Below, piece after piece: positions 1 through 64,000 of a stretch of 64,000 bases of DNA. Numbering within the stretch: position 1 is the first letter of the stretch; every line of letters begins with the position of its first letter. A program made the translations under genes and the position numbers. The stretch is taken from contig NZ_OBMO01000008.1 in NCBI RefSeq assembly GCF_900217905.1, positions 62,001 through 126,000 on the forward strand, given 5' to 3'. The DNA comes from Alloalcanivorax xenomutans (GTDB lineage Bacteria > Pseudomonadota > Gammaproteobacteria > Pseudomonadales > Alcanivoracaceae). The notes under the pieces are model-generated. The model made no database searches, was not told the origin of the DNA, and saw only the letters and a program-made list of their open reading frames with translations.

Positions 1-1
1 C

Positions 2-241
2 GATCAGGCCTCGGTACAGGCAACACTGCGCTGCGTCCTCCATGGTGTCCCCGACAGCGCCCACTGCATCGCCGAACAGCTGTCCGTACAGCAGCGCGCC
101 ACCCTGCCGCAACAAAAACAAGCACTGTTGACGTCATTGCGTACGAGTTTGGAAAAGGTGAGACAGGGCAAACTCGCGCACTACCTGGGTGAAGACGGAC
201 TGCGCTTGCAGGTGGAACGGCTGGAGGCATTCCGGCTTTAA
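2..241 (+). CDS. C-terminal fragment of an unknown protein
   Basis: An open frame enters from the left edge and ends at TAA 239-241, giving 79 residues with no start inside the window. The tail is rich in Gln, Leu and Arg, with heptad-like leucines (for example LTSLRTSLEKVRQGKLAHYL), so it is probably helical. It has two cysteines near the visible start. I do not recognise the family. The frame stays open over the whole stretch and ends just before a convergent lipoprotein gene, which supports a real gene. Confidence 0.55.
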   Translation, partial: DQASVQATLRCVLHGVPDSAHCIAEQLSVQQRATLPQQKQALLTSLRTSLEKVRQGKLAHYLGEDGLRLQVERLEAFRL

Positions 242-270
242 TACCTCAACCAGCGCCGTCAGCCGCGCCA

Positions 271-495
271 CTAAAGCGTCTTATGCACTACGTCGATCGG
301 CGTCCACTCACCACAACCCGCAATCATGCCGTCCCCCTGGGCATTGAGCTTCCTGAGGCAGATCGCGGCCTTCCTCTCCTTGCCGTCGATCAACATCACC
401 GTGAACTTGTCCAGCGTGACCGCCGTCAGATCATTGCCGCCACCACAACCAGCGAGCAAGAAGAGCACCGCCACTCCCCAGAACCACTTCCTCAT
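271..495 (-). CDS. Small lipoprotein, function unknown
   Basis: The product is 74 residues. It has a charged MRKW start, a hydrophobic core and a lipobox LLAGC with Cys17 as the predicted lipidated residue, followed by a GGG linker. This predicts a lipoprotein exported by Sec and processed by signal peptidase II. The mature part has two further cysteines, in AICLRK and AGCGEW, which could form a disulfide. A GAAGGA ribosome site lies 6 nt before the ATG. It converges with the fragment at the left edge. The function is unknown. Confidence 0.7.
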   Translation of the reverse strand: MRKWFWGVAVLFLLAGCGGGNDLTAVTLDKFTVMLIDGKERKAAICLRKLNAQGDGMIAGCGEWTPIDVVHKTL

Positions 496-618
496 GTCAC
501 GTCCTTCATCCGTTGGTCTTCAGAATCGTTTTCCAGGAAGAGAGGATACCGCATCCTGACAAGGCTCGTTCCACCCTGCTGGTGACGGAGGTGTTATTTG
601 CGGGAGAAAGGAAGATTC

Positions 619-636
619 GGAGCGGGTGAAGGGAAT
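619..636. repeat. 18-nt copy of the tRNA-Gly 3' end (att-like)
   Basis: GGAGCGGGTGAAGGGAAT here is identical to 786-803, the 3' acceptor and T-arm end of the tRNA-Gly(CCC) gene, and lies in the same orientation 167 bp away. Direct copies of a tRNA 3' end are what tyrosine-recombinase elements leave at attL/attR. No integrase remains between the copies, so this is at most a scar. Confidence 0.6.
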
Positions 637-648
637 GTGCCAGAGGCA

Positions 649-710
649 TCCCGCGCAAGCGCGGGACCGTCGCCAGGGCGACGTCCGCTCGCCGTATACG
701 GCGAGACGTC
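649..710. repeat. Three adjacent short palindromes
   Basis: Three hairpins follow one another. They are TCCCGCGC-AA-GCGCGGGA (649-666), GTCGCC-AG-GGCGAC (669-682), and the perfect 18-nt palindrome CTCGCCGTATACGGCGAG (688-705) flanked by ACGTC on both sides. The middle unit recurs, with AA in the loop, in the 75-bp tandem repeat near 17.5 kb. There is no T-tract. It looks like a REP-type intergenic element. Confidence 0.6.
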
Positions 711-752
711 GAACCGGAGGGGTCAATCCATGACCTCCAGCCACGCCAAACC

Positions 753-775
753 AAAAAGGCCGCCATAAGGCGACC
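753..775 (-). terminator. Rho-independent terminator of tRNA-Gly
   Basis: Read on the minus strand, the stem GGTCGCC/GGCGGCC (one G-U pair) closes a TTAT loop and is followed directly by TTTTT (753-757). It starts 10 nt past the tRNA CCA end. Confidence 0.85.
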
Positions 776-784
776 CTTTCAGTA

Positions 785-858
785 TGGAGCGGGTGAAGGG
801 AATCGAACCCTCGTCGTAAGCTTGGGAAGCTTCTGCTCTACCATTGAGCTACACCCGC
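785..858 (-). tRNA. glyU: tRNA-Gly (anticodon CCC)
   Basis: On the minus strand the 74-nt sequence starts GCGGGTG and ends CACCCGCTCCA. It has a 7-bp acceptor stem, discriminator T and an encoded CCA. The D-arm (AGCTCAATGGTAGAGC), the anticodon loop TTCCCAA and the T-arm (GGGTTCGATTCCC) are all standard. The anticodon reads CCC, decoding GGG. The outermost anticodon-stem pair (27-43) is G-A, a mismatch. The layout closely follows the E. coli GlyU type. It has its own promoter and terminator and is monocistronic. Confidence 0.97.
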
Positions 859-872
859 CTTGGCGAAACGGC

Positions 873-901
873 AATATAATTAACGCCTTATGCCATGTCC
901 A
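873..901 (-). promoter_or_regulatory. Sigma70-type promoter of tRNA-Gly
   Basis: Minus strand: -35 TGGACA (896-901), a 17-bp spacer, and -10 TATATT (873-878), each 5 of 6 to consensus. Initiation is expected near 866, a few bases upstream of the mature tRNA 5' end at 858, leaving a short leader for RNase P. Confidence 0.8.
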
Positions 902-1030
902 CTGTCTCACGGCATTTTCCACAGGCGCGCGCGCTGTTGCCCGAATGCCCAAGCGGGTATCCGGGTCACCAAGGGTAACTCGGCCATGGCGTCACCCACT
1001 TTTGGTGGAGAAGCCCAGACAACCAGGAGG

Positions 1031-1252
1031 TCAGGCGGAAACCTGGCTGTGCCGCGGCTCCGGCCGCAAGAACGCCAACACCGCCATGTACACCAAGGCG
1101 AATGGGGGGACCAGGGACATGAACAGTCCCAGTACGGCGGCAAGAACCGGTGCGCGAACTTTCTTGCGTGCCAGAAAATAGGAACTCACTGCACAGAGCA
1201 CAGCCCAGGCGATCGCCATCTGCCCCAGCAGGGTGGTGCTGATATCCATCAT
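1031..1252 (-). CDS. Small membrane protein, function unknown
   Basis: The product is about 73 residues with two predicted membrane helices. The first is LLGQMAIAWAVLCAVSSYFLA. A short basic RKKVR turn separates it from APVLAAVLGLFMSLVPPFALVYMAVLAFL. Two consecutive ATG codons start it, and AGAGG 4-7 nt upstream fits the second ATG (1249) slightly better. I do not recognise the family. Codon use is like its neighbours. It lies upstream of the tRNA in the same orientation, but the tRNA has its own promoter. Confidence 0.7.
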   Translation of the reverse strand: MMDISTTLLGQMAIAWAVLCAVSSYFLARKKVRAPVLAAVLGLFMSLVPPFALVYMAVLAFLRPEPRHSQVSA

Positions 1253-1460
1253 TAGCCTCTACCTTTTGTTATCGAATAGTATCGGTTTTGGTGTCGTTCT
1301 CCACGAGGGCGCCGCTCTGGTTTGCACCGCCCGGCCCTCCCCGATCCGTAAACAGACTTGATCCAACATCAGGGAGCGGCGATCAAAAATCAACCCCTTT
1401 TTGTCGATCAAAGGTGGCTTCAAACGCCGACAGCGATGACCTCTCTGAGATGGAAAACGA

Positions 1461-1495
1461 GGGGGCACCGCCAAAAGCACGGCGGCGCCTCCCCC
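1461..1495 (-). terminator. Probable terminator after the rhodanese gene
   Basis: On the minus strand a GGCGCCGCC/GGCGGTGCC stem (1464-1472 with 1481-1489) with an 8-nt loop is followed by a C-rich stretch and then TCGTTTTCC. It lies just past the rhodanese stop. The T-run is imperfect. Confidence 0.5.
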
Positions 1496-1506
1496 TGCCG
1501 GCGGCG

Positions 1507-1833
1507 TCAGGTCTCCAGTGGATAGCCCGCTTCCTGCCAGTCCGCCTTGCCTTCCACGTACTCCAATACATTCCGGTAACCGGCACCGCGCAGAAAACCG
1601 GCGGCAATGCGCGAGTTCTGGCAACCGGTATTGGCGCAATACACCACGATGGTGGCGTCCTTGTCCGGTAGTGCCGTGCCGGCGAGGGCACTCACCTCCT
1701 CATGGGGGATATTGATCGCCCCGGGCAGATGACCGCTATGGAAATGCCGTTCCGGCAAGGCCTCCACCAGCACCATGGGGTCACCGTTATCCAGACGCCG
1801 TTTCAGTTCATCACGTTGAATGCTGTCGTTCAT
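1507..1833 (-). CDS. Rhodanese-domain sulfurtransferase
   Basis: A single-domain rhodanese of 108 residues, cytoplasmic. The family moves sulfane sulfur through a persulfide cysteine. The active-site loop reads VYCANTGCQNS (about residues 65-74), with Cys66 as the likely persulfide carrier and a second Cys71 in the same loop. HFHSGHLPGAINIP is the conserved CH2A-like region. An upstream in-frame ATG (1851) codes for the AAGGAG ribosome site itself, which lies 7 nt before the ATG at 1833, so 1833 is the start. The gene is divergent from a MarR regulator with palindromic operators between them, so it is probably that regulator's target. Confidence 0.88.
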   Translation of the reverse strand: MNDSIQRDELKRRLDNGDPMVLVEALPERHFHSGHLPGAINIPHEEVSALAGTALPDKDATIVVYCANTGCQNSRIAAGFLRGAGYRNVLEYVEGKADWQEAGYPLET

Positions 1834-1853
1834 GGTTTCACTCCTTTTCACTT

Positions 1854-1906
1854 GGTTGCAAATGCAACCAAAACAACCCTACTCGCAACCGGTTGCACTT
1901 GCAACC
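1854..1906. promoter_or_regulatory. Two palindromic operators in the rhodanese/marR intergenic region
   Basis: GGTTGCAAATGCAACC (1854-1869) and GGTTGCACTTGCAACC (1891-1906) share identical 7-bp arms, GGTTGCA and TGCAACC, around a 2-bp centre. Their centres are 37 bp apart. The second is extended leftwards by GCAACC (1885-1890). Size and symmetry fit dimeric MarR-family sites. The first lies directly before the rhodanese ribosome site. The pair would let the regulator control both divergent genes. Confidence 0.8.
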
Positions 1907-1928
1907 ACTTGCCGTTACTCTGGTGAAC

Positions 1929-2363
1929 ATGAATACGACTCCCACGGAACAAACGATTGCCGCCTGGGCCCGGCTGCTTCGCGTTCATACGCAATGGCAG
2001 GAACAGGTGCAATCGGCACTGAAAGCAGCGGATCTGCCTCCCCTGGCATGGTATGACGTGCTGCTGGAACTGCATCGCAAACGGCACGGCCTGCGGCAGT
2101 ACGAGATCGGCGAGCGCATGCTGCTGCCCAAGCACAACCTGTCCCGCTTGCTTGACCGCCTGGAAAAGGAGGCATTGGTGACCCGGCGGACCAGTCCGGA
2201 GGATGGCCGGGGCAACCGGGTTCTGATCACCCGCTCCGGCCGCCGGCTGCTGCAACGCATGTGGCCGGTCTACGGCCGGGTTATCCAGGAATGTCTGGGA
2301 CAGCGGCTGACCGCCGCCGAGGTAACCACTCTGGCGAAACTGCTGGACAAACTGCAGCAATAA
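1929..2363 (+). CDS. MarR-family transcriptional regulator
   Basis: A 144-residue winged-helix regulator. The recognition region is LRQYEIGERMLLPKHNLSRL, followed by LLDRLEKEALVTRRTSPEDG and RGNRVLITRSGRRLL, the MarR wing. The frame is open back to an ATG at 1893, but that start falls inside the second operator, so ATG 1929 (MNTTPTEQ) is preferred. No strong ribosome site is visible there (TGGTGA only). It probably represses itself and the divergent rhodanese gene through the paired GGTTGCA-N2-TGCAACC sites. It has no cysteine, so direct thiol sensing is unlikely and the ligand is unknown. Confidence 0.88.
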   Translation: MNTTPTEQTIAAWARLLRVHTQWQEQVQSALKAADLPPLAWYDVLLELHRKRHGLRQYEIGERMLLPKHNLSRLLDRLEKEALVTRRTSPEDGRGNRVLITRSGRRLLQRMWPVYGRVIQECLGQRLTAAEVTTLAKLLDKLQQ

Positions 2364-2477
2364 CCGGCTCTGAACAAAGCCTCTGACGTTTTGGACCCGG
2401 GGTCCGAATCGGCCTATTCTGAGAGCCTGAATGACAGAACAACGCAGGATACGTCCTGAACGCATGAGGTAGCGACC

Positions 2478-3359
2478 ATGACGTCTTCCCGGCCCGGCGC
2501 CGGGCGTTCCTCCAATGAAGATTCTGCTCTGGTGGATCCGTCCCCCCGTTACGATTATCTGGAATACAGCCCTCACGCCGTGTCCGGCGATCAGCCGCTT
2601 GCCGCCGAAGTAGCGGTGGCGATCAGCTATAACGGCATCAATCACGCGGTAATGATGGCGACCCCCAACGATATGGAGGATTTTGTTACCGGCTTCACAC
2701 TGACCGCGGGACTGGTGGATAGCCCCCTGGCGATCCACGGCATCGATCTGACGCCGCAGGAAGACGCGATCCAGGTTGAAGTGACTTTAAGCAGCCGAGC
2801 CTTCACCGCCTTCAAACACCGACGCCGCGGCCAGGCGGGCAGCGGCGGCTGCGGCCTGTGCGGGGTGGAAGCCCTGGATCAGGCCTTGCCGCCACTGCCC
2901 GTACGGGACACGGCGCCACTGCCGCCGCTGGCCCATTTGGCGGGATTACGTGAGCGCTTCCAGGCGACACAAGCTCTTGCCCGCGACAGCGGCGCCATGC
3001 ACGCGGCGGTTTACGTGGATGGTGCTGGTAAAACGCGTCTGTGCCGCGAGGACATCGGCCGTCATAACGCCCTGGACAAGCTGATCGGCGCCTGCGTCCG
3101 CGCGGGTCTGGATCCCGGCAGCGGCTTTTTTGCCATCACCAGCCGTTGCGGCCTGGAATTGATCCACAAAGCAGTGCGTGCCGGCGCCGGCACCCTGGTG
3201 AGTTTGTCCGCGCCATCATCGCTGAGCGTGCGGCGGGCACGCAGCAGCCGGCTGAACCTGATTCATCAGCCCCACCACGGCGCTCCCCGATTGTTCAGTC
3301 CGCCCCCCGGCGAGCAAACCGGGCACAGACACCTGGGCCAAGAACCCAGGAAGGCTTAG
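2478..3359 (+). CDS. fdhD: Formate dehydrogenase accessory sulfurtransferase FdhD
   Basis: FdhD moves sulfur from IscS to the molybdenum cofactor to activate formate dehydrogenase, in the cytoplasm. The protein has 293 residues. The swivelling CxxC is present in GGCGLCG (Cys125 and Cys128). The family blocks ATPNDMEDFVTGF, REDIGRHNALDKLIG, TSRCGLELI and LVSLSAPSSLSV are also seen. The C-terminal tail after RLFSPPPG is divergent. No formate dehydrogenase structural gene is in this window, so its client must be elsewhere. ATG 2478 follows AGGTAGCGACC, a weak ribosome site. Confidence 0.93.
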   Translation: MTSSRPGAGRSSNEDSALVDPSPRYDYLEYSPHAVSGDQPLAAEVAVAISYNGINHAVMMATPNDMEDFVTGFTLTAGLVDSPLAIHGIDLTPQEDAIQVEVTLSSRAFTAFKHRRRGQAGSGGCGLCGVEALDQALPPLPVRDTAPLPPLAHLAGLRERFQATQALARDSGAMHAAVYVDGAGKTRLCREDIGRHNALDKLIGACVRAGLDPGSGFFAITSRCGLELIHKAVRAGAGTLVSLSAPSSLSVRRARSSRLNLIHQPHHGAPRLFSPPPGEQTGHRHLGQEPRKA

Positions 3360-3526
3360 TCGCCCGGAATTTTATCGGGCGGCCGGCCACCTGTTTCGCG
3401 GTCTTGTCGGCAAATCACCATTGGCGAGCAGTAATAGTCCTACACGTATTTCAGCCTGGTCCTGCATTCCCGGCCGGCCCCTTCTTCTACACTGGCTCCG
3501 TCAATGGATGACCAGGAGGAACAAGG

Positions 3527-4405
3527 ATGTCCCGCCCAATTTTGTACTTCATCGGCGCGTTACTGATCGCCGCTGCTCTGATAATGGCGGCGGCGGCCCG
3601 GGCGGCGAAAGCACCGGCGCTGATGCAAGCGAATATTTATCAAGAAGGCATTGATCTGACCGGTTACTGGGTCAGTGAGAAACTGGATGGCGTGCGCGCT
3701 TTCTGGGACGGCCAACAGTTGTTGTCACGCAACGGCAACGTGATCGATACCCCACCGGGCTTTACCGAAGGTTTTCCCACGCAGCCCCTGGACGGCGAGC
3801 TGTGGATGGGGCGCGGCACCTTCAGCCAGCTGGTGGGGATACTCAACCGGCGCACGCCGTCGGCGGAGCCTTGGCGGCACATTTATTTCATGGCGTTCGA
3901 CCTGCCCTCATCCCCGGGCCCGTTCGATCAGCGCCTGCCGCGCCTGCGCAAACTGATCGACGATGCCGCCCTGCCCCACCTGCATATGGTCGACCAGCGC
4001 CGGGGACGCGACCACGCCACGCTGATGCGCGATCTGGAGCGGGTGGTGGCGGCGGGCGGAGAAGGCCTGATGCTGCATCGTGGCGGCGCGCCCTACCGGG
4101 GCGAACGCAACGACGATCTGCTCAAGGTGAAACCCTACCTGGACGCGGAAGCGGAAGTAGTCGCGGTGATCCCCGGCGAAGGCAAGTACACCGGAATGAT
4201 GGGGGCGCTGCTGGTGAAAACGCCCGGCGGGCGTCATTTCCGTCTGGGCACCGGATTCAGCGATGCATTGCGAGCACGGCCTCCGGCCATTGGCAGCGTT
4301 GTCACCTACAAATATCACGGCCACACCCGCCACGGCCTGCCCCGGTTCGCCAGTTTCCTGCGCCTGCGCGAAGAAGGTCCGGGCTTTACACGCTCCTCGC
4401 GCTAG
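3527..4405 (+). CDS. ligE: Secreted ATP-dependent DNA ligase (LigE type)
   Basis: A minimal ATP-dependent DNA ligase that joins nicks through a lysyl-AMP intermediate. Motif I is EKLDGVRA with Lys52 as the adenylated residue, LDGELWMGRG fits motif III, GGEGLMLHR motif IV, and LLKVKPYLDAEAEV motif V. At 292 residues it has only the nucleotidyltransferase and OB domains and no added DNA-binding domain. A hydrophobic segment (ILYFIGALLIAAALIMAAAARA) ahead of the catalytic core acts as a signal peptide, so the enzyme is probably periplasmic, as known for LigE of Gram-negative bacteria. AGGAGGAACAAGG precedes the ATG. Confidence 0.9.
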   Translation: MSRPILYFIGALLIAAALIMAAAARAAKAPALMQANIYQEGIDLTGYWVSEKLDGVRAFWDGQQLLSRNGNVIDTPPGFTEGFPTQPLDGELWMGRGTFSQLVGILNRRTPSAEPWRHIYFMAFDLPSSPGPFDQRLPRLRKLIDDAALPHLHMVDQRRGRDHATLMRDLERVVAAGGEGLMLHRGGAPYRGERNDDLLKVKPYLDAEAEVVAVIPGEGKYTGMMGALLVKTPGGRHFRLGTGFSDALRARPPAIGSVVTYKYHGHTRHGLPRFASFLRLREEGPGFTRSSR

Positions 4406-4444
4406 GCGATAACCGGAGACAAATCATGAACGGGGAGCGACACC

Positions 4445-5431
4445 ATGCCCAGCGCCTTTATCACCGGAGCCCGGGGCTTTCTCGGCGGCCATCTTGCCCG
4501 CCTGTTGGTGGAACAGGGCTGGGAAGTCACCGCCCTGCTACGCCCGGGCAGCGATGGCCAGGCGCTGCGGGAGGCGGGCCTGAAGATTGTTCACGCGCCG
4601 CTGACCAACGCCACCGAGCTCACGCTGGTGATGCCGCCCGCGGTGGACGCGGTATTCCACGTAGCCGGCAACACCAGTCTCTGGCGCCGCCGCCGCGATC
4701 AGCAGTATCAGGACAATGTCATGGGCACCCGGGCGGTGGTCACCGCCGCCCTGCGCAACCAGGCGGGCAGGCTGATTCATACCTCCTCGATTTCCGCCTG
4801 GGGCCAGCAGGATGGCATTATCCATGAGGAGACTCCGTCCAACGCCGCCAACGACTGGATCGGTTACAACCGCACCAAATATCTGGCGGAAGAGGAAGTC
4901 CGTGATGGCGCCCGTCAGGGCCTGAGTACGGTGATCCTCAACCCCTGCGCCATCATTGGCGCCGGCGATACGCACAACTGGTCGCAGATGATCGGCCTGA
5001 TCGACCAGCGTCGCCTGCCCGGTGTTCCCCCTGGCGGTGGCAATTTCGGCGCGGTGGAGGAAGTAGCGCGTGCCCATCTGGCGGCGTGGGACGCGGGCCG
5101 GGACGGACACAATTACATTCTGGCCGGCGTCGAGGCCAGTTTTCTGGAACTGGCGCAAACCATCGGGCGATTGCTGGGCCGGCCGGCGCCCCGCAAAGTG
5201 ACGCCGCGTTGGGCACTGGGCCTGCTGGGACAGTTGTCTCCCATCGCCGCCCGTTTTACCGGTAACGAGCCCCGTCTGACGCCGGAAAAGGTGGCGCTGG
5301 TCTCCGCGCGCAGTAGGGTCAGTGGCGCCAAGGCGGTACGGGAGCTGGGCTTTGATGATCAGGTACCACTGGAGGTCATGCTGCGTCGATGCATCGACTG
5401 GATGCGCGCGGAAGGGATGCTGAGAGCCTGA
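4445..5431 (+). CDS. Extended SDR, NAD-dependent epimerase/dehydratase family
   Basis: A 328-residue extended short-chain dehydrogenase. The Rossmann glycine motif GARGFLG is at residues 8-14, followed by VFHVAGNTSLW and HTSSISAWG (catalytic Ser region). YNRTK gives the YxxxK pair, and LNPCAIIGAGDTHNW follows it. The pattern is closest to the dihydroflavonol-reductase/HpnA-like subgroup. The substrate cannot be told. The stop codon at 5429-5431 directly abuts the stop of the convergent rsmC gene. Confidence 0.85.
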   Translation: MPSAFITGARGFLGGHLARLLVEQGWEVTALLRPGSDGQALREAGLKIVHAPLTNATELTLVMPPAVDAVFHVAGNTSLWRRRRDQQYQDNVMGTRAVVTAALRNQAGRLIHTSSISAWGQQDGIIHEETPSNAANDWIGYNRTKYLAEEEVRDGARQGLSTVILNPCAIIGAGDTHNWSQMIGLIDQRRLPGVPPGGGNFGAVEEVARAHLAAWDAGRDGHNYILAGVEASFLELAQTIGRLLGRPAPRKVTPRWALGLLGQLSPIAARFTGNEPRLTPEKVALVSARSRVSGAKAVRELGFDDQVPLEVMLRRCIDWMRAEGMLRA

Positions 5432-6400
5432 TCAGCGGCGGGCCCGATAAACCCGGAAGCGATTGGTTTCCCGTACCACGGTCACTTGCCGGAAAGCGTC
5501 GTCCAGCCACTGGGCATAGGGCAATTCCCGGTTTGCCACCAGCCAAAGTTCCCCATCCGCTTGCAGATGCTCTGGCGCCTGCCGGATTAAACGGCGAGTG
5601 ATCTGGGTGGTACGCTCACGGCCATCGTGGAACGGAGGGTTGGTCACCAGCAGATCAAAGCGACCAGTGATGCCGTCAAACAGATCGCCGCCCTGTATCT
5701 CGGCGCTCAACCCGTTATCGGCCAGAGTGGCCCGGGCGGCGGCCACCGCCGTGGCACTTGGATCCAACGCCTGCACCCGGCAGCCGGCCCGGGCCAGCCA
5801 GACCGTCAGCACACCGGCGCCGCAACCGATATCCAAAGCCTTGCCACCACCGACATCGGCGGCTTCCAGGGCATCCAGCAGCAAGTCGCTGCCTTCGTCG
5901 AGGCGGCCGTGGCTGAACACGCCGGGGTAACTGGTCACCCGTGCACCGCGCACCTCGATCACCGCGGCCTGCTCCGCCAGGGATAGCGGTGGCCCAGGTC
6001 TCAGTTGCGCCTCATACAGTTTGCAGTGGCGGGCGCTGTCGAGCAGTTGGATGTCATCGGCGAAGCCCTTGAGCCGGGTAACACCGCCACGGATTCCGCC
6101 CTTGGCCGGCCCCACCAGCCACAGCGGCAGCGGCTTGCGGATCACGCCGGCCAGATGCCGCAACAGCAGCGTCATGCGGTCCGCCGCCTTCGGCAACGGC
6201 AGGATCAACAAATCGGTGTCCTCGGCCACTTCCGGCAACGGCCGCCACTGATCCGCCGCCACGGTAAAATCATCGGCATGCAGCCACAGGGAGGCCGCAG
6301 GCAGATCGGCCAGGGCCGCGTCATCGGCCTCCACCACCCCGGCCCGGCGAGCCGCCAGCGCGGACGCCTGACGTTGCAAAAGTTTTGTGCTGTTTTCCAT
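5432..6400 (-). CDS. rsmC: 16S rRNA m2G1207 methyltransferase RsmC
   Basis: Methylates the N2 of G1207 in 16S rRNA using S-adenosylmethionine. The protein has about 322 residues from ATG 6400 (MENSTKLL), with another ATG 9 nt upstream. The N-terminal half is the degenerate non-catalytic methyltransferase copy typical of RsmC. The C-terminal half holds the SAM site LDIGCGAGVLTVW and the catalytic motif IV VTNPPFHDG. The divergent neighbour is slt. Assignment to RsmC rather than RlmG rests on length and general pattern. Confidence 0.85.
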   Translation of the reverse strand: MENSTKLLQRQASALAARRAGVVEADDAALADLPAASLWLHADDFTVAADQWRPLPEVAEDTDLLILPLPKAADRMTLLLRHLAGVIRKPLPLWLVGPAKGGIRGGVTRLKGFADDIQLLDSARHCKLYEAQLRPGPPLSLAEQAAVIEVRGARVTSYPGVFSHGRLDEGSDLLLDALEAADVGGGKALDIGCGAGVLTVWLARAGCRVQALDPSATAVAAARATLADNGLSAEIQGGDLFDGITGRFDLLVTNPPFHDGRERTTQITRRLIRQAPEHLQADGELWLVANRELPYAQWLDDAFRQVTVVRETNRFRVYRARR

Positions 6401-6544
6401 CACGGTCACCGGTCAGGGCAGGCGAAAAAAGGGGCGACAGTATAAACCCCGGCGGCGGCGCCACCTCAAGTTTTACATTCGCCGCGCACGCCCGGCGGTC
6501 GCGTCTCGCTAGAATGGTGAGATCACCCTACGAATGGAGGCAGG

Positions 6545-8488
6545 ATGATCCGTCGCGCCGTACTGGTTTTCAGTTTCGCTTGTAGCGCCCTGGCATGCGC
6601 CGCACAACCCGTGAACACAAATTTCGAGGACGCGCTGCGGGCAGCTCGCGACAATGATTGGGAAACACTGGCGCAATTGGAACCACGCATCGCCCAGGAT
6701 TATCCGCTGCGCGATTATCTCGAATTCCACCACCTGCGCAGGGACCTGCCGGAGCTGAATCCATCGCGTCTGCGCGACTACGAAAACCGCTATCCCCGCT
6801 CCCCGTTGCCAACGGACATCCGCCAGATTGCCTTGATCGCCTATGCCAAGGCAGGCCGCTGGGACGCCGCCGCCGAGGCCATGGACACCCCTCCCAGCGC
6901 CATCGAAGCACGCTGTTACTATCAAAGGGCGCAATTGCGCCGCGATCGCGACGCGGCGCTGCAAGACGCCCGTGAAATCTGGCTGGCCGGCCAATCCCGC
7001 CCTTCCGCCTGTGATCCGCTGTTCGAAGCCGCCCAGGCCGCCGGCGTCATCGGCCAGGAGGAAATCTGGCAACGCATGCAACTGGCGTTCGAAGCGCGGG
7101 CCACCGGTTTGATGCGCTACCTCAAGCGCATGCTGGACGAACCTTATCAAACCGCCGGTGAATGGCTGGAGCAGCTTTATCACAATCCAGATAAGGTCGG
7201 AGAGTTGCCGGCGACACTACCCGATATCCGGCGTCAGGAGCTGGTTTCCGCGGCGCTGCAGCGCATGGCCTATACCAATACCAGCGGCGCCCGCCAGGCC
7301 TTCGAACAAAGAGCCAGACGATGGGGGCTCACTGATGCGCGGCTGCGTAACGCCGCTGGCGACCGGATTGCTTTTTACTCCACGATCCGTGGCGTTCGCG
7401 AGAATCAGGACTGGCTGGACCAATGGTTGTCGGATCACCCCGATACCGCCCTGCTGGACCAGCGTATTCGCCGCGCCATCATCGAGCAGGACTGGTCTGC
7501 CGTGACGCGCTGGATTCAACAGTTACCCGCCGAGGAAGCCGCCGACAGCCGCTGGCGCTACTGGGCCGGCCGCGCCGCCTGGGAAAACGGCCAGCGGAAC
7601 CAAGCGACACCGCTATGGCAGCAGGCCGCCGAGCAACGGAATTTCTACGGTTTTCTGGCCGCCGACCAGCTCGGACAGACCTACAGCTTCAATCAGCGGG
7701 CCTACCAGCCCGATGCCAATGTCAGCCTGCCCCCCGGCGTGATCCGCGTGCGTTTGCTGCGTGACATGGGAGAGTACGGTGCCGCCTGGAAAGAATGGCA
7801 CTGGCTGATGTTGCACAACGATCGCCCCCATCAGGACCGCCTGGCCCAGTACGCGCTGGAGCAGGGCTGGTACGATCTGACCGTACAGGCATCCATCCAG
7901 GCCAAGGCCTGGGACACGCTGGCCTGGCGCTTCCCCGCCGCCTACAGCCAGGAATTCGCCCGCGCCAGTGCTCGCCACAAACTGGACCCGTGGCTGGCGA
8001 TGGCGATTTCCCGCCGCGAAAGTGCCTTCAATCCCCGCGCCCAGTCCCATGCCGGCGCCATGGGACTGATGCAGCTGATGCCCGGTACCGCCCGCAAGGT
8101 CGCGTTGGATGAGGAGCAGCCGGCACCATCCCGTGATCAGGTTTTTGATCCATGGACCAATATCAATCTGGGCAGCCGCTACCTCTCCGATATGCTGGAC
8201 CGGTTCAATGGCAACCGGATTCTGGCCCTGGCCGCCTACAACGCCGGGCCGGGCCGTATTCCGCAGTGGCTGCCGGAACGAAGCGACAGCCGCCCGATGG
8301 ATGTGTGGATCGAGTCCATTCCCTTCCGCGAAACCCGCGAGTATGTGCAGGCGGTGCTCACCTACCGGGTACTACTGGCCGGTCTACACGCCCCAAACGA
8401 GAAAGTGCATTTGACCACCCCGGCGGAACGCGACGTGGACTATTCCCAGGCGCTTTTGCAAAGCGATGAGGCACTGGTGAGGAAATAA
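6545..8488 (+). CDS. slt: Soluble lytic murein transglycosylase
   Basis: Periplasmic enzyme that cleaves MurNAc-GlcNAc bonds to 1,6-anhydro products. The protein has 647 residues with a signal peptide (RAVLVFSFACSALACAAQ). A long alpha-helical superhelical U/L domain spans roughly residues 25-470. The SLT catalytic domain holds AISRRESAFNP with catalytic Glu492, then GAMGLMQLMPGTA and ALAAYNAGPGRI. Length and order match E. coli Slt70. GGAGGCAGG precedes the ATG. Transcription probably ends at the BIME hairpin directly downstream. Confidence 0.95.
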   Translation: MIRRAVLVFSFACSALACAAQPVNTNFEDALRAARDNDWETLAQLEPRIAQDYPLRDYLEFHHLRRDLPELNPSRLRDYENRYPRSPLPTDIRQIALIAYAKAGRWDAAAEAMDTPPSAIEARCYYQRAQLRRDRDAALQDAREIWLAGQSRPSACDPLFEAAQAAGVIGQEEIWQRMQLAFEARATGLMRYLKRMLDEPYQTAGEWLEQLYHNPDKVGELPATLPDIRRQELVSAALQRMAYTNTSGARQAFEQRARRWGLTDARLRNAAGDRIAFYSTIRGVRENQDWLDQWLSDHPDTALLDQRIRRAIIEQDWSAVTRWIQQLPAEEAADSRWRYWAGRAAWENGQRNQATPLWQQAAEQRNFYGFLAADQLGQTYSFNQRAYQPDANVSLPPGVIRVRLLRDMGEYGAAWKEWHWLMLHNDRPHQDRLAQYALEQGWYDLTVQASIQAKAWDTLAWRFPAAYSQEFARASARHKLDPWLAMAISRRESAFNPRAQSHAGAMGLMQLMPGTARKVALDEEQPAPSRDQVFDPWTNINLGSRYLSDMLDRFNGNRILALAAYNAGPGRIPQWLPERSDSRPMDVWIESIPFRETREYVQAVLTYRVLLAGLHAPNEKVHLTTPAERDVDYSQALLQSDEALVRK

Positions 8489-8499
8489 TAAAAGGGCTA

Positions 8500-8593
8500 C
8501 GAAGCCACTGTAGGAGCTTGCCTGCAAGCGAATGGGTATTTCTCAGGCATTCTCGGGATATTCGCTTGCGGGCAAGCTCCTACAGTGGCTTCG
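8500..8593. repeat. REP pair (BIME) between convergent genes
   Basis: A 34-bp arm (8500-8533) and its inverted copy (8560-8593) differ at one position and flank a 26-bp spacer. Each arm holds the core GTAGGAGCTTGC followed by GCAAGCGAAT, itself an internal hairpin. A related single copy lies at 32626-32660. The position between the stops of slt and the convergent gene suggests a bidirectional termination or mRNA-end role. Confidence 0.85.
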
Positions 8594-8616
8594 TGGTCTG
8601 GTCCGTGGGAAGCAGC

Positions 8617-9363
8617 CTAGTTCAGCTGGCGGATATGATAGTTAAGGCGCCCGTCGCGCACAGACGCGGCCAGCGCCGGATGCGCTTGCACCCGGCGCCG
8701 CAAGTGAACGCTGCGCGCCGGCAATCGGGAAAACGCCACCACCGCATTATGGCAATCCCCGCAGGACAGACGAAAACGGCTGGCCCAACCGGCCATGGCG
8801 GCGGAACCGGCCGCGTGGCTGTCGCGAAATTCGCGATAATCACCGAAGTTCATCACCAATACGCCATGCTCGGAGACATGCCGGCTCAAGCTGTCGCACC
8901 AGTCGCGATCCGCCGCCACCGCCCGCGTTACCGATTCGTCACTGGGCGCGAACAGGTCCTCAATGATCAAATCGAAAGGCGGCCCCTGGTAATCACGCAA
9001 CCATTGCACCGCGTCGCCTTCCACGGTTTCCATATCATCGTCGATCACCTGAAACACGTCCCGCGCCACGGTCAGATGCAACGGGTCCATTTCCACCGCC
9101 ACCAGACACTCCGGTTTCAATAACCGGCGCAGCGGCGGGATCAGCGTGCCGCCTCCCAAACCCAGCACCAGCACCCGCCGCAGCCGTTCCGGTTCTCCCA
9201 ATAACGCCGGCAACCACAACAGATCCCAGACACTGCCGGTGACCAAACGGCGGGGGTGGAATTCGGAGTGCTGCACCCCATTGGCGTACAGCTCCAAAGT
9301 GGTTCGCCGGCGACGTACCTGATAACACACCCCGTCGTGCTGCTGCTCCCAGATCAGACTCAT
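8617..9363 (-). CDS. Spermidine-synthase-like methyltransferase-fold protein
   Basis: A 248-residue protein with the spermidine synthase / SAM-dependent fold. VLVLGLGGGTLIPPLRRLL is the nucleotide-binding loop, VAVEMDPLHLTVA follows strand 2, and VEGDAVQWL and FDLIIEDLFAP are motif II/III equivalents. True spermidine synthases have a DxxD-like active site; here EDLF replaces it, so aminopropyl transfer is doubtful. No speD is nearby. The start is one base after the stop of the DUF748 gene (TAAATG), so the two are translationally coupled. Confidence 0.75.
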   Translation of the reverse strand: MSLIWEQQHDGVCYQVRRRRTTLELYANGVQHSEFHPRRLVTGSVWDLLWLPALLGEPERLRRVLVLGLGGGTLIPPLRRLLKPECLVAVEMDPLHLTVARDVFQVIDDDMETVEGDAVQWLRDYQGPPFDLIIEDLFAPSDESVTRAVAADRDWCDSLSRHVSEHGVLVMNFGDYREFRDSHAAGSAAMAGWASRFRLSCGDCHNAVVAFSRLPARSVHLRRRVQAHPALAASVRDGRLNYHIRQLN

Positions 9364-12300
9364 TTAATCGTTGCCCAGCCCAAGTTGAATGCCAGCCAGT
9401 TTACCGTCCACGACCGGTTCGCCGAGACGAACGCGGCCCGCATCCAGCCCATGCTGCTCAACCAGTTCGTTACGCGCGTTCTCCGCCCGCTGGGTCGCCA
9501 GTGTCCGCAGCGTCTGTGCGTTGACATCCTTGGCGGCGGCGTCCACCAGCCGCTCCCAGGCCAGCCGGGCACGGCGGGCATCGGCCTCGTCATCCCGGCC
9601 TTCGACGCCCAACTCGGCGCTGTCGGTATCGAATCGGCTTTCGAATTCCTTGACGATGCGCTTGCCCCAACGGCTATCGGCCAGAGCGGCCTGCTCTCCC
9701 GGCCAGTCGCCGCGGAACAGACCTTCACTCAATTGCTCGCCCAGGGCCTGGCGAGCAAAGGCGGCCCGGTCCTCGTCATTGGTTTGTCCGCTGAGTGCCA
9801 CCGACAGGCCCGGCCTTTTGCTGAGCACGTCATTCAGGGTCGCCAGATTCTGCCGGGTTTCCGCACCGGGCATGGCTTCGCCGGCGGGAAACGCGATCTG
9901 CTCCAGATCCTTGCCACCGGCCAGACTGGACAACAGCGAGAATGGCGCTGTGGCGGCTTTCACCAAGACGTTCTTGATCACCGTGAAGACCAGTCCGGTA
10001 ACACTGAAACTGGGGTCGTTCATGTCTCCGGACACGTTCAGCGGAAGATTGATCATGCCCGAGGAATCACGCAGCACCGACAAACCCAGCCGCACCGGCG
10101 CATTCACGGCTTCATCGCTCTGCACCCGGTCCCCCAGGAAAAAGCGGTCGGCGGCCACCGTGGAGCGGCTTTCCAACTGATTGTTTTCGATCTTCACCGT
10201 GGAGTTCACGCTCAACAGGCCGCGGCGCACCGCGTAGCCGAGAAAGCGCCCTGTGTAGGGGGTCAGCCCTTCCATGCCATAGCTTTGGAAATCCATTTTC
10301 AGGTCCAGGAACAACGGATCCGGTGACACCGTGCCTTCCGCTTTCAAAGGCGCATTGCCGTTCACCTTGCCGTTCAGGGTGATCGCCGCACGGCCTCCGC
10401 CAGTGTCGAAGTTGCGCACCGTGCTGTTCCATTGTTCCAGGGAAATGGCGAACGGTTTCGACAGCGACGCATCGTTGTGCGCCAGCTTCGAATTCTTCAC
10501 GCGGACCTGTTTCAGGCCGACCCGCCAGGCCGGCCCGCCGGCGTCACCGCCACCACCGCCGGTGCCAAGCCGCGACACCAGGTCCCGGCCCTGGGCGTCA
10601 ACGCGATTGACCAGATCCAAGCCGCTGATATCAATATTCGCTACCGTGGCGCGATGCTCGGCGGTGTTGACGGACACACCACTGGCCTGCATCGCCGCCA
10701 ATTTGGCGAAGCTCTGGCCATTGCCTTCAAGCAGGTCAAGGTTGTTCAATCCGGCGCCGCCGGACACAGTCACCACCGGTTGCTCGCCGGACACATCCAC
10801 CTTCACGTCCGCGCTGGCCTGGCCGCTGCGAACGGTGATCGGCACCGCCTGTTTCACCCAGGGAGCGAACGCCGGAAGCGGGATAGCGTCCGCTTTGATC
10901 GCCGCGGAGACGTTCAGCGGCGACAGACTGCCTTCGCCGCTGTGATTGAGCTGGCCACTCTCCGCCAGCACCGCGTCGCCCTGCCAATGCCAGCTGATCT
11001 GGTCGCCCACGGTCACATCGGTGACGGTCAGATTGGTGTTGGTGAGCGCCACCGGCGTGGCTGGATTCACGGTTTTGTCCAGCAATGTCAGTTGCGCTTG
11101 TTCCAACGCCACCGTTTGCAAGGTTACCCGCCAGGGTTCACCGGCACTGTCTTCGGTGTTTTCACCGGCCTCTTCGGACGCGTTACGCGGCAGGAACAGG
11201 GTGGCCAGATCGAGCCCCTCCTGATCCAGCTCCGCTTTCACCACCGCGTCACTGATGCGCACTTCCGGCACCGTTACCTCCCGGGCCACGGTGTCCAGGC
11301 TTACACCTTTGACGGCGATACGTGGCAGGGTCAGATTGGCCTCTTCCTGGCCGGTACGGCGGATCACCAGGTTAGCCAGTTCCAAAGAACCGTTACTCAC
11401 CGTCAGGCCCTGTCCCTGTTCCGCCGAGAACCGGTAATCCGCGCTCAACGCCAGTTGGCCGGACGGTATGCGAAAATCGAACTGGGAACGCAGCAACCGG
11501 GCAAAGGAGACCAGATCCACCTGGCTCATACTCAGCCGCCCATCGGTGCTCAACGGCAGCAGATTAAAGCGGCCGCTCCACTCCAGCGTGCCGCCATCCG
11601 GCCCTTCGATATTCAGAGCGTAACGATTGTCTTCCTGCTCCGGCGTGCGGGTAGTGAGGTCCTCGACCTTGAATTCCACCGGCAGCGTCAGCGTCACCGG
11701 TTCCTCGCCGGTGGCGTCGATGAAGCGCACCTGGCCCGCGGTCAATTGCAGCACATCCACGGTCAGCGCCGGCACCGGGGAGTCCTGTTGTCGCGCCCCG
11801 TCAGCCTCGTCGACCGATGCTTCTTCCGCTACCAGCTGTTCCCGTGGCTCCCGGGGTTCCTGTTGTTGCTGCTCGGAGATGTCTTGCTGCTCCGGTTCGC
11901 TGCCCGCCACGGTATCGGAGCCATTCGTATCAGAGCTATCCGCATCGGCGGGCGGCTGTGAGAGTCGGGCAAGGATGTCGTCGATACTCAGCTCGCCGCC
12001 CTTGCCCCGCCACATTCCCGCGTCCAGCCCATCCAGGCTGATTTCCCTGACCCACGGACGCCAATGGAACAGCGAAGACCAGAACTGGGCATTGACGAAC
12101 AAACGCTGAAACCCCAGCAGGGTGTCGGTGCGGTCATCGGCGATATCGAACCCTTCCACGGTGGCCGATAAAACGAAGGGATTGAGACTGACCTTTTCCA
12201 CGGTCACCGTCCGACCCAGCAGTGAGGACAATTCCTCCTCCGCCTTGCCGCGCAACCAGCCGGGCAGGATCAGTCCCACCACCACCAGATACAGGACATA

Positions 12301-12372
12301 GAGGAAGAGGCAGATCACCACCGTACGCCGGCCCCAGCCCTGGCGACGCCACCACTTTAATGGGGTGTCCAT
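9364..12372 (-). CDS. DUF748 (AsmA-like) inner-membrane-anchored protein
   Basis: The product is about 1002 residues, with one N-terminal membrane helix (VVICLFLYVLYLVVVGLILP) and a very long periplasmic part rich in beta-strand motifs. This is the pattern of DUF748/AsmA-like proteins, relatives of the bridge-like lipid-transport group. An acidic, Gln/Glu-rich, low-complexity insert lies at roughly residues 125-185. The C-terminal region (VLSKRPGLSVALSGQTNDED) resembles OmpA-like dyad strands seen in DUF748 proteins. The frame is open to 12453, but AGGAG 7 nt before ATG 12372 (MDTPLKWW) fixes the start. It may act in envelope lipid transport or assembly; that is inference. Confidence 0.85.
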   Translation of the reverse strand: MDTPLKWWRRQGWGRRTVVICLFLYVLYLVVVGLILPGWLRGKAEEELSSLLGRTVTVEKVSLNPFVLSATVEGFDIADDRTDTLLGFQRLFVNAQFWSSLFHWRPWVREISLDGLDAGMWRGKGGELSIDDILARLSQPPADADSSDTNGSDTVAGSEPEQQDISEQQQQEPREPREQLVAEEASVDEADGARQQDSPVPALTVDVLQLTAGQVRFIDATGEEPVTLTLPVEFKVEDLTTRTPEQEDNRYALNIEGPDGGTLEWSGRFNLLPLSTDGRLSMSQVDLVSFARLLRSQFDFRIPSGQLALSADYRFSAEQGQGLTVSNGSLELANLVIRRTGQEEANLTLPRIAVKGVSLDTVAREVTVPEVRISDAVVKAELDQEGLDLATLFLPRNASEEAGENTEDSAGEPWRVTLQTVALEQAQLTLLDKTVNPATPVALTNTNLTVTDVTVGDQISWHWQGDAVLAESGQLNHSGEGSLSPLNVSAAIKADAIPLPAFAPWVKQAVPITVRSGQASADVKVDVSGEQPVVTVSGGAGLNNLDLLEGNGQSFAKLAAMQASGVSVNTAEHRATVANIDISGLDLVNRVDAQGRDLVSRLGTGGGGGDAGGPAWRVGLKQVRVKNSKLAHNDASLSKPFAISLEQWNSTVRNFDTGGGRAAITLNGKVNGNAPLKAEGTVSPDPLFLDLKMDFQSYGMEGLTPYTGRFLGYAVRRGLLSVNSTVKIENNQLESRSTVAADRFFLGDRVQSDEAVNAPVRLGLSVLRDSSGMINLPLNVSGDMNDPSFSVTGLVFTVIKNVLVKAATAPFSLLSSLAGGKDLEQIAFPAGEAMPGAETRQNLATLNDVLSKRPGLSVALSGQTNDEDRAAFARQALGEQLSEGLFRGDWPGEQAALADSRWGKRIVKEFESRFDTDSAELGVEGRDDEADARRARLAWERLVDAAAKDVNAQTLRTLATQRAENARNELVEQHGLDAGRVRLGEPVVDGKLAGIQLGLGND

Positions 12373-12483
12373 GTCAGTCTCCTGTTCCTTTATCGACGGC
12401 GAGACCGCCGCCGCGGTTTCCACGGCCATTGTGCCGGGAATCAGCGCCGGCACAATCGGGGCCTTCCTTTTTGGAGAGCCCCC

Positions 12484-12960
12484 ATGAGCGACAATTATCT
12501 ACTTAGTCTGTACCGCAAGACCCGCCGGATTCCCAAGGGGCGGGAATTGTTTTCCCTGATTTTCAGCCGCAAGGCGCCTTATTTCGGCACTGTCCGGCCA
12601 CTCATCGCTGAATTGCGGCCCAACTACTGCGAAGTTCACATTAAAAAGCGCAAGGCGGTGGAGAACCACATCGGCACCGTTCATGTCATCGCCATTTGTA
12701 ATGCCCTGGAAGCCGCCATGGGTGCCATGGCCGAGGCATCCATTCCCAAACACCTGCGCTGGATTCCCAAGGGCATGGACGTGCGCTACACGGCCAAGGC
12801 CAGCAGCGACATCGTCGCCACCGCCGAAGTGGACGCCGATGCCTGGGAAAACGGCCCGGACCTGCCGGTTACCGTCACCGCCCGTCGCGACGACGGTACC
12901 GTCGTGGTGGCCGGGACCATTCATCTCTGGGTCACCGAGAAACCGGCCCGGGACGCCTGA
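12484..12960 (+). CDS. DUF4442 hotdog-fold protein (thioesterase-like)
   Basis: A 158-residue protein resembling DUF4442, a hotdog-fold family related to acyl-CoA thioesterases such as YiiD/PaaI. Seen here are RPLIAELRPNYCEVHIKKRKAVENHIGTVH, then AICNALEAAMGAMAEASIP (the central hotdog helix) and the later strands VRYTAKASSDIVATAEV. The N-terminal block FSLIFSRKAPYFGTV is typical of the family. The substrate is unknown. It is divergent from the DUF748 gene and converges with a hydrolase gene 6 bp away. Confidence 0.8.
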   Translation: MSDNYLLSLYRKTRRIPKGRELFSLIFSRKAPYFGTVRPLIAELRPNYCEVHIKKRKAVENHIGTVHVIAICNALEAAMGAMAEASIPKHLRWIPKGMDVRYTAKASSDIVATAEVDADAWENGPDLPVTVTARRDDGTVVVAGTIHLWVTEKPARDA

Positions 12961-12966
12961 CGTCCG

Positions 12967-13608
12967 CTAGTGCGCATCAATGAATCCATGGATGCGATCC
13001 GCCGCCTCACGCAGGTTGTCCTGATGGCTTACCGGCGCCGATTTGCGCGGCTTCAGGTCGTGATCCCCATCGGGCAGCCAGGTCACCGTCACCCGGTTGC
13101 CCAGCGCATAACCGGCCACCTCCGGCGGCTTGCCGAACGGGTCCCGCTCACCCTGGCAGATCAGCGTCGGCCGCGACAACAGCGGCAAGTGTTCGGTGCG
13201 CGTACGCTCCGGCTTCCCCGGCGGATGGAATGGATAGCCCAGGGCCACAACGCCGGCCCAGGGCTGTTCGCCCGCTCCGGTGTCCGCCGCCAGCAGCGTT
13301 GCCATGCGGCCTCCCATGGATTTGCCGCCAATCCACAGCGGCAGTCCGGCGCTGTTTTCCTTGAGCACCTCGCCCACAACGGCATCGAACCTCGCCAGCA
13401 ACTTCCCGGCCCGGTCCGGCGGTGCCTTGACGCCTTCGCGCCGCCGCCGGTCCATATAATCGAATTCAAAGCGGGCCACCTGAATACCCCGCTCCGCCAG
13501 CAGTTCCGCCATGCCGGTCATAAACGGACTGTCCATCGGCGCCCCGGCGCCGTGGGCCAGCACCAGGGTAGCTTTTGGCCGCTCCGGCCGATTCCACAAC
13601 AACGACAA
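12967..13608 (-). CDS. Alpha/beta hydrolase, TEX30/KANL3-like family
   Basis: A 213-residue alpha/beta hydrolase. The oxyanion region is LVLAHGAGAPMDSPFM. IGGKSMGGRMA carries the GxSxG-type nucleophile (Ser), LICQGERDPFG the acid strand, and WLPDGDHDLKPR the catalytic His. The pattern matches the small TEX30/KANL3/dienelactone-hydrolase-like group. It appears to start at TTG 13608, supported by GAGGAG 8 nt upstream; no in-frame ATG precedes the first strand. It follows the SDR gene by 18 nt in the same orientation, so the two probably form an operon. Confidence 0.8.
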   Translation of the reverse strand: MSLLWNRPERPKATLVLAHGAGAPMDSPFMTGMAELLAERGIQVARFEFDYMDRRRREGVKAPPDRAGKLLARFDAVVGEVLKENSAGLPLWIGGKSMGGRMATLLAADTGAGEQPWAGVVALGYPFHPPGKPERTRTEHLPLLSRPTLICQGERDPFGKPPEVAGYALGNRVTVTWLPDGDHDLKPRKSAPVSHQDNLREAADRIHGFIDAH

Positions 13609-13626
13609 CGATCGGTCTCCTCACCA

Positions 13627-14388
13627 TCAGGCCTGCAACCAGGCGGCCATACGACGGGTCACCAGGCGCGGGGAGAATTTACCAAGCCACACCAGCAACC
13701 GGTTGCGCCAGCCGGTTACCACGATGGCCCGCCGCCGGTGCTCCAGAGCCTGACGCACCACATCGCGGGGCTGCATGGTACCGGCCCTGAACAGCCGGGT
13801 CCCGCTCATGTTGGCCTGCTCGGCGAATTCGGTACGGGTGGCACCAGGACAAAGCGTACTGACCTCAATACCCTGCCCGCGCAATTCCTCATGCAGAGCT
13901 TCGCTGAAGGACAGGACAAACGCCTTGGTGGCGTAGTAAACCGCCATGTTCGGCCCGGCCTGAAAGGCGGCGGTGGAGGCCACGTTGATAATGAACGCAT
14001 CGCGGGCATTGCTCAGTTGCGGCAGCACCTGCCAGGTCAGCGCCACCAGCGAATTGACGTTCACCTGAATCATGTTCATCTGCCGTGACAACGGCAGATC
14101 CTTGAATGGCCCCCGCTCCCCGAAACCGGCGTTATTGATCAACCCCACCAGACGAATGGCGCGGGTATCCAGGTCGTGTATCAGGCGCGATACCGCATCG
14201 GGTCTGGCCAGATCGCATTCCAGCGCCACCACCTCGATATTGAACGAGGCCGCCAGTTCCTCGCCCAGCCGCCGCAGGGCCGGCAAACGCCGCGCCGCCA
14301 GCACCAGGTTGTACCCTTCCGCCGCCAATTGCCGGGCGAAAGCATCGCCAATACCGGCACTGGCGCCGGTGATCAGTACCGCTTCCAT
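13627..14388 (-). CDS. Short-chain dehydrogenase/reductase
   Basis: A 253-residue classical SDR. The cofactor motif is TGASAGIG (residues 7-14), LINNAGFGERG is the NAG block, INVASTAAF gives the catalytic Ser, and YYATKAFV provides Tyr and Lys. The C-terminal segment (RNRLLVWLGKFSPRLVTRRMAAWL) looks membrane-associating, as in DltE/YdfG-like SDRs annotated as fatty acyl or sorbitol reductases. AARRLPALRRL after strand 2 suggests NADP(H). It is upstream of the hydrolase gene. The substrate is unknown. Confidence 0.85.
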   Translation of the reverse strand: MEAVLITGASAGIGDAFARQLAAEGYNLVLAARRLPALRRLGEELAASFNIEVVALECDLARPDAVSRLIHDLDTRAIRLVGLINNAGFGERGPFKDLPLSRQMNMIQVNVNSLVALTWQVLPQLSNARDAFIINVASTAAFQAGPNMAVYYATKAFVLSFSEALHEELRGQGIEVSTLCPGATRTEFAEQANMSGTRLFRAGTMQPRDVVRQALEHRRRAIVVTGWRNRLLVWLGKFSPRLVTRRMAAWLQA

Positions 14389-14505
14389 ACCCCGCTCCGT
14401 CGATGGTTCAGATGCCCTCAGTTAACGCTTTTTTCACTGCATATTTAAGTGTCGATTCGTAAAAGCCTGTTCAAAATGGCGCTGACCGCGAACGCCGGAG
14501 AAATT

Positions 14506-15552
14506 CTAATCCCCCCACAGACTCATCTGGCCTTCCAGGCCCGGAGGCCGAAAACCGGAGACATCCAGCTTGAAACCTTCCCGGGGCGCCAGACCGTGAC
14601 GCTGGCAGGCGTTGCGGAACCGCTGGGACAACAACGACGCCCAAGGCCCCTTGCCCTGATGACGATGGAACCAACGGCTGTCATAAGCGGCGCCGCCGTG
14701 CAGCTCCCGCAACGTCGCCATCACCCGCCCGGCGCGATCCGGATAATGCTCCCGCAGCCACTGTTCCCACAGAGCGCCCAGTTCATGGGGCAGACGCAGT
14801 ACCACATAACCGGCGCTGCGGGCGCCGGCGGCGGCCACCTGCTCGACAATATCTTCCAGTTCGTGATCATTGATGAACGGAATCAACGGCGCCACCAGCA
14901 CCGTCACCGGCACACCGGCCCGGGCCAGCTCCCGCACCACCCGCACCCGCTCGCGGCCGGCGGTGGCACGTGGCTCCAACTGATTCTTCACCGTATTGTC
15001 CAGGGTGGTCACCGACACCGCCACGCTGGCCCGCCCGTTCCGTGCCATCGGCGCGATCAGATCCAGATCCCGCAGCACCAGAGCGCTTTTGGTGATCAGG
15101 CTGAACGGGTGCGCGCAATCGGACAACACTTGCAGGATTTCCCGGGTAATGCGCCGCTCCCGTTCCACCGGTTGATAGGGATCGGTGGCGGTACCGATCA
15201 CCAGCGGGCGGCAACGGTAGCCCGGCTTGCGCAGCGCATCACGCAACACCTCGGCGGCGTTGTCCTTACAAAAAATCTCGCTTTCAAAATCCTGCCCCGG
15301 GGACAGATCCACATAGGCGTGATTGGGGCGGGCGAAACAGTAAATGCAGCCATGCTCGCAGCCCCGATAGGGATTGATACTGCTGTCAAAGTGCAGATCC
15401 GGGCTGCGATTATGGGTAATAACGGAACGGGCGATTTCCCGGTGGTAGCGAGTGGGCCGCGCCGTCGGAGGCTCGTCCCTTTCTATCCGGGTTACCGCGA
15501 AACGACCCGGGCATTCGCTCAGGGTACCCCGATTACCAGCTTGGTTGGCCAT
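14506..15552 (-). CDS. PA0069-type radical SAM protein (SplB-related), SOS-controlled
   Basis: A 348-residue radical SAM enzyme. YRGCEHGCIYCFARPNHAY holds the CxxxCxxC 4Fe-4S motif. The surrounding DSSINPY and the later IGTATDPYQPVER are characteristic of the SplB/PA0069 family, distantly related to spore photoproduct lyase. Its reaction is not established. A perfect LexA-type box at 15568-15587 ends 16 bp from the ATG, so the gene should be induced by DNA damage, which fits a repair role. Start ATG 15552 has GAGGGCGG upstream. Confidence 0.88.
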   Translation of the reverse strand: MANQAGNRGTLSECPGRFAVTRIERDEPPTARPTRYHREIARSVITHNRSPDLHFDSSINPYRGCEHGCIYCFARPNHAYVDLSPGQDFESEIFCKDNAAEVLRDALRKPGYRCRPLVIGTATDPYQPVERERRITREILQVLSDCAHPFSLITKSALVLRDLDLIAPMARNGRASVAVSVTTLDNTVKNQLEPRATAGRERVRVVRELARAGVPVTVLVAPLIPFINDHELEDIVEQVAAAGARSAGYVVLRLPHELGALWEQWLREHYPDRAGRVMATLRELHGGAAYDSRWFHRHQGKGPWASLLSQRFRNACQRHGLAPREGFKLDVSGFRPPGLEGQMSLWGD

Positions 15553-15567
15553 GATCCGCCCTCAAAA

Positions 15568-15587
15568 TACTGTTCTTTTGAACAGTA
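15568..15587 (-). promoter_or_regulatory. LexA (SOS) box
   Basis: TACTGTTCTTTTGAACAGTA is a CTGT-N8-ACAG site with extended TA flanks and near-perfect dyad symmetry; AA/TT extend the dyad one base further at each side. It lies in the 90-bp gap before the radical SAM gene, 15 bp upstream of its start codon, where LexA would block the promoter. Confidence 0.88.
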
Positions 15588-15642
15588 TTATCAGGACAGA
15601 TCAGAGCCAACGCAAGCGCTTTGGATGGCGCCGGAGGAAGAG

Positions 15643-15954
15643 TTAGTGCAGCGGTATCGGCTGGACCAGCACCCAGGGCTTGACCACCAGGGTCCATAAC
15701 TCCTGATCGGCCGCGAACCAGTCCCTGGCCTGCTCATCCTGGACCAGATCCACTTCGCCGCTGTGTCGCCAGGCGGCGATTTGCGCCGCCTGATCCTCGG
15801 CGAACGCCGCCGCCACATCGATCAGGTCCAGGTGGGCGGCCACCGCCACCACCTGGCCCCGGGCGAAAAACGGTTGCAACTCGGACCAGCGTATCGGAGC
15901 GGTTTCCTGATTCAGTTTTTCTCGCAATACCTGGCCGGGGGAAGGCTCGGTCAT
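15643..15954 (-). CDS. DUF2288 protein
   Basis: A cytoplasmic protein of 103 residues starting MTEPSPGQVLREKLNQETAP. It contains the DUF2288 pattern IRWSELQPFFARGQVV, then DLIDVAAAFAEDQ and WTLVVKPWVLVQ. The frame extends further upstream to 16071 but would then overlap the PhoD gene. The ATG at 15954 begins the conserved part. The family has no known function. It lies upstream of the SOS-controlled radical SAM gene, but the SOS box sits between them. Confidence 0.8.
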   Translation of the reverse strand: MTEPSPGQVLREKLNQETAPIRWSELQPFFARGQVVAVAAHLDLIDVAAAFAEDQAAQIAAWRHSGEVDLVQDEQARDWFAADQELWTLVVKPWVLVQPIPLH

Positions 15955-16018
15955 GACGGCTCCGGTCGAAAAAAGGGGCGCCATTATGGCCCAGGTAACG
16001 AGCGGGGCAAAACCGCCG

Positions 16019-17431
16019 TCACCATTGGATTTCGCGGCCCACCCGCGGCAGCGGATCGCCATGCCGGTCATAGGCGGTCAGCGATGCCCCGTTGTCATCG
16101 AGCACGATCCGCGAGAACGCATCACGGCTATGCACTTCGCCGGGCACTGACACCTTGCCCATCGATAACCGGCTCAAACCGCGCAGGCTGTGCTGATCAC
16201 GGATCATCGGCCGGTACCAGCGAAACGCCATCAGCGCGGTGGGCCAGAACAGCCCGGAGCAGATCCAGGCATGCACCGGCGCGCGGCCACGGGCGTCCAG
16301 GCGCGCGTAAAGCGAGGCGTGCACATCGCCGCTGAGTACCAATACCCGTCGACAGCCGGCATCACGGATACCCTCCAGCAGCCGCTGACGCTGGCCCCGG
16401 AACCCTTCCCAGGCGTCGTTGCCGCGAAACGGCCAGCGCTGTTCCGGGAACAGCGGCACCGAGGACACCAGGCATTTGATTCGGTCAGGTTCCGTATTGA
16501 GCCACTCCAGCACCGCTTGTTCCTGTGCCTTGGAGGTAATCCGCTTCTGCCATGGCCAGCGGCTCAGCACTCGCTCCGTACGCAGGTCCATCATGAAGAA
16601 GTCCGCGCACCCCCAGCGGAAGCGGTACCAGAGCGCATCCGGATCACGGTCCAGGCGGGTACCGGCGTCGTTCAGCGGCACCGCTGGCGAATGCGACGCC
16701 TGATAGATCTGATAGGCCTTGATCGCCGCCGGATACTTGCTGGTCCAGAGATCGGCGTCCGCCCGCGCCGGCCAGTTATTCTCGATCTCGTGATCATCAA
16801 GGATCATGTGCTGGTTGTAACGGGCCATCAGCCGCTTGATGTTGGGCTGACCAAAACTCTGCCGGTACAGGTCGAAATAATGCTGCTGGGTGGACGCCGC
16901 CGACAGCCGCCAGGTGGCATCGGCATAGACCTGATCGCCGCCAAACATGACGAAATCCGTGGGCTCATGCTCGGCGACACCGGCCATGGTGGCGAACACC
17001 CGGTCGGCCCGGGCGTCCTCCACCTCCCGGTCGGGTCCGACGAAGCGATAGCAACAGGAGCCGAACAGGAACCGGGCCGGCGCTGTTTCATCCAGCGGCG
17101 AGGTACGGAAGGTCCCCTCGTCGGCTCCGTCCCACTGTAATGCTGTATCGACCACGGCACTGTCACTGACCCAACCGGCCTGGAACTGGTAACGGCATCC
17201 CGGTTCCAGTTCCGAAAGCACCACCACGCCGCTGCTGTCGAAATTGCCGTTGATACGAAAATGCTTCGGTCCGCGCCAATGGTGTTCCCCTTCGCGGCGC
17301 CAGCGAATCCGCCCCAATGCCTTTTTTTCCCCGGCCACCAGCGACGCGCTTGGCATCACCCCCAAAATACGCACCCGCCGTGGCGCTACCGCTCCCACCA
17401 CGGGTCCCACCGAAAATGAGTGGACTTTCAC
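16019..17431 (-). CDS. PhoD-like metallophosphatase (first copy)
   Basis: A 470-residue protein of the alkaline phosphatase D / PhoD-like metallophosphatase superfamily. The N-terminal 100 residues resemble the beta-sandwich domain. Metal-ligand motifs follow: FGSCCYRF, MFGGDQVYAD, MILDDHEIENNW and VLSGDVHASLYA. A strong signal peptide is not evident, so its location is uncertain. It starts at GTG 17431 with GGGGGA just upstream. The substrate, phosphodiester or other, is unknown. A second and more divergent member lies at 23398-25305. Confidence 0.82.
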   Translation of the reverse strand: MKVHSFSVGPVVGAVAPRRVRILGVMPSASLVAGEKKALGRIRWRREGEHHWRGPKHFRINGNFDSSGVVVLSELEPGCRYQFQAGWVSDSAVVDTALQWDGADEGTFRTSPLDETAPARFLFGSCCYRFVGPDREVEDARADRVFATMAGVAEHEPTDFVMFGGDQVYADATWRLSAASTQQHYFDLYRQSFGQPNIKRLMARYNQHMILDDHEIENNWPARADADLWTSKYPAAIKAYQIYQASHSPAVPLNDAGTRLDRDPDALWYRFRWGCADFFMMDLRTERVLSRWPWQKRITSKAQEQAVLEWLNTEPDRIKCLVSSVPLFPEQRWPFRGNDAWEGFRGQRQRLLEGIRDAGCRRVLVLSGDVHASLYARLDARGRAPVHAWICSGLFWPTALMAFRWYRPMIRDQHSLRGLSRLSMGKVSVPGEVHSRDAFSRIVLDDNGASLTAYDRHGDPLPRVGREIQW

Positions 17432-17458
17432 ATTTCCCCCTGTTTTGCGTGGTCACCA

Positions 17459-17597
17459 TCCATGGCGGTCACCCTGTGGGCCGTCGCCAAGGCGACGTCA
17501 AAAATCGCTCCCGGCGATTTTTCGTGACCACCGTCCATGGCGGTCACCCTGTGGGCCGTCGCCAAGGCGACGTCAAAAATCGCTCCCGGCGATTTTT
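17459..17597. repeat. 75-bp tandem repeat of hairpins
   Basis: Two copies (17459-17522 and 17534-17597) are identical over 64 bp at a 75-bp period. Each holds a GTCGCC-AA-GGCGAC hairpin and then AAAAATCGC-TCCC-GGCGATTTTT, a symmetric stem with A- and T-runs that can act as a terminator on both strands. An imperfect CCATGG-centred dyad joins the units. It lies between the divergent PhoD and histidine-kinase genes. Two copies only, with no spacers, so it is not CRISPR. Confidence 0.85.
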
Positions 17598-17678
17598 TCC
17601 TCTCTATTCCGAGCTGGCAAGGCCGCCATACTTAATTAATACTATCCAGATGGATCGCCTCATCGGGTTACAACGATT

Positions 17679-20489
17679 TTGATCAAGGACGCAGCAAACC
17701 GCTCAATCTGGCTCGCACTTTCCGGCTTGCTCATCTTGCTGCTGTCGGTAAGCGCGCACGCCGCGGAAGCGGTGGTCATCAACCACGGCGATGATGACCT
17801 CTCGCCCTATTCCCACCTCGGCTATTTCTGCGCTCCGGCCAACCAGGTGCCCGACCGCGACACCCTGACCCGCGATCTGCAACGCTGGCCCTGGCAACCT
17901 GCCGGTGAGCACGCCCCCAATCTCGGCTTCACCCGGGACCATTGCTGGTTCCGGCTGGCGGTGGAGAACCGCGATCCGGCGCGCACCGACTGGCGCCTGG
18001 AAATCCCCTACGGCCTGCTGGGGCGGCTACAAGTGTACGTGCTGGACGGGCAGAATGCGCTGCTCTCGGAGTACCGGGCGGGGATCGATCTGCCCTTCCA
18101 GGCGCGCCCGGACCATCACGCCCTGCCGGCGTTCCCGTTAACCCTGCCCGCCGGCGAACCGCGCACCGTATTGATGCTGGTGGATTCCGCCCACAGCATC
18201 CAACTGCCCATGCAGTTGCTCAGTTCCGAACATTTTCATCAGCAGTTGCAGCACAGGACCCTGCTGCAAGGCCTGTTCTTCGGCGGCATGCTGGTGATGA
18301 TTCTCTACAATCTGGTGCTGTTCTTCACCATCCGCGAGCGGGTTTATCTGCTGTACGTTTGCTGGTCCCTGGTGGTGACGCTGTTCATGGCAACGTTACA
18401 CGGGTTCAGCCAGCAATATCTGTGGCCGGGTTCCGCTTTGATCAGTCAATACTCGGTGCATTATCTGCTGCCACTGATCGTTATCATGCCATCGCTGTTC
18501 AGCCTCAATTTCCTCAGTCTGGCGGAGCGGGCACCACCGCTGGCCCAGTTGCTCAGGGGGCTGGTGACGGTGGGAGTGGTGCTGCTGTTGGCGGCGCCCT
18601 TCATCAGCCGCGATACGCTCATCCCGATCTGCGTGCTGGCGATCCTGGTCATGGATATCAGCATCATGGCGGTGGCGGTGGCCCGGGCTCTGGCCGGCGA
18701 TCCCGACGCGCGTATTTTCACGCTGGCCTGGACCTGCTTCATGGTCGGCGCCGCCACCATGGCGCTGAACAAATACGGTGTACTGCCACGAACCACGCTC
18801 ACCGAGAATCTGGCGCAAATCGGCGTGTTCCTGGACGTGGTGCTGTTGTCCCTGGCGCTGGCGCGGCGTATCACCCGGCTCAAGGAGGCCCACGCCCATT
18901 CCGTGCGCGACAAGGCGGTGGCCGAGATGGAAGCGTTCAAGGCCGGTGCCCGCAACCAGGCCAAGAGCGAGTTCCTGGCCACCATGAGCCACGAAATCCG
19001 CACCCCCATGAACGGCATCATCGGCATGACCGACTTGCTGCGGCGTACTGATCTGACGCACCAGCAGGGTCAGTATGTGGACACCATCTACCAGTCCACC
19101 CAATCCCTGGTCACGGTCATCAACGACATTCTCGATTACTCCCGTATCGAATCCGGCAAGCTGGAACTGGAGCTTCAGGAAGTGGACCTGGAGGCTCTGG
19201 TGGACGATTGCGTGCGGCTGTTCACCGCCCGCGCCAACGAAAAACGGCTGCCTCTGTACACCTACATCGACTCGCGGGTGCCGCAGTACATCCAGGCCGA
19301 CCCGATCCGCCTGAAGCAAATTCTCACCAATCTGCTCAGCAACGCCTTCAAATTCACCGATCGCGGCCAGGTGGCGCTACACCTGACCGTGCGTCAGCCA
19401 CCCGACGATCAGGGCTATTGTGTGCTGATGATGGAAGTGGTGGACACCGGGATTGGCCTGGACGAGGCGCAGCAGCGCAATCTGTTCCAGGTGTTTAACC
19501 AGAGCCCCCATGGCGCCCGCCACAAGGCCCAGGGAGCCGGGCTTGGTCTGACCATCTGCAAACGGCTGGTGCAGTTGATGGGCGGCGAGATCGGCGTATC
19601 CAGCTCGCTGGGGCGCGGTGCCACCTTCTGGTTGACCCTGCCCACGCGGGTTCAGCGCGGTCCACGGCAGGACCGGCCTCTGGCCGGCCGCAAGGTCATG
19701 TTGCTCAATCAGGACGCGGCCCTGTCGTTGAGCCTGTCCCAGTTGCTCACCCGCTGGGGCCTGCAAGTGTATGAGAACAGCGATGCCCGCGAAGCCTTGA
19801 ACACCCGCCCGGCGGACCTTGAGGTGGATCTCCTGATCGCGGCGGAGGACAACCTGCAGCTGTGCGACGACCTGCTGGCCGCGCGACGCGCCTTCGGCAA
19901 TCCGCCCCTGATGATCCTGCAGACCATTGGCGCCCAACTGGAAGGCGAATTGCCGGAAGACATGCTGCTGCTGGAAACACCGGTGTCGTCCCGGGGCCTG
20001 AAGAGCACCCTGGGCCAGTTGCTGCGGCAGCAGCAACCGGCCGCCCCCGAGACAGGGCCGCGTCCCGCCAGCACCGGCTCACCGTTGTCACGGCTGAACG
20101 TCATGGTGGTGGAAGACAATGCCGTGAACCAGTTGGTGATCGACTCCATCCTGCGTTCACTGGGCATTCACGCCACCCTCCTCGACCACGGCGGCCAGGC
20201 GCTGGAGCACGCGATGCAGACGCCGGGGGGCTGGGACGTGATCTTCATGGACTGCGAAATGCCGGTCATGGATGGCTATCAGGCCACCCGCGAGATCCGC
20301 CAGTTCGAGGCGGACCGGGAGGTGGACCCGAGCTGGATCATCGCGCTGTCCGCCCACGCCACCAATGACTACGTGCAGAAAGCTCGGGAAGCCGGCGTGG
20401 ACGACTACCTCAGCAAACCGGTCTCTCGCGACCAGGTGATGGAGGCGCTGCAACGCAACCGGGCCATCGCCAATCTGAGCGCGCCTTAG
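17679..20489 (+). CDS. 7TM-DISM hybrid histidine kinase with receiver
   Basis: Membrane sensor kinase of 936 residues. A signal peptide ([18 protein letters not shown]) is followed by a periplasmic 7TMR-DISMED2 domain (to about residue 185). Seven membrane helices (about 190-400) come next. The HisKA block [16 protein letters not shown] carries His438, and the ATPase domain has [15 protein letters not shown] and [13 protein letters not shown] degenerate receiver (about 670-785) lacks a phospho-acceptor Asp. A complete receiver follows with VVEDNAVN, Asp858 in [11 protein letters not shown], and LSKPV. The best available start is TTG 17679, with no clear ribosome site. The stimulus is unknown, and no cognate output gene is adjacent. 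Confidence 0.92.
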
Positions 20490-20614
20490 GGGATTCTTCC
20501 GCGAGTCCCCCCCAACCCTGTTTTGTATCCGCGGGCGCGGCCGAATCGGGCGTGAAAATAACCGCCATGGCCAGTATCATAGCCGGTCCGATTCCGTCCA
20601 CGATGTAGTCTTTC

Positions 20615-22648
20615 ATGAGCGACCAAACCCGTAAGATCCTGGTTACCAGCGCCCTGCCCTATGCCAATGGCCCGATCCACCTGGGTCATCTGCTGGAGTA
20701 CATTCAGACCGACATCTGGGTGCGCTTCCAGAAACTGCGTGGCGTCAATTGCCTTTATGTCTGCGCCGACGACGCTCACGGTACCGCCATCATGCTCAAG
20801 GCGCAGGAAAACGGCATCACGCCGGAGCAGCAGATCGCCCAGGTGAAAGCCGATCACGAACGGGATTTCGCCGACTTTCTGATCCGCTTCGATAATTACT
20901 ACAGCACCCACAGTCCGGAGAACAAAGCGCTCTCCGAAATGGTGTTCCAACGGAACAAGGACGCCGGCTACATCGTCGAGAAGACCATCACCCAGCTTTA
21001 TGACCCGGAAAAGGGCATGTTCCTGGCGGACCGCTTCGTACGCGGCACCTGCCCGAAATGCAAATCCCCGGATCAGTACGGCGACAACTGCGAGGTGTGT
21101 GGCGCCACCTACTCGCCGGCGGAGCTGATCGAGCCCTATTCCGCCATCAGCGGCGCCACTCCGGTGGAAAAGGAGGTCACCCAGTTATTCTTCGACCTGC
21201 CTCAGTTCGAACCGTTGCTGCGCGAATGGACCCGCTCCGGCTCCCTCCAGGAAGGCGTGGCCAATAAGCTTCAGGAATGGATGGAAGATCTGCAGCCCTG
21301 GGATATCTCCCGGGAGGCGCCCTACTTCGGCTTTGAAATTCCCGGCTATCCGGGCAAATTCTTCTATGTGTGGCTGGACGCCCCGATTGGTTACATGGCC
21401 AGTTTCCAGAACCTGTGCGAGCGCGAAGGGCTGGATTTCGATGAATACTGGCAGCCGGACTCCAAGACCGAGCTGTATCATTTCATCGGCAAGGACATCA
21501 TCAACTTTCACGGCCTGTTCTGGCCGGCGATGCTGGATGGCGCCGGGCTGCGCAAGCCCACCGCCATCTTCAGCCATGGCTTTGTCACCGTGAACGGCGC
21601 CAAGATGTCCAAGTCGCGCGGCACCTTCATCAAGGCACGCACCTATCTGGAGCATCTGAATCCGGAGTACCTGCGCTATTACTTCGCCGCCAAACTCAAC
21701 AACCGGGTGGACGACTTCGATCTCAACCTGACCGACTTCGCCCAGCGCGTGAACACCGATCTGGTCGGCAAGGTGGTGAACATCGCCAGCCGCACCGGTA
21801 ACTTCGTCAAGAAATTCGGCGGCACTCTGAGTGCTCAGCTGGATAATCCATTGCTGGTGCGGGAAGCCCAGGAAGCGGCGCCCCGCATCGCTGAGTTCTA
21901 TGAACAACGGGAATTCGGCAAGGCGATGCGGGAAATCATGGCGTTGGCCGATCACGCCAATGGCTATATCGCCGACAAGGCCCCCTGGACCCTGGCCAAG
22001 GAAGAAGGCCGGGAACAGGAAGTGCTGGCCGTGTGCACCACCGCCCTGAACGTGTTCCGCCTGCTGACGCTGTATCTGAAGCCGGTATTGCCGGGTCTGG
22101 CGGAGCGGGCGGAGCAATTCCTGGCGGTCGAGCCGATGACCTGGGCGGACGCCGATAAGCTGCTGCTGGAGCACCCGATCAACAAGTTCACTCCGCTGAT
22201 GGCGCGGGTGGATATGGCCCATATCGAAGCCATGCTGGAAGCATCCAAGGATTCCACGCCGGCGGCGGCAAAGAACAAGGAAGACAACAAAACAGCCGGG
22301 GCGGCGGCGCAAAGCGAGGGTCACATTGATATCAGCGATTTCAGCAAGGTGCAGCTGCGCGTCGCCAGGGTGATCGAAGCGTCCCATGTGGAAGGCGCCG
22401 ATAAACTGCTGTGTCTGCGGCTGGATGTCGGCGCGCTTGGCGAGCGCACTGTGTTTTCCGGCATCAAAGCCAAATACAGCCCGGAACAATTGAATGGCAG
22501 GTTACTGGTGCTGGTCGCCAACCTGGCGCCACGCAAGATGAAATTCGGTGTCTCCGAAGGCATGATTCTGGCCGCCGGCCCCGGTGGCGAGGATATCTTC
22601 CTGCTGTCTCCGGACAGCGGCGCCGAACCCGGTATGGAAGTGGGCTGA
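20615..22648 (+). CDS. metG: Methionyl-tRNA synthetase
   Basis: Charges tRNA-Met with methionine. It is a 677-residue class I synthetase. The HIGH-type motif is HLGH (22-25), the zinc knuckles are CPKCKS and CEVCGA, and KMSKS is at residues 330-334. A C-terminal EMAP/Arc1p-like tRNA-binding domain (from about 570: [14 protein letters not shown]) mediates dimerisation, and a low-complexity Ala/Lys linker precedes it. Domain order and length match E. coli MetG. The terminator follows 56 nt past the stop. Confidence 0.97.
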
Positions 22649-22696
22649 ACACCGCGGGAAGACTCACCCCGTTATTCCGCGATGTGTCTCCCCTCC

Positions 22697-22729
22697 CAAA
22701 AAAAAGCGGGCCATAGGGCCCGCTTTTTT
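22697..22729. terminator. Bidirectional terminator between metG and the Spy-like gene
   Basis: The 9-bp stem AAGCGGGCC/GGCCCGCTT with loop ATAG (22704-22725) is flanked by an A-run (22697-22705) and a T-run (22724-22729). It can therefore end both metG and the convergent minus-strand gene. Confidence 0.93.
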
Positions 22730-22748
22730 ATCGGCTGGCAACCGCGCT

Positions 22749-23207
22749 TTAGCGTTGCTGCTGTTGTTGCTGTTGCTGCATCTGCTGCATACGCTGCTGC
22801 ATCTGGCGCTGCTGCTCTTCCATTTTCTTCTGCAGCTCGGCGCGTTGCTCTTCGGTCATTACCGATTCCACCTGAGCTTGCAGCAATACCGTTTTACCGG
22901 TGATCTCGCCCATCACTTCACCCAGTTTCTTCGCCGTGCGAGTAATATTGCGCTCGCTGTAACCGGGCTTCACTTCGCCTTGCAGCTTTTCCTGAAGACT
23001 GCGAGCTTCCGCCTGGAGCTTGCGGACCTCGGCATCGGTGGACTGAATCAGACCACGGATTTCCTTCTGCTGATCGTCGGTCAGATTGACCAGACTGGCC
23101 AGCTGCGCCACTTCATCCGGCTGCCCAGCCTGCTGCGCCTGAGCGGCCAGCGGCAAGCTCAGAGTCAAAGCGGTCAGGGCCACGCCGAGCAATCGAAAAA
23201 GTTTCAT
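22749..23207 (-). CDS. Spy/CpxP-like periplasmic protein with poly-Gln tail
   Basis: A 152-residue secreted helical protein. The signal peptide is KLFRLLGVALTALTLSLPLAAQA. The mature part has an LTXXQ-like motif (NLTDDQQKEI and VMTEEQRAEL), as in Spy/CpxP chaperone-type proteins, followed by a Met/Gln-rich tail ending in about nine consecutive Gln. ATG 23207 has GGAG 5 nt upstream; the ATG at 23228 lacks one. A role in envelope stress is possible by analogy only. It has no adjacent Cpx-type regulator. Confidence 0.75.
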   Translation of the reverse strand: MKLFRLLGVALTALTLSLPLAAQAQQAGQPDEVAQLASLVNLTDDQQKEIRGLIQSTDAEVRKLQAEARSLQEKLQGEVKPGYSERNITRTAKKLGEVMGEITGKTVLLQAQVESVMTEEQRAELQKKMEEQQRQMQQRMQQMQQQQQQQQR

Positions 23208-23397
23208 AACATCTCCATTGAAATTCATCTTCAGGTCCGATACGCCGTGTACCCTATCTCATTCCCCCGGGAAAAACGCGGTGCGGTATGGAAAACACGA
23301 CACTTTTTACGCTTGTTCAACATCAGCTGCCCGCCGCTGGGGCGGGCGCTATCCGTGATTCTCGCGCCTTCGCTACCCTGCATGAGAAGGAGGGTTG

Positions 23398-25305
23398 ATG
23401 TCCAGTACCCCGGAGCTGCCGCCGGTCCTGGCCGGACCAATTCTGAGACGATTGGAAGAACGACGCCTGGTTCTGTGGCTGGTTGCTTCCCACGATCTGG
23501 ATTTGCATCTGCACCTGTTCGAAACGGATCCGCAGGGCGCACAACCGGACCGGCAATGGCCTCTGAACGCCGACAACTGCCGCAGGCTGCCGGTCGGCGC
23601 CGCGGCGGTACTGCACCTGATCGATCTGCCACTGACCTCTTCATTGCCCAAGGGACGGGAAGTCGGCTACGACCTGATCGTCCATGGCCACGGGGCGGTA
23701 GCGGACTGGGCGCCCCATTTGCTGCACGCCGGCCAGCGCCGTCCCAGCCTGGTATGGCGGCCGCGTCTTACCAATCTGCTGCACGGCTCCTGCCGCAAGC
23801 CCCACCAGCCCGGGCCGGACGGGCTGGCGCGGGCGGATCAGGTGGTGGCGGACTCGCTCGGTGATCCCGAAACGCGCCCTAACCTGTTGTTGCTCACCGG
23901 CGATCAGATCTATGCCGATGACGTGGCCATGCCGATGCTGGCCACCGTCCACGCCCTGATTGAGCGGCTCGGGCTGATCGATGAAACCCTGGAAGGCGCC
24001 CGCGTTGGCGACAGCCAGGCGCTTTACCAACACCATGACGGCTTCCACCGGCAACGCCTGCTACCTGCGGTGGAAAGTGGCCGCGCCCTGCGCAAACGCT
24101 TTTTCGGCGGCGTGCGCAAGCCAATCTTCACCACCGCCAGCGCCGACCGCCATCTGGTCACATTCGCCGAGGTGATCGCCATGTATCTGCTGGCCTGGTC
24201 GCCGACCCCCTGGCATCTGGCCGAGCCGCGCCCTCCTCTCCTGGACGCCACCGACCAGGAACAGTATCAGCGCGAAGCGCGGGCCTTGGCCACGTTCCGG
24301 GAACAGATGCCAGCGGTGGCCAGGGCCTTGGCCCATCTGCCGACGCTGATGATCTTCGACGATCACGATGTCACCGACGATTGGAATCTGACCGCCGACT
24401 GGGAGTTGACCGCCTACGGCCAGCCCTTTTCACGCCGCATCATCGGCAACGCCCTGATCGCCTACCTGCTCTGTCAGGGCTGGGGCAACGCGCCGGACCG
24501 GGTGGCGCCTCTGATCGATGACGCCGCCGCGCTGCTCGGCGACGGCACCGGCGCTCTGGTGATGGCGTCCCAGGACGCGCTGATCACCCGCCTGCTGCGT
24601 TTTGATGGCTGGCATTACCAATGGCCGGGCACGCCCAAACTGATCGTACTGGATACCCGCACCCGCCGCTGGCGCAGCGAGCGCCGCCCTACCCGTCCTT
24701 CCGGGCTGTTGGATTGGGAGGCGCTCTCCGAACTGCAACAAGCCTTGCTCGGCGAGGAAGCCGTGGTGGTGGTTTCACCGGCCCCAATGTTCGGCGTGAA
24801 ATTGATCGAGACCGTGCAGCGGCTGTTCACTCTGATCGGCAAGCCGTTGATGGTGGACGCCGAAAACTGGATGGCGCACCCGGGGGCCGCGCGGGTTCTG
24901 CTGAATATCTTTCGGCACTCCCGCACCCCGGCCAACTACGTGATCCTGTCCGGGGATGTGCACTATTCCTTCGTCTACCGGATCCGCATCCGTCACCGCG
25001 ACGGCGGCCCGCGCATCTGGCAGATCACCGACAGCGGCCTGCGCAACCGTTTCCCGGAGCGGCTGCTGGAATGGTTCGACCGGCTCAACCGCTGGCTTTA
25101 TGCCCCCTGGTCGCCACTTAACGCCTTTACCAAACGCCGACGGCTGGCGGTCACGCCCTACCGGCCCGATCCCCATGAAGCCGGCCGGCGCCTGCTGAAC
25201 CGTGCCGGCATTGGCCGGGTCTGGCTGGATGCCGACGGCGCTCCGGCGCGAATCCGGCATCTGGGCGCCGATGGCCGCGATGCCGAATTCGAGCCGGATG
25301 ACTGA
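23398..25305 (+). CDS. PhoD-like metallophosphatase (second copy), large form
   Basis: A 635-residue protein of the PhoD-like superfamily. An N-terminal domain of about 120 residues is followed by metal-ligand motifs LLHGSCRKPH, LLTGDQIYADD, MIFDDHDVTDDW and VILSGDVHYSF. No signal peptide is seen, so it is probably cytoplasmic. The enzyme has the large insert between motifs typical of bacterial proteins annotated simply as alkaline phosphatase D-related. ATG 23398 has AAGGAGG 4 nt upstream. The substrate is unknown. Confidence 0.8.
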   Translation: MSSTPELPPVLAGPILRRLEERRLVLWLVASHDLDLHLHLFETDPQGAQPDRQWPLNADNCRRLPVGAAAVLHLIDLPLTSSLPKGREVGYDLIVHGHGAVADWAPHLLHAGQRRPSLVWRPRLTNLLHGSCRKPHQPGPDGLARADQVVADSLGDPETRPNLLLLTGDQIYADDVAMPMLATVHALIERLGLIDETLEGARVGDSQALYQHHDGFHRQRLLPAVESGRALRKRFFGGVRKPIFTTASADRHLVTFAEVIAMYLLAWSPTPWHLAEPRPPLLDATDQEQYQREARALATFREQMPAVARALAHLPTLMIFDDHDVTDDWNLTADWELTAYGQPFSRRIIGNALIAYLLCQGWGNAPDRVAPLIDDAAALLGDGTGALVMASQDALITRLLRFDGWHYQWPGTPKLIVLDTRTRRWRSERRPTRPSGLLDWEALSELQQALLGEEAVVVVSPAPMFGVKLIETVQRLFTLIGKPLMVDAENWMAHPGAARVLLNIFRHSRTPANYVILSGDVHYSFVYRIRIRHRDGGPRIWQITDSGLRNRFPERLLEWFDRLNRWLYAPWSPLNAFTKRRRLAVTPYRPDPHEAGRRLLNRAGIGRVWLDADGAPARIRHLGADGRDAEFEPDD

Positions 25306-25512
25306 GTGCCGCTTGATCCACAACAAACCCGGAAGCGGGTCATCGCGGCATAATCCTGCCTGAGAGGCGCTTTCTTATAACGAAACCGCCGGGTAGGGTA
25401 AACAAAACCGTCTTGTTCGGCATATTTCCCTGTCCCATACTATGCCGCCTTCATAAACTGGTGAGAAAACAGGCCCGCGGCGCCTTGGCGTCGAGCGGCC
25501 GGACGGGCTCCT

Positions 25513-26100
25513 GTGATGACCGACTACCTGCTCATTCTTGTCAGCGCGGTGCTGGTGAATAACTTCGTGCTGGTCCAGTTCCTGGGCCTGTGCCCGTTCA
25601 TGGGTGTCTCCAACAAAGTGGAGACCGCCATCGGCATGTCCCTGGCCACCACTTTCGTGTTGACGCTGTCGTCGGTACTCGCCTATCTCACCTGGGCTTA
25701 TATCCTCCAGCCGCTGTCGCTGGAATACCTGCGTACCATCAGTTTCATCCTGGTGATCGCGGTGGCGGTGCAATTCACCGAAATGTTCGTCAAGAAAGCC
25801 AGCCCGCTGCTGTATCGGGTGCTGGGGGTATTCCTGCCGCTGATCACTTCCAACTGCGCGGTACTTGGCGTTGCGCTGCTGAACGTGCGCCAGGAAGACG
25901 CCACCTTCATGACCTCGCTGACCTATGGGTTCGGCGCCGCCCTCGGTTTTTCCCTGGTGCTGATACTGTTCGCCGCCATGCGTGAGCGGATCGCCGCCGC
26001 CGACGTGCCGGAAGCGTTTCGCGGACCCAGTATCGGCCTGATCACCGCCGGTCTGATGTCACTGGCGTTCATGGGGTTTTCCGGGCTGGTGAAGATATGA
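25513..26100 (+). CDS. rnfA: Rnf complex subunit RnfA
   Basis: Integral membrane subunit of the Rnf (Rsx) complex, which couples electron transfer between ferredoxin-type carriers and NADH to ion movement. The protein has 195 residues and six predicted helices. The family signatures are [18 protein letters not shown] and [17 protein letters not shown], with the two conserved Cys that hold the membrane 2Fe-2S cluster shared with RnfE. First gene of rnfABCDGE. The ribosome site is weak. Confidence 0.96.
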
Positions 26101-26143
26101 AGAGACGGGATACCAAGCGCCCGGCGTCTCCGGAGGCGCGATC

Positions 26144-26728
26144 ATGACCACGATCCTGATTGCCATCGCCGCGCTGCTGGCCCTGGCCGCCGTGTTCGGC
26201 GCCGCGCTGGGCTTCGCCTCGGAGAAATTCAAGGTCGAGGGTGATCCCATCGTCGATCAGATCGACGCCCTGTTGCCGCAAACCCAATGCGGCCAATGCG
26301 GCCATCCCGGCTGCCGTCCCTATGCCGAAGCCATCGCCAACGGCGAGGAACACAACCGCTGCCCGCCCGGCGGCGAGGTAACGGTGGAAGCGCTGGCCGA
26401 ACTGCTTGGCCGCGAAGTGCTGCCGCTGGACGACGACGGCAGCGAGGATGCCACGGTGAAGAAAGTGGCCTACATCCGCGAGGACGAGTGCATCGGCTGT
26501 ACCAAGTGCATCCAGGCCTGCCCGGTGGACGCCATCGTTGGCGCCGCCAAACTGATGCACACGGTGATCGTCGATGAGTGCACCGGCTGCGATCTGTGCG
26601 TGGAACCCTGCCCGGTGGACTGCATCGACATGGTGCCGGTGGCCCCGACCCTGGGCACCTGGACCTGGCAGCGGCCGGCCGGCGCCGGCCAAAGCCCCGA
26701 ACAACGCATCGACGTGGTGAATCTGTGA
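26144..26728 (+). CDS. rnfB: Rnf complex ferredoxin-type subunit RnfB
   Basis: Peripheral iron-sulfur subunit of 194 residues. An N-terminal membrane helix ([22 protein letters not shown]) is followed by a Fer4_14-type 4Fe-4S cluster ([10 protein letters not shown] with a later NRCPPGG). Two ferredoxin clusters follow, [14 protein letters not shown] and [14 protein letters not shown]. It passes electrons to RnfC or the membrane subunits. The stop shares one base with the rnfC start (TGATG), so the two are translationally coupled. Confidence 0.96.
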
Positions 26729-29367
26729 TGTTGGCGAGACTGTTCCGGGGCGGCACCCGCGAAATTTTCGACTTCCCCGGCGGCATTCATCCGCCGGAGC
26801 ACAAAAGCGAATCCAACACCACGCCGATCCTCCCCGGCCCGCTTCCTTCGCAACTGATATTGCCGTTGAACATGCATATCGGCGCCCCCGCCCGGCCCTT
26901 GGTCCAGGTTGGTGACAAGGTGCTCAAGGGACAGCATCTGGCCGAAGGCAACGGTGCCGTCAGCGCCCCGGTCCATGCGCCGACGTCCGGCACCGTCGTT
27001 GCCATCGGACCGCGTCCGATCCAGCACCCCTCCGGCATGGACGCCCCATGTCTGGTATTGGAACCGGACGGCGAGGACCGCTGGGGAGACCGGGCGCCGC
27101 TGGATGACCCTTTCGCGCTGAGCCCCGGTGAATTGCTGGAGCGCATCGCCGAAGCCGGCATCGTCGGCCTTGGCGGCGCCGGTTTCCCCACCTCGGTGAA
27201 GGTGTCACTGGGCGATCATCAGCGCGTGCGTGAACTGATCGTCAACGGGGTCGAGTGCGAACCCTTCATTACCGCCGACGACCGCCTGATGCGCGAAAGA
27301 GCGGCGGATATCGTCCAGGGTATCCAGGTACTGCAGTATTTGCTGAATCCGGAACGGACCCTGCTCGGCATCGAGGACAATAAACCGGAAGCCGCCGCCG
27401 CTTTGCGCGCTGCCGCCGTCGGCGCCGATATCGACGTCCGCGTGGTGCCCACCAAGTACCCCTCCGGCGGCGAAAAACAGCTGATACAGCTGCTCACCGG
27501 CAAGGAAGTGGGCAGCGGCGGCCTGCCGATCCAGGTAGGCGTGGTGTGCCAGAACGTGGGCACCGCCTACGCTCTGAAGCGGGCCTTGTTCGACGGCGAA
27601 CCGCTGATCAGCCGCATCACCACGGTGACCGGGGACGCGGTGGCACGGCCCGGCAACTATGAGGTTCTGCTCGGCACCCCGGTGGCGGAATTGCTGCAGC
27701 ACGCCGGAGTCGACAAGACCCGGCTGCAACGGCTGGTGCTGGGTGGCCCGATGATGGGCTTCACTCTGCATAATCCGGCGATCCCGCTGGTGAAAACCAG
27801 CAACTGCCTGATCGCCGCATCCACCGATCTGTTGCCGGAGCCGGAGCCGGAGCAGGCCTGTATCCGCTGCGGCGCCTGCGCCGATGCCTGCCCCGCCAGC
27901 CTGTTACCCCAACAGCTGTACTGGTACGCTAAGAACGACGACCTGGAGCGGGCTCAACAGCAGAACCTGATGGACTGTATCGAGTGCGGCGCCTGCGCCT
28001 ATGTCTGCCCCAGCCATATTCCGTTGGTGCAGTACTACCGCTATGCCAAGGGCGAGATCCGTATCCAGGCGGCGGAGCGAGCCAAGGCGGACCGCGCCCG
28101 TGAGCGGTTCGAGGCCCGCCAGGCCCGGGTGGAAAAGGAGCAGGCCGAGAAAGAGGCACGCCGCCGCGCGCGCCAACAGGCCAACCGCGCTCCCGCAGCC
28201 GCCGGTGACAACGCCGCTGCCCTCAAGCAAGCCTCGTTGGACGCCTCCAAGGCCTATAAAGCAGCGGTCAAGGCCGCCAAGGAAGCGGAAAACCGGGGTG
28301 ATCCGGATCTGACCCGCTATCAGGCCGAAGTGGAGAAGCGGAAAACCGCCGCGGATCAGGCCAAAGCGGCGGTACGTGACGCCGGCAAGGCCGCGCCGCC
28401 GTCCACCGACACCCACCCCAAGGCCGAGGCGGACCTCAAGAAGCAGGTCGCCGACGCCTCCGCCGCTTACAAGAACGCTCTGCGCGAAGCCAAGGCCGCG
28501 CTGGCGGAAGAGCGGGAGGATGCCGCCACGCTGCAAAGCCGGGCGGAAACCCTGAAAGCAGAGGCGGACCGGCTCAAGGCCGCCCTGCGTGATGCCCGTG
28601 CCGGTCAGCCCGCCAGCGCCCCCACGGCCGCCCCGGATCCGGTGGAAGCACTGAAAAAAGCAGTGGCCGAAGCCTCGTCCGCCTACAAGGCGGCAGTGAA
28701 GGCAACCAAGGAGGCGGAACAAAACGAAGCCGATGACGCGGCCCGGTTGCGCGCCGAAGCCGACCGCCTGAAGGCCAAGGCGGACGAACTCAAGCAACAG
28801 CTGCGGGACGCCAAGGCCGCGGCGCCCGCCACGCCAAAAGCAGCGCCGTCCCCGGCCGCCGCTGCCGCGCCGACAACAACCGAACCAGCCGGCGCCGGTG
28901 GCCAAGCGTCCGCAAGCGACGAAGAAGCAGCCAAGCAGCAAAAACGCCTGAATGCCTTGAAGACCGCCTACAAGATGGCGCACAAGCAATACAAGGAAGC
29001 CCATTCCGCCCTCGACCGGGCCCGCCGCGACGGCGCCGTGGATCTGGCCGCGATGGAAGCCCGAGTGGAGAAGCTCAAGAGCAAAGCCGACCACACCCGC
29101 GATGCCCTGGATGCCCTGATGGACGAAACCAAGGCATCGCTGCTCGCCCATACCGGCAAGGATCTGAAAACCCTCAAGCTGGACGCCGCCCGCGCGGAAA
29201 CAGCGCTGCGGGACAAGAGCGACGAGTTGAAACGCCTGCGCGATACCGCCGACGAAGACACCCTGAAACGACTGACCTCGGAGCTGGGCACCCTGGAACA
29301 CGACGCTCATCTGGCGAGGCGGGCCCTGAAACAGGCCCTGGAAGAACACGGGCTGACGGAAGAATGA
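26728..29367 (+). CDS. rnfC: Rnf complex subunit RnfC with long repeat tail
   Basis: NADH- and FMN-binding peripheral subunit, homologous to NqrF/Nuo51-type folds, carrying two 4Fe-4S clusters ([14 protein letters not shown] and [14 protein letters not shown]). [12 protein letters not shown] and [13 protein letters not shown] are the NADH/FMN signatures. At 879 residues it is long. From about residue 470 it becomes an Ala/Lys/Glu-rich coiled coil with four repeats beginning near residues 498, 568, 641 and 742 (pattern AYKxAxKxAKEA...LKxxLRDA). The E. coli RsxC tail is also repetitive but shorter. The start at ATG 26728 overlaps the rnfB stop by one base. Confidence 0.95.
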
Positions 29368-29398
29368 ATCCTATCGGAACACCAGGAGCGCAACGCAC

Positions 29399-30424
29399 AT
29401 GGCGCTGATCAACGCCTCATCGCCCCATACCCGGGGTCCCGTCGACACCGGCATGGTGATGCGCCAGGTAATCTACGCCACCCTGCCCGGCCTGGCGATA
29501 CTGACACTTTTGTTCGGCATCGGCACTTTGTTGAATGTGGTCTGGGCGATACTGGTGGCGGTACTCTGTGAAGCGGCCATGCTGCGTGCTCGTGGCCGTC
29601 CCATTGCATTGTACTTGCGCGATGGCAGCGCCGTGGTCACCGCCGTGCTGCTGGCTCTGGCCCTGCCCCCCACCGCGCCCTGGTGGCTGACGTTTATCGG
29701 TGTGGCGTTCGCCATTATCGTCGCCAAGCAGCTGTACGGCGGCCTGGGCATGAATCCGTTCAACCCGGCCATGGTCGGCTACGTGCTGCTACTGATCTCC
29801 TTCCCGGTAGCGATGACCAACTGGGTCGGCGGCGCTCCCTATCGCACTCCCGATGTTCTGGAAAGCGTATTCCAGTTCCTCGGGCATGGCGCGCTTGACG
29901 GCCTTTCCGGGGCAACCCCTCTGGACACCTTTCGCACCTTCGCCGGCAACGCCGATGCGCTGGATCGCATGATTGTTCTGCATGGTCGCTGGGCCGGGCT
30001 CGGCTGGGAATGGGTCAATCTGGCGTTTCTGCTTGGCGGGCTATACCTGCTGTTCCGTCGCGTGATCGGCTGGCATATTCCGCTGGCCTTTCTCGCTGGC
30101 CTTGCCCTGCCGGCGCTGATCGCCTGGCAGATTGACCCGTTGCGTTATGCCGATCCGCTGTTTCATCTGTTTTCCGGCGGCACCATGCTTGGCGCCTTTT
30201 TCATCGCCACCGATCCGGTCAGCGCCGCCACCAGCTCACGTGGGCGTCTGATCTACGGCGCGCTGATCGGAATACTGATTTGGGTGATCCGCACCTATGG
30301 CGGCTATCCGGACGCGGTGGCGTTCTCGGTGCTGCTGTTGAATCTGGCGGCCCCGTTCATTGATTACTACACCCGGCCGCGCACCTATGGCCACGAGCGC
30401 GCCAAGCGGGGAGCCGGCTCATGA
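29399..30424 (+). CDS. rnfD: Rnf complex subunit RnfD
   Basis: Membrane subunit of 341 residues with about nine helices and covalently bound FMN. The flavinylation motif GLSGATPLD contains the acceptor Thr. [18 protein letters not shown] and [13 protein letters not shown] are RnfD/NqrB family signatures. It is part of the ion-translocating core. The stop overlaps the rnfG start (ATGA), so they are co-translated. Confidence 0.95.
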
Positions 30425-31068
30425 TTGGCCAGGCGATTACCCGCAACGCGGTGATTCTCGGTCTGTTCGCCATCGGCACCGCCGCCACTCTGGCGCTGAC
30501 CAATCAAGCCACCCGGCAGCGGGTGGAGTGCAACCGGCAAGCCGCCCTGGCGGACGCTCTGGCCCAGGTGATGCCACCGGCCCGGCACGACAATCCGTTA
30601 TTGGATGACAGCATTACCGTTACCGACCCCTTACTGGGCCACGGCGAGCATCATATCTACCGTGCCCGTCTTGGCGGCGAGGCCAGCGGCGCGGTACTGG
30701 AAGCGGTGGCGCCGGACGGCTACGGTGGTGATATCCGTTTGATCGTCGGCGTCGACCGTGACGGCACCGTACTCGGCGTGCGCGTGGTGCCACCGCATAA
30801 TGAAACCCCGGGGCTGGGCGATAATATCGAAATCCGCAAATCCGATTGGATTCTGGGATTCAACGGCACTTCCCTCGAGCAGCCGTCCGCTTCGGGATGG
30901 GCAGTGAAGAAGGACGGCGGCCGGTTTGACAGTTTCACCGGTGCCACCATCACTCCCCGGGCGGTGGTAAGCGCCGTGCATGGCGCCCTGCGTTACTATC
31001 AGGCGCACGGAGATGAGGTGTTCAAAGCGCCCGCCCAAGCGCAGACAACGGAGAGCTGTGATGGCTGA
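30421..31068 (+). CDS. rnfG: Rnf complex subunit RnfG
   Basis: A subunit of 215 residues anchored by one N-terminal helix ([20 protein letters not shown]), with a periplasmic FMN domain. The covalent FMN attachment motif is [13 protein letters not shown], with the second Thr of the SGAT-like motif as acceptor. GLGDNIEI is also typical. The last 8 nt overlap rnfE. Confidence 0.94.
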
Positions 31069-31774
31069 CGTGGATTACGGCAAGATCACCCGCGATGGGT
31101 TGTGGAATAACAATCCGGCCACCGTGCAGATTCTCGGCCTGTGCCCACTGTTGGCGGTGACCGGTTCTGTGGTCAATGCTCTTGGTCTGGGCCTGGCCAC
31201 GCTGGTGGTGCTGATGGGGTCCAACGCCGCCGTGTCGCTGATCCGTCACTATGTCACCGACGCCGTACGGTTGCCCGCCTTTGTCATGATCATCGCCGCC
31301 ATGGTGACGGTGATCGAGATGCTGATGCAGGCGTTCACCTTCGAGCTGTACCAGATTCTGGGGATCTTTATTCCTCTGATCGTGACCAACTGCACCGTGC
31401 TCGGACGCGCCGACGCTTTCGCCAGCAAGCACGCGTTGCTGCCGGCGGTGACCGACGGTTTCATGATGGGCCTGGGTTTTCTGATCGTGCTGGTGATTCT
31501 TGGCGCCCTGCGCGAAGTGGTTGGCGCCGGCACCCTGTTCGCCAATATGCAATTGCTGCTCGGCCCCTGGGCGGAACAGCTGCGAATCGAGATCATCCCC
31601 AACTACGGCGGCTTCCTGCTCGCGGTCCTTCCCCCCGGGGCCTTCCTGGGGCTGGGTCTGATCATCGCCGGCAAGAATGTCATCGACAAACGGATGAAAG
31701 CCGCCAAACAGCGCCGAGAGGCCCCTTCCTCCTCCGGCAGCCGCCGCGTCCGCACCACCGGTAAAGTCAGTTGA
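31061..31774 (+). CDS. rnfE: Rnf complex subunit RnfE
   Basis: Membrane subunit of 237 residues, paralogous to RnfA and forming the other half of the core. It has the motifs [20 protein letters not shown] and [21 protein letters not shown] with the two cluster-ligand Cys. The start ATG lies inside the rnfG end. In Enterobacteria and Pseudomonas nth usually follows immediately; here nth is displaced by about 2.2 kb. Confidence 0.95.
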
Positions 31775-31948
31775 TCGGAACCGGCGGGTCACGCCGGTTT
31801 CACCTTTCTTTCGCCTGAAAAGCCGCTCTGATAACCAAAAATTTGGTGTGCCGCCAGTCGCGATTTTACTACTGTTATACAACGGGTCGGCCAAAATCCA
31901 CGATAATAAGCTCATACAACGGCAAACTTTAATAAAAGGAGCCCCCCC

Positions 31949-32479
31949 ATGAAGAGTGCAGCCCTTGTCGCTTTGACCGTCGTGGGTACCGTTGCCGTGG
32001 CCGGGATCGGATATGGCGCCTACCAGGCAATAGCCCCGAAACAGTCCGGCTATGCCGAGGTGACGAACGTGGAACCCATCGTCAAGAAATGGCAGGAACC
32101 CCGCGAGGTCTGTCAGGACGTGGCGGTACAACGTCAGGCTCCGGTGAAGGACCAGCATCGTATTACCGGTAGCGCCATTGGCGCCGTGGTCGGCGGCGTG
32201 ATCGGCCATCAGTTCGGTGGCGGCAGCGGCAAGGACGCGGCCACCGCGGGTGGTGCCATCGTTGGCGGTATCGCCGGCAACCAGGCGCAGAAGAAAATGC
32301 AGCAAAACAACACCGTCACCACCACCGAGCGGCGTTGTAACACGGTAATGGACAACAAGAGCTCCGTGGAGGGCTACGAGGTCACTTACGTGTTCGACGG
32401 TAAGAAAGACACCATCAAAATGGACAACAAACCGGGTGACCGGCTGCGTATTGAGGACGGCCACGTCATCACCCAGTAA
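31949..32479 (+). CDS. Glycine-zipper 2TM-domain protein
   Basis: A 176-residue envelope protein. It has an N-terminal hydrophobic signal/anchor (ALVALTVVGTVAVAGIGYGAYQ) and a central glycine-zipper region, SAIGAVVGGVIGHQFGGGSG and GGAIVGGIAGNQ, as in SlyB/PcP-like (Rick_17kDa) proteins. A C-terminal beta-rich domain with paired cysteines follows (EVCQD and ERRCNT). No lipobox is seen, unlike SlyB. AAAAGGAG precedes the ATG by about 7 nt. The function is unknown. It is followed by a strong bidirectional terminator. Confidence 0.82.
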   Translation: MKSAALVALTVVGTVAVAGIGYGAYQAIAPKQSGYAEVTNVEPIVKKWQEPREVCQDVAVQRQAPVKDQHRITGSAIGAVVGGVIGHQFGGGSGKDAATAGGAIVGGIAGNQAQKKMQQNNTVTTTERRCNTVMDNKSSVEGYEVTYVFDGKKDTIKMDNKPGDRLRIEDGHVITQ

Positions 32480-32509
32480 GGACGCAAAACCGAAAAAGCG
32501 CTCACCATC

Positions 32510-32545
32510 AAAAAGGCCGCTGGAAAGGATTCCAGCGGCCTTTTT
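32510..32545. terminator. Bidirectional rho-independent terminator
   Basis: The perfect 11-bp stem GGCCGCTGGAA/TTCCAGCGGCC with loop AGGA is flanked by AAAAA and TTTTT. It ends the glycine-zipper gene and could stop read-through from the opposite strand. Confidence 0.93.
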
Positions 32546-32708
32546 GCAGTTGACAGTTGATAGTGGACAGTTGACAGCGAAAAACAAAGAAAAGACGAAA
32601 CAGCCTGATCTTTAGCCGCCGTGGGAAGCTTGCTTGCAAGCGAACGGGGTTCGCTCAGGTGTTTGCAATATTCCTGTTTTTATTTTTTCGCTATCAACTG
32701 TCAATTGC
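32546..32708. repeat. 163-bp MITE-like element with terminal inverted repeats
   Basis: GCAGTTGACAGTTGATAG (32546-32563) is matched in inverse orientation by 32691-32708 with one mismatch in 18. A second partial copy (GGACAGTTGACAG) follows the left end. The interior holds a REP-like unit at about 32626-32660 similar to the BIME arm at 8510-8533. No coding frame is seen. It sits exactly between the terminator and the stop of gltS. Confidence 0.6.
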
Positions 32709-32711
32709 TTT

Positions 32712-33887
32712 TCACCCTCCAAGTACAGAAACAAATCCCTGAATAATAGTGGCGTTGACGATATCGACGATGAAACCGCCCACCACCGGAATGATGATGA
32801 AGGCCAACGGCGAGGGACCGTGATGCTGCGTCACGGCCTGGATATTGGCCACCGCGGTGGGCGTGGCACCCATGGCGAAACCGCAATGGCCGGCGCACAA
32901 CACCGCGGAATCGTAGTTCCGGCCCATCACTCTGAACGTGACAAAAACAATAAAACTGACCGCCAGCGCCACCTGAACCAGCAGCATGGCCAGCATCGGC
33001 AGCGCCAGATCCACCAATTGCAATAACTGCAGACTCATCAGCGTGATGGCAAGAAACACGCTCAGCGAGGTGTTGCCCACCATCTCGATGGTGGCGTCAT
33101 TCACCGGCCACAGCCGGCGGGCCAGGTTACCCAGCAGAATGCAGACGAACAGCACCCAGACAAAGGTCGGCAGGCGCACCCAGTGCTGGGAGTAGTGTTC
33201 CGCCACGGAACCCACCACCACACCGATGGACAACAGCATGAGAATACGCACCACACTGGCGGCGGCAATGGGACGGGGCTTTTCCGCGCCATCGTATTCG
33301 CCATCCTCGCGGCCAGCGGGGACCTGCAGCCTATAGCGCCGAATCAGCATCATTGCCAATGGCCCACCCAGTAGCGCCCCGAATACCAGACCAAAAGTAG
33401 CGGACGCCGCGGCCAGTTCGCTGGCGCCGTCAATACCAAAGTTATTGGCAAAGACTTCGCCCCAGGCGATACCCGTGCCGTGGCCGCCGGTCATGGTGAT
33501 CGAGCCTCCCAGCAGGCCGTAGAACGGTGACAGTCCCAGCAGTTTGGCCATCAGGACACCGGCCACGTCCTGCAGAAATACCAGGATGATCACCAGAATC
33601 GCGAACACCACCATCGGCCAGCCACCCTGGCGCAGCAAACGAAAATCCGCGGCCAGGCCCACCGCGCCGAAGAAAAACAGCATGGCGGGGCCTTTCAGAG
33701 CATCATCGAAGGCCAGCGATACACCCGCCAGCTGCAGACCGGTGACCAGCAGCGTGGCAAGCAGCCCGCCCACCACCGGTTCCGGCATATTGAGGTCGGA
33801 CAGAATACGGAACCGATGAACCAATAACTGCCCCACTACCAATACGATGAGGGCCACCATCAGGGTTTCCATGGCGGAAAACTGCAT
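32712..33887 (-). CDS. gltS: Sodium/glutamate symporter
   Basis: A 391-residue GltS-family carrier that imports glutamate with Na+. There are about ten to twelve hydrophobic helices. The family blocks MPEPVVGGLLATLL, GGSITMTGGHGTG and CGFAMGATPTAVANIQ are present (the latter two are the GltS signature re-entrant regions). ATG 33887 has GGGAG 5 nt upstream; a GTG two codons earlier is less likely. It is divergent from nth and converges on the glycine-zipper gene. Confidence 0.93.
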   Translation of the reverse strand: MQFSAMETLMVALIVLVVGQLLVHRFRILSDLNMPEPVVGGLLATLLVTGLQLAGVSLAFDDALKGPAMLFFFGAVGLAADFRLLRQGGWPMVVFAILVIILVFLQDVAGVLMAKLLGLSPFYGLLGGSITMTGGHGTGIAWGEVFANNFGIDGASELAAASATFGLVFGALLGGPLAMMLIRRYRLQVPAGREDGEYDGAEKPRPIAAASVVRILMLLSIGVVVGSVAEHYSQHWVRLPTFVWVLFVCILLGNLARRLWPVNDATIEMVGNTSLSVFLAITLMSLQLLQLVDLALPMLAMLLVQVALAVSFIVFVTFRVMGRNYDSAVLCAGHCGFAMGATPTAVANIQAVTQHHGPSPLAFIIIPVVGGFIVDIVNATIIQGFVSVLGG

Positions 33888-34022
33888 ACTCACTCCCTTT
33901 TCCTTCGCCCTCTTACCGGGGACATGGGCAATCTGTTTTTGACGCGGGGAAGTCCGGTTCGTTCCGACGTGGCGATAGCGCCCTGATTCGCTATACTGCG
34001 GCGATCTGATTCAGGAGCAGGC

Positions 34023-34661
34023 ATGAATCGCGAGAAACGCACGGAAATTTTCCGCCGTCTGCGGGCACAGCGTCCTCACCCCACCACGGAACTGAACTAC
34101 AACACCCCTTTTGAATTACTGGTGGCGGTGGTGCTGTCCGCCCAGGCCACCGATGTCGGCGTCAACAAGGCCACCGATCGCTTGTTTCCGGTGGCCAATA
34201 CGCCGGAAGCGATTCTGGCATTGGGCGTGGACGGTTTGAAGGAATACATCAAAACCATTGGGCTGTTTAATTCCAAGGCCAATAACGTCATTAAACTGTG
34301 CGAGCAGCTGCTCGCCTTTCATGGTGGCGAAGTGCCGCGTGATCGCGCCGCTCTGGAGGCGCTGCCTGGCGTCGGCCGTAAAACCGCCAACGTGGTGCTC
34401 AACACCGCCTTCGGTGAGCCCACCATCGCCGTGGACACCCATATTTTCCGCGTGTCCAATCGCACCCGCATCGCGCCGGGGAAAAACGTCAACGAAGTGG
34501 AGCAACGCTTGCTCCGGGTCGTCCCGGAGGAATTCAAGCGTGACTGTCACCACTGGCTGATCCTGCACGGGCGTTACACCTGCGTGGCTCGCAAGCCAAA
34601 GTGCGGAGAATGCATCATCGCCGATCTATGCGAGTTTCCGCGGAGTCAGCGGCCGGTGTAA
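34023..34661 (+). CDS. nth: Endonuclease III (DNA glycosylase/AP lyase)
   Basis: Removes oxidised pyrimidines and nicks abasic sites. The protein has 212 residues. The helix-hairpin-helix LPGVGRKTANVVL carries the catalytic Lys, VDTHIFRVSNR carries the catalytic Asp, and the 4Fe-4S cluster motif C-x6-C-x2-C-x5-C is CVARKPKCGECIIADLC. ATG 34023 has CAGGAG upstream. Confidence 0.97.
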   Translation: MNREKRTEIFRRLRAQRPHPTTELNYNTPFELLVAVVLSAQATDVGVNKATDRLFPVANTPEAILALGVDGLKEYIKTIGLFNSKANNVIKLCEQLLAFHGGEVPRDRAALEALPGVGRKTANVVLNTAFGEPTIAVDTHIFRVSNRTRIAPGKNVNEVEQRLLRVVPEEFKRDCHHWLILHGRYTCVARKPKCGECIIADLCEFPRSQRPV

Positions 34662-34717
34662 GCCCCATCCGTATCCTGGTGCCAGCCCGCCCTATACGGC
34701 GGCACATCCAGCGCTGA

Positions 34718-34777
34718 TTCGCTGCCAGGGCAGCGAAAGACCTGTTACTACCATGGCTCCCGGACAAGCCGGGAGCC
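34718..34777. repeat. Two perfect intergenic hairpins after nth
   Basis: TTCGCTGCC-AG-GGCAGCGAA (34718-34737) and GGCTCCCGG-ACAAG-CCGGGAGCC (34755-34777) are perfect 9-bp-arm palindromes between the convergent nth and the ComEA-like gene. The second is followed by GGGTTT and may terminate nth. Confidence 0.65.
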
Positions 34778-34786
34778 GGGTTTCAC

Positions 34787-35101
34787 TTACAACGTCAGCC
34801 GGTCGCGGATCGCCTGCAGGGTTTTCTCACCAATGCCCTTGATCGCCAGCAACTGCTCCACATCCTGAAACGGCCCTTCCTGTTCCCGCCAGGCAATGAT
34901 CGCCTCGGCGGTCTTCGGGCCGACGCCCTTGAGCAATTGCAGCTCCGCCGACGTGGCCTGATTCAGGTTGATGGTCTGTTCCACCACCGCCGAAGCCGTG
35001 GCACTGTCCAGCGCCGGATCCTCCGCTGCCTGGGTGGCCTGGGTCCAGACCGCCGATCCCAGCAACGCCGCCACCAAACACAATGCACGATAGAGTTTCA
35101 T
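34787..35101 (-). CDS. ComEA-like helix-hairpin-helix protein
   Basis: A 104-residue secreted protein. The signal peptide is MKLYRALCLVAALLGSAVWTQATQA. A ComEA-type helix-hairpin-helix DNA-binding repeat follows: INLNQATSAELQLLKGVGPK, AEAIIAWREQEGPF and LLAIKGIGEKTLQAI. ComEA proteins bind incoming DNA in the periplasm of competent cells. AGGAG 7 nt upstream selects ATG 35101; a longer frame to 35137 lacks one. Confidence 0.88.
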   Translation of the reverse strand: MKLYRALCLVAALLGSAVWTQATQAAEDPALDSATASAVVEQTINLNQATSAELQLLKGVGPKTAEAIIAWREQEGPFQDVEQLLAIKGIGEKTLQAIRDRLTL

Positions 35102-35195
35102 TCCCTTCTCCTTAAGGTTTGTTGTTGGAGAAGACACTCTAAACGGGACGCGCGGAGCAGGCTGTCCGCCATTTCAGACAGTTATCGTCAGTGTT

Positions 35196-35891
35196 TCAGG
35201 ACAAACTCTGTAGGATTTCGTCCACCACCGCGGCCGGCTCCGCCGCCTGGGTGATAGGGCGGCCGATAACCATGTAGGAGACGCCCTGCTCGCGGGCCTG
35301 GCGCGGGGTCATGATGCGGCGCTGATCGTCACTGGTACTGCCCTCGGGACGAATGCCCGGTGTCACCAGCAGGAAGTTCTCGCCCCGGGCGCGACGCAGC
35401 ACCGGTGCTTCCAGGGCGGAACAGACCACGCCATCCAGACCGCTCTCCTCGGTCAATCGCGCCAGTGCCATCACCTGCTCCTCGGCGGCACGGGCAATGC
35501 CCACTTCGCGCAGATCGTCGCTGGTCTGGCTGGTCAATACCGTCACCGCGGTAAGCAAGGGCCGGCGGGCGGCACCTTCCAGCGCTTCCCGGGCGGCGCT
35601 CATCATGCGCTTGCCGCCACTGGCATGCACATTGACCATCCACACGCCCAATTCGGCGGCGGCGCGCACGGCGCCGGCCACGGTGTTGGGGATGTCGTGA
35701 TACTTGAGGTCCAGAAACACGTCAAAGCCCTGGTCCTGTAACGCTCTCACCACATCGGGACCGGCCCGGGTAAACAGCTCCTTGCCCACTTTTACCCGTA
35801 CCCGGGCGGGGTCCAGCCGCGCCGCCATGGCCAGGGCGTCCTCGGCGCGAGGGTAGTCCAGAGCAACGATAATGGGACTGCTGGGGGTCAC
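35196..35891 (-). CDS. pyrF: Orotidine 5'-phosphate decarboxylase
   Basis: Last step of UMP synthesis. The protein has 231 residues with a TIM barrel. [10 protein letters not shown] and the catalytic array [11 protein letters not shown] (Lys and Asp) are clear, with VTPGIRPEG and VIGRPITQA as the phosphate-binding loops. It starts at GTG 35891 overlapping the lapB stop (GTGA), with AAGGAG about 10 nt upstream. pyrF after lapB is the usual gammaproteobacterial order. Confidence 0.95.
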
Positions 35892-37066
35892 GATTTGGCG
35901 TCTCCTTCGGATCGCGGTTTGATGGTGCCCCAGCGGCGGCAACTCGGGCAGCGCCATTGCAACAGCGGCGTGGTAAAGCCGCAACGACGGCATTGATAGA
36001 TGGTGCGGTCGCTCATCAGCCTTTGCGTCAATTGCTTGAGCAATTCGAGCTGTTCACGGGCTTCGCTTTGATCAGCCACCTGCAGATTCATATCGATCAG
36101 GCGATCCAACCCCCGAACGGAGGGGTTGGCCTGCATGTACTCGGCGATGAATTTGGCCGCTTCACGATCGCCATAGCGCTCCTTGAGCTGACCGGACAGC
36201 ACCAGCACCCGGGCGGTGCTGGGATGCTCGGCGCTGTAGTCGGCGAGCATGCGGATGAAGTCCTCTTCCTGCTCCAGTTGTTCATAGCACTGACGCAGAT
36301 CGTCCAGGTATTCATCGAAGAAGTCGCGGTCCTGATCCCAGATGCGGCGGAAGGCGGCGATGGCCGCTTCCCAATTCTGTTCGCGCATTTCCAGGCGCCC
36401 CAGATCGACGCTGGCGCGCACGCACTCCTTATCGAAGCCCAGGGCGCGGCGCAACGTGCGGCGGGCCGGCCCCAGTTCGCTACGGGCCACCTGCCCTTCC
36501 GCCTCCTCGCAGCAATACTGGGCCAGAATCGGCGCGATCTTGGCGTCGCCCTTGATCAGCCGCTCGCCCATGGCAATGGCATTGGGCCAGTCACGCTCCT
36601 GCTCATAGAGCTTCATCAGCTGACGCGTTACCTGCTCGCGCTGCTCACAATCCTGGTCGAGCATTTCCAGCAGCACTTCCTCGGCGCGGTCGAACAACCC
36701 GCCGGCGAAATAATCCTCGGCCAGCTCAAGCTGGATCTGCTCCTGGGTGGGCCGCGGCAAATCGCCGCTTTCCAGCAGGTGGGAGTGGATCAGGGTGGCA
36801 CGGTCGAACTCGCCTCTTTTGCGAAACAGGCGCGCCATGCTGAGGTGGGTTTCCAGGGTCTGGGGGCTGACCTCCAGACTGCTGAGCAGGGCTTCCACCG
36901 CCTTGTCCGGCTCCTCGTTGAGGAGGAAGTTGAGCCCGGCCACGTATTCCTGGGACAGCGACGCCATGCGCCGCCGTTGCCGCCGCTTGCCTTCACGCCG
37001 CCCCAGGAAGAACCCCATGGCGATGGCGAAGAAGAACAGCGGTATCAGCCATAGGGGTTCACTCAT
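35888..37066 (-). CDS. lapB: LapB (YciM), LPS assembly regulator
   Basis: Inner-membrane TPR protein of 392 residues that controls LpxC turnover with FtsH and so balances LPS synthesis. An N-terminal helix ([18 protein letters not shown]) anchors a cytoplasmic domain of about nine TPR-like repeats. The C-terminal rubredoxin-type zinc site is [18 protein letters not shown]. The start overlaps the lapA stop (ATGA) and the end overlaps pyrF (GTGA). Confidence 0.95.
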
Positions 37067-37302
37067 GAACGGCTTCCAAACAACCCACGCAGTCCTTTAA
37101 AGCCCAGCCCGGTGAGCAGCCCGGCCAACAGGCCCACGGCAAGCAGACCCACGGCAAGCACGCCCAGGCTGACCTGCCAGCGCCATCCCTGGATCAACAT
37201 ATCCAGAGTCACCATTTGAGTGTTGGCGGTAACAAAGAAGAATGCGGCCAGGAAAATGGCCAGCAGTACCAGAATCAACAGAGCACGGTAGAGAGTTCGC
37301 AT
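37063..37302 (-). CDS. lapA: LapA (DUF1049) inner-membrane protein
   Basis: A 79-residue protein with two helices, LLILVLLAIFLAAFFFVTAN and VSLGVLAVGLLAVGLLAGLLTGL, joined by a short periplasmic loop. It is the partner of LapB. It overlaps lapB by four bases and lies downstream of ihfB, the classical arrangement. Confidence 0.93.
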   Translation of the reverse strand: MRTLYRALLILVLLAIFLAAFFFVTANTQMVTLDMLIQGWRWQVSLGVLAVGLLAVGLLAGLLTGLGFKGLRGLFGSRS

Positions 37303-37329
37303 GTCGGTCAGGCCCCGGTGTCGTCGGTA

Positions 37330-37716
37330 TCAGCCCCGGATGGCCTTGGCGCTGTGGCTGGCATGGTGGCGCCGCTCGCTCCGGTGCTCGTTATGGTCGC
37401 CCCCGTCATCGTCCTGCATGGCACGATTGACCCGTTCACGCAGGTCCTTGCCGCATTTGAAGTGGGGAACGTATTTGCCTTGCAACTCCACGCTGGCGCC
37501 GGTCTTTGGATTACGGCCCACGCGCGGGGCGCGGAAATGGAGGGAGAAGCTGCCGAAACCCCGAATCTCGATGCGTTCGCCTTCTACCATGGCGTCGGCC
37601 ATGTAGTCGATCAGGGCTTTGATGGCGAGTTCCACGTCCTTGGTGGAGAGATCATTGCTGGTGTAAGTTCTGGCGATCCGAGCGATGAGTTTGGACTTGG
37701 TTAACGCAGATGCCAT
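37330..37716 (-). CDS. ihfB: Integration host factor beta subunit with C-terminal tail
   Basis: DNA-bending subunit that pairs with IhfA. Family blocks [25 protein letters not shown] and [17 protein letters not shown] are intact, with the Pro that intercalates DNA in RNPKTG. Length is 128 residues against about 94-100 usually. The extra C-terminal 30 or so are acidic then His/Arg-rich ([20 protein letters not shown]). ihfB directly after rpsA is conserved in gammaproteobacteria. Confidence 0.94.
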
Positions 37717-37748
37717 TACAACCTACTCCCCTGGGCTCCCTGCCCAGC

Positions 37749-37772
37749 GGGGCCGGCCTCGTGGCCGGCCCC
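37749..37772 (-). promoter_or_regulatory. Hairpin between rpsA and ihfB
   Basis: Ten-base arms GGGGCCGGCC/GGCCGGCCCC with loop TCGT lie 12 nt after the rpsA stop. A weaker CTGGGC/GCCCAG stem follows. There is no T-run, so this is more likely an attenuator or mRNA processing site than a full terminator. Confidence 0.5.
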
Positions 37773-37784
37773 CGGGAGGAGCCG

Positions 37785-39464
37785 TTATGACTCGTTGCTG
37801 TTTTCCATTTGCTGCTTGATCAGGTCACCAATGGTCTTCGGAGCATTGGCTTCCTGGCCTTGCAGGTTGTCCATGGCCTCGCGATCCTGAACCTGATCCT
37901 TGGCACGCACGGACACATTGATGGAACGGTTCTTACGGTCGATGTTGGTGATCCGGCCTTCCACCTCGTCACCCACGTTGAGAACCTGGGAAGCGTCGTT
38001 AACGCGATCACGGCTGATCTCGCTGGCACGCAGGTAACCTTCCACGTTTTCAGCCAGCTCGACGGTGGCGCCTTTGGCGTCCACGGCCTTAACCGTACCC
38101 TTAACGATGCTGCCCTTCTCGTTTGCAGCAACATACTGAGCAAACGGATCGTCTGTCAACTGCTTGATTCCAAGGGAAATTCTTTCGCGCTCGGCATCGA
38201 TGGACAGAACCACGGTTTCCAGCTCGTCACCCTTGTTGAAGTTGCGTACCGCGTCTTCGCCGGCTTCTTCCCAGGAGATGTCGGAAAGGTGCACCAGACC
38301 GTCGATACCGCCTTCCAGGCCGATGAAGATGCCGAAGTCAGTGATGGACTTGATCTTGCCGGAGATGCGGTCGCCTTTCTGGTAGTTGGTGGCGAAAGCT
38401 TCCCACGGATTGGACAGACACTGCTTGATGCCCAGGGAAATACGACGGCGATCTTCGTCGATATCCAGGATCATCACTTCCACTTCGTCGCCGATCTCTA
38501 CCACTTTGGACGGGTGGATGTTCTTGTTGGTCCAGTCCATTTCGGAAACGTGAACCAGGCCTTCCACACCTTCCTCGATCTCGGCGAAGCAGCCGTAATC
38601 GGTAAGGTTGGTAACACGCGCCTTGACGCGGGCACCTTCCGGGTACTTCTGCACGATGTCGTGCCACGGATCCTCGCCCAGTTGCTTGAGGCCCAGGGAG
38701 ACACGCATTTTCTCGCGGTCGAACTTGAGTACCTTGACTTCGATTTCCTGGCCCACTTCGACGATTTCGCTGGGATGCTTGATGCGCTTCCAGGCCATGT
38801 CGGTAATGTGCAGCAGGCCATCGATGCCGCCCAGATCCACGAACGCACCGTAGTCGGTCAGGTTCTTCACGATACCCTTGACCACCATGCCTTCCTGCAG
38901 GGATTCCAGCAGAGCTTCGCGCTCGGCGGAGTGTTCCGCTTCCATGACCGCGCGGCGGGAAACCACCACGTTGTTGCGCTTCGGATCCAGCTTGATGACT
39001 TTGAAGTCCAGATCCTTGCCTTCCAGGTGGGTGACATCGCGAACCGGACGGATATCCACCAGGGAGCCTGGCAGGAACGCGCGGATCGGACCGATATCCA
39101 CGGTGAAACCACCTTTGACCTTGCCGGAGATCTGACCTTTGACGATCTCGTCTTTGTCGAAAGCCACTTCCAGTTCGCCCCAGACTTCGGCGCGCTTGGC
39201 TTTCTCACGGGACAGGCGGGTGAAGCCCATGCCATCATCGATGGCGTCAACGGCAACTTCCACCTCATCGCCTTCGGCGATTTCCAGTTCACCGCTCTCG
39301 CTGATGAACTCGTCGCGGGAGATGATGCCTTCGGATTTCAGACCGGCGTTGACCACCACCCAGTCGCTGTCGATGGCGACCACGGTGCCGCGGATGATGG
39401 AACCACGGGCAACGTCCAGGTCCTTAAGGCTTTCTTCAAAAAGTTCGGCAAAAGATTCAGTCAT
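37785..39464 (-). CDS. rpsA: 30S ribosomal protein S1
   Basis: A 559-residue protein with six S1/OB repeats, recognisable by the recurring pattern GxVKxxxxxGxxVdlgxxxGllhxsd. It brings mRNA to the 30S subunit. Length and layout match E. coli S1 (557). The in-frame ATG 15 nt upstream (MRRFFM) is less likely than MTESFAELF at 39464. The 198-nt gap to cmk upstream is expected to hold its promoter and leader; S1 normally represses its own leader. Confidence 0.96.
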
Positions 39465-39662
39465 GAAAAAACGTCTCACGATACACGCGCCAGCCAGCAG
39501 ACGCGGGTTATGGATAAAGCGATCACCACCCCAAGCTGGTTTACTGTAAGGGGCTGGCGTTCGTTATGCAGCAACGGCTCCAGCCGCACCACCGCAATCA
39601 GGGCGCGTCCGAAGCCGTTTAAAGAGCCGGTTCGGGCTCTGAAAACCAATTGTGCCTGATCG

Positions 39663-40334
39663 TCAGATCAGTGAGCGGGCCGCTGCCTCATCGAGGATAC
39701 GCGCGACCACCTGATCCACAGTCAGGTCCGTGGAGTCCAGCTCCAGGGCATCTTCCGCCGGTTTCAGCGGTGCCACGGAGCGCTTCATATCCCGCTCATC
39801 ACGAGTACGAATATCCTCCACAAGGGCCGCGAGGGTAGCATCAAACCCCTTTTCTTTCAACTGATTGTAGCGCCGCCGGGCGCGCTCCTCGGCGCTGGCG
39901 GTCAAATAGATCTTCAGCGGGGCGTCACGAAACACCACCGTGCCCATGTCACGACCGTCCGCCACCAATCCCGGCGCCTGGGCGAACGCCCGCTGACGTG
40001 CGAACAAGGCATCGCGAACCGGCTGCAACACCGCCACCTGGCTGGCCAGTTCGCCCACGCTTTCCTGGCGGATCTCCTCGCTGACGTCGGTTTCCTCGAG
40101 CACCACGCGGGTGTCCCCGCCCCGCTCCACGAACCGGACAGGCAGATTCTCCGCCAGGTCCACCAGCTCGAGCTTGTTATCCAGGGCCACCCCCTGGTGT
40201 CGCGCATACAGCCCAAGCACCCGGTACAGGGCGCCGGAATCAAGCAGATGCCAGCCCAGCGCGGACGCTACCCGCCGCGCCACGGTGCCCTTGCCGGAGG
40301 AAACCGGTCCGTCAATGGCGATAATAGGAATCAT
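39663..40334 (-). CDS. cmk: Cytidylate kinase
   Basis: Phosphorylates CMP/dCMP. The protein has 223 residues, with the P-loop [14 protein letters not shown], the NMP-binding segment DSGALYR, and the [10 protein letters not shown] motif. [10 protein letters not shown] (40334) is the natural start and overlaps the tyrA-aroA stop by four bases (ATGA). Longer upstream extensions are artefacts. Confidence 0.96.
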
Positions 40335-42574
40335 CGAACCTCCAGGCCCAGCCCCAGCGACCGCATCAGGTCGGCGAACCCGGGGAAGCTGGTGGCCACA
40401 GTGGCACAATGGCGAATGGTGATCGGCGCCGTGGCGCGCAGCCCGGCAATGGCGAAGCTCATGGCGATCCGGTGATCATCGTGGGATTCCACCTCGGCAC
40501 CACCGAGAACACCGCCGGTAATGCGGATGCCATCCTCGAACACCTCCAGATCCACGCCCAGGGCGCTCAGGCCGTCGGCCATCACCTGAATGCGATCGGA
40601 CTCCTTCACCCGCAGTTCCTCGGCGCCGTGCAGCACGGTGTCGCCTTCAGCACAGGCGGCGGCGACAAAGATCGCCGGAAATTCATCAATGGCCAGCGGC
40701 ACCAGCTCGGCGGGAATCTCGATACCCTTGAGCGGCGCGCTTCTGACCCGCAGATCCGCCACCGACTCGCCGCCGCTGTCACGTTGATTCTCCAGGGTGA
40801 TATCGGCCCCCATCAAACGCAGGATATCGATCACGCCGGTACGGGTCGGGTTGATGCCGACATGAGGCAGCAGCACGTCACTGCCCGCCGCGATGGAAGC
40901 GCCAACCAGCAGGAACGCGGAAGAAGAAATATCCGCCGGAACTTCCAGATGACAAGCGCGCAGGGCGCCGCCCCCGGTGACCGCGCGTAGCGGCCCTTCA
41001 CTGCGCACCGGATAACCGAAACCGGAGAGCATGCGTTCGGTGTGATCGCGGGTCGGCGCCGGTTCCGTCACCGCTGTCTCGCCCTGGGCGTAAAGCCCTG
41101 CCAGCAACAGCGCGGATTTGACCTGGGCGGACGCCATCGGCAAGTCATAATGAAAGCCCTTGAGTGTCTGCCCGCCACGGATCCGCACCGGCGGGCGGCC
41201 GCCGTCGCCGGTTTGAATACTGGCGCCCATTTCCCGCAGCGGTTTGGCCACCCGTTCCATCGGCCGCTTGGACAGCGAAGCATCACCGGTGAGGGTAACG
41301 TCAAACGCCTGACCGGCCAGCAGCCCGGTGAGCAAGCGCATGGAGGTGCCGGAGTTGCCCATGTAGAGCGGCTTGCCCGGGTCCTTCAGGCCGTGCAAAC
41401 CGACCCCATGCACGGTGACCTTGCCGTTATGGGGGCCTTCGATCACCACGCCCATGTCACGGAACGCCTGCAAGGTGGCAAGCGCGTCCTCCCCTTCGAG
41501 AAACCCTTCCACTTCCGTGATGCCGTCAGCCAGAGCGCCGAGCATGATGGACCGGTGGGAAATGGATTTGTCGCCGGGCACCCGGGCGCGGCCCCGCAGG
41601 CTGCCACCGGGCTGAACCACGAAGGTGGGATCGTGCTGATCGCTCATGCTGCTCTCGTTATCCGAATGGCGCGCCTGCGTATAGGAGGTCCTCGCATTGA
41701 GCGCCAGAAAATGGGCCCGTGCCGTGTTGGCGCGGGTCATGATACCCATCAGGGCGTCGGAGTCACCGGCCTCGATGGCGTCACGGAAACCGTCGATGCC
41801 ATCCCGGAACAGGGCCAGAGCATCCAGCACCGCCCGCCGGTTCTCCTGAAAGATATCGTGCCACATCACCGGGTCGGAACTGGCGATACGGGTGAAATCG
41901 CGGAATCCCCCGGCGGCGTAGCGGAAGATCTCCGTGGAATCGCCCTGGCGTGCCAGGGTATCGACCAGGGAAAACGCCAGAAGATGGGGCAAATGGCTGG
42001 TTTCCGCCAGCACGCGGTCGTGATGCTCCGGCGTCATCTCCAGCACTTCGCTGCCCAGCGCGGTCCACAGTTCACGCACCGCGCGGGTGGCCGCCGGATC
42101 GGTCTGCGCCAGCGGCGTGAGAATCACCCGGTGATCCTGGTAGAGGCCGGCGTCGGCGGCGGCCACGCCGCTGGTTTCCTTTCCGGCGATGGGATGTCCG
42201 GGCACGAAGCGGGAAAAATGCCCCCCCAGCGTCCGGCGAGCGGCGGCGATGACACTGCCCTTGACGCTGCCGCCGTCGGTGACGATGGCGCGCTCCGACA
42301 GCCCCGGCGCCAGCGCCGCCAGGGAGCGCTCCATTGCTGACACCGGCGTCGAAAGCAACACCAGATCGGCGCCACGCACCGCCAACGCCAGATCCTGGCT
42401 GCCTTCATCGATCAGCCCCATGGCCAGGCCCTGTTCCAGGGTCCGGGCGGAACGGCTGCCGGCCACCAGCGTGCCCGCCAGGCCCCGCTCCCGCAAAGCG
42501 GCGGCAAAAGAGCCGCCGATCAGGCCCAGCCCGATGATCGCCACCCGTCGAAACAGCGGGGCGTCACGGCTCAT
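40331..42574 (-). CDS. tyrA-aroA: Prephenate dehydrogenase - EPSP synthase fusion
   Basis: Bifunctional enzyme of 747 residues. The N-terminal third (about 1-300) is a prephenate dehydrogenase with [14 protein letters not shown] for NAD(P) and [15 protein letters not shown]. The rest is 3-phosphoshikimate 1-carboxyvinyltransferase with [30 protein letters not shown], and [13 protein letters not shown] linker near residues 290-310 ([18 protein letters not shown]) still holds an internal Met that may mark the ancestral aroA start. The fusion is known in Pseudomonas and relatives. The start overlaps the hisC stop by one base (TGATG). Confidence 0.95.
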
Positions 42575-43686
42575 CAGCGCGCCCCCGCTTTGATGACCTT
42601 GCCCAGGGCCTTCAGGAAACGTTCGTTTTCCCGCGCCGTGCCCACCGTGACGCGCAGGTGGTTGGGCAGACCATAGCCGCCCAGCGGGCGCACGATGACG
42701 CCTTCACGCAGCAGCGCCTCGTACACCGGCAAGGCCTCACCGGCGCAATCCACGGTAATGAAGTTGGCCACCGAGGGAATATGCTCCAGCCCGAGCTGAT
42801 TCAGCCCTTCCACCAACTGGCCGAGACCGGCGGTGTTCTCGCAGCGGGAGTTCTCCAGATGGTCGGTATCGTCCAGCGCCGCCTCGGCGGCGGCCAGGGC
42901 GGGGATATTGACGTTGAACGGCTGACGCACCCGGTTGAGGATATCGGCCACGTCCGGATGCGACACCGCATAGCCCACCCGCAGCCCGGCAAGCCCGTGA
43001 ATCTTGGAAAAGGTGCGGGTGACGATCAGGTTCGGATAGCGCGCCAGCCGGCGCAGACCGTCGGGGTAATGGGCCTCTTCCACATACTCGAAATAGGCCT
43101 CATCCAAAACCACCAGTACATCTTCCGGCACCCGCTCAAGGAAACGGTCCAGCGCCACATCATTGAACCAGGTGCCGGTGGGGTTGTTCGGGTTGGCCAG
43201 GAACACGATACGGGTGTTCTGGTTGATGGCGTCCGCCATGGCGGCCAGATCGTGGCCATAGAGATGCGCCGGCACCATCACCGGTTTGGCCGAGCAGGCC
43301 ACGGTCACCAATGGATAGATGGCGAACGCGTATTCCGCGTAGACCGTCTCTTCCCCGGGCTGCAGATAAGCCCGGGCCACCAGTTCGAGAATATCGTTGG
43401 AGCCGTTACCCAGGGTGATCTGATTGCTGTTGGCGCCGAGCTTTTCCGCCAGCGCCGTCTTCAGGCCGAAGCCGGCGCCGTCAGGATAGAGGTGAACCTG
43501 CTCCAGCGCCCGCTTCGCCGCTTCCAGCGCTTTGTGACTGGGCCCCAGAGGGTTCTCGTTACTGGCCAGTTTGATGATGTCGCGAATACCCAGTTCCCGC
43601 TCCAGTTCCTCGATCGGTTTACCGGGAGAATAGGGTTGCAGCCGCTGCACACCGCCGTTAGCCAGTTTGATGTAATCGCAGGTCAT
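42574..43686 (-). CDS. hisC: Histidinol-phosphate aminotransferase
   Basis: PLP-dependent transaminase of 370 residues. LASNENPLGPSHKA, GNGSNDILELVARAYL, LANPNNPTGTWF, DEAYFEYVE and TRTFSKIHGLAGLRVGY (Schiff-base Lys) match HisC. In this operon position the enzyme probably also transaminates aromatic precursors, as proposed for Pseudomonas. That second role is inference. Confidence 0.94.
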   Translation of the reverse strand: MTCDYIKLANGGVQRLQPYSPGKPIEELERELGIRDIIKLASNENPLGPSHKALEAAKRALEQVHLYPDGAGFGLKTALAEKLGANSNQITLGNGSNDILELVARAYLQPGEETVYAEYAFAIYPLVTVACSAKPVMVPAHLYGHDLAAMADAINQNTRIVFLANPNNPTGTWFNDVALDRFLERVPEDVLVVLDEAYFEYVEEAHYPDGLRRLARYPNLIVTRTFSKIHGLAGLRVGYAVSHPDVADILNRVRQPFNVNIPALAAAEAALDDTDHLENSRCENTAGLGQLVEGLNQLGLEHIPSVANFITVDCAGEALPVYEALLREGVIVRPLGGYGLPNHLRVTVGTARENERFLKALGKVIKAGAR

Positions 43687-43725
43687 GGTGTTTCCTGTTT
43701 GTTCAGGCCGAATCCACGGCCTTTT

Positions 43726-44808
43726 CTACAATACCGCTTTGGGGTAGGAGCCCAGGATACGGATGGTGTTGCCATCCCCTTCCAGCTTTTCCAGCACGCT
43801 CTTCAACAGCGGATCTTCCTTGTGCCCTTCGCAATCGATGAAGAACACATAGCTCCAGTTGGCGGTACGTGACGGACGGCTTTCCAGACGAGTCAGGTTG
43901 ACGCCCTGTTCGCGGAACGGCAGCAGCATATCGGAAAGCAGCCCGGGGCGATTCTTGCCGGTGACCAGCATGCTGGTCTTGTCACGGCCGGACGGCGGCG
44001 TGTCCTGGCGTCCGATCACCAGGAACCGTGTGGTGTTGTCCGGACGGTCCTCGATATTACTCTGTACCCGCTCCAGCCCATAAAGCTCGGCCGCCATGTC
44101 GCCGGCGATGGCCAGCGCGTTCCATTCGTCGCGCAGCCGCCGCGCGGCCTCCGCGTTGGAACTCACCGGAATACGCTCCACCGTGGGCAGATGCGCATCC
44201 AGCCACTGGCGGCACTGGGCCAGGGTTTGCTGGTGCGAATAAACGCGGGTGACCTTGTCACGGCGGGTGTGAGGTCCCGCCAGCAAATGGTGGTGGATGC
44301 GCAGCTCCACCTCGCCGCAGATTTTCAGGCTGGAGGACATGAAGGTGTCCAGGGTATGGCTGACCATGCCCTCGGTGGAGTTTTCCACCGGCACCACGCC
44401 GTAATGGGCGGCCCCGGCTTCCACTTCACGGAACACTTCGTCGATCGCGCCAAGCGGCACGCTTTCCACCGCGTGGCCAAAGTGCTTGATCGCCGCCTGC
44501 TGGGTGAAGGTGCCCTCCGGTCCCAGGAATGCCACCCGCATGGGCTGTTCCAGCGCCAGGCAAATACTCATCACCTCGCGGAACAGCCGGGCCATGGCCT
44601 CACCGTCGATGGGGCCCTGGTTGCGCTCCTTGATACGCTGCAGCACCTGGGCCTCGCGTTCAGGGCGATAGAACACCGGATTGCTGTCCTCGCGGCGCTT
44701 CACATCCGCCACCGCATGGGCCAGTTCGGCCCGGCGATTGAGCAACGTCTGGAGCTGCTGATCCAGAGCGTCGATTTGATCCCTCAGGCTGTCCAACGAA
44801 TCGGTCAT
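43726..44808 (-). CDS. pheA: Chorismate mutase - prephenate dehydratase
   Basis: Bifunctional P-protein of 360 residues for phenylalanine synthesis. It has a chorismate mutase domain (LDSLRDQIDALDQQLQTLL, residues 5-90), a prephenate dehydratase domain (VAFLGPEGTFTQQAA, VVPVENSTEGMVSHTLD), and an ACT regulatory domain with ESRPSRTANWSYVFFIDCEGH. MTDSLDSL at 44808 has GAGAGA upstream; longer frames are not supported. Confidence 0.95.
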   Translation of the reverse strand: MTDSLDSLRDQIDALDQQLQTLLNRRAELAHAVADVKRREDSNPVFYRPEREAQVLQRIKERNQGPIDGEAMARLFREVMSICLALEQPMRVAFLGPEGTFTQQAAIKHFGHAVESVPLGAIDEVFREVEAGAAHYGVVPVENSTEGMVSHTLDTFMSSSLKICGEVELRIHHHLLAGPHTRRDKVTRVYSHQQTLAQCRQWLDAHLPTVERIPVSSNAEAARRLRDEWNALAIAGDMAAELYGLERVQSNIEDRPDNTTRFLVIGRQDTPPSGRDKTSMLVTGKNRPGLLSDMLLPFREQGVNLTRLESRPSRTANWSYVFFIDCEGHKEDPLLKSVLEKLEGDGNTIRILGSYPKAVL

Positions 44809-45004
44809 TGTCTCTCTCGCTTGCACGCCGGCACGGATAACGCCCACGCACCGCGGGGAGCGCACGGCCGGATTGTGCCACCATTGTTTCCCATCGTCTT
44901 TGCGGGCACCACCGGCAATCGCCATATCCGCCGCTTTCGACACCCCCACCCAACATGGCGTGCCAGCGCGTTATACGCGTGCCGGCGTTTCGCGCGTTAG
45001 CGCT

Positions 45005-46084
45005 TTACCCCTTTCGCTTCTCGAAATCCGCCATGAACGCCACCAGGGCCTCCACCGCGGCCTCCGGCACCGCGTTATAAATGCTGGCCCGCATGCCGCC
45101 CACGCTGCGGTGACCTTTCAGATTGTGCAAACCGGCGGCGCCCGCCTCGGCCAGGAAAACCTTGTCCAGATCGCTGTCGGCCAACACGAACGGCACGTTC
45201 ATCCAGCTGCGATTGGCCTTCTCCACCGGGTTGCTGTAGAAATCGCTGGCATCAATGAAGTCGTACAGCCGCGTCGCCTTGCGCTCATTGATGGTGGCCA
45301 TGGCGGTCAAGCCGCCCTGCTCCTTGAGCCACTGGAACACCAGACCGGCCAGATACCAGGCGAAGGTCGGCGGCGTGTTGTACATGGAATCGTTGTCGGC
45401 GTGGATCTGATAGTTCAGCATCGCCGGCACTTTGGCCCCCGCGCGCCCCAGCAAATCGCGGCGCACGATCACCAGGGTGATGCCGGCCGGGCCGATATTC
45501 TTTTGCGCGCCGGCGTAGATCAGGCCGAACCGGTTCACGTCCAGGGGCCGGGACAGGATGGTGGAGCTCATGTCCGCCACCAGCGGCTTGTCCACCTCGG
45601 GAATGAAGTCAAACTCCAGGCCGCCGATGGTTTCGTTCGGACAGTAATGCACGTAATCGGCATCGGCGGACAACGTCCAGTCCGCTTGCGGCGGCACATA
45701 GCTGAAGTTGCGATCCTCGCTGCTGGCCGCCACGTTGATGTCACCGTAACGGCGCGCTTCCTTGATCGCTTTGCTGGACCACTGCCCGGTGTTGACGTAG
45801 TCCGCCTTGCCGTTGTCCCCCATCAGGTTCAGCGGCACCATGGCGAACTGGGTGCTGGCGCCGCCGTGCAGGAACAACACCGCGTAATCGTCGGAGATAC
45901 CCAGCAAATCCCGCAGATCCTGCTCCGCACGCTGGGCCAGTTCCACCACCACCTGATCACGGTGGCTCATTTCCATCACCGACATGCCGGTGCCGCGAAA
46001 ATCCAGCAACTCTTCCTGGGCTTGACGCAACACTGCTTCCGGCAACGCCGCCGGACCAGCGCAAAAGTTGAAAGCGCGGGACAT
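45005..46084 (-). CDS. serC: Phosphoserine aminotransferase
   Basis: Makes phosphoserine and acts in pyridoxine synthesis. It is a 359-residue PLP enzyme. [56 protein letters not shown] and [12 protein letters not shown] (Schiff-base Lys) identify it. It follows gyrA by 76 nt and precedes pheA by 196 nt, the standard order. Confidence 0.96.
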
Positions 46085-46160
46085 TCAGTTTCTCCGTATC
46101 GATAAAACGGCCCGGTCGAACCGGGCCGGAATGGTCATGCCGGGAGCAGGAAACGGAACC

Positions 46161-48860
46161 TCAGTCTTCTCCGTTTCCGTCTTCTTCCGGATTCTCTTCC
46201 AGGTCGTCGACGACGTCCTCCGCGCCTTCCAGCTCGGGAATGGTGGCCAGACCGGACAGCGCCTCACCATCACCAAGACGGATCAGGCGCACACCCTGGG
46301 TGTTACGGCTCAGATGGCTGACCTCATCGACCCGGGTACGCACCAGCGTGCCCTGGTTGGAGATCAGCATGATGTCCTCCTCGCCAAATACCTGAGCGGC
46401 GCCGACCAGAGAACCGTTGCGCTCATTGACCACCATGCCGATCACACCCTGGGTGCCGCGCCCCTTGGTCGGGAACTCGCTCAGATCGGTACGCTTGCCA
46501 TAGCCGTGCTCGGACGCGGTCAGCAGTTGGCCGCCTTCCTGCGGTACGATCAGCGCGATCACTTCCTCGCCATCGGCGACTTTCATGCCGCGCACGCCCC
46601 GCGCGGTGCGGCCCATGACCCGAACCTTGGATTCCTGGAAACGCACCACTTTGCCGTTGCCGGCCACCAGCACCACATCCTCGGCGCCCTGGGTAATGGC
46701 CACGTTCACCAGGTGCTCGCCTTCCTGCAGTTTGACCGCGATCAGACCATTGCTGCGCGGCCGGGCGAATTTGGCCAGTTCGGTGCGTTTCACCACACCA
46801 TTGGAAATGGCCATGAAGATGAACGGGCCGGGAGTGGTATCCACTTCTTCCACACCCTCGGCGTCTTCGATGACATCGGCGCCTTCCGCCTCGTTCTCGT
46901 CCTCGTCGTCGGTATTGCCCTGCTGACGCACCATTTCCGCGTCCAGCCGCAGGATAGCGGTGATCCGCTCTTCCTTCTGCAACGCCGGGATCAGATTGAC
47001 GATCGGTTTACCGCGGGAGTTGCGCCCGCCCTGCGGCAATTCGAACACCCGCAGCCAGTACACCTTGCCGATGCTGGTGAAACACAACAGCGTATCGTGG
47101 GTGCCGGCCACCAGCAGCTGCTCGACATAGTCCTCATCCTTCACCGTCGTCGCCGCCTTGCCGCGACCGCCGCGACGCTGCGCGGTATAAGTGTCGATGG
47201 GTTGAATCTTGGCGTAACCGCCGTGGCTGAGTGTGACCACCACGGTTTCCTCGGCGATCAGATCTTCCATGCTCAGGTCGGAGCGGGAAGTCTGAATTTC
47301 GGAACGGCGCTCATCCGCGTACTCGTCACGAATCGCTTGCAGTTCCTCGCGAATCACCTCAAGCAGGCGCTCCGGGTCGGCCAGAATCAGGCTCAACTCA
47401 CGGATCTGTTCCAGCAACTCCTGGTAGTCCGTGACCAGCTTCTCCCGCTCCAGGCCGGTCAGTTTCTGCAGGCGCAGATCCAGGATCGCCTGAGCCTGTT
47501 CCGGAGACAGGTAGTAAAGCCCGTCACGCAGGCCGAACTGCTCGTCCAGATTGTCCGGACGAGCGATATCCTCGCCACCGGCGCGTTCGAGCATGGTCAG
47601 CACATCGCCGGGCTGCCAGCCCTTGGCCAGCAGCTTTTCCCGGGCCTCGGCGCCGCTCGGCGACGCCTTGATCAGTTCGATCACCGGGTCGATGTTGGCC
47701 AGAGCCACCGCCAGGCCTTCCAGCAAATGCGCCTTTTCCCGTGCTTTGCGCAATTCATAGACGGTGCGGCGGGTAACCACTTCGCGGCGATGCCGCAGGA
47801 AAGCGTCCAGCAGCTGGCGCAGGTTCAGTGTCTTCGGCTGGCCGTCTTCCAACGCCACCATATTGATGCCGAACACCGACTCCATCTGCGTCTGCTGATA
47901 GAGATTGTTGAGCACCACGTCACCGTTCTCGCCACGACGCAGCTCGATGTAGATGCGCATGCCCTCTTTGTCGGACTCGTCACGCAGCTCGGTGATGCCT
48001 TCGATTTTCTTCTCTTTGACCAGCTCGGCGATCTTCTCGATCAGCCGCGCCTTGTTCACCTGATACGGCAGCTCGGTGACGATGATTGCTTCCTTGCCGC
48101 TCTTGTCCGCCTCTTCCACGGTGGCGCGGGCGCGCACGTAGATACGGCCCCGGCCGGTACGGTACGCCTGCACGATGCCGGCGCGGCCATTGATGATGCC
48201 AGCGGTGGGGAAGTCCGGGCCCTGGATGTATTGCATCAGGTCGTCCGGGGTCAGGCTGTCGTCGTCGATCAGCGCCAGACAGCCGTCGATCACTTCGCCC
48301 AGATTGTGCGGCGGAATGTTGGTGGCCATGCCCACGGCGATACCGGAGGAGCCATTGACCAGCAGGTTCGGCACCCGCGTGGGCATCACTTCCGGGATCC
48401 TCTCGGTGCCGTCGTAGTTGTCGACGAAATCCACCGTTTCCTTGTCCAGATCGGCCTGCAGCTCGTGGGCGATCTTGGCCATGCGCACCTCGGTGTATCG
48501 CATGGCCGCGGCGGAGTCGCCGTCGATGGAACCGAAGTTGCCCTGCCCGTCCACCAGCATGTAGCGCAGCGAGAACGGCTGGGCCATACGCACGATGGTG
48601 TCGTATACGGCGGAGTCACCATGGGGGTGGTACTTACCGATGACGTCGCCCACCACCCGGGCGGACTTCAGGTACGGCCGGTTCCAATGGTTGTTGAGCT
48701 CGTGCATGGCGAACAACACACGCCGGTGCACCGGTTTCAGGCCGTCGCGCACGTCGGGCAAAGCGCGTCCGACGATCACGCTCATGGCGTAATCCAGGTA
48801 CGACTGTCTCAGTTCGTCCTCGATATTGACGGGTGTGACTTCTTTTGCGAGGTCCGTCAT
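46161..48860 (-). CDS. gyrA: DNA gyrase subunit A
   Basis: Type II topoisomerase A subunit of 899 residues. The catalytic Tyr122 lies in MRYTEVRM. The QRDR reads [14 protein letters not shown] with Ser83 and Asp87, both the quinolone-sensitive types. The C-terminal beta-pinwheel has the GyrA box QRRGGRGKA. An acidic, low-complexity insert ([16 protein letters not shown]) and an acidic tail are present. It starts at ATG 48860 with AAAGGA 5-6 nt upstream and has its own promoter. Confidence 0.97.
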
Positions 48861-48914
48861 GGCGTTCCTTTTGTATCCTCGGTGGCGTGGGTGACGCTCC
48901 TGGAAAAGTCAACG

Positions 48915-48942
48915 ATGATAGCACAGCTTGAGAAGCTCTGAA
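48915..48942 (-). promoter_or_regulatory. gyrA promoter, extended -10 type
   Basis: Minus strand: -10 TATCAT (48915-48920) preceded by TGC, forming an extended -10. A 16-bp spacer separates it from -35 TTCAGA (48937-48942). Initiation near 48908 would give a leader of about 48 nt to the gyrA ATG. Confidence 0.6.
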
Positions 48943-48989
48943 TAAGTATTCCGGCTGGGGGCCGATGGTCGACATGACGGCCGATAAGC

Positions 48990-49130
48990 CACTGGCGTCC
49001 CGCGACAGGCCTGCACGCCAGCACGCTCCATTCGCGGCCGAGGCCGCTCCCACGGCAGCGTCATCGCCGCTCCGTGGGAAGCGTGCCGGGCGAGGCTCCG
49101 CTTGCCAGCGAATCGCGGGACAATAGAGAT
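48990..49130. repeat. REP/BIME-like region between gyrA and mtaD
   Basis: The stretch has a GTCCCGCGA (near 48997) matched by TCGCGGGAC (near 49115), and an inner CCGCTCCCACGG/CCGTGGGAAGCG pair. The result is a long, imperfect nested inverted repeat about 120 bp long, with no coding frame. It fills most of the roughly 380-bp gap between the divergent gyrA and mtaD genes. Confidence 0.6.
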
Positions 49131-49240
49131 CCACGGACCGCACTTGCGCATCGAACCTTGCCCTCCGGACAGGCTATACTCGCCACCACTAATGGCCACC
49201 GCCGTCCGGCGGCGGCCCCGGTTGAAGCAAGGAGCCTTGA

Positions 49241-50569
49241 ATGAGCGACAATCAGGCCGACCTGATCCTGCACGCCCGCTGGGTGGCGCCGGTGGCGCCG
49301 GACGCCACGGTACTGGAACAGCACGCCGTGGTGGTGCGCGGCGATACCATCGTTGATCTGCTGCCCAGTGCGCTGGCGGACCAGCAATGGCAGGCCACGG
49401 AGGTCCGCCGGCTGGACCGGCATCTGCTGATCCCGGGTCTGGTCAATGCTCACACCCACGCCGCCATGAACCTGTTTCGCGGCCTCGCCGACGACCTTCC
49501 GCTGATGACCTGGCTGGAAAAACACATCTGGCCGGCGGAGGGACGCTGGGTCAGTGACCCGTTCGTTTACGAGGGTACCCGGCTGGCGGCGGCGGAAATG
49601 ATTCGCGCCGGCACCACCTGCTTCGCCGACATGTATTTCTTTCCCGACGCGGTAGCCAGGGCCACCCTGGAAAGCGGTCTGAGGGCGGCCATTTTCTGTC
49701 CGCTGATGGACTTCCCCACGCCGATGGGGTCCGGGCCGGAGGACTATTTACGGCTGGCCACCGACGCTGTCGATCAGTGGCGCCACGAGCCGCGGCTGTC
49801 CCTGGGATTTGGTCCGCACGCCCCTTACACGGTATCCGACGGCCCGCTGGAACAGGCTCTGACCCTGGCCGAGGAACTGGACCTGCAAATCATGATGCAC
49901 GTGCACGAAACCGCCGGCGAAATCCAGCAGGCGGTGGAGCACAACGGTGACCGGCCCCTGGCGCGGCTGCGCCGGCTGGGCCTGCTGACGCCGAGACTGA
50001 TGGCCGTGCACATGACCCAGTTACTGGACGAGGAAATCCAGTGGCTGGCCGAGACCGGCACCCATGTGGTGCATTGCCCGGAGTCGAACCTGAAACTGGC
50101 CAGCGGCTTCTCGCCGCTGTACAAACTGCGCCAGGCCGGCGTCAACGTCGCCCTGGGTACCGACGGCGCCGCCAGCAACAACGACCTGGACATGATCGGT
50201 GAGATGCGCGGCGCCGCCCTCCTGGCCAAGGGCGTCAGCCTGCGCGCGGACGCCCTGCCCGCCGCCGAGATTCTGGAAATGGCCACTCTGGGCGGCGCCC
50301 GCGCCCTGGGACAGGAGAGCAGGATCGGTTCCCTGCAGGCGGGCAAGCAGGCCGATCTGGTGGCGGTGGATCTGGCCCGCCTGGAGACCCAGCCGGTTTA
50401 CGATCCGGTGGCCCAACTGGTCTATGCCGCCAGCCGCGATCAGGTCACCGACGTCTGGGTCGCCGGCCGCGCCCTGTTGAAAGAGCGAAACCTGCTCACC
50501 CTCAACGAGGCCCAACTGGTGCACAATGCTCAACAATGGCAACGGAAAATCGCCGGAGAAAGCCAATGA
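49241..50569 (+). CDS. mtaD: TRZ/ATZ-type amidohydrolase (MTA/SAH deaminase)
   Basis: A 442-residue metal-dependent hydrolase. The HxH motif is [13 protein letters not shown], a metal-ligand His is in HVHETAGEI, and [14 protein letters not shown] and [12 protein letters not shown] complete the site. By sequence and position next to ubiG it matches PA3170 (5'-methylthioadenosine deaminase) of Pseudomonas. AAGGAG lies 7 nt before the ATG. The end overlaps ubiG by four bases (ATGA). Confidence 0.9.
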
Positions 50570-51279
50570 ACGAAGTAACCCACAGCAACGTGGACAACAG
50601 CGAAGTCGCCAAATTCAACGCGCTGGCGGAGCGCTGGTGGGACCCGAACTCCGAATTCCGGCCGTTGCACGACATCAACCCGCTGCGCCTGAACTACATC
50701 GATGAGCGAGTGGATTTGCCCGGCAAAACCGTCATCGACATCGGCTGCGGCGGCGGCCTGCTCTCCGAAGGCATGGCCCGCCGGGGCGCCACCGTCACCG
50801 GCATCGACATGGGCGAAGCGCCGCTGGCCGTGGCACGGCTACATGCCGAACAGAGTGGCGTGGAAGTGGAATACCTGCAAACCCCGGCGGAAGACATCGC
50901 CGCCGAGCGGGCCGGCCAGTATGACGTGGTCACCTGCCTGGAAATGCTGGAACACGTCCCGGACCCGTTCTCCGTGATCCGCGCCTGCGCCGCGCTGGTC
51001 AAGCCCGGCGGCCAAGTGTTCTTCAGCACCATCAACCGCAATCCGAAGTCATTCCTGTTCGCCATTGTCGGCGCCGAGTACGTGCTGCGCCTGCTGCCGC
51101 GCGGCACCCATGAATACGCCAAACTGATCCGCCCGTCTGAACTGGCGGGCTGGTCCCGGGATGCCGGCCTGGATGTGCGCGACACCACTGGCATGACCTA
51201 CAACCCGGTCACCCAGGTGTACAAATTGAACCGGGACGTCTCGGTCAATTACCTGATGCACGCGGTTAAAGCGGTCTGA
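50566..51279 (+). CDS. ubiG: Ubiquinone O-methyltransferase UbiG
   Basis: SAM-dependent enzyme that performs both O-methylations of ubiquinone synthesis. The protein has 237 residues, with [20 protein letters not shown] (SAM loop), [11 protein letters not shown] and [15 protein letters not shown]. The start at 50566 (MNEVTHS) overlaps the mtaD stop. The order mtaD-ubiG-mupP-yciK is conserved in pseudomonads. Confidence 0.96.
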
Positions 51280-51294
51280 CACTAGCGAGGCTCC

Positions 51295-51975
51295 ATGACA
51301 TCTCTGCAGGCTGTTTACTTCGATCTGGACGGCACCCTGATCGACACCGCGCCGGACTTTTATAGCGTGCTCAATAACCTGTTGGCGGAGCACGGCCGCC
51401 CGGCGGTGAGCTATGCGGCGGTGCGCGCCAATGTATCCAACGGCGCCCGGGCGCTGACCGAGCTGGGCTTTGGCCTGGGCCCGGAAGACGACGCCTTCGA
51501 CAATTACCTGAATCAATTGCTCGACGCCTACGCCGGTCATCTGGCGGTGGACACCCGGCTGTTCGAGGGCATGGCCGACACCCTGGACTGGCTCGACCAG
51601 CATGACCTGCCCTGGGGCATCGTCACCAACAAACCGGAGCGCTTCACCTTGCCGGTGCTCGAGGGCCTGGGGCTGGCAACCCGGGTTGGCGCGGTGATCT
51701 GCCCGGATCACGTGCGCCAGAGCAAACCGGCCCCGGAAGGTTTGCTGATGGCAGCCGGGCGGGATGGGGTTAACCCGGTTGCTTGTCTTTACGTCGGTGA
51801 TCACCTGCGCGACATTCAGGCTGGCAAGAACGCCGGCATGGCCACCGCGGTGGCCGCGTTCGGTTACATCGACGCCGACGACGACCCCCACGGCTGGCAG
51901 GCGGACCACCTGCTGGAGCGGGGCGAAGACCTGTTACCCTTACTGAAAACCCTGACAAGCGGGAGCCTGACATGA
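51295..51975 (+). CDS. mupP: HAD phosphatase, MupP/phosphoglycolate phosphatase type
   Basis: A 226-residue HAD-IA enzyme. Motif I is FDLDGTLIDTAPDF, motif II ITNKPERF, motif III with the Lys KPAPEG, and motif IV YVGDHLRDIQAGKNAGM. By position (ubiG-mupP-yciK) it corresponds to PA3172, N-acetylmuramic acid 6-phosphate phosphatase of cell-wall recycling; sequence alone would also allow phosphoglycolate phosphatase. The stop overlaps yciK (ATGA). Confidence 0.9.
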   Translation: MTSLQAVYFDLDGTLIDTAPDFYSVLNNLLAEHGRPAVSYAAVRANVSNGARALTELGFGLGPEDDAFDNYLNQLLDAYAGHLAVDTRLFEGMADTLDWLDQHDLPWGIVTNKPERFTLPVLEGLGLATRVGAVICPDHVRQSKPAPEGLLMAAGRDGVNPVACLYVGDHLRDIQAGKNAGMATAVAAFGYIDADDDPHGWQADHLLERGEDLLPLLKTLTSGSLT

Positions 51976-52748
51976 CCGATCTGCAGTCCCTGAATAGCCA
52001 GGCGGTGACGTATCAATGTCCGGATAAAGCCTTCAAGGATCGCATCATCCTGGTGACCGGCGCCGGCGACGGCATCGGCCGGGCCGTGTCCCTGGGACTG
52101 GCCCGGCACGGCGCCACCGTGATCCTGCTGGGCCGTACCCAGTCGAAGCTGGAAGCGGTGTACGACGAAATCAAAGCCGCCGGCGGCCCCGAACCGGCCC
52201 TGGCGCCGGTCAACATGACGGTCGCCCGTCCCAGTGATTATCTGGAGCTGGCCAGCCTGTTCGAGAAAGAGTTCGGTCGTCTGGACGGCGTGCTCCACAA
52301 CGCCTCGCTGCTTGGCGACATCACTCCCATGGACGGCTACAGCGCCGACACCTGGGACTCGGTCATGCAGGTGAACGTCAACGCCGCCTTCTACCTGACC
52401 CAGGCGCTGTTGCCGTTACTTCGCGACAGCAACGACGCCCGCATCCTGTTCACTTCATCCAGTGTCGGCCGGCGCGGCCGCGCCTACTGGGGAGCCTATT
52501 CGGTGTCCAAGGCAGCCACCGAGAATCTGGCCCAGGTGCTCGCCGAGGAACTGGAAAACACCTCCAAGATCCGCGTCAACACGGTCAACCCCGGCGCCAC
52601 CCGTACCGCCATGCGTGCCAACGCCTACCCCGGCGAAGACCCGATGACGCTGAAAACCCCGGAAGAGCTGTTACCGGTCTATCTTTATCTGCTGGGCCCG
52701 GACAGCAGCAACGTAAACGGCGTTTCTCTGGACGCGCAGCCCAAATAA
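51972..52748 (+). CDS. yciK: YciK-type short-chain dehydrogenase
   Basis: A 258-residue SDR. The glycine motif is VTGAGDGIG, LHNASLLGD replaces NNAG, FTSSSVGRRG has the catalytic Ser, and YWGAYSVSKAATENL has Tyr and Lys. It matches the YciK family, which has no settled substrate. It is the last gene of the four-gene unit. A GCGGCCC/GGGCCGC hairpin (52755-52774) lies just past the stop. Confidence 0.9.
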   Translation: MTDLQSLNSQAVTYQCPDKAFKDRIILVTGAGDGIGRAVSLGLARHGATVILLGRTQSKLEAVYDEIKAAGGPEPALAPVNMTVARPSDYLELASLFEKEFGRLDGVLHNASLLGDITPMDGYSADTWDSVMQVNVNAAFYLTQALLPLLRDSNDARILFTSSSVGRRGRAYWGAYSVSKAATENLAQVLAEELENTSKIRVNTVNPGATRTAMRANAYPGEDPMTLKTPEELLPVYLYLLGPDSSNVNGVSLDAQPK

Positions 52749-52754
52749 CGAATC

Positions 52755-52774
52755 GCGGCCCACTCACGGGCCGC
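52755..52774 (+). terminator. Possible terminator after yciK
   Basis: The stem GCGGCCC-ACTCAC-GGGCCGC is followed by a C-rich stretch and no T-run. It begins 7 nt past the stop. Confidence 0.4.
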
Positions 52775-52933
52775 GCCCCTCCCCATATGCAACATCCCCT
52801 TGGCTATAGCGACAAAGCCAAACGTCGTCATGGTGCCCGGCGACCGGAACAACTGTGCTATTACTTTTTGCACGGGCCCGAGAAAGCGGCCCTCCTGTCA
52901 TAGCGCCCACGCCAACAACAAAAAGGGACCTTT

Positions 52934-54115
52934 ATGAAAGCCTTATTGATAAGGGCCGCCACGCTTCTCGTTCTGCTCACCGGTATCGCTACCGTCAGTG
53001 CCGAAGACCTGCGCCTGTCACCGGAACAGAAAGCGAAAATGGAAAAGCTGCTGCCCGGGGTCACCATCAGTGATTCGCTGGTATCAGAACTGGCCAGTGT
53101 CTTTTATTCACGGGACATGCCGGTGCGGGTGCGGCTCAAGGCGATCAGCAAGTTGGTGGGCATCGACCAGATGCCGCCAGGCACCGCGCTCAAGCGCAAA
53201 ATCTGTATCTGGGACATCGCCGGCCGCAATGGACCGATCTTTCACGCCGCCATGGAGCAGCGGGCTCTGGCGCTGGAGTACGGCATCAATCTGGAAATGA
53301 TCCCGTTCACCAATGAGTCGATCATGGTGGATGAATTGAAAGCCGGCCGCTGCGACGCGGCGCTGATGACCGGCTTTCGTGCCCGTGATTTCAATGTCTA
53401 CACCGGCACCATCGATTCCATCGGCGGGGTGCCGGACAACGACCACATGCGCACCCTGCTGGAAGTACTCGCCCATCCCAGCCAGGCGGACAAAATGGTG
53501 CATGGCGACTATGTGATCATGGGCGTGTACCCCGGCGGTGCCGCCCATATCTTCGTCAACGACAAACAGATCAGTTCCCTGGCCAAGGCCGCCGGCAAGA
53601 AAGTGGTGGTGCTGGACTACGACAAGACCCAGGCGGAGATGGTCGCCGGTATCGGCGCCACGCCGGTGCCCTCGGATATCGTCAGCGCCCCGAACAAATT
53701 CAACAACGGCGTGGTGGATATTCTGGCCGCCCCCCTGATCGCCTACGAGCTTCTGGAGCTGTACAAGGGGATGACGCCGGACGGCGGTATCGTCGATTTT
53801 CCGCTGGCGCAGATCAGCATGCAGCTGGTGGGCCGGCTGGACAAATTTCCCAACGAGATCGCCCAACTGGTGCGCGAAGCGTCGTTCGAGGCCTACGACC
53901 GCATCCGCGCGCGGGTGAAGATCGAGGAGGATCGGGTGCCGGACCGCTGGTGGATCCATATCCCGGATAAGGAACGCCGCGTTTACGAAAGCATGATGCA
54001 GGACGCCCGCAATGTATTGCGCAAGCAAGGCTACTACGACGGCCGCATGCTCGACCTGCAGAAGCGGATCCGCTGCAAATACACGCCGTCTCGCGGTGAG
54101 TGTTCCAATTCCTGA
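52934..54115 (+). CDS. Secreted DUF6091-type putative solute-binding protein, copy 1
   Basis: A 393-residue periplasmic protein. The signal peptide (MKALLIRAATLLVLLTGIATVSA) is followed by a 70-residue region not present in copies 2 and 3 (EDLRLSPEQKAKMEKLLPGV). The shared domain then has KICIWDIAGRNGPIF, RCDAALMTGFRARDFNVY, SIGGVPDNDHMRTLLEVL, GAAHIFVNDKQI, PSDIVSAPNKFNNG and LYKGMTPDGGIVDFPLAQI. The last 15 residues carry RCKYTPSRGECS, a likely disulfide. The pattern fits the group annotated as putative solute-binding and the general layout of TRAP-like receptors. AAGGGA precedes the ATG. The substrate is unknown. Confidence 0.85.
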   Translation: MKALLIRAATLLVLLTGIATVSAEDLRLSPEQKAKMEKLLPGVTISDSLVSELASVFYSRDMPVRVRLKAISKLVGIDQMPPGTALKRKICIWDIAGRNGPIFHAAMEQRALALEYGINLEMIPFTNESIMVDELKAGRCDAALMTGFRARDFNVYTGTIDSIGGVPDNDHMRTLLEVLAHPSQADKMVHGDYVIMGVYPGGAAHIFVNDKQISSLAKAAGKKVVVLDYDKTQAEMVAGIGATPVPSDIVSAPNKFNNGVVDILAAPLIAYELLELYKGMTPDGGIVDFPLAQISMQLVGRLDKFPNEIAQLVREASFEAYDRIRARVKIEEDRVPDRWWIHIPDKERRVYESMMQDARNVLRKQGYYDGRMLDLQKRIRCKYTPSRGECSNS

Positions 54116-54137
54116 GCGCCAGTTGGAGACGCGAACC

Positions 54138-55196
54138 ATGATCCACCGCTGGCTGTATACCGCCCTGCCCCTGCTGGCGCTGCTTGGCCTGCCCCCCGCT
54201 CTGATGGCTCAACAGAGCGAAGAACCGGCTCCCGGCGCGGTCACCAAGGCGTTCCAGGAGCGCCGCCATCTGACCATCTGCATTTGGGATCTGGTCGGCC
54301 GCAACGGGCCGATTTTCTCCGTGGCCCAGGATCAGAAGGCCCGTTTCCTGGAGTATGGCCTCAACATTGATCTGGAGCCCTATACCAATGAGCGGGTCAT
54401 GGTCGAGGCGCTCAAGGCACGCCAGTGCGACGCGGCCCTGATGACCGGCATGCGCGCGCGGCTTTTCAACAAGTACACCGGCACCATCGATTCCATCGGC
54501 GGCGTGCCCAGTGAAGAGCACATGCGCATCCTGCTGGAGGTATTGGCCAATCCGAAATCGGCACCGCGCATGGTGGAAGGTGACTACGTAATCCTCGGCA
54601 TCGCTCCCGCCGGCGCCGCCTATATTTTCGTCAACGACAAACGCATCAATACCCTGGCCAAGGCCGCCGGCAAGAAAGTGGCGGTTCTGGATTACGACCC
54701 GACGCAGGCGGAGATGGTCGCCCAGGTGGGAGCGTCACCGGTGCCATCGGATCTGGTCAGCGCGCCCAACAAGTTCAACAACGGCGTGGTGGATGTGCTG
54801 GCGGCGCCGTTAGCCGCCTATCAGATCATGGAGCTGTACAAGGGTATGACGCCGGACGGCGGTATCATCGACTATCCGCTGGCGCAGATCAGCCTGCAGC
54901 TGGTGGGCCACAAGGACCGCTTCCCGGCGGATATGGCGCAGATCTCGCGGGAGCTGTTCTTCGAGGGGTACCGGAAGATGATGGATCGCGTGCATCTGGA
55001 ATCCCGCCAGGTACAGGACCATTGGTGGGTGCCGATTCCGGACCGGGACAAACAGGACTATGAGGTGATGATGCGCGATGCCCGCCTGCAGTTGCGCGAG
55101 CAGGGCTACTACGACGGCGACATGCTCAACCTGCAACAACGGATCCGTTGCAAGCTGGACGCACGCCGCGCCGAGTGCGCCAATCCGGTGGAGTAA
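54138..55196 (+). CDS. Secreted DUF6091-type putative solute-binding protein, copy 2
   Basis: A 352-residue periplasmic protein with a signal peptide (MIHRWLYTALPLLALLGLPPALMA). The domain is very similar to copy 1 with no extra N-terminal region: TICIWDLVGRNGPIF, QCDAALMTGMRARLFNKYTG, IDSIGGVPSEEHMRILLEVL, GAAYIFVNDKRI, LVSAPNKFNNGVVDV and LYKGMTPDGGIIDYPLAQI. The C-terminal motif is RCKLDARRAECANPVE. It starts at ATG 54138 with GGAG 9 nt upstream, 22 nt after copy 1, so the two are probably co-transcribed. Confidence 0.86.
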   Translation: MIHRWLYTALPLLALLGLPPALMAQQSEEPAPGAVTKAFQERRHLTICIWDLVGRNGPIFSVAQDQKARFLEYGLNIDLEPYTNERVMVEALKARQCDAALMTGMRARLFNKYTGTIDSIGGVPSEEHMRILLEVLANPKSAPRMVEGDYVILGIAPAGAAYIFVNDKRINTLAKAAGKKVAVLDYDPTQAEMVAQVGASPVPSDLVSAPNKFNNGVVDVLAAPLAAYQIMELYKGMTPDGGIIDYPLAQISLQLVGHKDRFPADMAQISRELFFEGYRKMMDRVHLESRQVQDHWWVPIPDRDKQDYEVMMRDARLQLREQGYYDGDMLNLQQRIRCKLDARRAECANPVE

Positions 55197-55203
55197 ACCG
55201 GTT

Positions 55204-56562
55204 CTAGGAATCTTCCGTGGGTATCTGCTCCAGAGCGCCAAACATATCCACGCGCTGATCATTGAAAAGATCCAGTTCCGGCGCCAATGCCTGCACGTAG
55301 CGGTCGAAATAGAGAAACTGCTTGAGCAGCAGAGCGAACTCCCGCGGGAACCGGATACCATGGTCCTCGCCGATGCGCACCAGATCCATCAGCAAACGAT
55401 TGACCTCACGATCGTTGCGGTCGGCCTGCACCAACGATGACGGATCGACCCGGGTGAGGCGCTCCTGCAAAGCGGTGATATCCCGCGCCAGCGCATCCAC
55501 ATCCACTTCTTCCCGGGTCATGCCCACCATCACCATGGACCGGGCCATGGTCTGGACGTCGCCATTGCCAATCGCCTCAAGAAAACTGGACATGCCCTCC
55601 CAGGCTTCACGGCGAATACGCCCGACCATGCCGAAGTCGATGAAACCGACACGGCCGTCTTCCAGCACCATCAGGTTGCCAGCGTGCAGATCGGCGTGGA
55701 AGAAATCGCACAGCATCAGGCTGGAGAACCAGGTATTCAGCGCTGTGATCAGCACCCCGGCGGGGTCGTCGGTATACTCACGCAGGGCGCCAAGATCGGT
55801 GATTGGCATGCCATGCAATCGTTCCATGGTCAGCACCCTGGTGGTGGTATGGGAACGGATCGGCCGCGGCGCCACCACCGCGCGATTACCGGTCTGCGCC
55901 AGGAAGTCGTTGAATTGCTCCAGATTGCGGGCTTCCTGCAGGAAGTCGCACTCCTCCATCATTCCCGCCTGCAGCTCCTCGATGACCCCGGACAGCGCCG
56001 AGCGGCTCAACCCCGGCGCCAGTGATTCGATCACCCGGGCGGAGAAATAGAGAAAGTTGAAATCGGTAAGCAGCACATTGCGCACTCCGGGGCGCTGCAC
56101 CTTGATCACCACCTCGGCACCGTTGTGCAGGCGCGCCGCGTGCACCTGGGCAATGGAGGCGCTGGCCAGCGGACGCGGATCCACCCATTGGAAATGCTGC
56201 TCCAGGCTACCGCCCAGTTCCTCCTCCACCACCCCACGGATATAGTGGAAGGACAGCGGCGGGGTCCGATCCAGGCATTTCTGAAATGCCTCCACGTACT
56301 CTTCCGGAAACAGTGACGGCGAGCTGGCGATGAACTGCCCCAGCTTGATGTACGTCGCGCCCAGGGATTCAAAAGTAGCGCGCAACCGTTCCGGCAGGGC
56401 ATCACGATCACCGAGCGCCCACCCTAACCCCTGGCGGCCCACCACACCGAGAGTCTCGATGATGCGCAGGGCGCCCCGGGCCGTGTTCCTCGCCAGCGCC
56501 AGACCGGAGCGCTCGCGCAACAGATCGGCGCGAGCGCCGGTAACCGAAGAAGGCTGTGTCAT
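55204..56562 (-). CDS. UbiB/ABC1-family atypical kinase
   Basis: A protein of about 452 residues of the ABC1/AarF/UbiB family. The KxGQ motif is [31 protein letters not shown] is the modified A-rich loop, [10 protein letters not shown] holds the catalytic-site Lys, [12 protein letters not shown] is the catalytic loop, and [10 protein letters not shown] is the DFG. The canonical C-terminal two-helix anchor of UbiB is not clearly seen. There are no ubi genes beside it, and it sits on the opposite strand inside the binding-protein locus, converging on copy 2 with 7 bp between the stops. It may act in quinone or lipid trafficking. Confidence 0.85.
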
Positions 56563-56988
56563 CACGTCTGTGTCCCTGTTTAAAAATGAATCGCCCTGGG
56601 CCGCTAAACTACCGGAAAAGGGTAACCATAAAAACCGCGACGATTTTTACCTCGAGGTTAATTATGACCAGCCGGTCTTTCTGTCCCCTTTTTTTATCCT
56701 GGTTCACGACTGTCCACTCAAAGATCCAGGGCTTAAAGGGTAACCGTCTGATTTTATTACCAAGATCCCGGGAGGCCCAGCGTTTAAGTAAACTTCATTG
56801 GCTGTTCCGACAGGAGAGCGCCGACGTACGGTCATTTCCCCTGGTCCCGTGCAAATCCATGATCCCCTTGCTGGCGTCCATATGTAATGGCTTACATGCA
56901 TTTTTGTAATTGGCGCTTGTGTCAACGGGCGTGCGTTGTGTACCGTCAAATTTTCCACGTCGAGAACAATAAAAAGGAGCTAAAAGGA
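56563..56988. promoter_or_regulatory. Divergent regulatory region with an ATGTAA-N4-TTACAT palindrome
   Basis: A 426-bp, AT-richer gap lies between the divergent UbiB-like and TatT-like genes. ATGTAA-TGGC-TTACAT (56882-56897) is a 16-nt dyad 92 bp before the lipoprotein start. Small frames here are not convincing genes. I see no promoter that I can name with confidence. Confidence 0.4.
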
Positions 56989-58014
56989 ATGCGTTCTCTA
57001 ATAACCAAAATGCTGCGACCCGCGCGTGTACTGATCGCCGGCGGCGCCCTGCTCGCACTGCAGGGCTGTGGCATGATCTATAAAACCACCGGGGATATTC
57101 TGGTCAGCTTCGGCCAGGCGGAATTACTGCCTTATATGCTGGCCTACGACGATGTCCGCATGGGCTGCATCATGGGTGAAGCCCAGACTCCTCTCCTGAT
57201 GTCCTTCGAAACCGTGGGTTCCCATCCCGGCCGCCTGGGCGTGATGACCTTCGTGACCTCGGCGGTGTGCGCCGAACAGCTTTCCCTGGAATCCGAACTG
57301 CGCTACCTGCGTGCCATGAAGGAAGGCCGGGTCGCCGAAGCCCAGGATGCCCGCATCGAGCAAAAACGCTGGTCCGCCCTGGCCGCCGAGCGCCTGCTCA
57401 CCGCCTACCAGCGCCTGGAAGTGGAATACGGCAAGTTGGACGAAGGCGAGTGCCCCAAACTGAATCGCAAGCTGGATCAACTGGTGTGGCTGGTGGGTAA
57501 CATTGCCGGCGCTCAGGCACTGGTGGCCGACGGTGCCGCCGACGGCGTGGTCGGTGTGCCGCGGGATATCGTTGGCAAAGTCGCCCGCAACGCCTCCTGC
57601 CTGAGCAACGAGAACTGGTGGGGCGCTCCGGAAGGCCTGCGCGCCACGATCTGGAACCTGCTGCCGCAGCTGGCTCCGGAAGGCGCTCAACCCTGGCCGA
57701 AGCTGGAACAGTCGGCCGAGATGGGCTTCGAGAAAGGTGTGCGTCTGGGCAGCGCGTTCCTGGCGCTGAGCGCTTACAGCAAGGGCGACAATGATCGTCT
57801 GCGCAAAGCGATTCGCGATTTCGCCGCCAACGACGAAAACCTGGACCCGGACTACGCCATGATCGACGCCATCGCCAGCGTCCTGATACAGGGCCTGTCC
57901 GATCGCATGTGGACCGAAGCCACGGGCAAGCGGACTCCGGTGAACGGTCTGGGCACCTTCTGGGATGACCAGCCCTCTTCCGGCTCCAAAGTTGACATCG
58001 ACGATCTGCTGTAA
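56989..58014 (+). CDS. Lipoprotein, TatT-like (TRAP T-component) candidate
   Basis: A 341-residue lipoprotein. The signal peptide (VLIAGGALLALQGC) has Cys27 as the lipidated residue. The mature part looks almost fully helical: EAQTPLLMSFETVGSHPGRLG, SLESELRYLRAMKEGRVAEA, AAERLLTAYQRLEVEY and KGVRLGSAFLALSAYSKG. This recalls the TPR-like architecture of TatT proteins that accompany some TRAP transporters. Assignment to TatT is inference from pattern and neighbours, not from an alignment. GGAG lies 9 nt before the ATG. It is followed after 72 nt by binding-protein copy 3. Confidence 0.7.
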   Translation: MRSLITKMLRPARVLIAGGALLALQGCGMIYKTTGDILVSFGQAELLPYMLAYDDVRMGCIMGEAQTPLLMSFETVGSHPGRLGVMTFVTSAVCAEQLSLESELRYLRAMKEGRVAEAQDARIEQKRWSALAAERLLTAYQRLEVEYGKLDEGECPKLNRKLDQLVWLVGNIAGAQALVADGAADGVVGVPRDIVGKVARNASCLSNENWWGAPEGLRATIWNLLPQLAPEGAQPWPKLEQSAEMGFEKGVRLGSAFLALSAYSKGDNDRLRKAIRDFAANDENLDPDYAMIDAIASVLIQGLSDRMWTEATGKRTPVNGLGTFWDDQPSSGSKVDIDDLL

Positions 58015-58086
58015 CGGGACCGGAGGGCCTTCCCCCGCTGGCAGGCTCTCCTCCCGATAATCAAAAAAACCAGGAGAGACGATCTC

Positions 58087-59100
58087 ATGCGCTACAAGAA
58101 AGCGTTAACCGCCGTGATGGCGACCGTACTGGGCCTGGCCGCGGCCGGCGCCCATGCCGCCGAGAAACGGACCTTGTGTGTCTTTGACATCATCGGTGCC
58201 AGTGGCGACGTCTACAACGTGATGAAGGACTACCGTACCGCCGCCGCCGGCTGGGGTGCCGACATCGACCTCAAGCCCTACACCGACGAGAAGATCACCG
58301 CCGAGGCCCTCAAGGCCGGGCAGTGCGACGGCGCGGTGCTGACCGGTTTGCGGGTACGCCAGTTCAACCACTACTCCGGCAGCATGGAAGCAATTGGCGC
58401 GATTCCCGATTACGAGCATCTGCGCACCGTGATCCAGGTGCTGTCCAGCGATACCCCGTCCATCAATGAAAAACTGACCTCCGGCCCCTACACCATTGGC
58501 GGCCTGATGCCCATGGGCGCGGCTTATCTGTTCGTCAAGGATAAGGCCATCAACAACGTCAACGCCCTGTCCGGCAAATCCATCTCGGTGATGGAATACG
58601 ACCCGGCCCAGGCGCAAATGGCCGCCAAGGTGGGCATGTCGCCGGTACTGTCGGACATCACCAATTTCGCCGGCCGCTTCAACAATAACTCCGTGGATAT
58701 CTGCTTTGCTCCGGTAGTGGCCTATTCCGCGCTCGAACTGTACAAGGGGCTGCAACCCGACGGTGGCATCATCCGCTATACGCTGGGCCAGCTCACCACC
58801 CAGATCGTGCTGCGCAAGGATCGCTTCTCCGAGGATTTCGTCAAGCAGTCCCGCAAGTTCATGTTCGGCCAGTTTGACCGCGCCATGACCATCATCAACA
58901 ACGCGGAAAACGAGGTGGACAAGAAGTGGTGGATCGAGCTTCCCGAGGAAGACAAGCGTGGCTACGACGAAATGCTGCGTGAGGCTCGTATCGAGATGAC
59001 CCAGGACGGTATTTACAGCAAGGACCTGACCAACCTTCTGTTGAAGGTACGTTGCAAGTACGACCCTTCCCGCGCGGAATGCGCCAACCCTCAAGAGTAA
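58087..59100 (+). CDS. Secreted DUF6091-type putative solute-binding protein, copy 3
   Basis: A 337-residue periplasmic protein with a signal peptide (ALTAVMATVLGLAAAGAHAA). The domain is the same as in copies 1 and 2 but more diverged: TLCVFDIIGASGDVYNVM, QCDGAVLTGLRVRQFNHYSG, GAAYLFVKDKAI, LSDITNFAGRFNNNSVDI, and LYKGLQPDGGIIRYTLGQL. The C-terminal motif RCKYDPSRAECANPQE is kept. GAGAGACGATCTC lies before the ATG. It is the copy nearest the permeases and is probably their main receptor. Confidence 0.86.
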   Translation: MRYKKALTAVMATVLGLAAAGAHAAEKRTLCVFDIIGASGDVYNVMKDYRTAAAGWGADIDLKPYTDEKITAEALKAGQCDGAVLTGLRVRQFNHYSGSMEAIGAIPDYEHLRTVIQVLSSDTPSINEKLTSGPYTIGGLMPMGAAYLFVKDKAINNVNALSGKSISVMEYDPAQAQMAAKVGMSPVLSDITNFAGRFNNNSVDICFAPVVAYSALELYKGLQPDGGIIRYTLGQLTTQIVLRKDRFSEDFVKQSRKFMFGQFDRAMTIINNAENEVDKKWWIELPEEDKRGYDEMLREARIEMTQDGIYSKDLTNLLLKVRCKYDPSRAECANPQE

Positions 59101-59112
59101 CACCTGAAACCG

Positions 59113-59133
59113 CGGGGCCGGCCTCCGGCCCCG
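59113..59133 (+). terminator. Hairpin between binding protein 3 and permease 1
   Basis: CGGGGCCGG-CCT-CCGGCCCCG, a perfect 9-bp stem, lies 12 nt past the stop, followed by TTCTCC rather than a T-run. It may partly attenuate transcription so that receptor exceeds permease, as is common in uptake operons. Confidence 0.5.
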
Positions 59134-59264
59134 TTCTCCATTCCCTCCACCACTTCCGGCGCTTCGGCCATACCGGCGCGAAGGGGTGAAGTATATGCTC
59201 GCTCGAAAAGGTCGTTTTCATACGCGGCGATCTCATTGCTGGCATAACAAAAACCGGGTGAAAA

Positions 59265-61610
59265 ATGGATAAACCAACCTTTACCGTGGCGAACCGTTCC
59301 ATCAAGGAATGGGTATCCTCCCTGCCGACCCTGATCATCCTTCTGCTGACGATTTTTCTTTCTTCCGGTGAAATTATTCACTCCCAATTATTGAAGATAG
59401 GTGAGAACACCTGGGAGAGTTATTTCCTGCTGCGTGGCGCCGGCATGGTGCAGGAGCCAACCTGCAACCCGGACCCGAACATCGATCAGCTCACCCGGGA
59501 AACGGTACGCAAGCGCCAACAGGAAGCCGCCGATGATCCGCTGGCGGACGTGCTCGGCACTTCCGAAGTCAACGAGGACGCCATCCGCCAGTCTCTGGAA
59601 CGCTCCAGGGAAAACTGCCGGACCCGCTGGGAGCGTTTCCAGACCATAGAGGAAAGGGTCACACCCGGTGTCATCGCCTTCCGTACCGTCGAGGGCGGCG
59701 TGGCGAAAATCGTCTCCACTCTCGGCGACTACAAACGTCTGCTGTTGTGTCTTCTGGTCTTGATCTGCGCCGCCACCGCCACGCTGGGCCGGCACCATAT
59801 CGCCCTGCGGCCGCAACGAACGGTGAAGGATTATCTTGTTTCCACCACGGCGCAATTGATCGCCAACGCGCTGCTGCTTTCCTCCGCTTTCGTTTATCGC
59901 ATGGAGGAAGTCGCCGCCATGGATTCCGGCGTGCGCGTCGGCCACTTCTATCTGCACCAGTTCTGGATCGCCGGCTTCGCCATTCTCACCGCCGCCTCCC
60001 TATACCAGTTGATGAGCCGTCCCAAGGATCTGGAATCCGGCGGCTCCTGGGGCAAGGCCCTGCTCACCATTCCGCTGTACAGTTTCATGGCTTTGACCGC
60101 TTCGGCGCAGTTCCTCAGCCAGGGCTATTACCACGGTATCGCCGTGTACCTGGGCATGATGATGGAAATGTCCACGCTGTTCCTGAACCTGGCGCTGTAC
60201 ATCTGGATCGGCATGATGCTGAAGCAAACCAAGCTGGCCCATCTGGTGTTCGATGTATTGCGGCCATGGAAAATGTCACCGGAACTGATGGCTTTCGTGG
60301 TGCTGGCCGTTGCGGCCATCCCCACCGCTTACACCGGTGCTTCCGGTATCTTCGTGATCGCCGCCGGTGCCACCATCTACAATGAACTGATCCGCGCCGG
60401 CGCGCGCAAACAGCTGGCTCTGGCCGCCACCGCCATGTCCGGCTCCATGGGTGTGGTACTGCGCCCCTGTCTGCTGGTGGTGATCATCGCCGCGCTGAAC
60501 AAGAGCGTGACCACCGCCGAACTGTTCAATTCCGGCATCAAGATCTTCATTCTCAGCCTGGTGCTGTTCTTCATATACAGCCAGTTCGCACGCACATCAC
60601 CGGCCCGCATCGCGCCGTTCTCCGAGGCTCTGCCACACAGTCTGAAGCGGCTGATACCGCTGCTGCCCTACGGCATCGTGGTCGGCACCGTGCTGGTGTT
60701 CTTCAGCGACGTTCTGAACCGTCACCTGGATGAGTTCTCCGCCCCGATCATTCTGCCGGTAATGCTGCTGGCCGTGCTGTTCTACGAAAAACTCAGCCGT
60801 CATTTCCTGCACCTGTTCGCGTTGGCACTGATCCCCATGCTGGTGATCTCCTTCATGGACACCTGGAACGGCTATCAGGCCTTGCAGAGCGGAGAGATCC
60901 CCACCGGCTGGACCATCGTGACACTGCAGAACCATCTTTGGGGACTGTTCTGGCGCAACGTGATTCTCGGCGGCTTCATCGTCGTTCACTATCTGGTGGC
61001 GCCCCGCATGAAAGGCAATGGCGATACCGATCCTCACTATGCTCCCGAGGAAGGCGTCTCTGAAAAGCTGGAAGGCTCTCTGCGCTTCTCCACCAACGAG
61101 ACCACCACTCACATCGGCGCGCTTTTGATGTTGATGGCACTGTCGGTGAGCACCGGCGGCATCATCGAACGCTCCGGTCTGATGGAAATGCTGCCCGAGG
61201 CGTTCTCCTCGATCTGGATCGCGATGACCATTCTGGTAGTGACCATGGTGGTCATCGGTATGATCATGGACCCCTATGGCGCGGTGATTCTGGTGAACGC
61301 CACCATCGCCCAGGTGGCGTTCAACAACGGTATCGATCCATTGCATTTCTGGATGATCACACTGGTGGCATTCGAATTGGGTTATCTGACCCCGCCGGTG
61401 GCCCTTAACCACTTGCTGACCCGGCAGGTGGTGGGTGACGACGAGGTGGAAAGCGCCAAACTTCACAGCGGCACGTTCTTCCGCCGCTATGAGAAGTTCC
61501 TGCTGCCCATCGCGGTCATGCTCACGGCGCTGCTGGCGGTGAGCTATCTGCCGCTGATGTCCGAGGGGCTGCACCAGTGGCTGTTCCACAAAATACAGGT
61601 GGCCATGTAA
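59265..61610 (+). CDS. Large TRAP-like permease (DctM-related), copy 1
   Basis: A 781-residue membrane protein. A first helix (residues 20-40) is followed by a periplasmic loop of about 110 residues with conserved Cys67 and Cys118 (TCNPDPNID and RENCRTRW). About 13-15 helices then follow. The central region VVLAVAAIPTAYTGASGIFV ... AATAMSGSMGVVLRPCLLVV is DctM-like. The C-terminal region (about 664-715: MIMDPYGAVILVNATIAQ, GIDPLHFWMITLVAFELGYL, TPPVALN) is the clearest DctM signature. The size fits a fused small-plus-large TRAP permease. Only a weak ribosome site (GGGTGA) precedes the ATG. A terminator follows. Confidence 0.82.
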   Translation: MDKPTFTVANRSIKEWVSSLPTLIILLLTIFLSSGEIIHSQLLKIGENTWESYFLLRGAGMVQEPTCNPDPNIDQLTRETVRKRQQEAADDPLADVLGTSEVNEDAIRQSLERSRENCRTRWERFQTIEERVTPGVIAFRTVEGGVAKIVSTLGDYKRLLLCLLVLICAATATLGRHHIALRPQRTVKDYLVSTTAQLIANALLLSSAFVYRMEEVAAMDSGVRVGHFYLHQFWIAGFAILTAASLYQLMSRPKDLESGGSWGKALLTIPLYSFMALTASAQFLSQGYYHGIAVYLGMMMEMSTLFLNLALYIWIGMMLKQTKLAHLVFDVLRPWKMSPELMAFVVLAVAAIPTAYTGASGIFVIAAGATIYNELIRAGARKQLALAATAMSGSMGVVLRPCLLVVIIAALNKSVTTAELFNSGIKIFILSLVLFFIYSQFARTSPARIAPFSEALPHSLKRLIPLLPYGIVVGTVLVFFSDVLNRHLDEFSAPIILPVMLLAVLFYEKLSRHFLHLFALALIPMLVISFMDTWNGYQALQSGEIPTGWTIVTLQNHLWGLFWRNVILGGFIVVHYLVAPRMKGNGDTDPHYAPEEGVSEKLEGSLRFSTNETTTHIGALLMLMALSVSTGGIIERSGLMEMLPEAFSSIWIAMTILVVTMVVIGMIMDPYGAVILVNATIAQVAFNNGIDPLHFWMITLVAFELGYLTPPVALNHLLTRQVVGDDEVESAKLHSGTFFRRYEKFLLPIAVMLTALLAVSYLPLMSEGLHQWLFHKIQVAM

Positions 61611-61643
61611 TCACCCGGTGTGTATCAACACCGTAACCACAGG

Positions 61644-61667
61644 AAGGGGCTCTCGCGGGCCCCTTTT
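61644..61667 (+). terminator. Terminator between the two permeases
   Basis: The stem AAGGGGC/GCCCCTT with an 8-nt loop is followed by TTTTG. It lies 34 nt past the permease 1 stop and may separate its expression from copy 2. Confidence 0.65.
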
Positions 61668-61745
61668 GTGTTAAACGCCAAGAGGCAATAGACACAAGGC
61701 AACACCAATAACAACAATTCAGACCAATAAGAAGGAGAAATGGCA

Positions 61746-64000
61746 ATGGAAGAAAGTGCCATGGGGGAAAGCATGAAGAGGGGCAGCGGGCACTGGCTTC
61801 GGCGGTCGCCGGCGGAGTGGTTTTCTTCATTACCCACTCTGCTGGTATTGCTGCTGGCACTGTTCCTCTCATCCGGAGAGATTATCCATTCACAGCTGCT
61901 CAAGATCGGGGAAAACACCTGGGAAAGTTACTTTCTGCTGCGTGGCGCCGGTCTCATGGAGGAACCGACCTGTAATCCCGATCCGGATATCAGCCGGCTG
62001 ACCCGGGAAACCCTGCAACGACGACAGGCTGAAGCCGCCGACGATCCACTTGCCGGCGTGCTGGGCACGCCCAGCGTCAACGAAGATGCCATCCGCCAGT
62101 CACTGCAGCGGTCACGGGAGAATTGCCGGGGAAAATGGGACCGCTACCAAACCATTCAGGAAAGGGTCACCCCTTCGGTGGTGATGTTTCGCAATGTGGA
62201 AGGCGGCGTGGCCTGGGTGGTGTCCTCACTGGGCGATTACAAGCGGTTGTTGCTTTGTCTGCTGTTGATGATCTGCGCCACCCGCACCACGCTGGGCCGC
62301 CACCATATCGCCCTGCGTCCGCAGCGAACGGTAAAGGACCATATTGTCTCCACCAGCGCGCAATTGGCCGCCAATGCCCTGCTGCTGCTTTCGGCCACCG
62401 TCTATCGCGTCGAGGAAGCGGCGGCCATGGAATCCGGCGTGCGGGTTGGCCACTTCTATCTGCACCAGTTCTGGATCGCCGGCTTCGCCGTGCTGACCGC
62501 GGCGTCGCTGTATCAGTTGATCCGCTTTCCCAAGGGGCTGGAATCCGGCGGCTCCTGGGGTAAGGCCCTATTGACCATTCCGCTTTACACTTTCATGTGT
62601 CTGTCGGCATCCTCCCAATTCATCAGCCAGGGCTACTATCACGGTATCGCTGTGTATCTGGGCATCATGATGGAAATGTCCACCATGTTCCTCAATCTGG
62701 CGCTGTACATCTGGATCGGCATGATGCTGAGACAGACCCGGCTGACCCATCTGGTGTTCGACGTGCTGCGGCCCTGGCGCATGTCACCGGAGCTCATGGC
62801 CTTCGTGGTACTGGCGGTGACCGCCGTGCCCACCGCCTACACCGGCGCGTCCGGTATCTTCGTGATCGCCGCCGGGGCCACCGTCTACAACGAGATGATA
62901 CGGGCCGGCGCCCGTAAACAGCTGGCCCTGGCCACCACCGCCATGTCCGGTTCCATGGGCGTGGTGTTACGCCCCTGCTTGTTGGTGGTGATCATCGCCG
63001 CGCTGAACAAGAACGTCACCACCACCGAATTGTTCAGCTCCGGCCTCAAGGTATTCATGCTCAGCTTGCTGCTGTTCTTCATTTACAGTCAGTTCGCGCG
63101 CACTTCGCCGGCCCGCATCGCCCCATTCTCGGAAGCCGTGCCGGCCAGTCTCAAACGTCTGGTGCCTCTGCTGCCTTACGCCATTGTCGTTGGCGCCGTG
63201 CTGGTACTGTTCAGCGACGTGCTGGACCGTCAACTGGATGAGTTCTCCGCCCCCATTATCCTGCCCGTGATGTTGCTGGCCGTGCTGTTCTACGAAAAAC
63301 TCAGCCACCACCTGCTGCATCTGTTCGCGCTGTTCCTGGTGCCCATGATAGCGCTGTCATTCAACGATCTCTGGCAGGGTTACCAGGCTCTTCAAAGCGG
63401 CGAGCTCCCCACCGGCTGGACTCATATCACGCTGCAAAACCACCTGTGGGGCCTGCTTTCGCGCAACCTGTTCCTGGCCGGTTTTCTGCTGGTGCACTAT
63501 CTGATCGCGCCACGCATGGCCAAGAGCGAGGCCACGGATCCTCACTACGCCCCCGAGGAAGGGGTCTCCGAAAAACTGGAAGGTTCCCTGCGTTTCGCCA
63601 CCAATGACACCACCACCCACATCGGCGCCATGCTGATGCTGATGGCCCTGTCAGTAGGCACAGGCGGGCTGATCGAACGCTCGGGGCTGGTGGAAATGCT
63701 GCCGGAGTCCTTTTCCTCGATCTGGATCGCCACCAGTATTCTGGTGGTGACCATGGTGATTCTCGGCATGATCATGGAGCCCTTCGGCGCCGTGGTGCTG
63801 GTCAATGCCACTGTCGCCCAGGTCGCTTTCAACAACGGCATCGACCCGCTGCATTTCTGGATGATCACCCTGGTGGCGTTCGAGTTGGGCTATCTGACTC
63901 CGCCAGTGGCGGTGAACCATCTGCTCACCCGCCAGGTGGTGGGCGATGATGAAGTGGAGAGCGCCAAACTTCAGCACGGCTCCTTCTTTCGCCGCTACGA
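61746..64000 (+). CDS. Large TRAP-like permease (DctM-related), copy 2, runs off the window
   Basis: The open frame continues to the right edge, giving about 751 residues. By comparison with copy 1, roughly 30 C-terminal residues are missing. It aligns with copy 1 end to end, with very high similarity throughout: the periplasmic loop with both Cys (TCNPDPDIS and RENCRGKW), the GASGIFVIAAGAT region, and GIDPLHFWMITLVAFELGYL near the end. AAGGAG lies 8 nt before ATG 61746; the ATG at 61740 is too close to it. It is a recent tandem duplicate of copy 1, but the extreme N-terminus differs (MEESAMGESMKRGSG). Confidence 0.84.
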   Translation, partial: MEESAMGESMKRGSGHWLRRSPAEWFSSLPTLLVLLLALFLSSGEIIHSQLLKIGENTWESYFLLRGAGLMEEPTCNPDPDISRLTRETLQRRQAEAADDPLAGVLGTPSVNEDAIRQSLQRSRENCRGKWDRYQTIQERVTPSVVMFRNVEGGVAWVVSSLGDYKRLLLCLLLMICATRTTLGRHHIALRPQRTVKDHIVSTSAQLAANALLLLSATVYRVEEAAAMESGVRVGHFYLHQFWIAGFAVLTAASLYQLIRFPKGLESGGSWGKALLTIPLYTFMCLSASSQFISQGYYHGIAVYLGIMMEMSTMFLNLALYIWIGMMLRQTRLTHLVFDVLRPWRMSPELMAFVVLAVTAVPTAYTGASGIFVIAAGATVYNEMIRAGARKQLALATTAMSGSMGVVLRPCLLVVIIAALNKNVTTTELFSSGLKVFMLSLLLFFIYSQFARTSPARIAPFSEAVPASLKRLVPLLPYAIVVGAVLVLFSDVLDRQLDEFSAPIILPVMLLAVLFYEKLSHHLLHLFALFLVPMIALSFNDLWQGYQALQSGELPTGWTHITLQNHLWGLLSRNLFLAGFLLVHYLIAPRMAKSEATDPHYAPEEGVSEKLEGSLRFATNDTTTHIGAMLMLMALSVGTGGLIERSGLVEMLPESFSSIWIATSILVVTMVILGMIMEPFGAVVLVNATVAQVAFNNGIDPLHFWMITLVAFELGYLTPPVAVNHLLTRQVVGDDEVESAKLQHGSFFRRY

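Follow-up and report, generated by a model that had tools for sequence, protein, structure and literature searches.

A gene cluster of Alloalcanivorax xenomutans encoding AdeT-type receptors, a helical lipoprotein and fused TRAP-type permeases, a likely TatT-assisted importer

The 64,000-nucleotide stretch of Alloalcanivorax xenomutans DNA that was analysed (the window) carries, at positions 52,934-64,000, six genes on the plus strand: three for secreted receptors, one for a lipoprotein and two for permeases. All six are found in the ORF listing of the window (Table 1). This arrangement, together with a permease length of about 780 residues, had been proposed in a preliminary description of the locus and was borne out, as was its remark on a separate DctQ gene, since none was seen among the ORFs of the cluster. 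The row of six genes is broken by an ORF for an ABC1/UbiB-like kinase on the minus strand (55,204-56,565). The permeases, of 781 and 792 residues, are giant in a relative sense at most: five fused-length DctM frames of the same genome measure 650-682 aa and a sixth 876.

Table 1 Features of the gene cluster in the A. xenomutans window (positions in the window).
Feature	Position	Strand	Details
AdeT-type receptor 1	52934..54115	+	393 aa; apparent Sec signal peptide; ~80-residue N-terminal extension; ORF; PF19582 E 4.7e-79; TRAP_S1 E 3.5e-9, below cut-off
AdeT-type receptor 2	about 54138..55196	+	mechanical ORF opens at 54012; start picked by eye from signal peptide; PF19582 E 4.5e-86; DctP E 0.0012, below cut-off; TRAP_S1 E 3.8e-11, below cut-off
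Putative TatT-like helical lipoprotein	56989..58014	+	341 aa; lipobox Cys27; mechanical ORF from 56887; all-helical model, pLDDT 88
AdeT-type receptor 3	58087..59100	+	337 aa; PF19582 E 8.2e-92; TRAP_S1 E 4.2e-11, below cut-off
Fused QM-type TRAP permease 1	59265..61610	+	781 aa; PF06808 E 2.6e-14; model pLDDT 84.4; Foldseek IseQM/SiaQM
Added domain of permease 1	59412..59726	+	residues ~50-154, between first two long helices; invariant Cys67 and Cys118; presumably periplasmic
Variable mid insert of permease 1	60795..61064	+	residues ~511-600; model helices 513-542 and 551-585
Permease 2	61740..64000, running 118 bases past the window (end at window-equivalent 64118)	+	792 aa; PF06808 E 2.8e-14; 83% identity to permease 1

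Both permeases match the Pfam DctM family above its gathering cut-off, and TIGR00786 reached 66.5 bits, far under its 268-bit cut-off. A direct phmmer search of one permease against the PDB gave weak TRAP matches and a permease profile gave a clear match to a TRAP permease, so that a TRAP relationship is evident at the sequence level. When the model of permease 1 was compared with PDB structures by Foldseek, the seven best matches were six fused TRAP QM proteins and one SiaM chain, and the match to QM permeases extended over 681-698 alignment columns, i.e. near full length. With TRAP permeases as its seven closest folds, the protein is of the TRAP type and not an unrelated carrier. The earlier suggestion that it combines the roles of DctQ and DctM holds for the DctM part and, more modestly, for a DctQ-like part: Pfam DctQ gave no match on the permeases, residues 155-252 aligned with an own DctQ profile in hhalign at E 0.0018 with a probability of 15 (five unrelated pairings in the same comparison gave E 0.11 to 0.59), and the structural match to fused QM folds over nearly the whole protein points in the same direction. 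The proposed additional loop is real, forming a domain of 97-108 residues in which two cysteines are invariant across all 40 permeases of alignment A2, where the window permease is joined by 39 of the 45 non-redundant ORFs drawn from 102; it likely faces the periplasm, judging by eye from charged residues. The segment at residues 505-605 varies between 27 and 103 residues over the 40 permeases and, within the Alcanivorax lineage, is long in 14 rows and short in 5. Permeases of A2 outside this lineage are mostly 686-760 aa long, with two of ~890-900 aa in Limnobacter; the mid insert is longer in the lineage of the window.

All three receptors, labelled DUF6091-type in the preliminary description, belong to Pfam family PF19582, currently named AdeT1_2 (E 4.7e-79 to 8.2e-92). 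Their sequences point to a relationship with TRAP receptors, with E-values of 3.5e-9 to 3.8e-11 for TRAP_S1 (under its 50-bit cut-off) and a best E-value of 0.0012 for Pfam DctP (likewise under cut-off); a direct phmmer search of one receptor against the PDB gave no match, and a receptor profile recovered weak matches to TRAP receptors. A signal peptide is present and no lipobox was seen, and the receptors thus look soluble. The carboxylate-binding arginine of usual TRAP receptors was found in none of 37 aligned AdeT-type receptors (alignment A4: the three window receptors and 34 of 67 non-redundant receptor ORFs drawn from 139), the column equivalent to Arg-147, which was placed through individually weak alignments to solved receptors (E 0.13 and 0.17) and in agreement with own-genome alignments, being occupied by Ala (29), Ser (5), Val, Pro and Thr (1 each). 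Because this arginine is absent, a carboxylate ligand would not be required, and the hydrophobic acids put forward in the preliminary description are no more than candidate substrates. According to the accessible part of PMC4646407, about 3% of DctP receptors are also without an Arg-147 equivalent, and Tp0957 of the Treponema TPAT system combines an Ala at this position with a hydrophobic pocket.

The model of the lipoprotein is entirely helical. All 32 aligned lipoproteins (alignment A3: the window protein and 31 of 35 non-redundant ORFs drawn from 73) have the lipobox cysteine Cys27 and none has an Asp at position +2; sorting to the outer membrane is suggested by these sequences. In Foldseek, the top PDB match was 8g53, a 'TPAT family transporter' (prob 1.00, E 0.055), and TatT itself (3u64) was found with prob 0.95; nothing reached E 0.001, 14-3-3 and complement C3d chains followed closely behind the top match, and a chain of the TatT-TatP(T) complex (4di3_A) aligned poorly with the model. 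Neither a Pfam match up to E 10 (including TAtT, PF16811) nor an NCBIfam match up to E 1 was listed, hhalign showed no sequence relation to TAtT (E 0.38), and searches of the PDB by direct phmmer and by profile returned chance matches alone. Of the likeness to TatT noted earlier, a weak resemblance of the predicted fold, which suggests a TatT-like protein, is retained, and a likeness in sequence is not.

The three components are inherited together. Within the order, receptor, lipoprotein and permease occur in an identical set of 26 of 145 genomes, and since the presence sets are identical their co-occurrence exceeds chance. Receptor and permease also share an identical set of 8 of 398 genomes of the phylum and occur together in 8 of 8 chosen records; the pairing of PF19582 with this permease, on which the earlier proposal depended, was found in 26/26 and 8/8 of the genomes. 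Of the 80 best among 558 relatives, 75 loci were retained; the lipoprotein gene lies within 3.5 kb of the permease gene in 73 of these and a receptor gene in 58. These loci come from Alcanivorax, Marinobacter, Acinetobacter, Alkanindiges, Limnobacter and others, hosts which we take to be oil degraders. Over 27 representative loci, the three gene clusters of the module cover 26, 25 and 23 loci and the next cluster 11. The presence of several receptors per permease, as first described for the window, recurs with ratios of 5:1 in A. baumannii and 9:1 in A. venetianus, where one of the nine receptors carries in-frame stops.

Among known systems, one of the closest to the module is the TPAT type TatP(T)-TatQM-TatT (Tp0957/Tp0956 type; PF16811), in which a receptor with a residue other than Arg at the Arg-147 position, a QM permease and a helical lipoprotein are likewise clustered. 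A canonical TPAT operon is present separately in the same genome, and its receptor and DctM are the nearest canonical relatives of those of the module. The AdeT profile ranked this receptor best among 23 own-genome DctP proteins both in HMMER (25.1 vs 15.6 bits) and in hhalign (score 50.0 vs 41.8), a comparison for which 23 of 24 DctP places were scored after trimming to match ranges (L281, overlapping an AdeT gene, was left out and L266 has no HMMER row). Likewise, the M-part of the permease scored 85.4 bits with the DctM of the TatT operon vs 55.4 in HMMER among 22 own DctM stretches, obtained from 27 matches by leaving out three rows of the window permeases and one weak place and by joining two C26 rows into one contiguous stretch. 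The module differs from TPAT in that its receptors belong to PF19582 and fall under the DctP cut-off, look soluble and often outnumber the permeases, that no relation of its lipoprotein to TAtT is detectable by sequence, and that its permease has an extra domain. With SiaQM and IseQM it shares the QM permease fold and the DctM profile match, whereas the added domain and insert, the linked lipoprotein and receptors without the carboxylate arginine are features of the module. BstC of Methylococcus capsulatus, as described in the accessible part of PMC10942540, is also a T-component protein of helical build, whose cavities are hydrophobic and which works beside a bilobed receptor; however, BstB is PhnD-like, BstA-C resemble parts of different transport systems, and sterol binding was shown there, while the module is known from sequence and predicted models.

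Based on this comparison, we consider it likely, if well short of certain, that the module is a TRAP importer of a divergent TPAT (TatT-assisted) type, whose ligands are probably hydrophobic. A TatT-like helical lipoprotein of the outer membrane would take up or relay a hydrophobic or amphipathic molecule, which one of several soluble periplasmic AdeT receptors would ferry to the fused QM elevator permease of the inner membrane. The receptor could dock on or near the extra periplasmic domain, possibly held together by a disulfide, and ion-coupled import would follow. Several receptors on one or two permeases might broaden the range of substrates. TPAT systems of free-living proteobacteria have been noted mostly in hydrocarbon degraders, as stated in the accessible part of PMC5812351.

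Alternatively, the solutes imported by this TRAP system could be ordinary ones, small and polar or acidic, with the lipoprotein serving as an accessory for structure or docking and carrying no hydrophobic ligand. Receptors and permease are TRAP-related, and the accessible part of PMC4646407 describes known TRAP transporters as predominantly of high affinity for carboxylate-containing substrates and reports that Csal_0678, also without the arginine, binds ethanolamine. Nevertheless, this is unlikely, as the carboxylate arginine is missing in 37 of 37 receptors, receptor and DctM are nearest to those of the TatT operon, and the lipoprotein gene is linked in 73 of the 75 loci kept from the best 80 of 558 relatives. 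To our knowledge, ordinary DctPQM systems have no linked lipoprotein gene. That the module, rather than importing nutrients, exports lipids or moves them inside the envelope for upkeep of the outer membrane seems quite improbable. The direction is not readable from sequence, an outer-membrane-type lipoprotein with a soluble carrier would also fit trafficking, and an ABC1/UbiB-like kinase lies within the Alcanivoracaceae cluster, but TRAP transporters that depend on a receptor are, according to the accessible part of PMC4646407, uptake systems working in one direction, and the patchy distribution of the family (8 of 398 genomes) differs from that of general genes for envelope upkeep.

Another reading comes from Acinetobacter baumannii, whose AdeT1 and AdeT2 belong to the same family as the window receptors and, unlike these, are described in the literature as membrane fusion proteins (MFP), i.e. 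periplasmic adaptor subunits of RND drug efflux pumps (so named in the accessible parts of PMC7687900 and PMC4850262). According to the former, E. coli expressing AdeT1 showed ethidium efflux and propionylated AdeT1 raised the erythromycin MIC fourfold, whereas wild-type AdeT1 gave no resistance there; in the accessible part of PMC10648852, the gentamicin MIC of adeT::Tn was above 64 as in the parent, compared to 1 in adeA::Tn and 8 in adeB::Tn. One A. baumannii record contains five AdeT proteins, one such permease, one such lipoprotein and no canonical DctM, which calls the label of AdeT as an RND fusion protein into question. One of the adeT genes adjoins adeS-adeR and an RND adaptor and pump, and the label probably arose from such a position beside adeRS-adeABC; the Acinetobacter receptor genes stand apart from the lipoprotein-permease cluster. 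All five AdeT proteins match PF19582 and none matches HlyD/RND adaptor models at E 0.1, while the adjoining adaptor, as positive control, does. Together with the sharing of genomes by AdeT and the TRAP-type permease (26/145, 8/398 and 8/8 chosen records), this makes an adaptor function of AdeT highly improbable. For the terms used, no print joining AdeT to TRAP was found in the open-licence literature; one paper tabulates a TRAP permease but draws no connection to AdeT. As clinical papers list AdeT among RND efflux genes, the module gives a concrete reason for re-examination.

A broader proposal, to which we give slightly less than even weight, is that AdeT receptors, lipoprotein and enlarged QM permease form a distinct TRAP class for hydrophobic molecules, with many receptors sharing a single permease. 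Its outer-membrane lipoprotein, without sequence kinship to TatT, would have taken over the TatT role or kept it beyond recognition, and the AdeT 'efflux' proteins of Acinetobacter would be uptake receptors for lipid-like nutrients. How oily molecules cross the periplasm of bacteria is poorly known and the substrates of TPAT systems are unsettled. The module offers many natural sets of receptor, lipoprotein and permease, several of them in culturable bacteria, with which ligand and hand-over are directly testable.

In the literature as far as accessible, nothing specific was found on Alcanivorax TRAP transporters and alkanes. Near 6 of the 27 representative loci, in several genera, lies an acyl-CoA-dehydrogenase-like gene cluster, and genes for TesB and a flavin monooxygenase are found near some copies of the module; these neighbourhoods may reflect chance and are not counted as support. 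The monooxygenase is, we assume, similar to AlmA.

The cluster is best read as a TRAP transporter of a new variety, near the TatT-assisted (TPAT) branch, and the TRAP-like reading of the preliminary description was right in substance. On the + strand of the window (G000:C25:62001-126000; source genome 4.35 Mb), the ORF map places receptors 1 and 2 first, then the lipoprotein, receptor 3 and the two permeases; permease 2 runs 118 bases past the window edge. The receptors match Pfam PF19582 ('Solute-binding protein AdeT 1/2') at E 4.7e-79 to 8.2e-92 and, under cut-off, NCBIfam TRAP_S1 (E 3.5e-9 to 3.8e-11) and, for receptor 2, DctP (E 0.0012). The DctM match of both permeases lies above the model cut-off. 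Permease 1 has its nearest named loci in Alloalcanivorax balearicus and Alcanivorax sp. 24 (98% identity), in a listing that may omit records of the window's own genome.

The proposed relationship of the permeases to TRAP was borne out by Foldseek, as six fused QM chains and then SiaM of the SiaQM complex lead the PDB matches of an AlphaFold2 model from 40 sequences (mean pLDDT 84.4). IseQM ranks first (E 1.3e-8) and the QM chains align over 681-698 columns; TM-scores are moderate (best 0.46 by query length), and lower-ranked matches are other membrane carriers, including NaS1, INDY, NaDC and ArsB. Residues 155-252 align to DctQ with hhalign E 0.0018 and probability 15. The first two long helices are separated by a segment of 97-108 residues with two cysteines shared by 40/40 sequences. 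The distribution of charged residues, judged by eye, puts this segment on the periplasmic side; another insert, of variable size, accounts for the greater length in most of the window's lineage.

The anticipated co-occurrence of receptor and permease in other genomes was likewise found. Among 145 genomes of the order, the window's own included, PF19582, the lipoprotein and the permease (E < 1e-90) each occur in 26, and these are the identical 26 genomes; the next genome reaches only 2e-11 for the permease, and such weaker matches are ordinary DctM. A comparison of 398 phylum genomes, covering receptor and permease only (permease threshold E up to 1e-20), placed both in the same 8, six of which also belong to the order set. 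Fisher tests of co-occurrence gave p 3e-29 and 7e-17, which are not true probabilities as the genomes are related.

The genes are also mostly neighbours. A permease-profile search supplied 75 named loci, the best among 558 relatives, with close kin over-represented; 73 of them have the lipoprotein gene at most 3.5 kb from the permease and on its strand, and 58 have a receptor gene so placed. Both loci lacking the lipoprotein (L143, L146) sit at contig ends. Of the 17 loci with no receptor gene nearby, one is L146 and the other 16 come from Acinetobacter or Alkanindiges. In the four Acinetobacter/Alkanindiges clusters inspected, an ORF of 188-196 residues separates lipoprotein from permease, and the one tested encodes a rhombosortase; the receptor genes of those genomes lie elsewhere. 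The three gene clusters of the module cover 26, 25 and 23 of 27 representative loci and the next-ranked 11; the ABC1/UbiB-like kinase is found in 10, all Alcanivoracaceae, and an acyl-CoA-dehydrogenase-like neighbour in 6 across several genera. On Marinobacter adhaerens HP15 plasmid pHP-187 (L177), three annotated genes follow one another: a hypothetical protein at the expected lipoprotein position, a putative solute-binding protein, and the large permease subunit of a TRAP transporter.

Coordinates of features in and around AdeT modules and the canonical TPAT operon
Feature	Location	Strand	Remark
ABC1/UbiB-like atypical kinase ORF	window 55204-56565	-	inside cluster, between receptor 2 and lipoprotein
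AdeT receptor gene 4, same genome as window	L010:1550-5341		adjoins acyl-CoA dehydrogenase-like and iron alcohol dehydrogenase genes
ORF between lipoprotein and permease, Acinetobacter	L160:9220-9798; L229:9778-10344		rhombosortase by test in L160 only
AdeT receptor gene, A. baumannii	L231:9258-12225		directly adjoins adeS and adeR
Canonical TPAT operon (TAtT, DctP, DctQ, DctM)	L256:1212-4929, contig C19		same genome as window
Rhomboid protease gene	L256:4970-5794		adjoins canonical TPAT operon

The lipoprotein has no family match in Pfam/NCBIfam profile searches. In 32/32 sequences the lipobox cysteine and four further cysteines are invariant, and the residue after the former is Gly, Ser, Ala or Thr, never Asp. 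In E. coli this residue sets the membrane, and by that rule the lack of Asp would sort the lipoprotein to the outer membrane. Its suggested resemblance to TatT held, weakly, for the fold and failed for the sequence. The all-helical model (pLDDT 88) has as its first Foldseek match 8g53, a 'bacterial TPAT family transporter' (E 0.055, prob 1.00, TM 0.34 and 0.56), with TatT 3u64 at rank 13 (prob 0.95, TM 0.44 and 0.52); no match reaches 0.001, unrelated helical proteins score close behind, and a chain from the TatT-TatP(T) complex gives a poor alignment. As hhalign also found no relation to TAtT sequences, the protein is best labelled TatT-like by its modelled fold, not a TatT member.

The same genome also has a separate canonical TPAT operon, whose TAtT gene matches PF16811 (E 4.7e-82). 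Its receptor ranks first with the AdeT profile among the genome's DctP proteins (of 23 by hhalign, of 22 listed by HMMER), and its DctM first of 22 with the permease M profile. Both signs, each from a different gene, point to the TatT-assisted branch as the closest kin of the AdeT module within the TRAP systems of this genome. Rhomboid-type genes recur, with a rhombosortase inside an Acinetobacter module (L160) and a rhomboid gene bordering the TPAT operon.

The Arg-147-equivalent column was placed by HMMER alignments to 4p1l, which has Arg at this site, and to 2xwk, which has Ala and is presumably the R147A mutant of SiaP. Across 37 AdeT receptors it holds Ala in 29, Ser in 5, and Val, Pro and Thr once each; among the genome's four DctP receptors with a printed alignment, three have Arg and the TatT-operon one Trp. 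According to PMC4646407, Arg-147 or its equivalent is present in 96.8% of DctP receptors and binds the ligand carboxylate, and Treponema TPAT receptor Tp0957 has Ala at this position and a hydrophobic pocket. The substrate of the module is probably hydrophobic. This and the nearness to TPAT are consistent with section 7 of a review (PMC5812351), which places TPAT systems of free-living proteobacteria mostly in hydrocarbon degraders.

A. baumannii NZ_CP064203 carries five AdeT receptors and one module-type permease with a lipoprotein nearby. All five match PF19582, and none gives a hit at E 0.1 with models of HlyD or RND adaptors; the adaptor beside adeRS, as positive control, does. Against TRAP_S1 four reach E 0.016 or better and the adeS-adjoining fifth 0.04, all under cut-off. 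This genome has no canonical DctM, its sole other DctM match scoring 23.9 bits at a cut-off of 23.8; canonical fused-length DctM, one each, was found in 4/10 Acinetobacter or Alkanindiges genomes searched. In PMC7687900, AdeT1, which may correspond to any one of the five proteins, is termed a membrane fusion protein; the wild type gave no resistance, the propionylated form had a fourfold erythromycin effect, and ethidium efflux was also reported. Position directly beside adeS may explain the AdeT name. NZ_CP064203.1 (3.97 Mb) is a chromosome-sized record filed among plasmids, and NZ_CP077849 and NZ_CP104448, also of chromosome size, stand in the plasmid collection.
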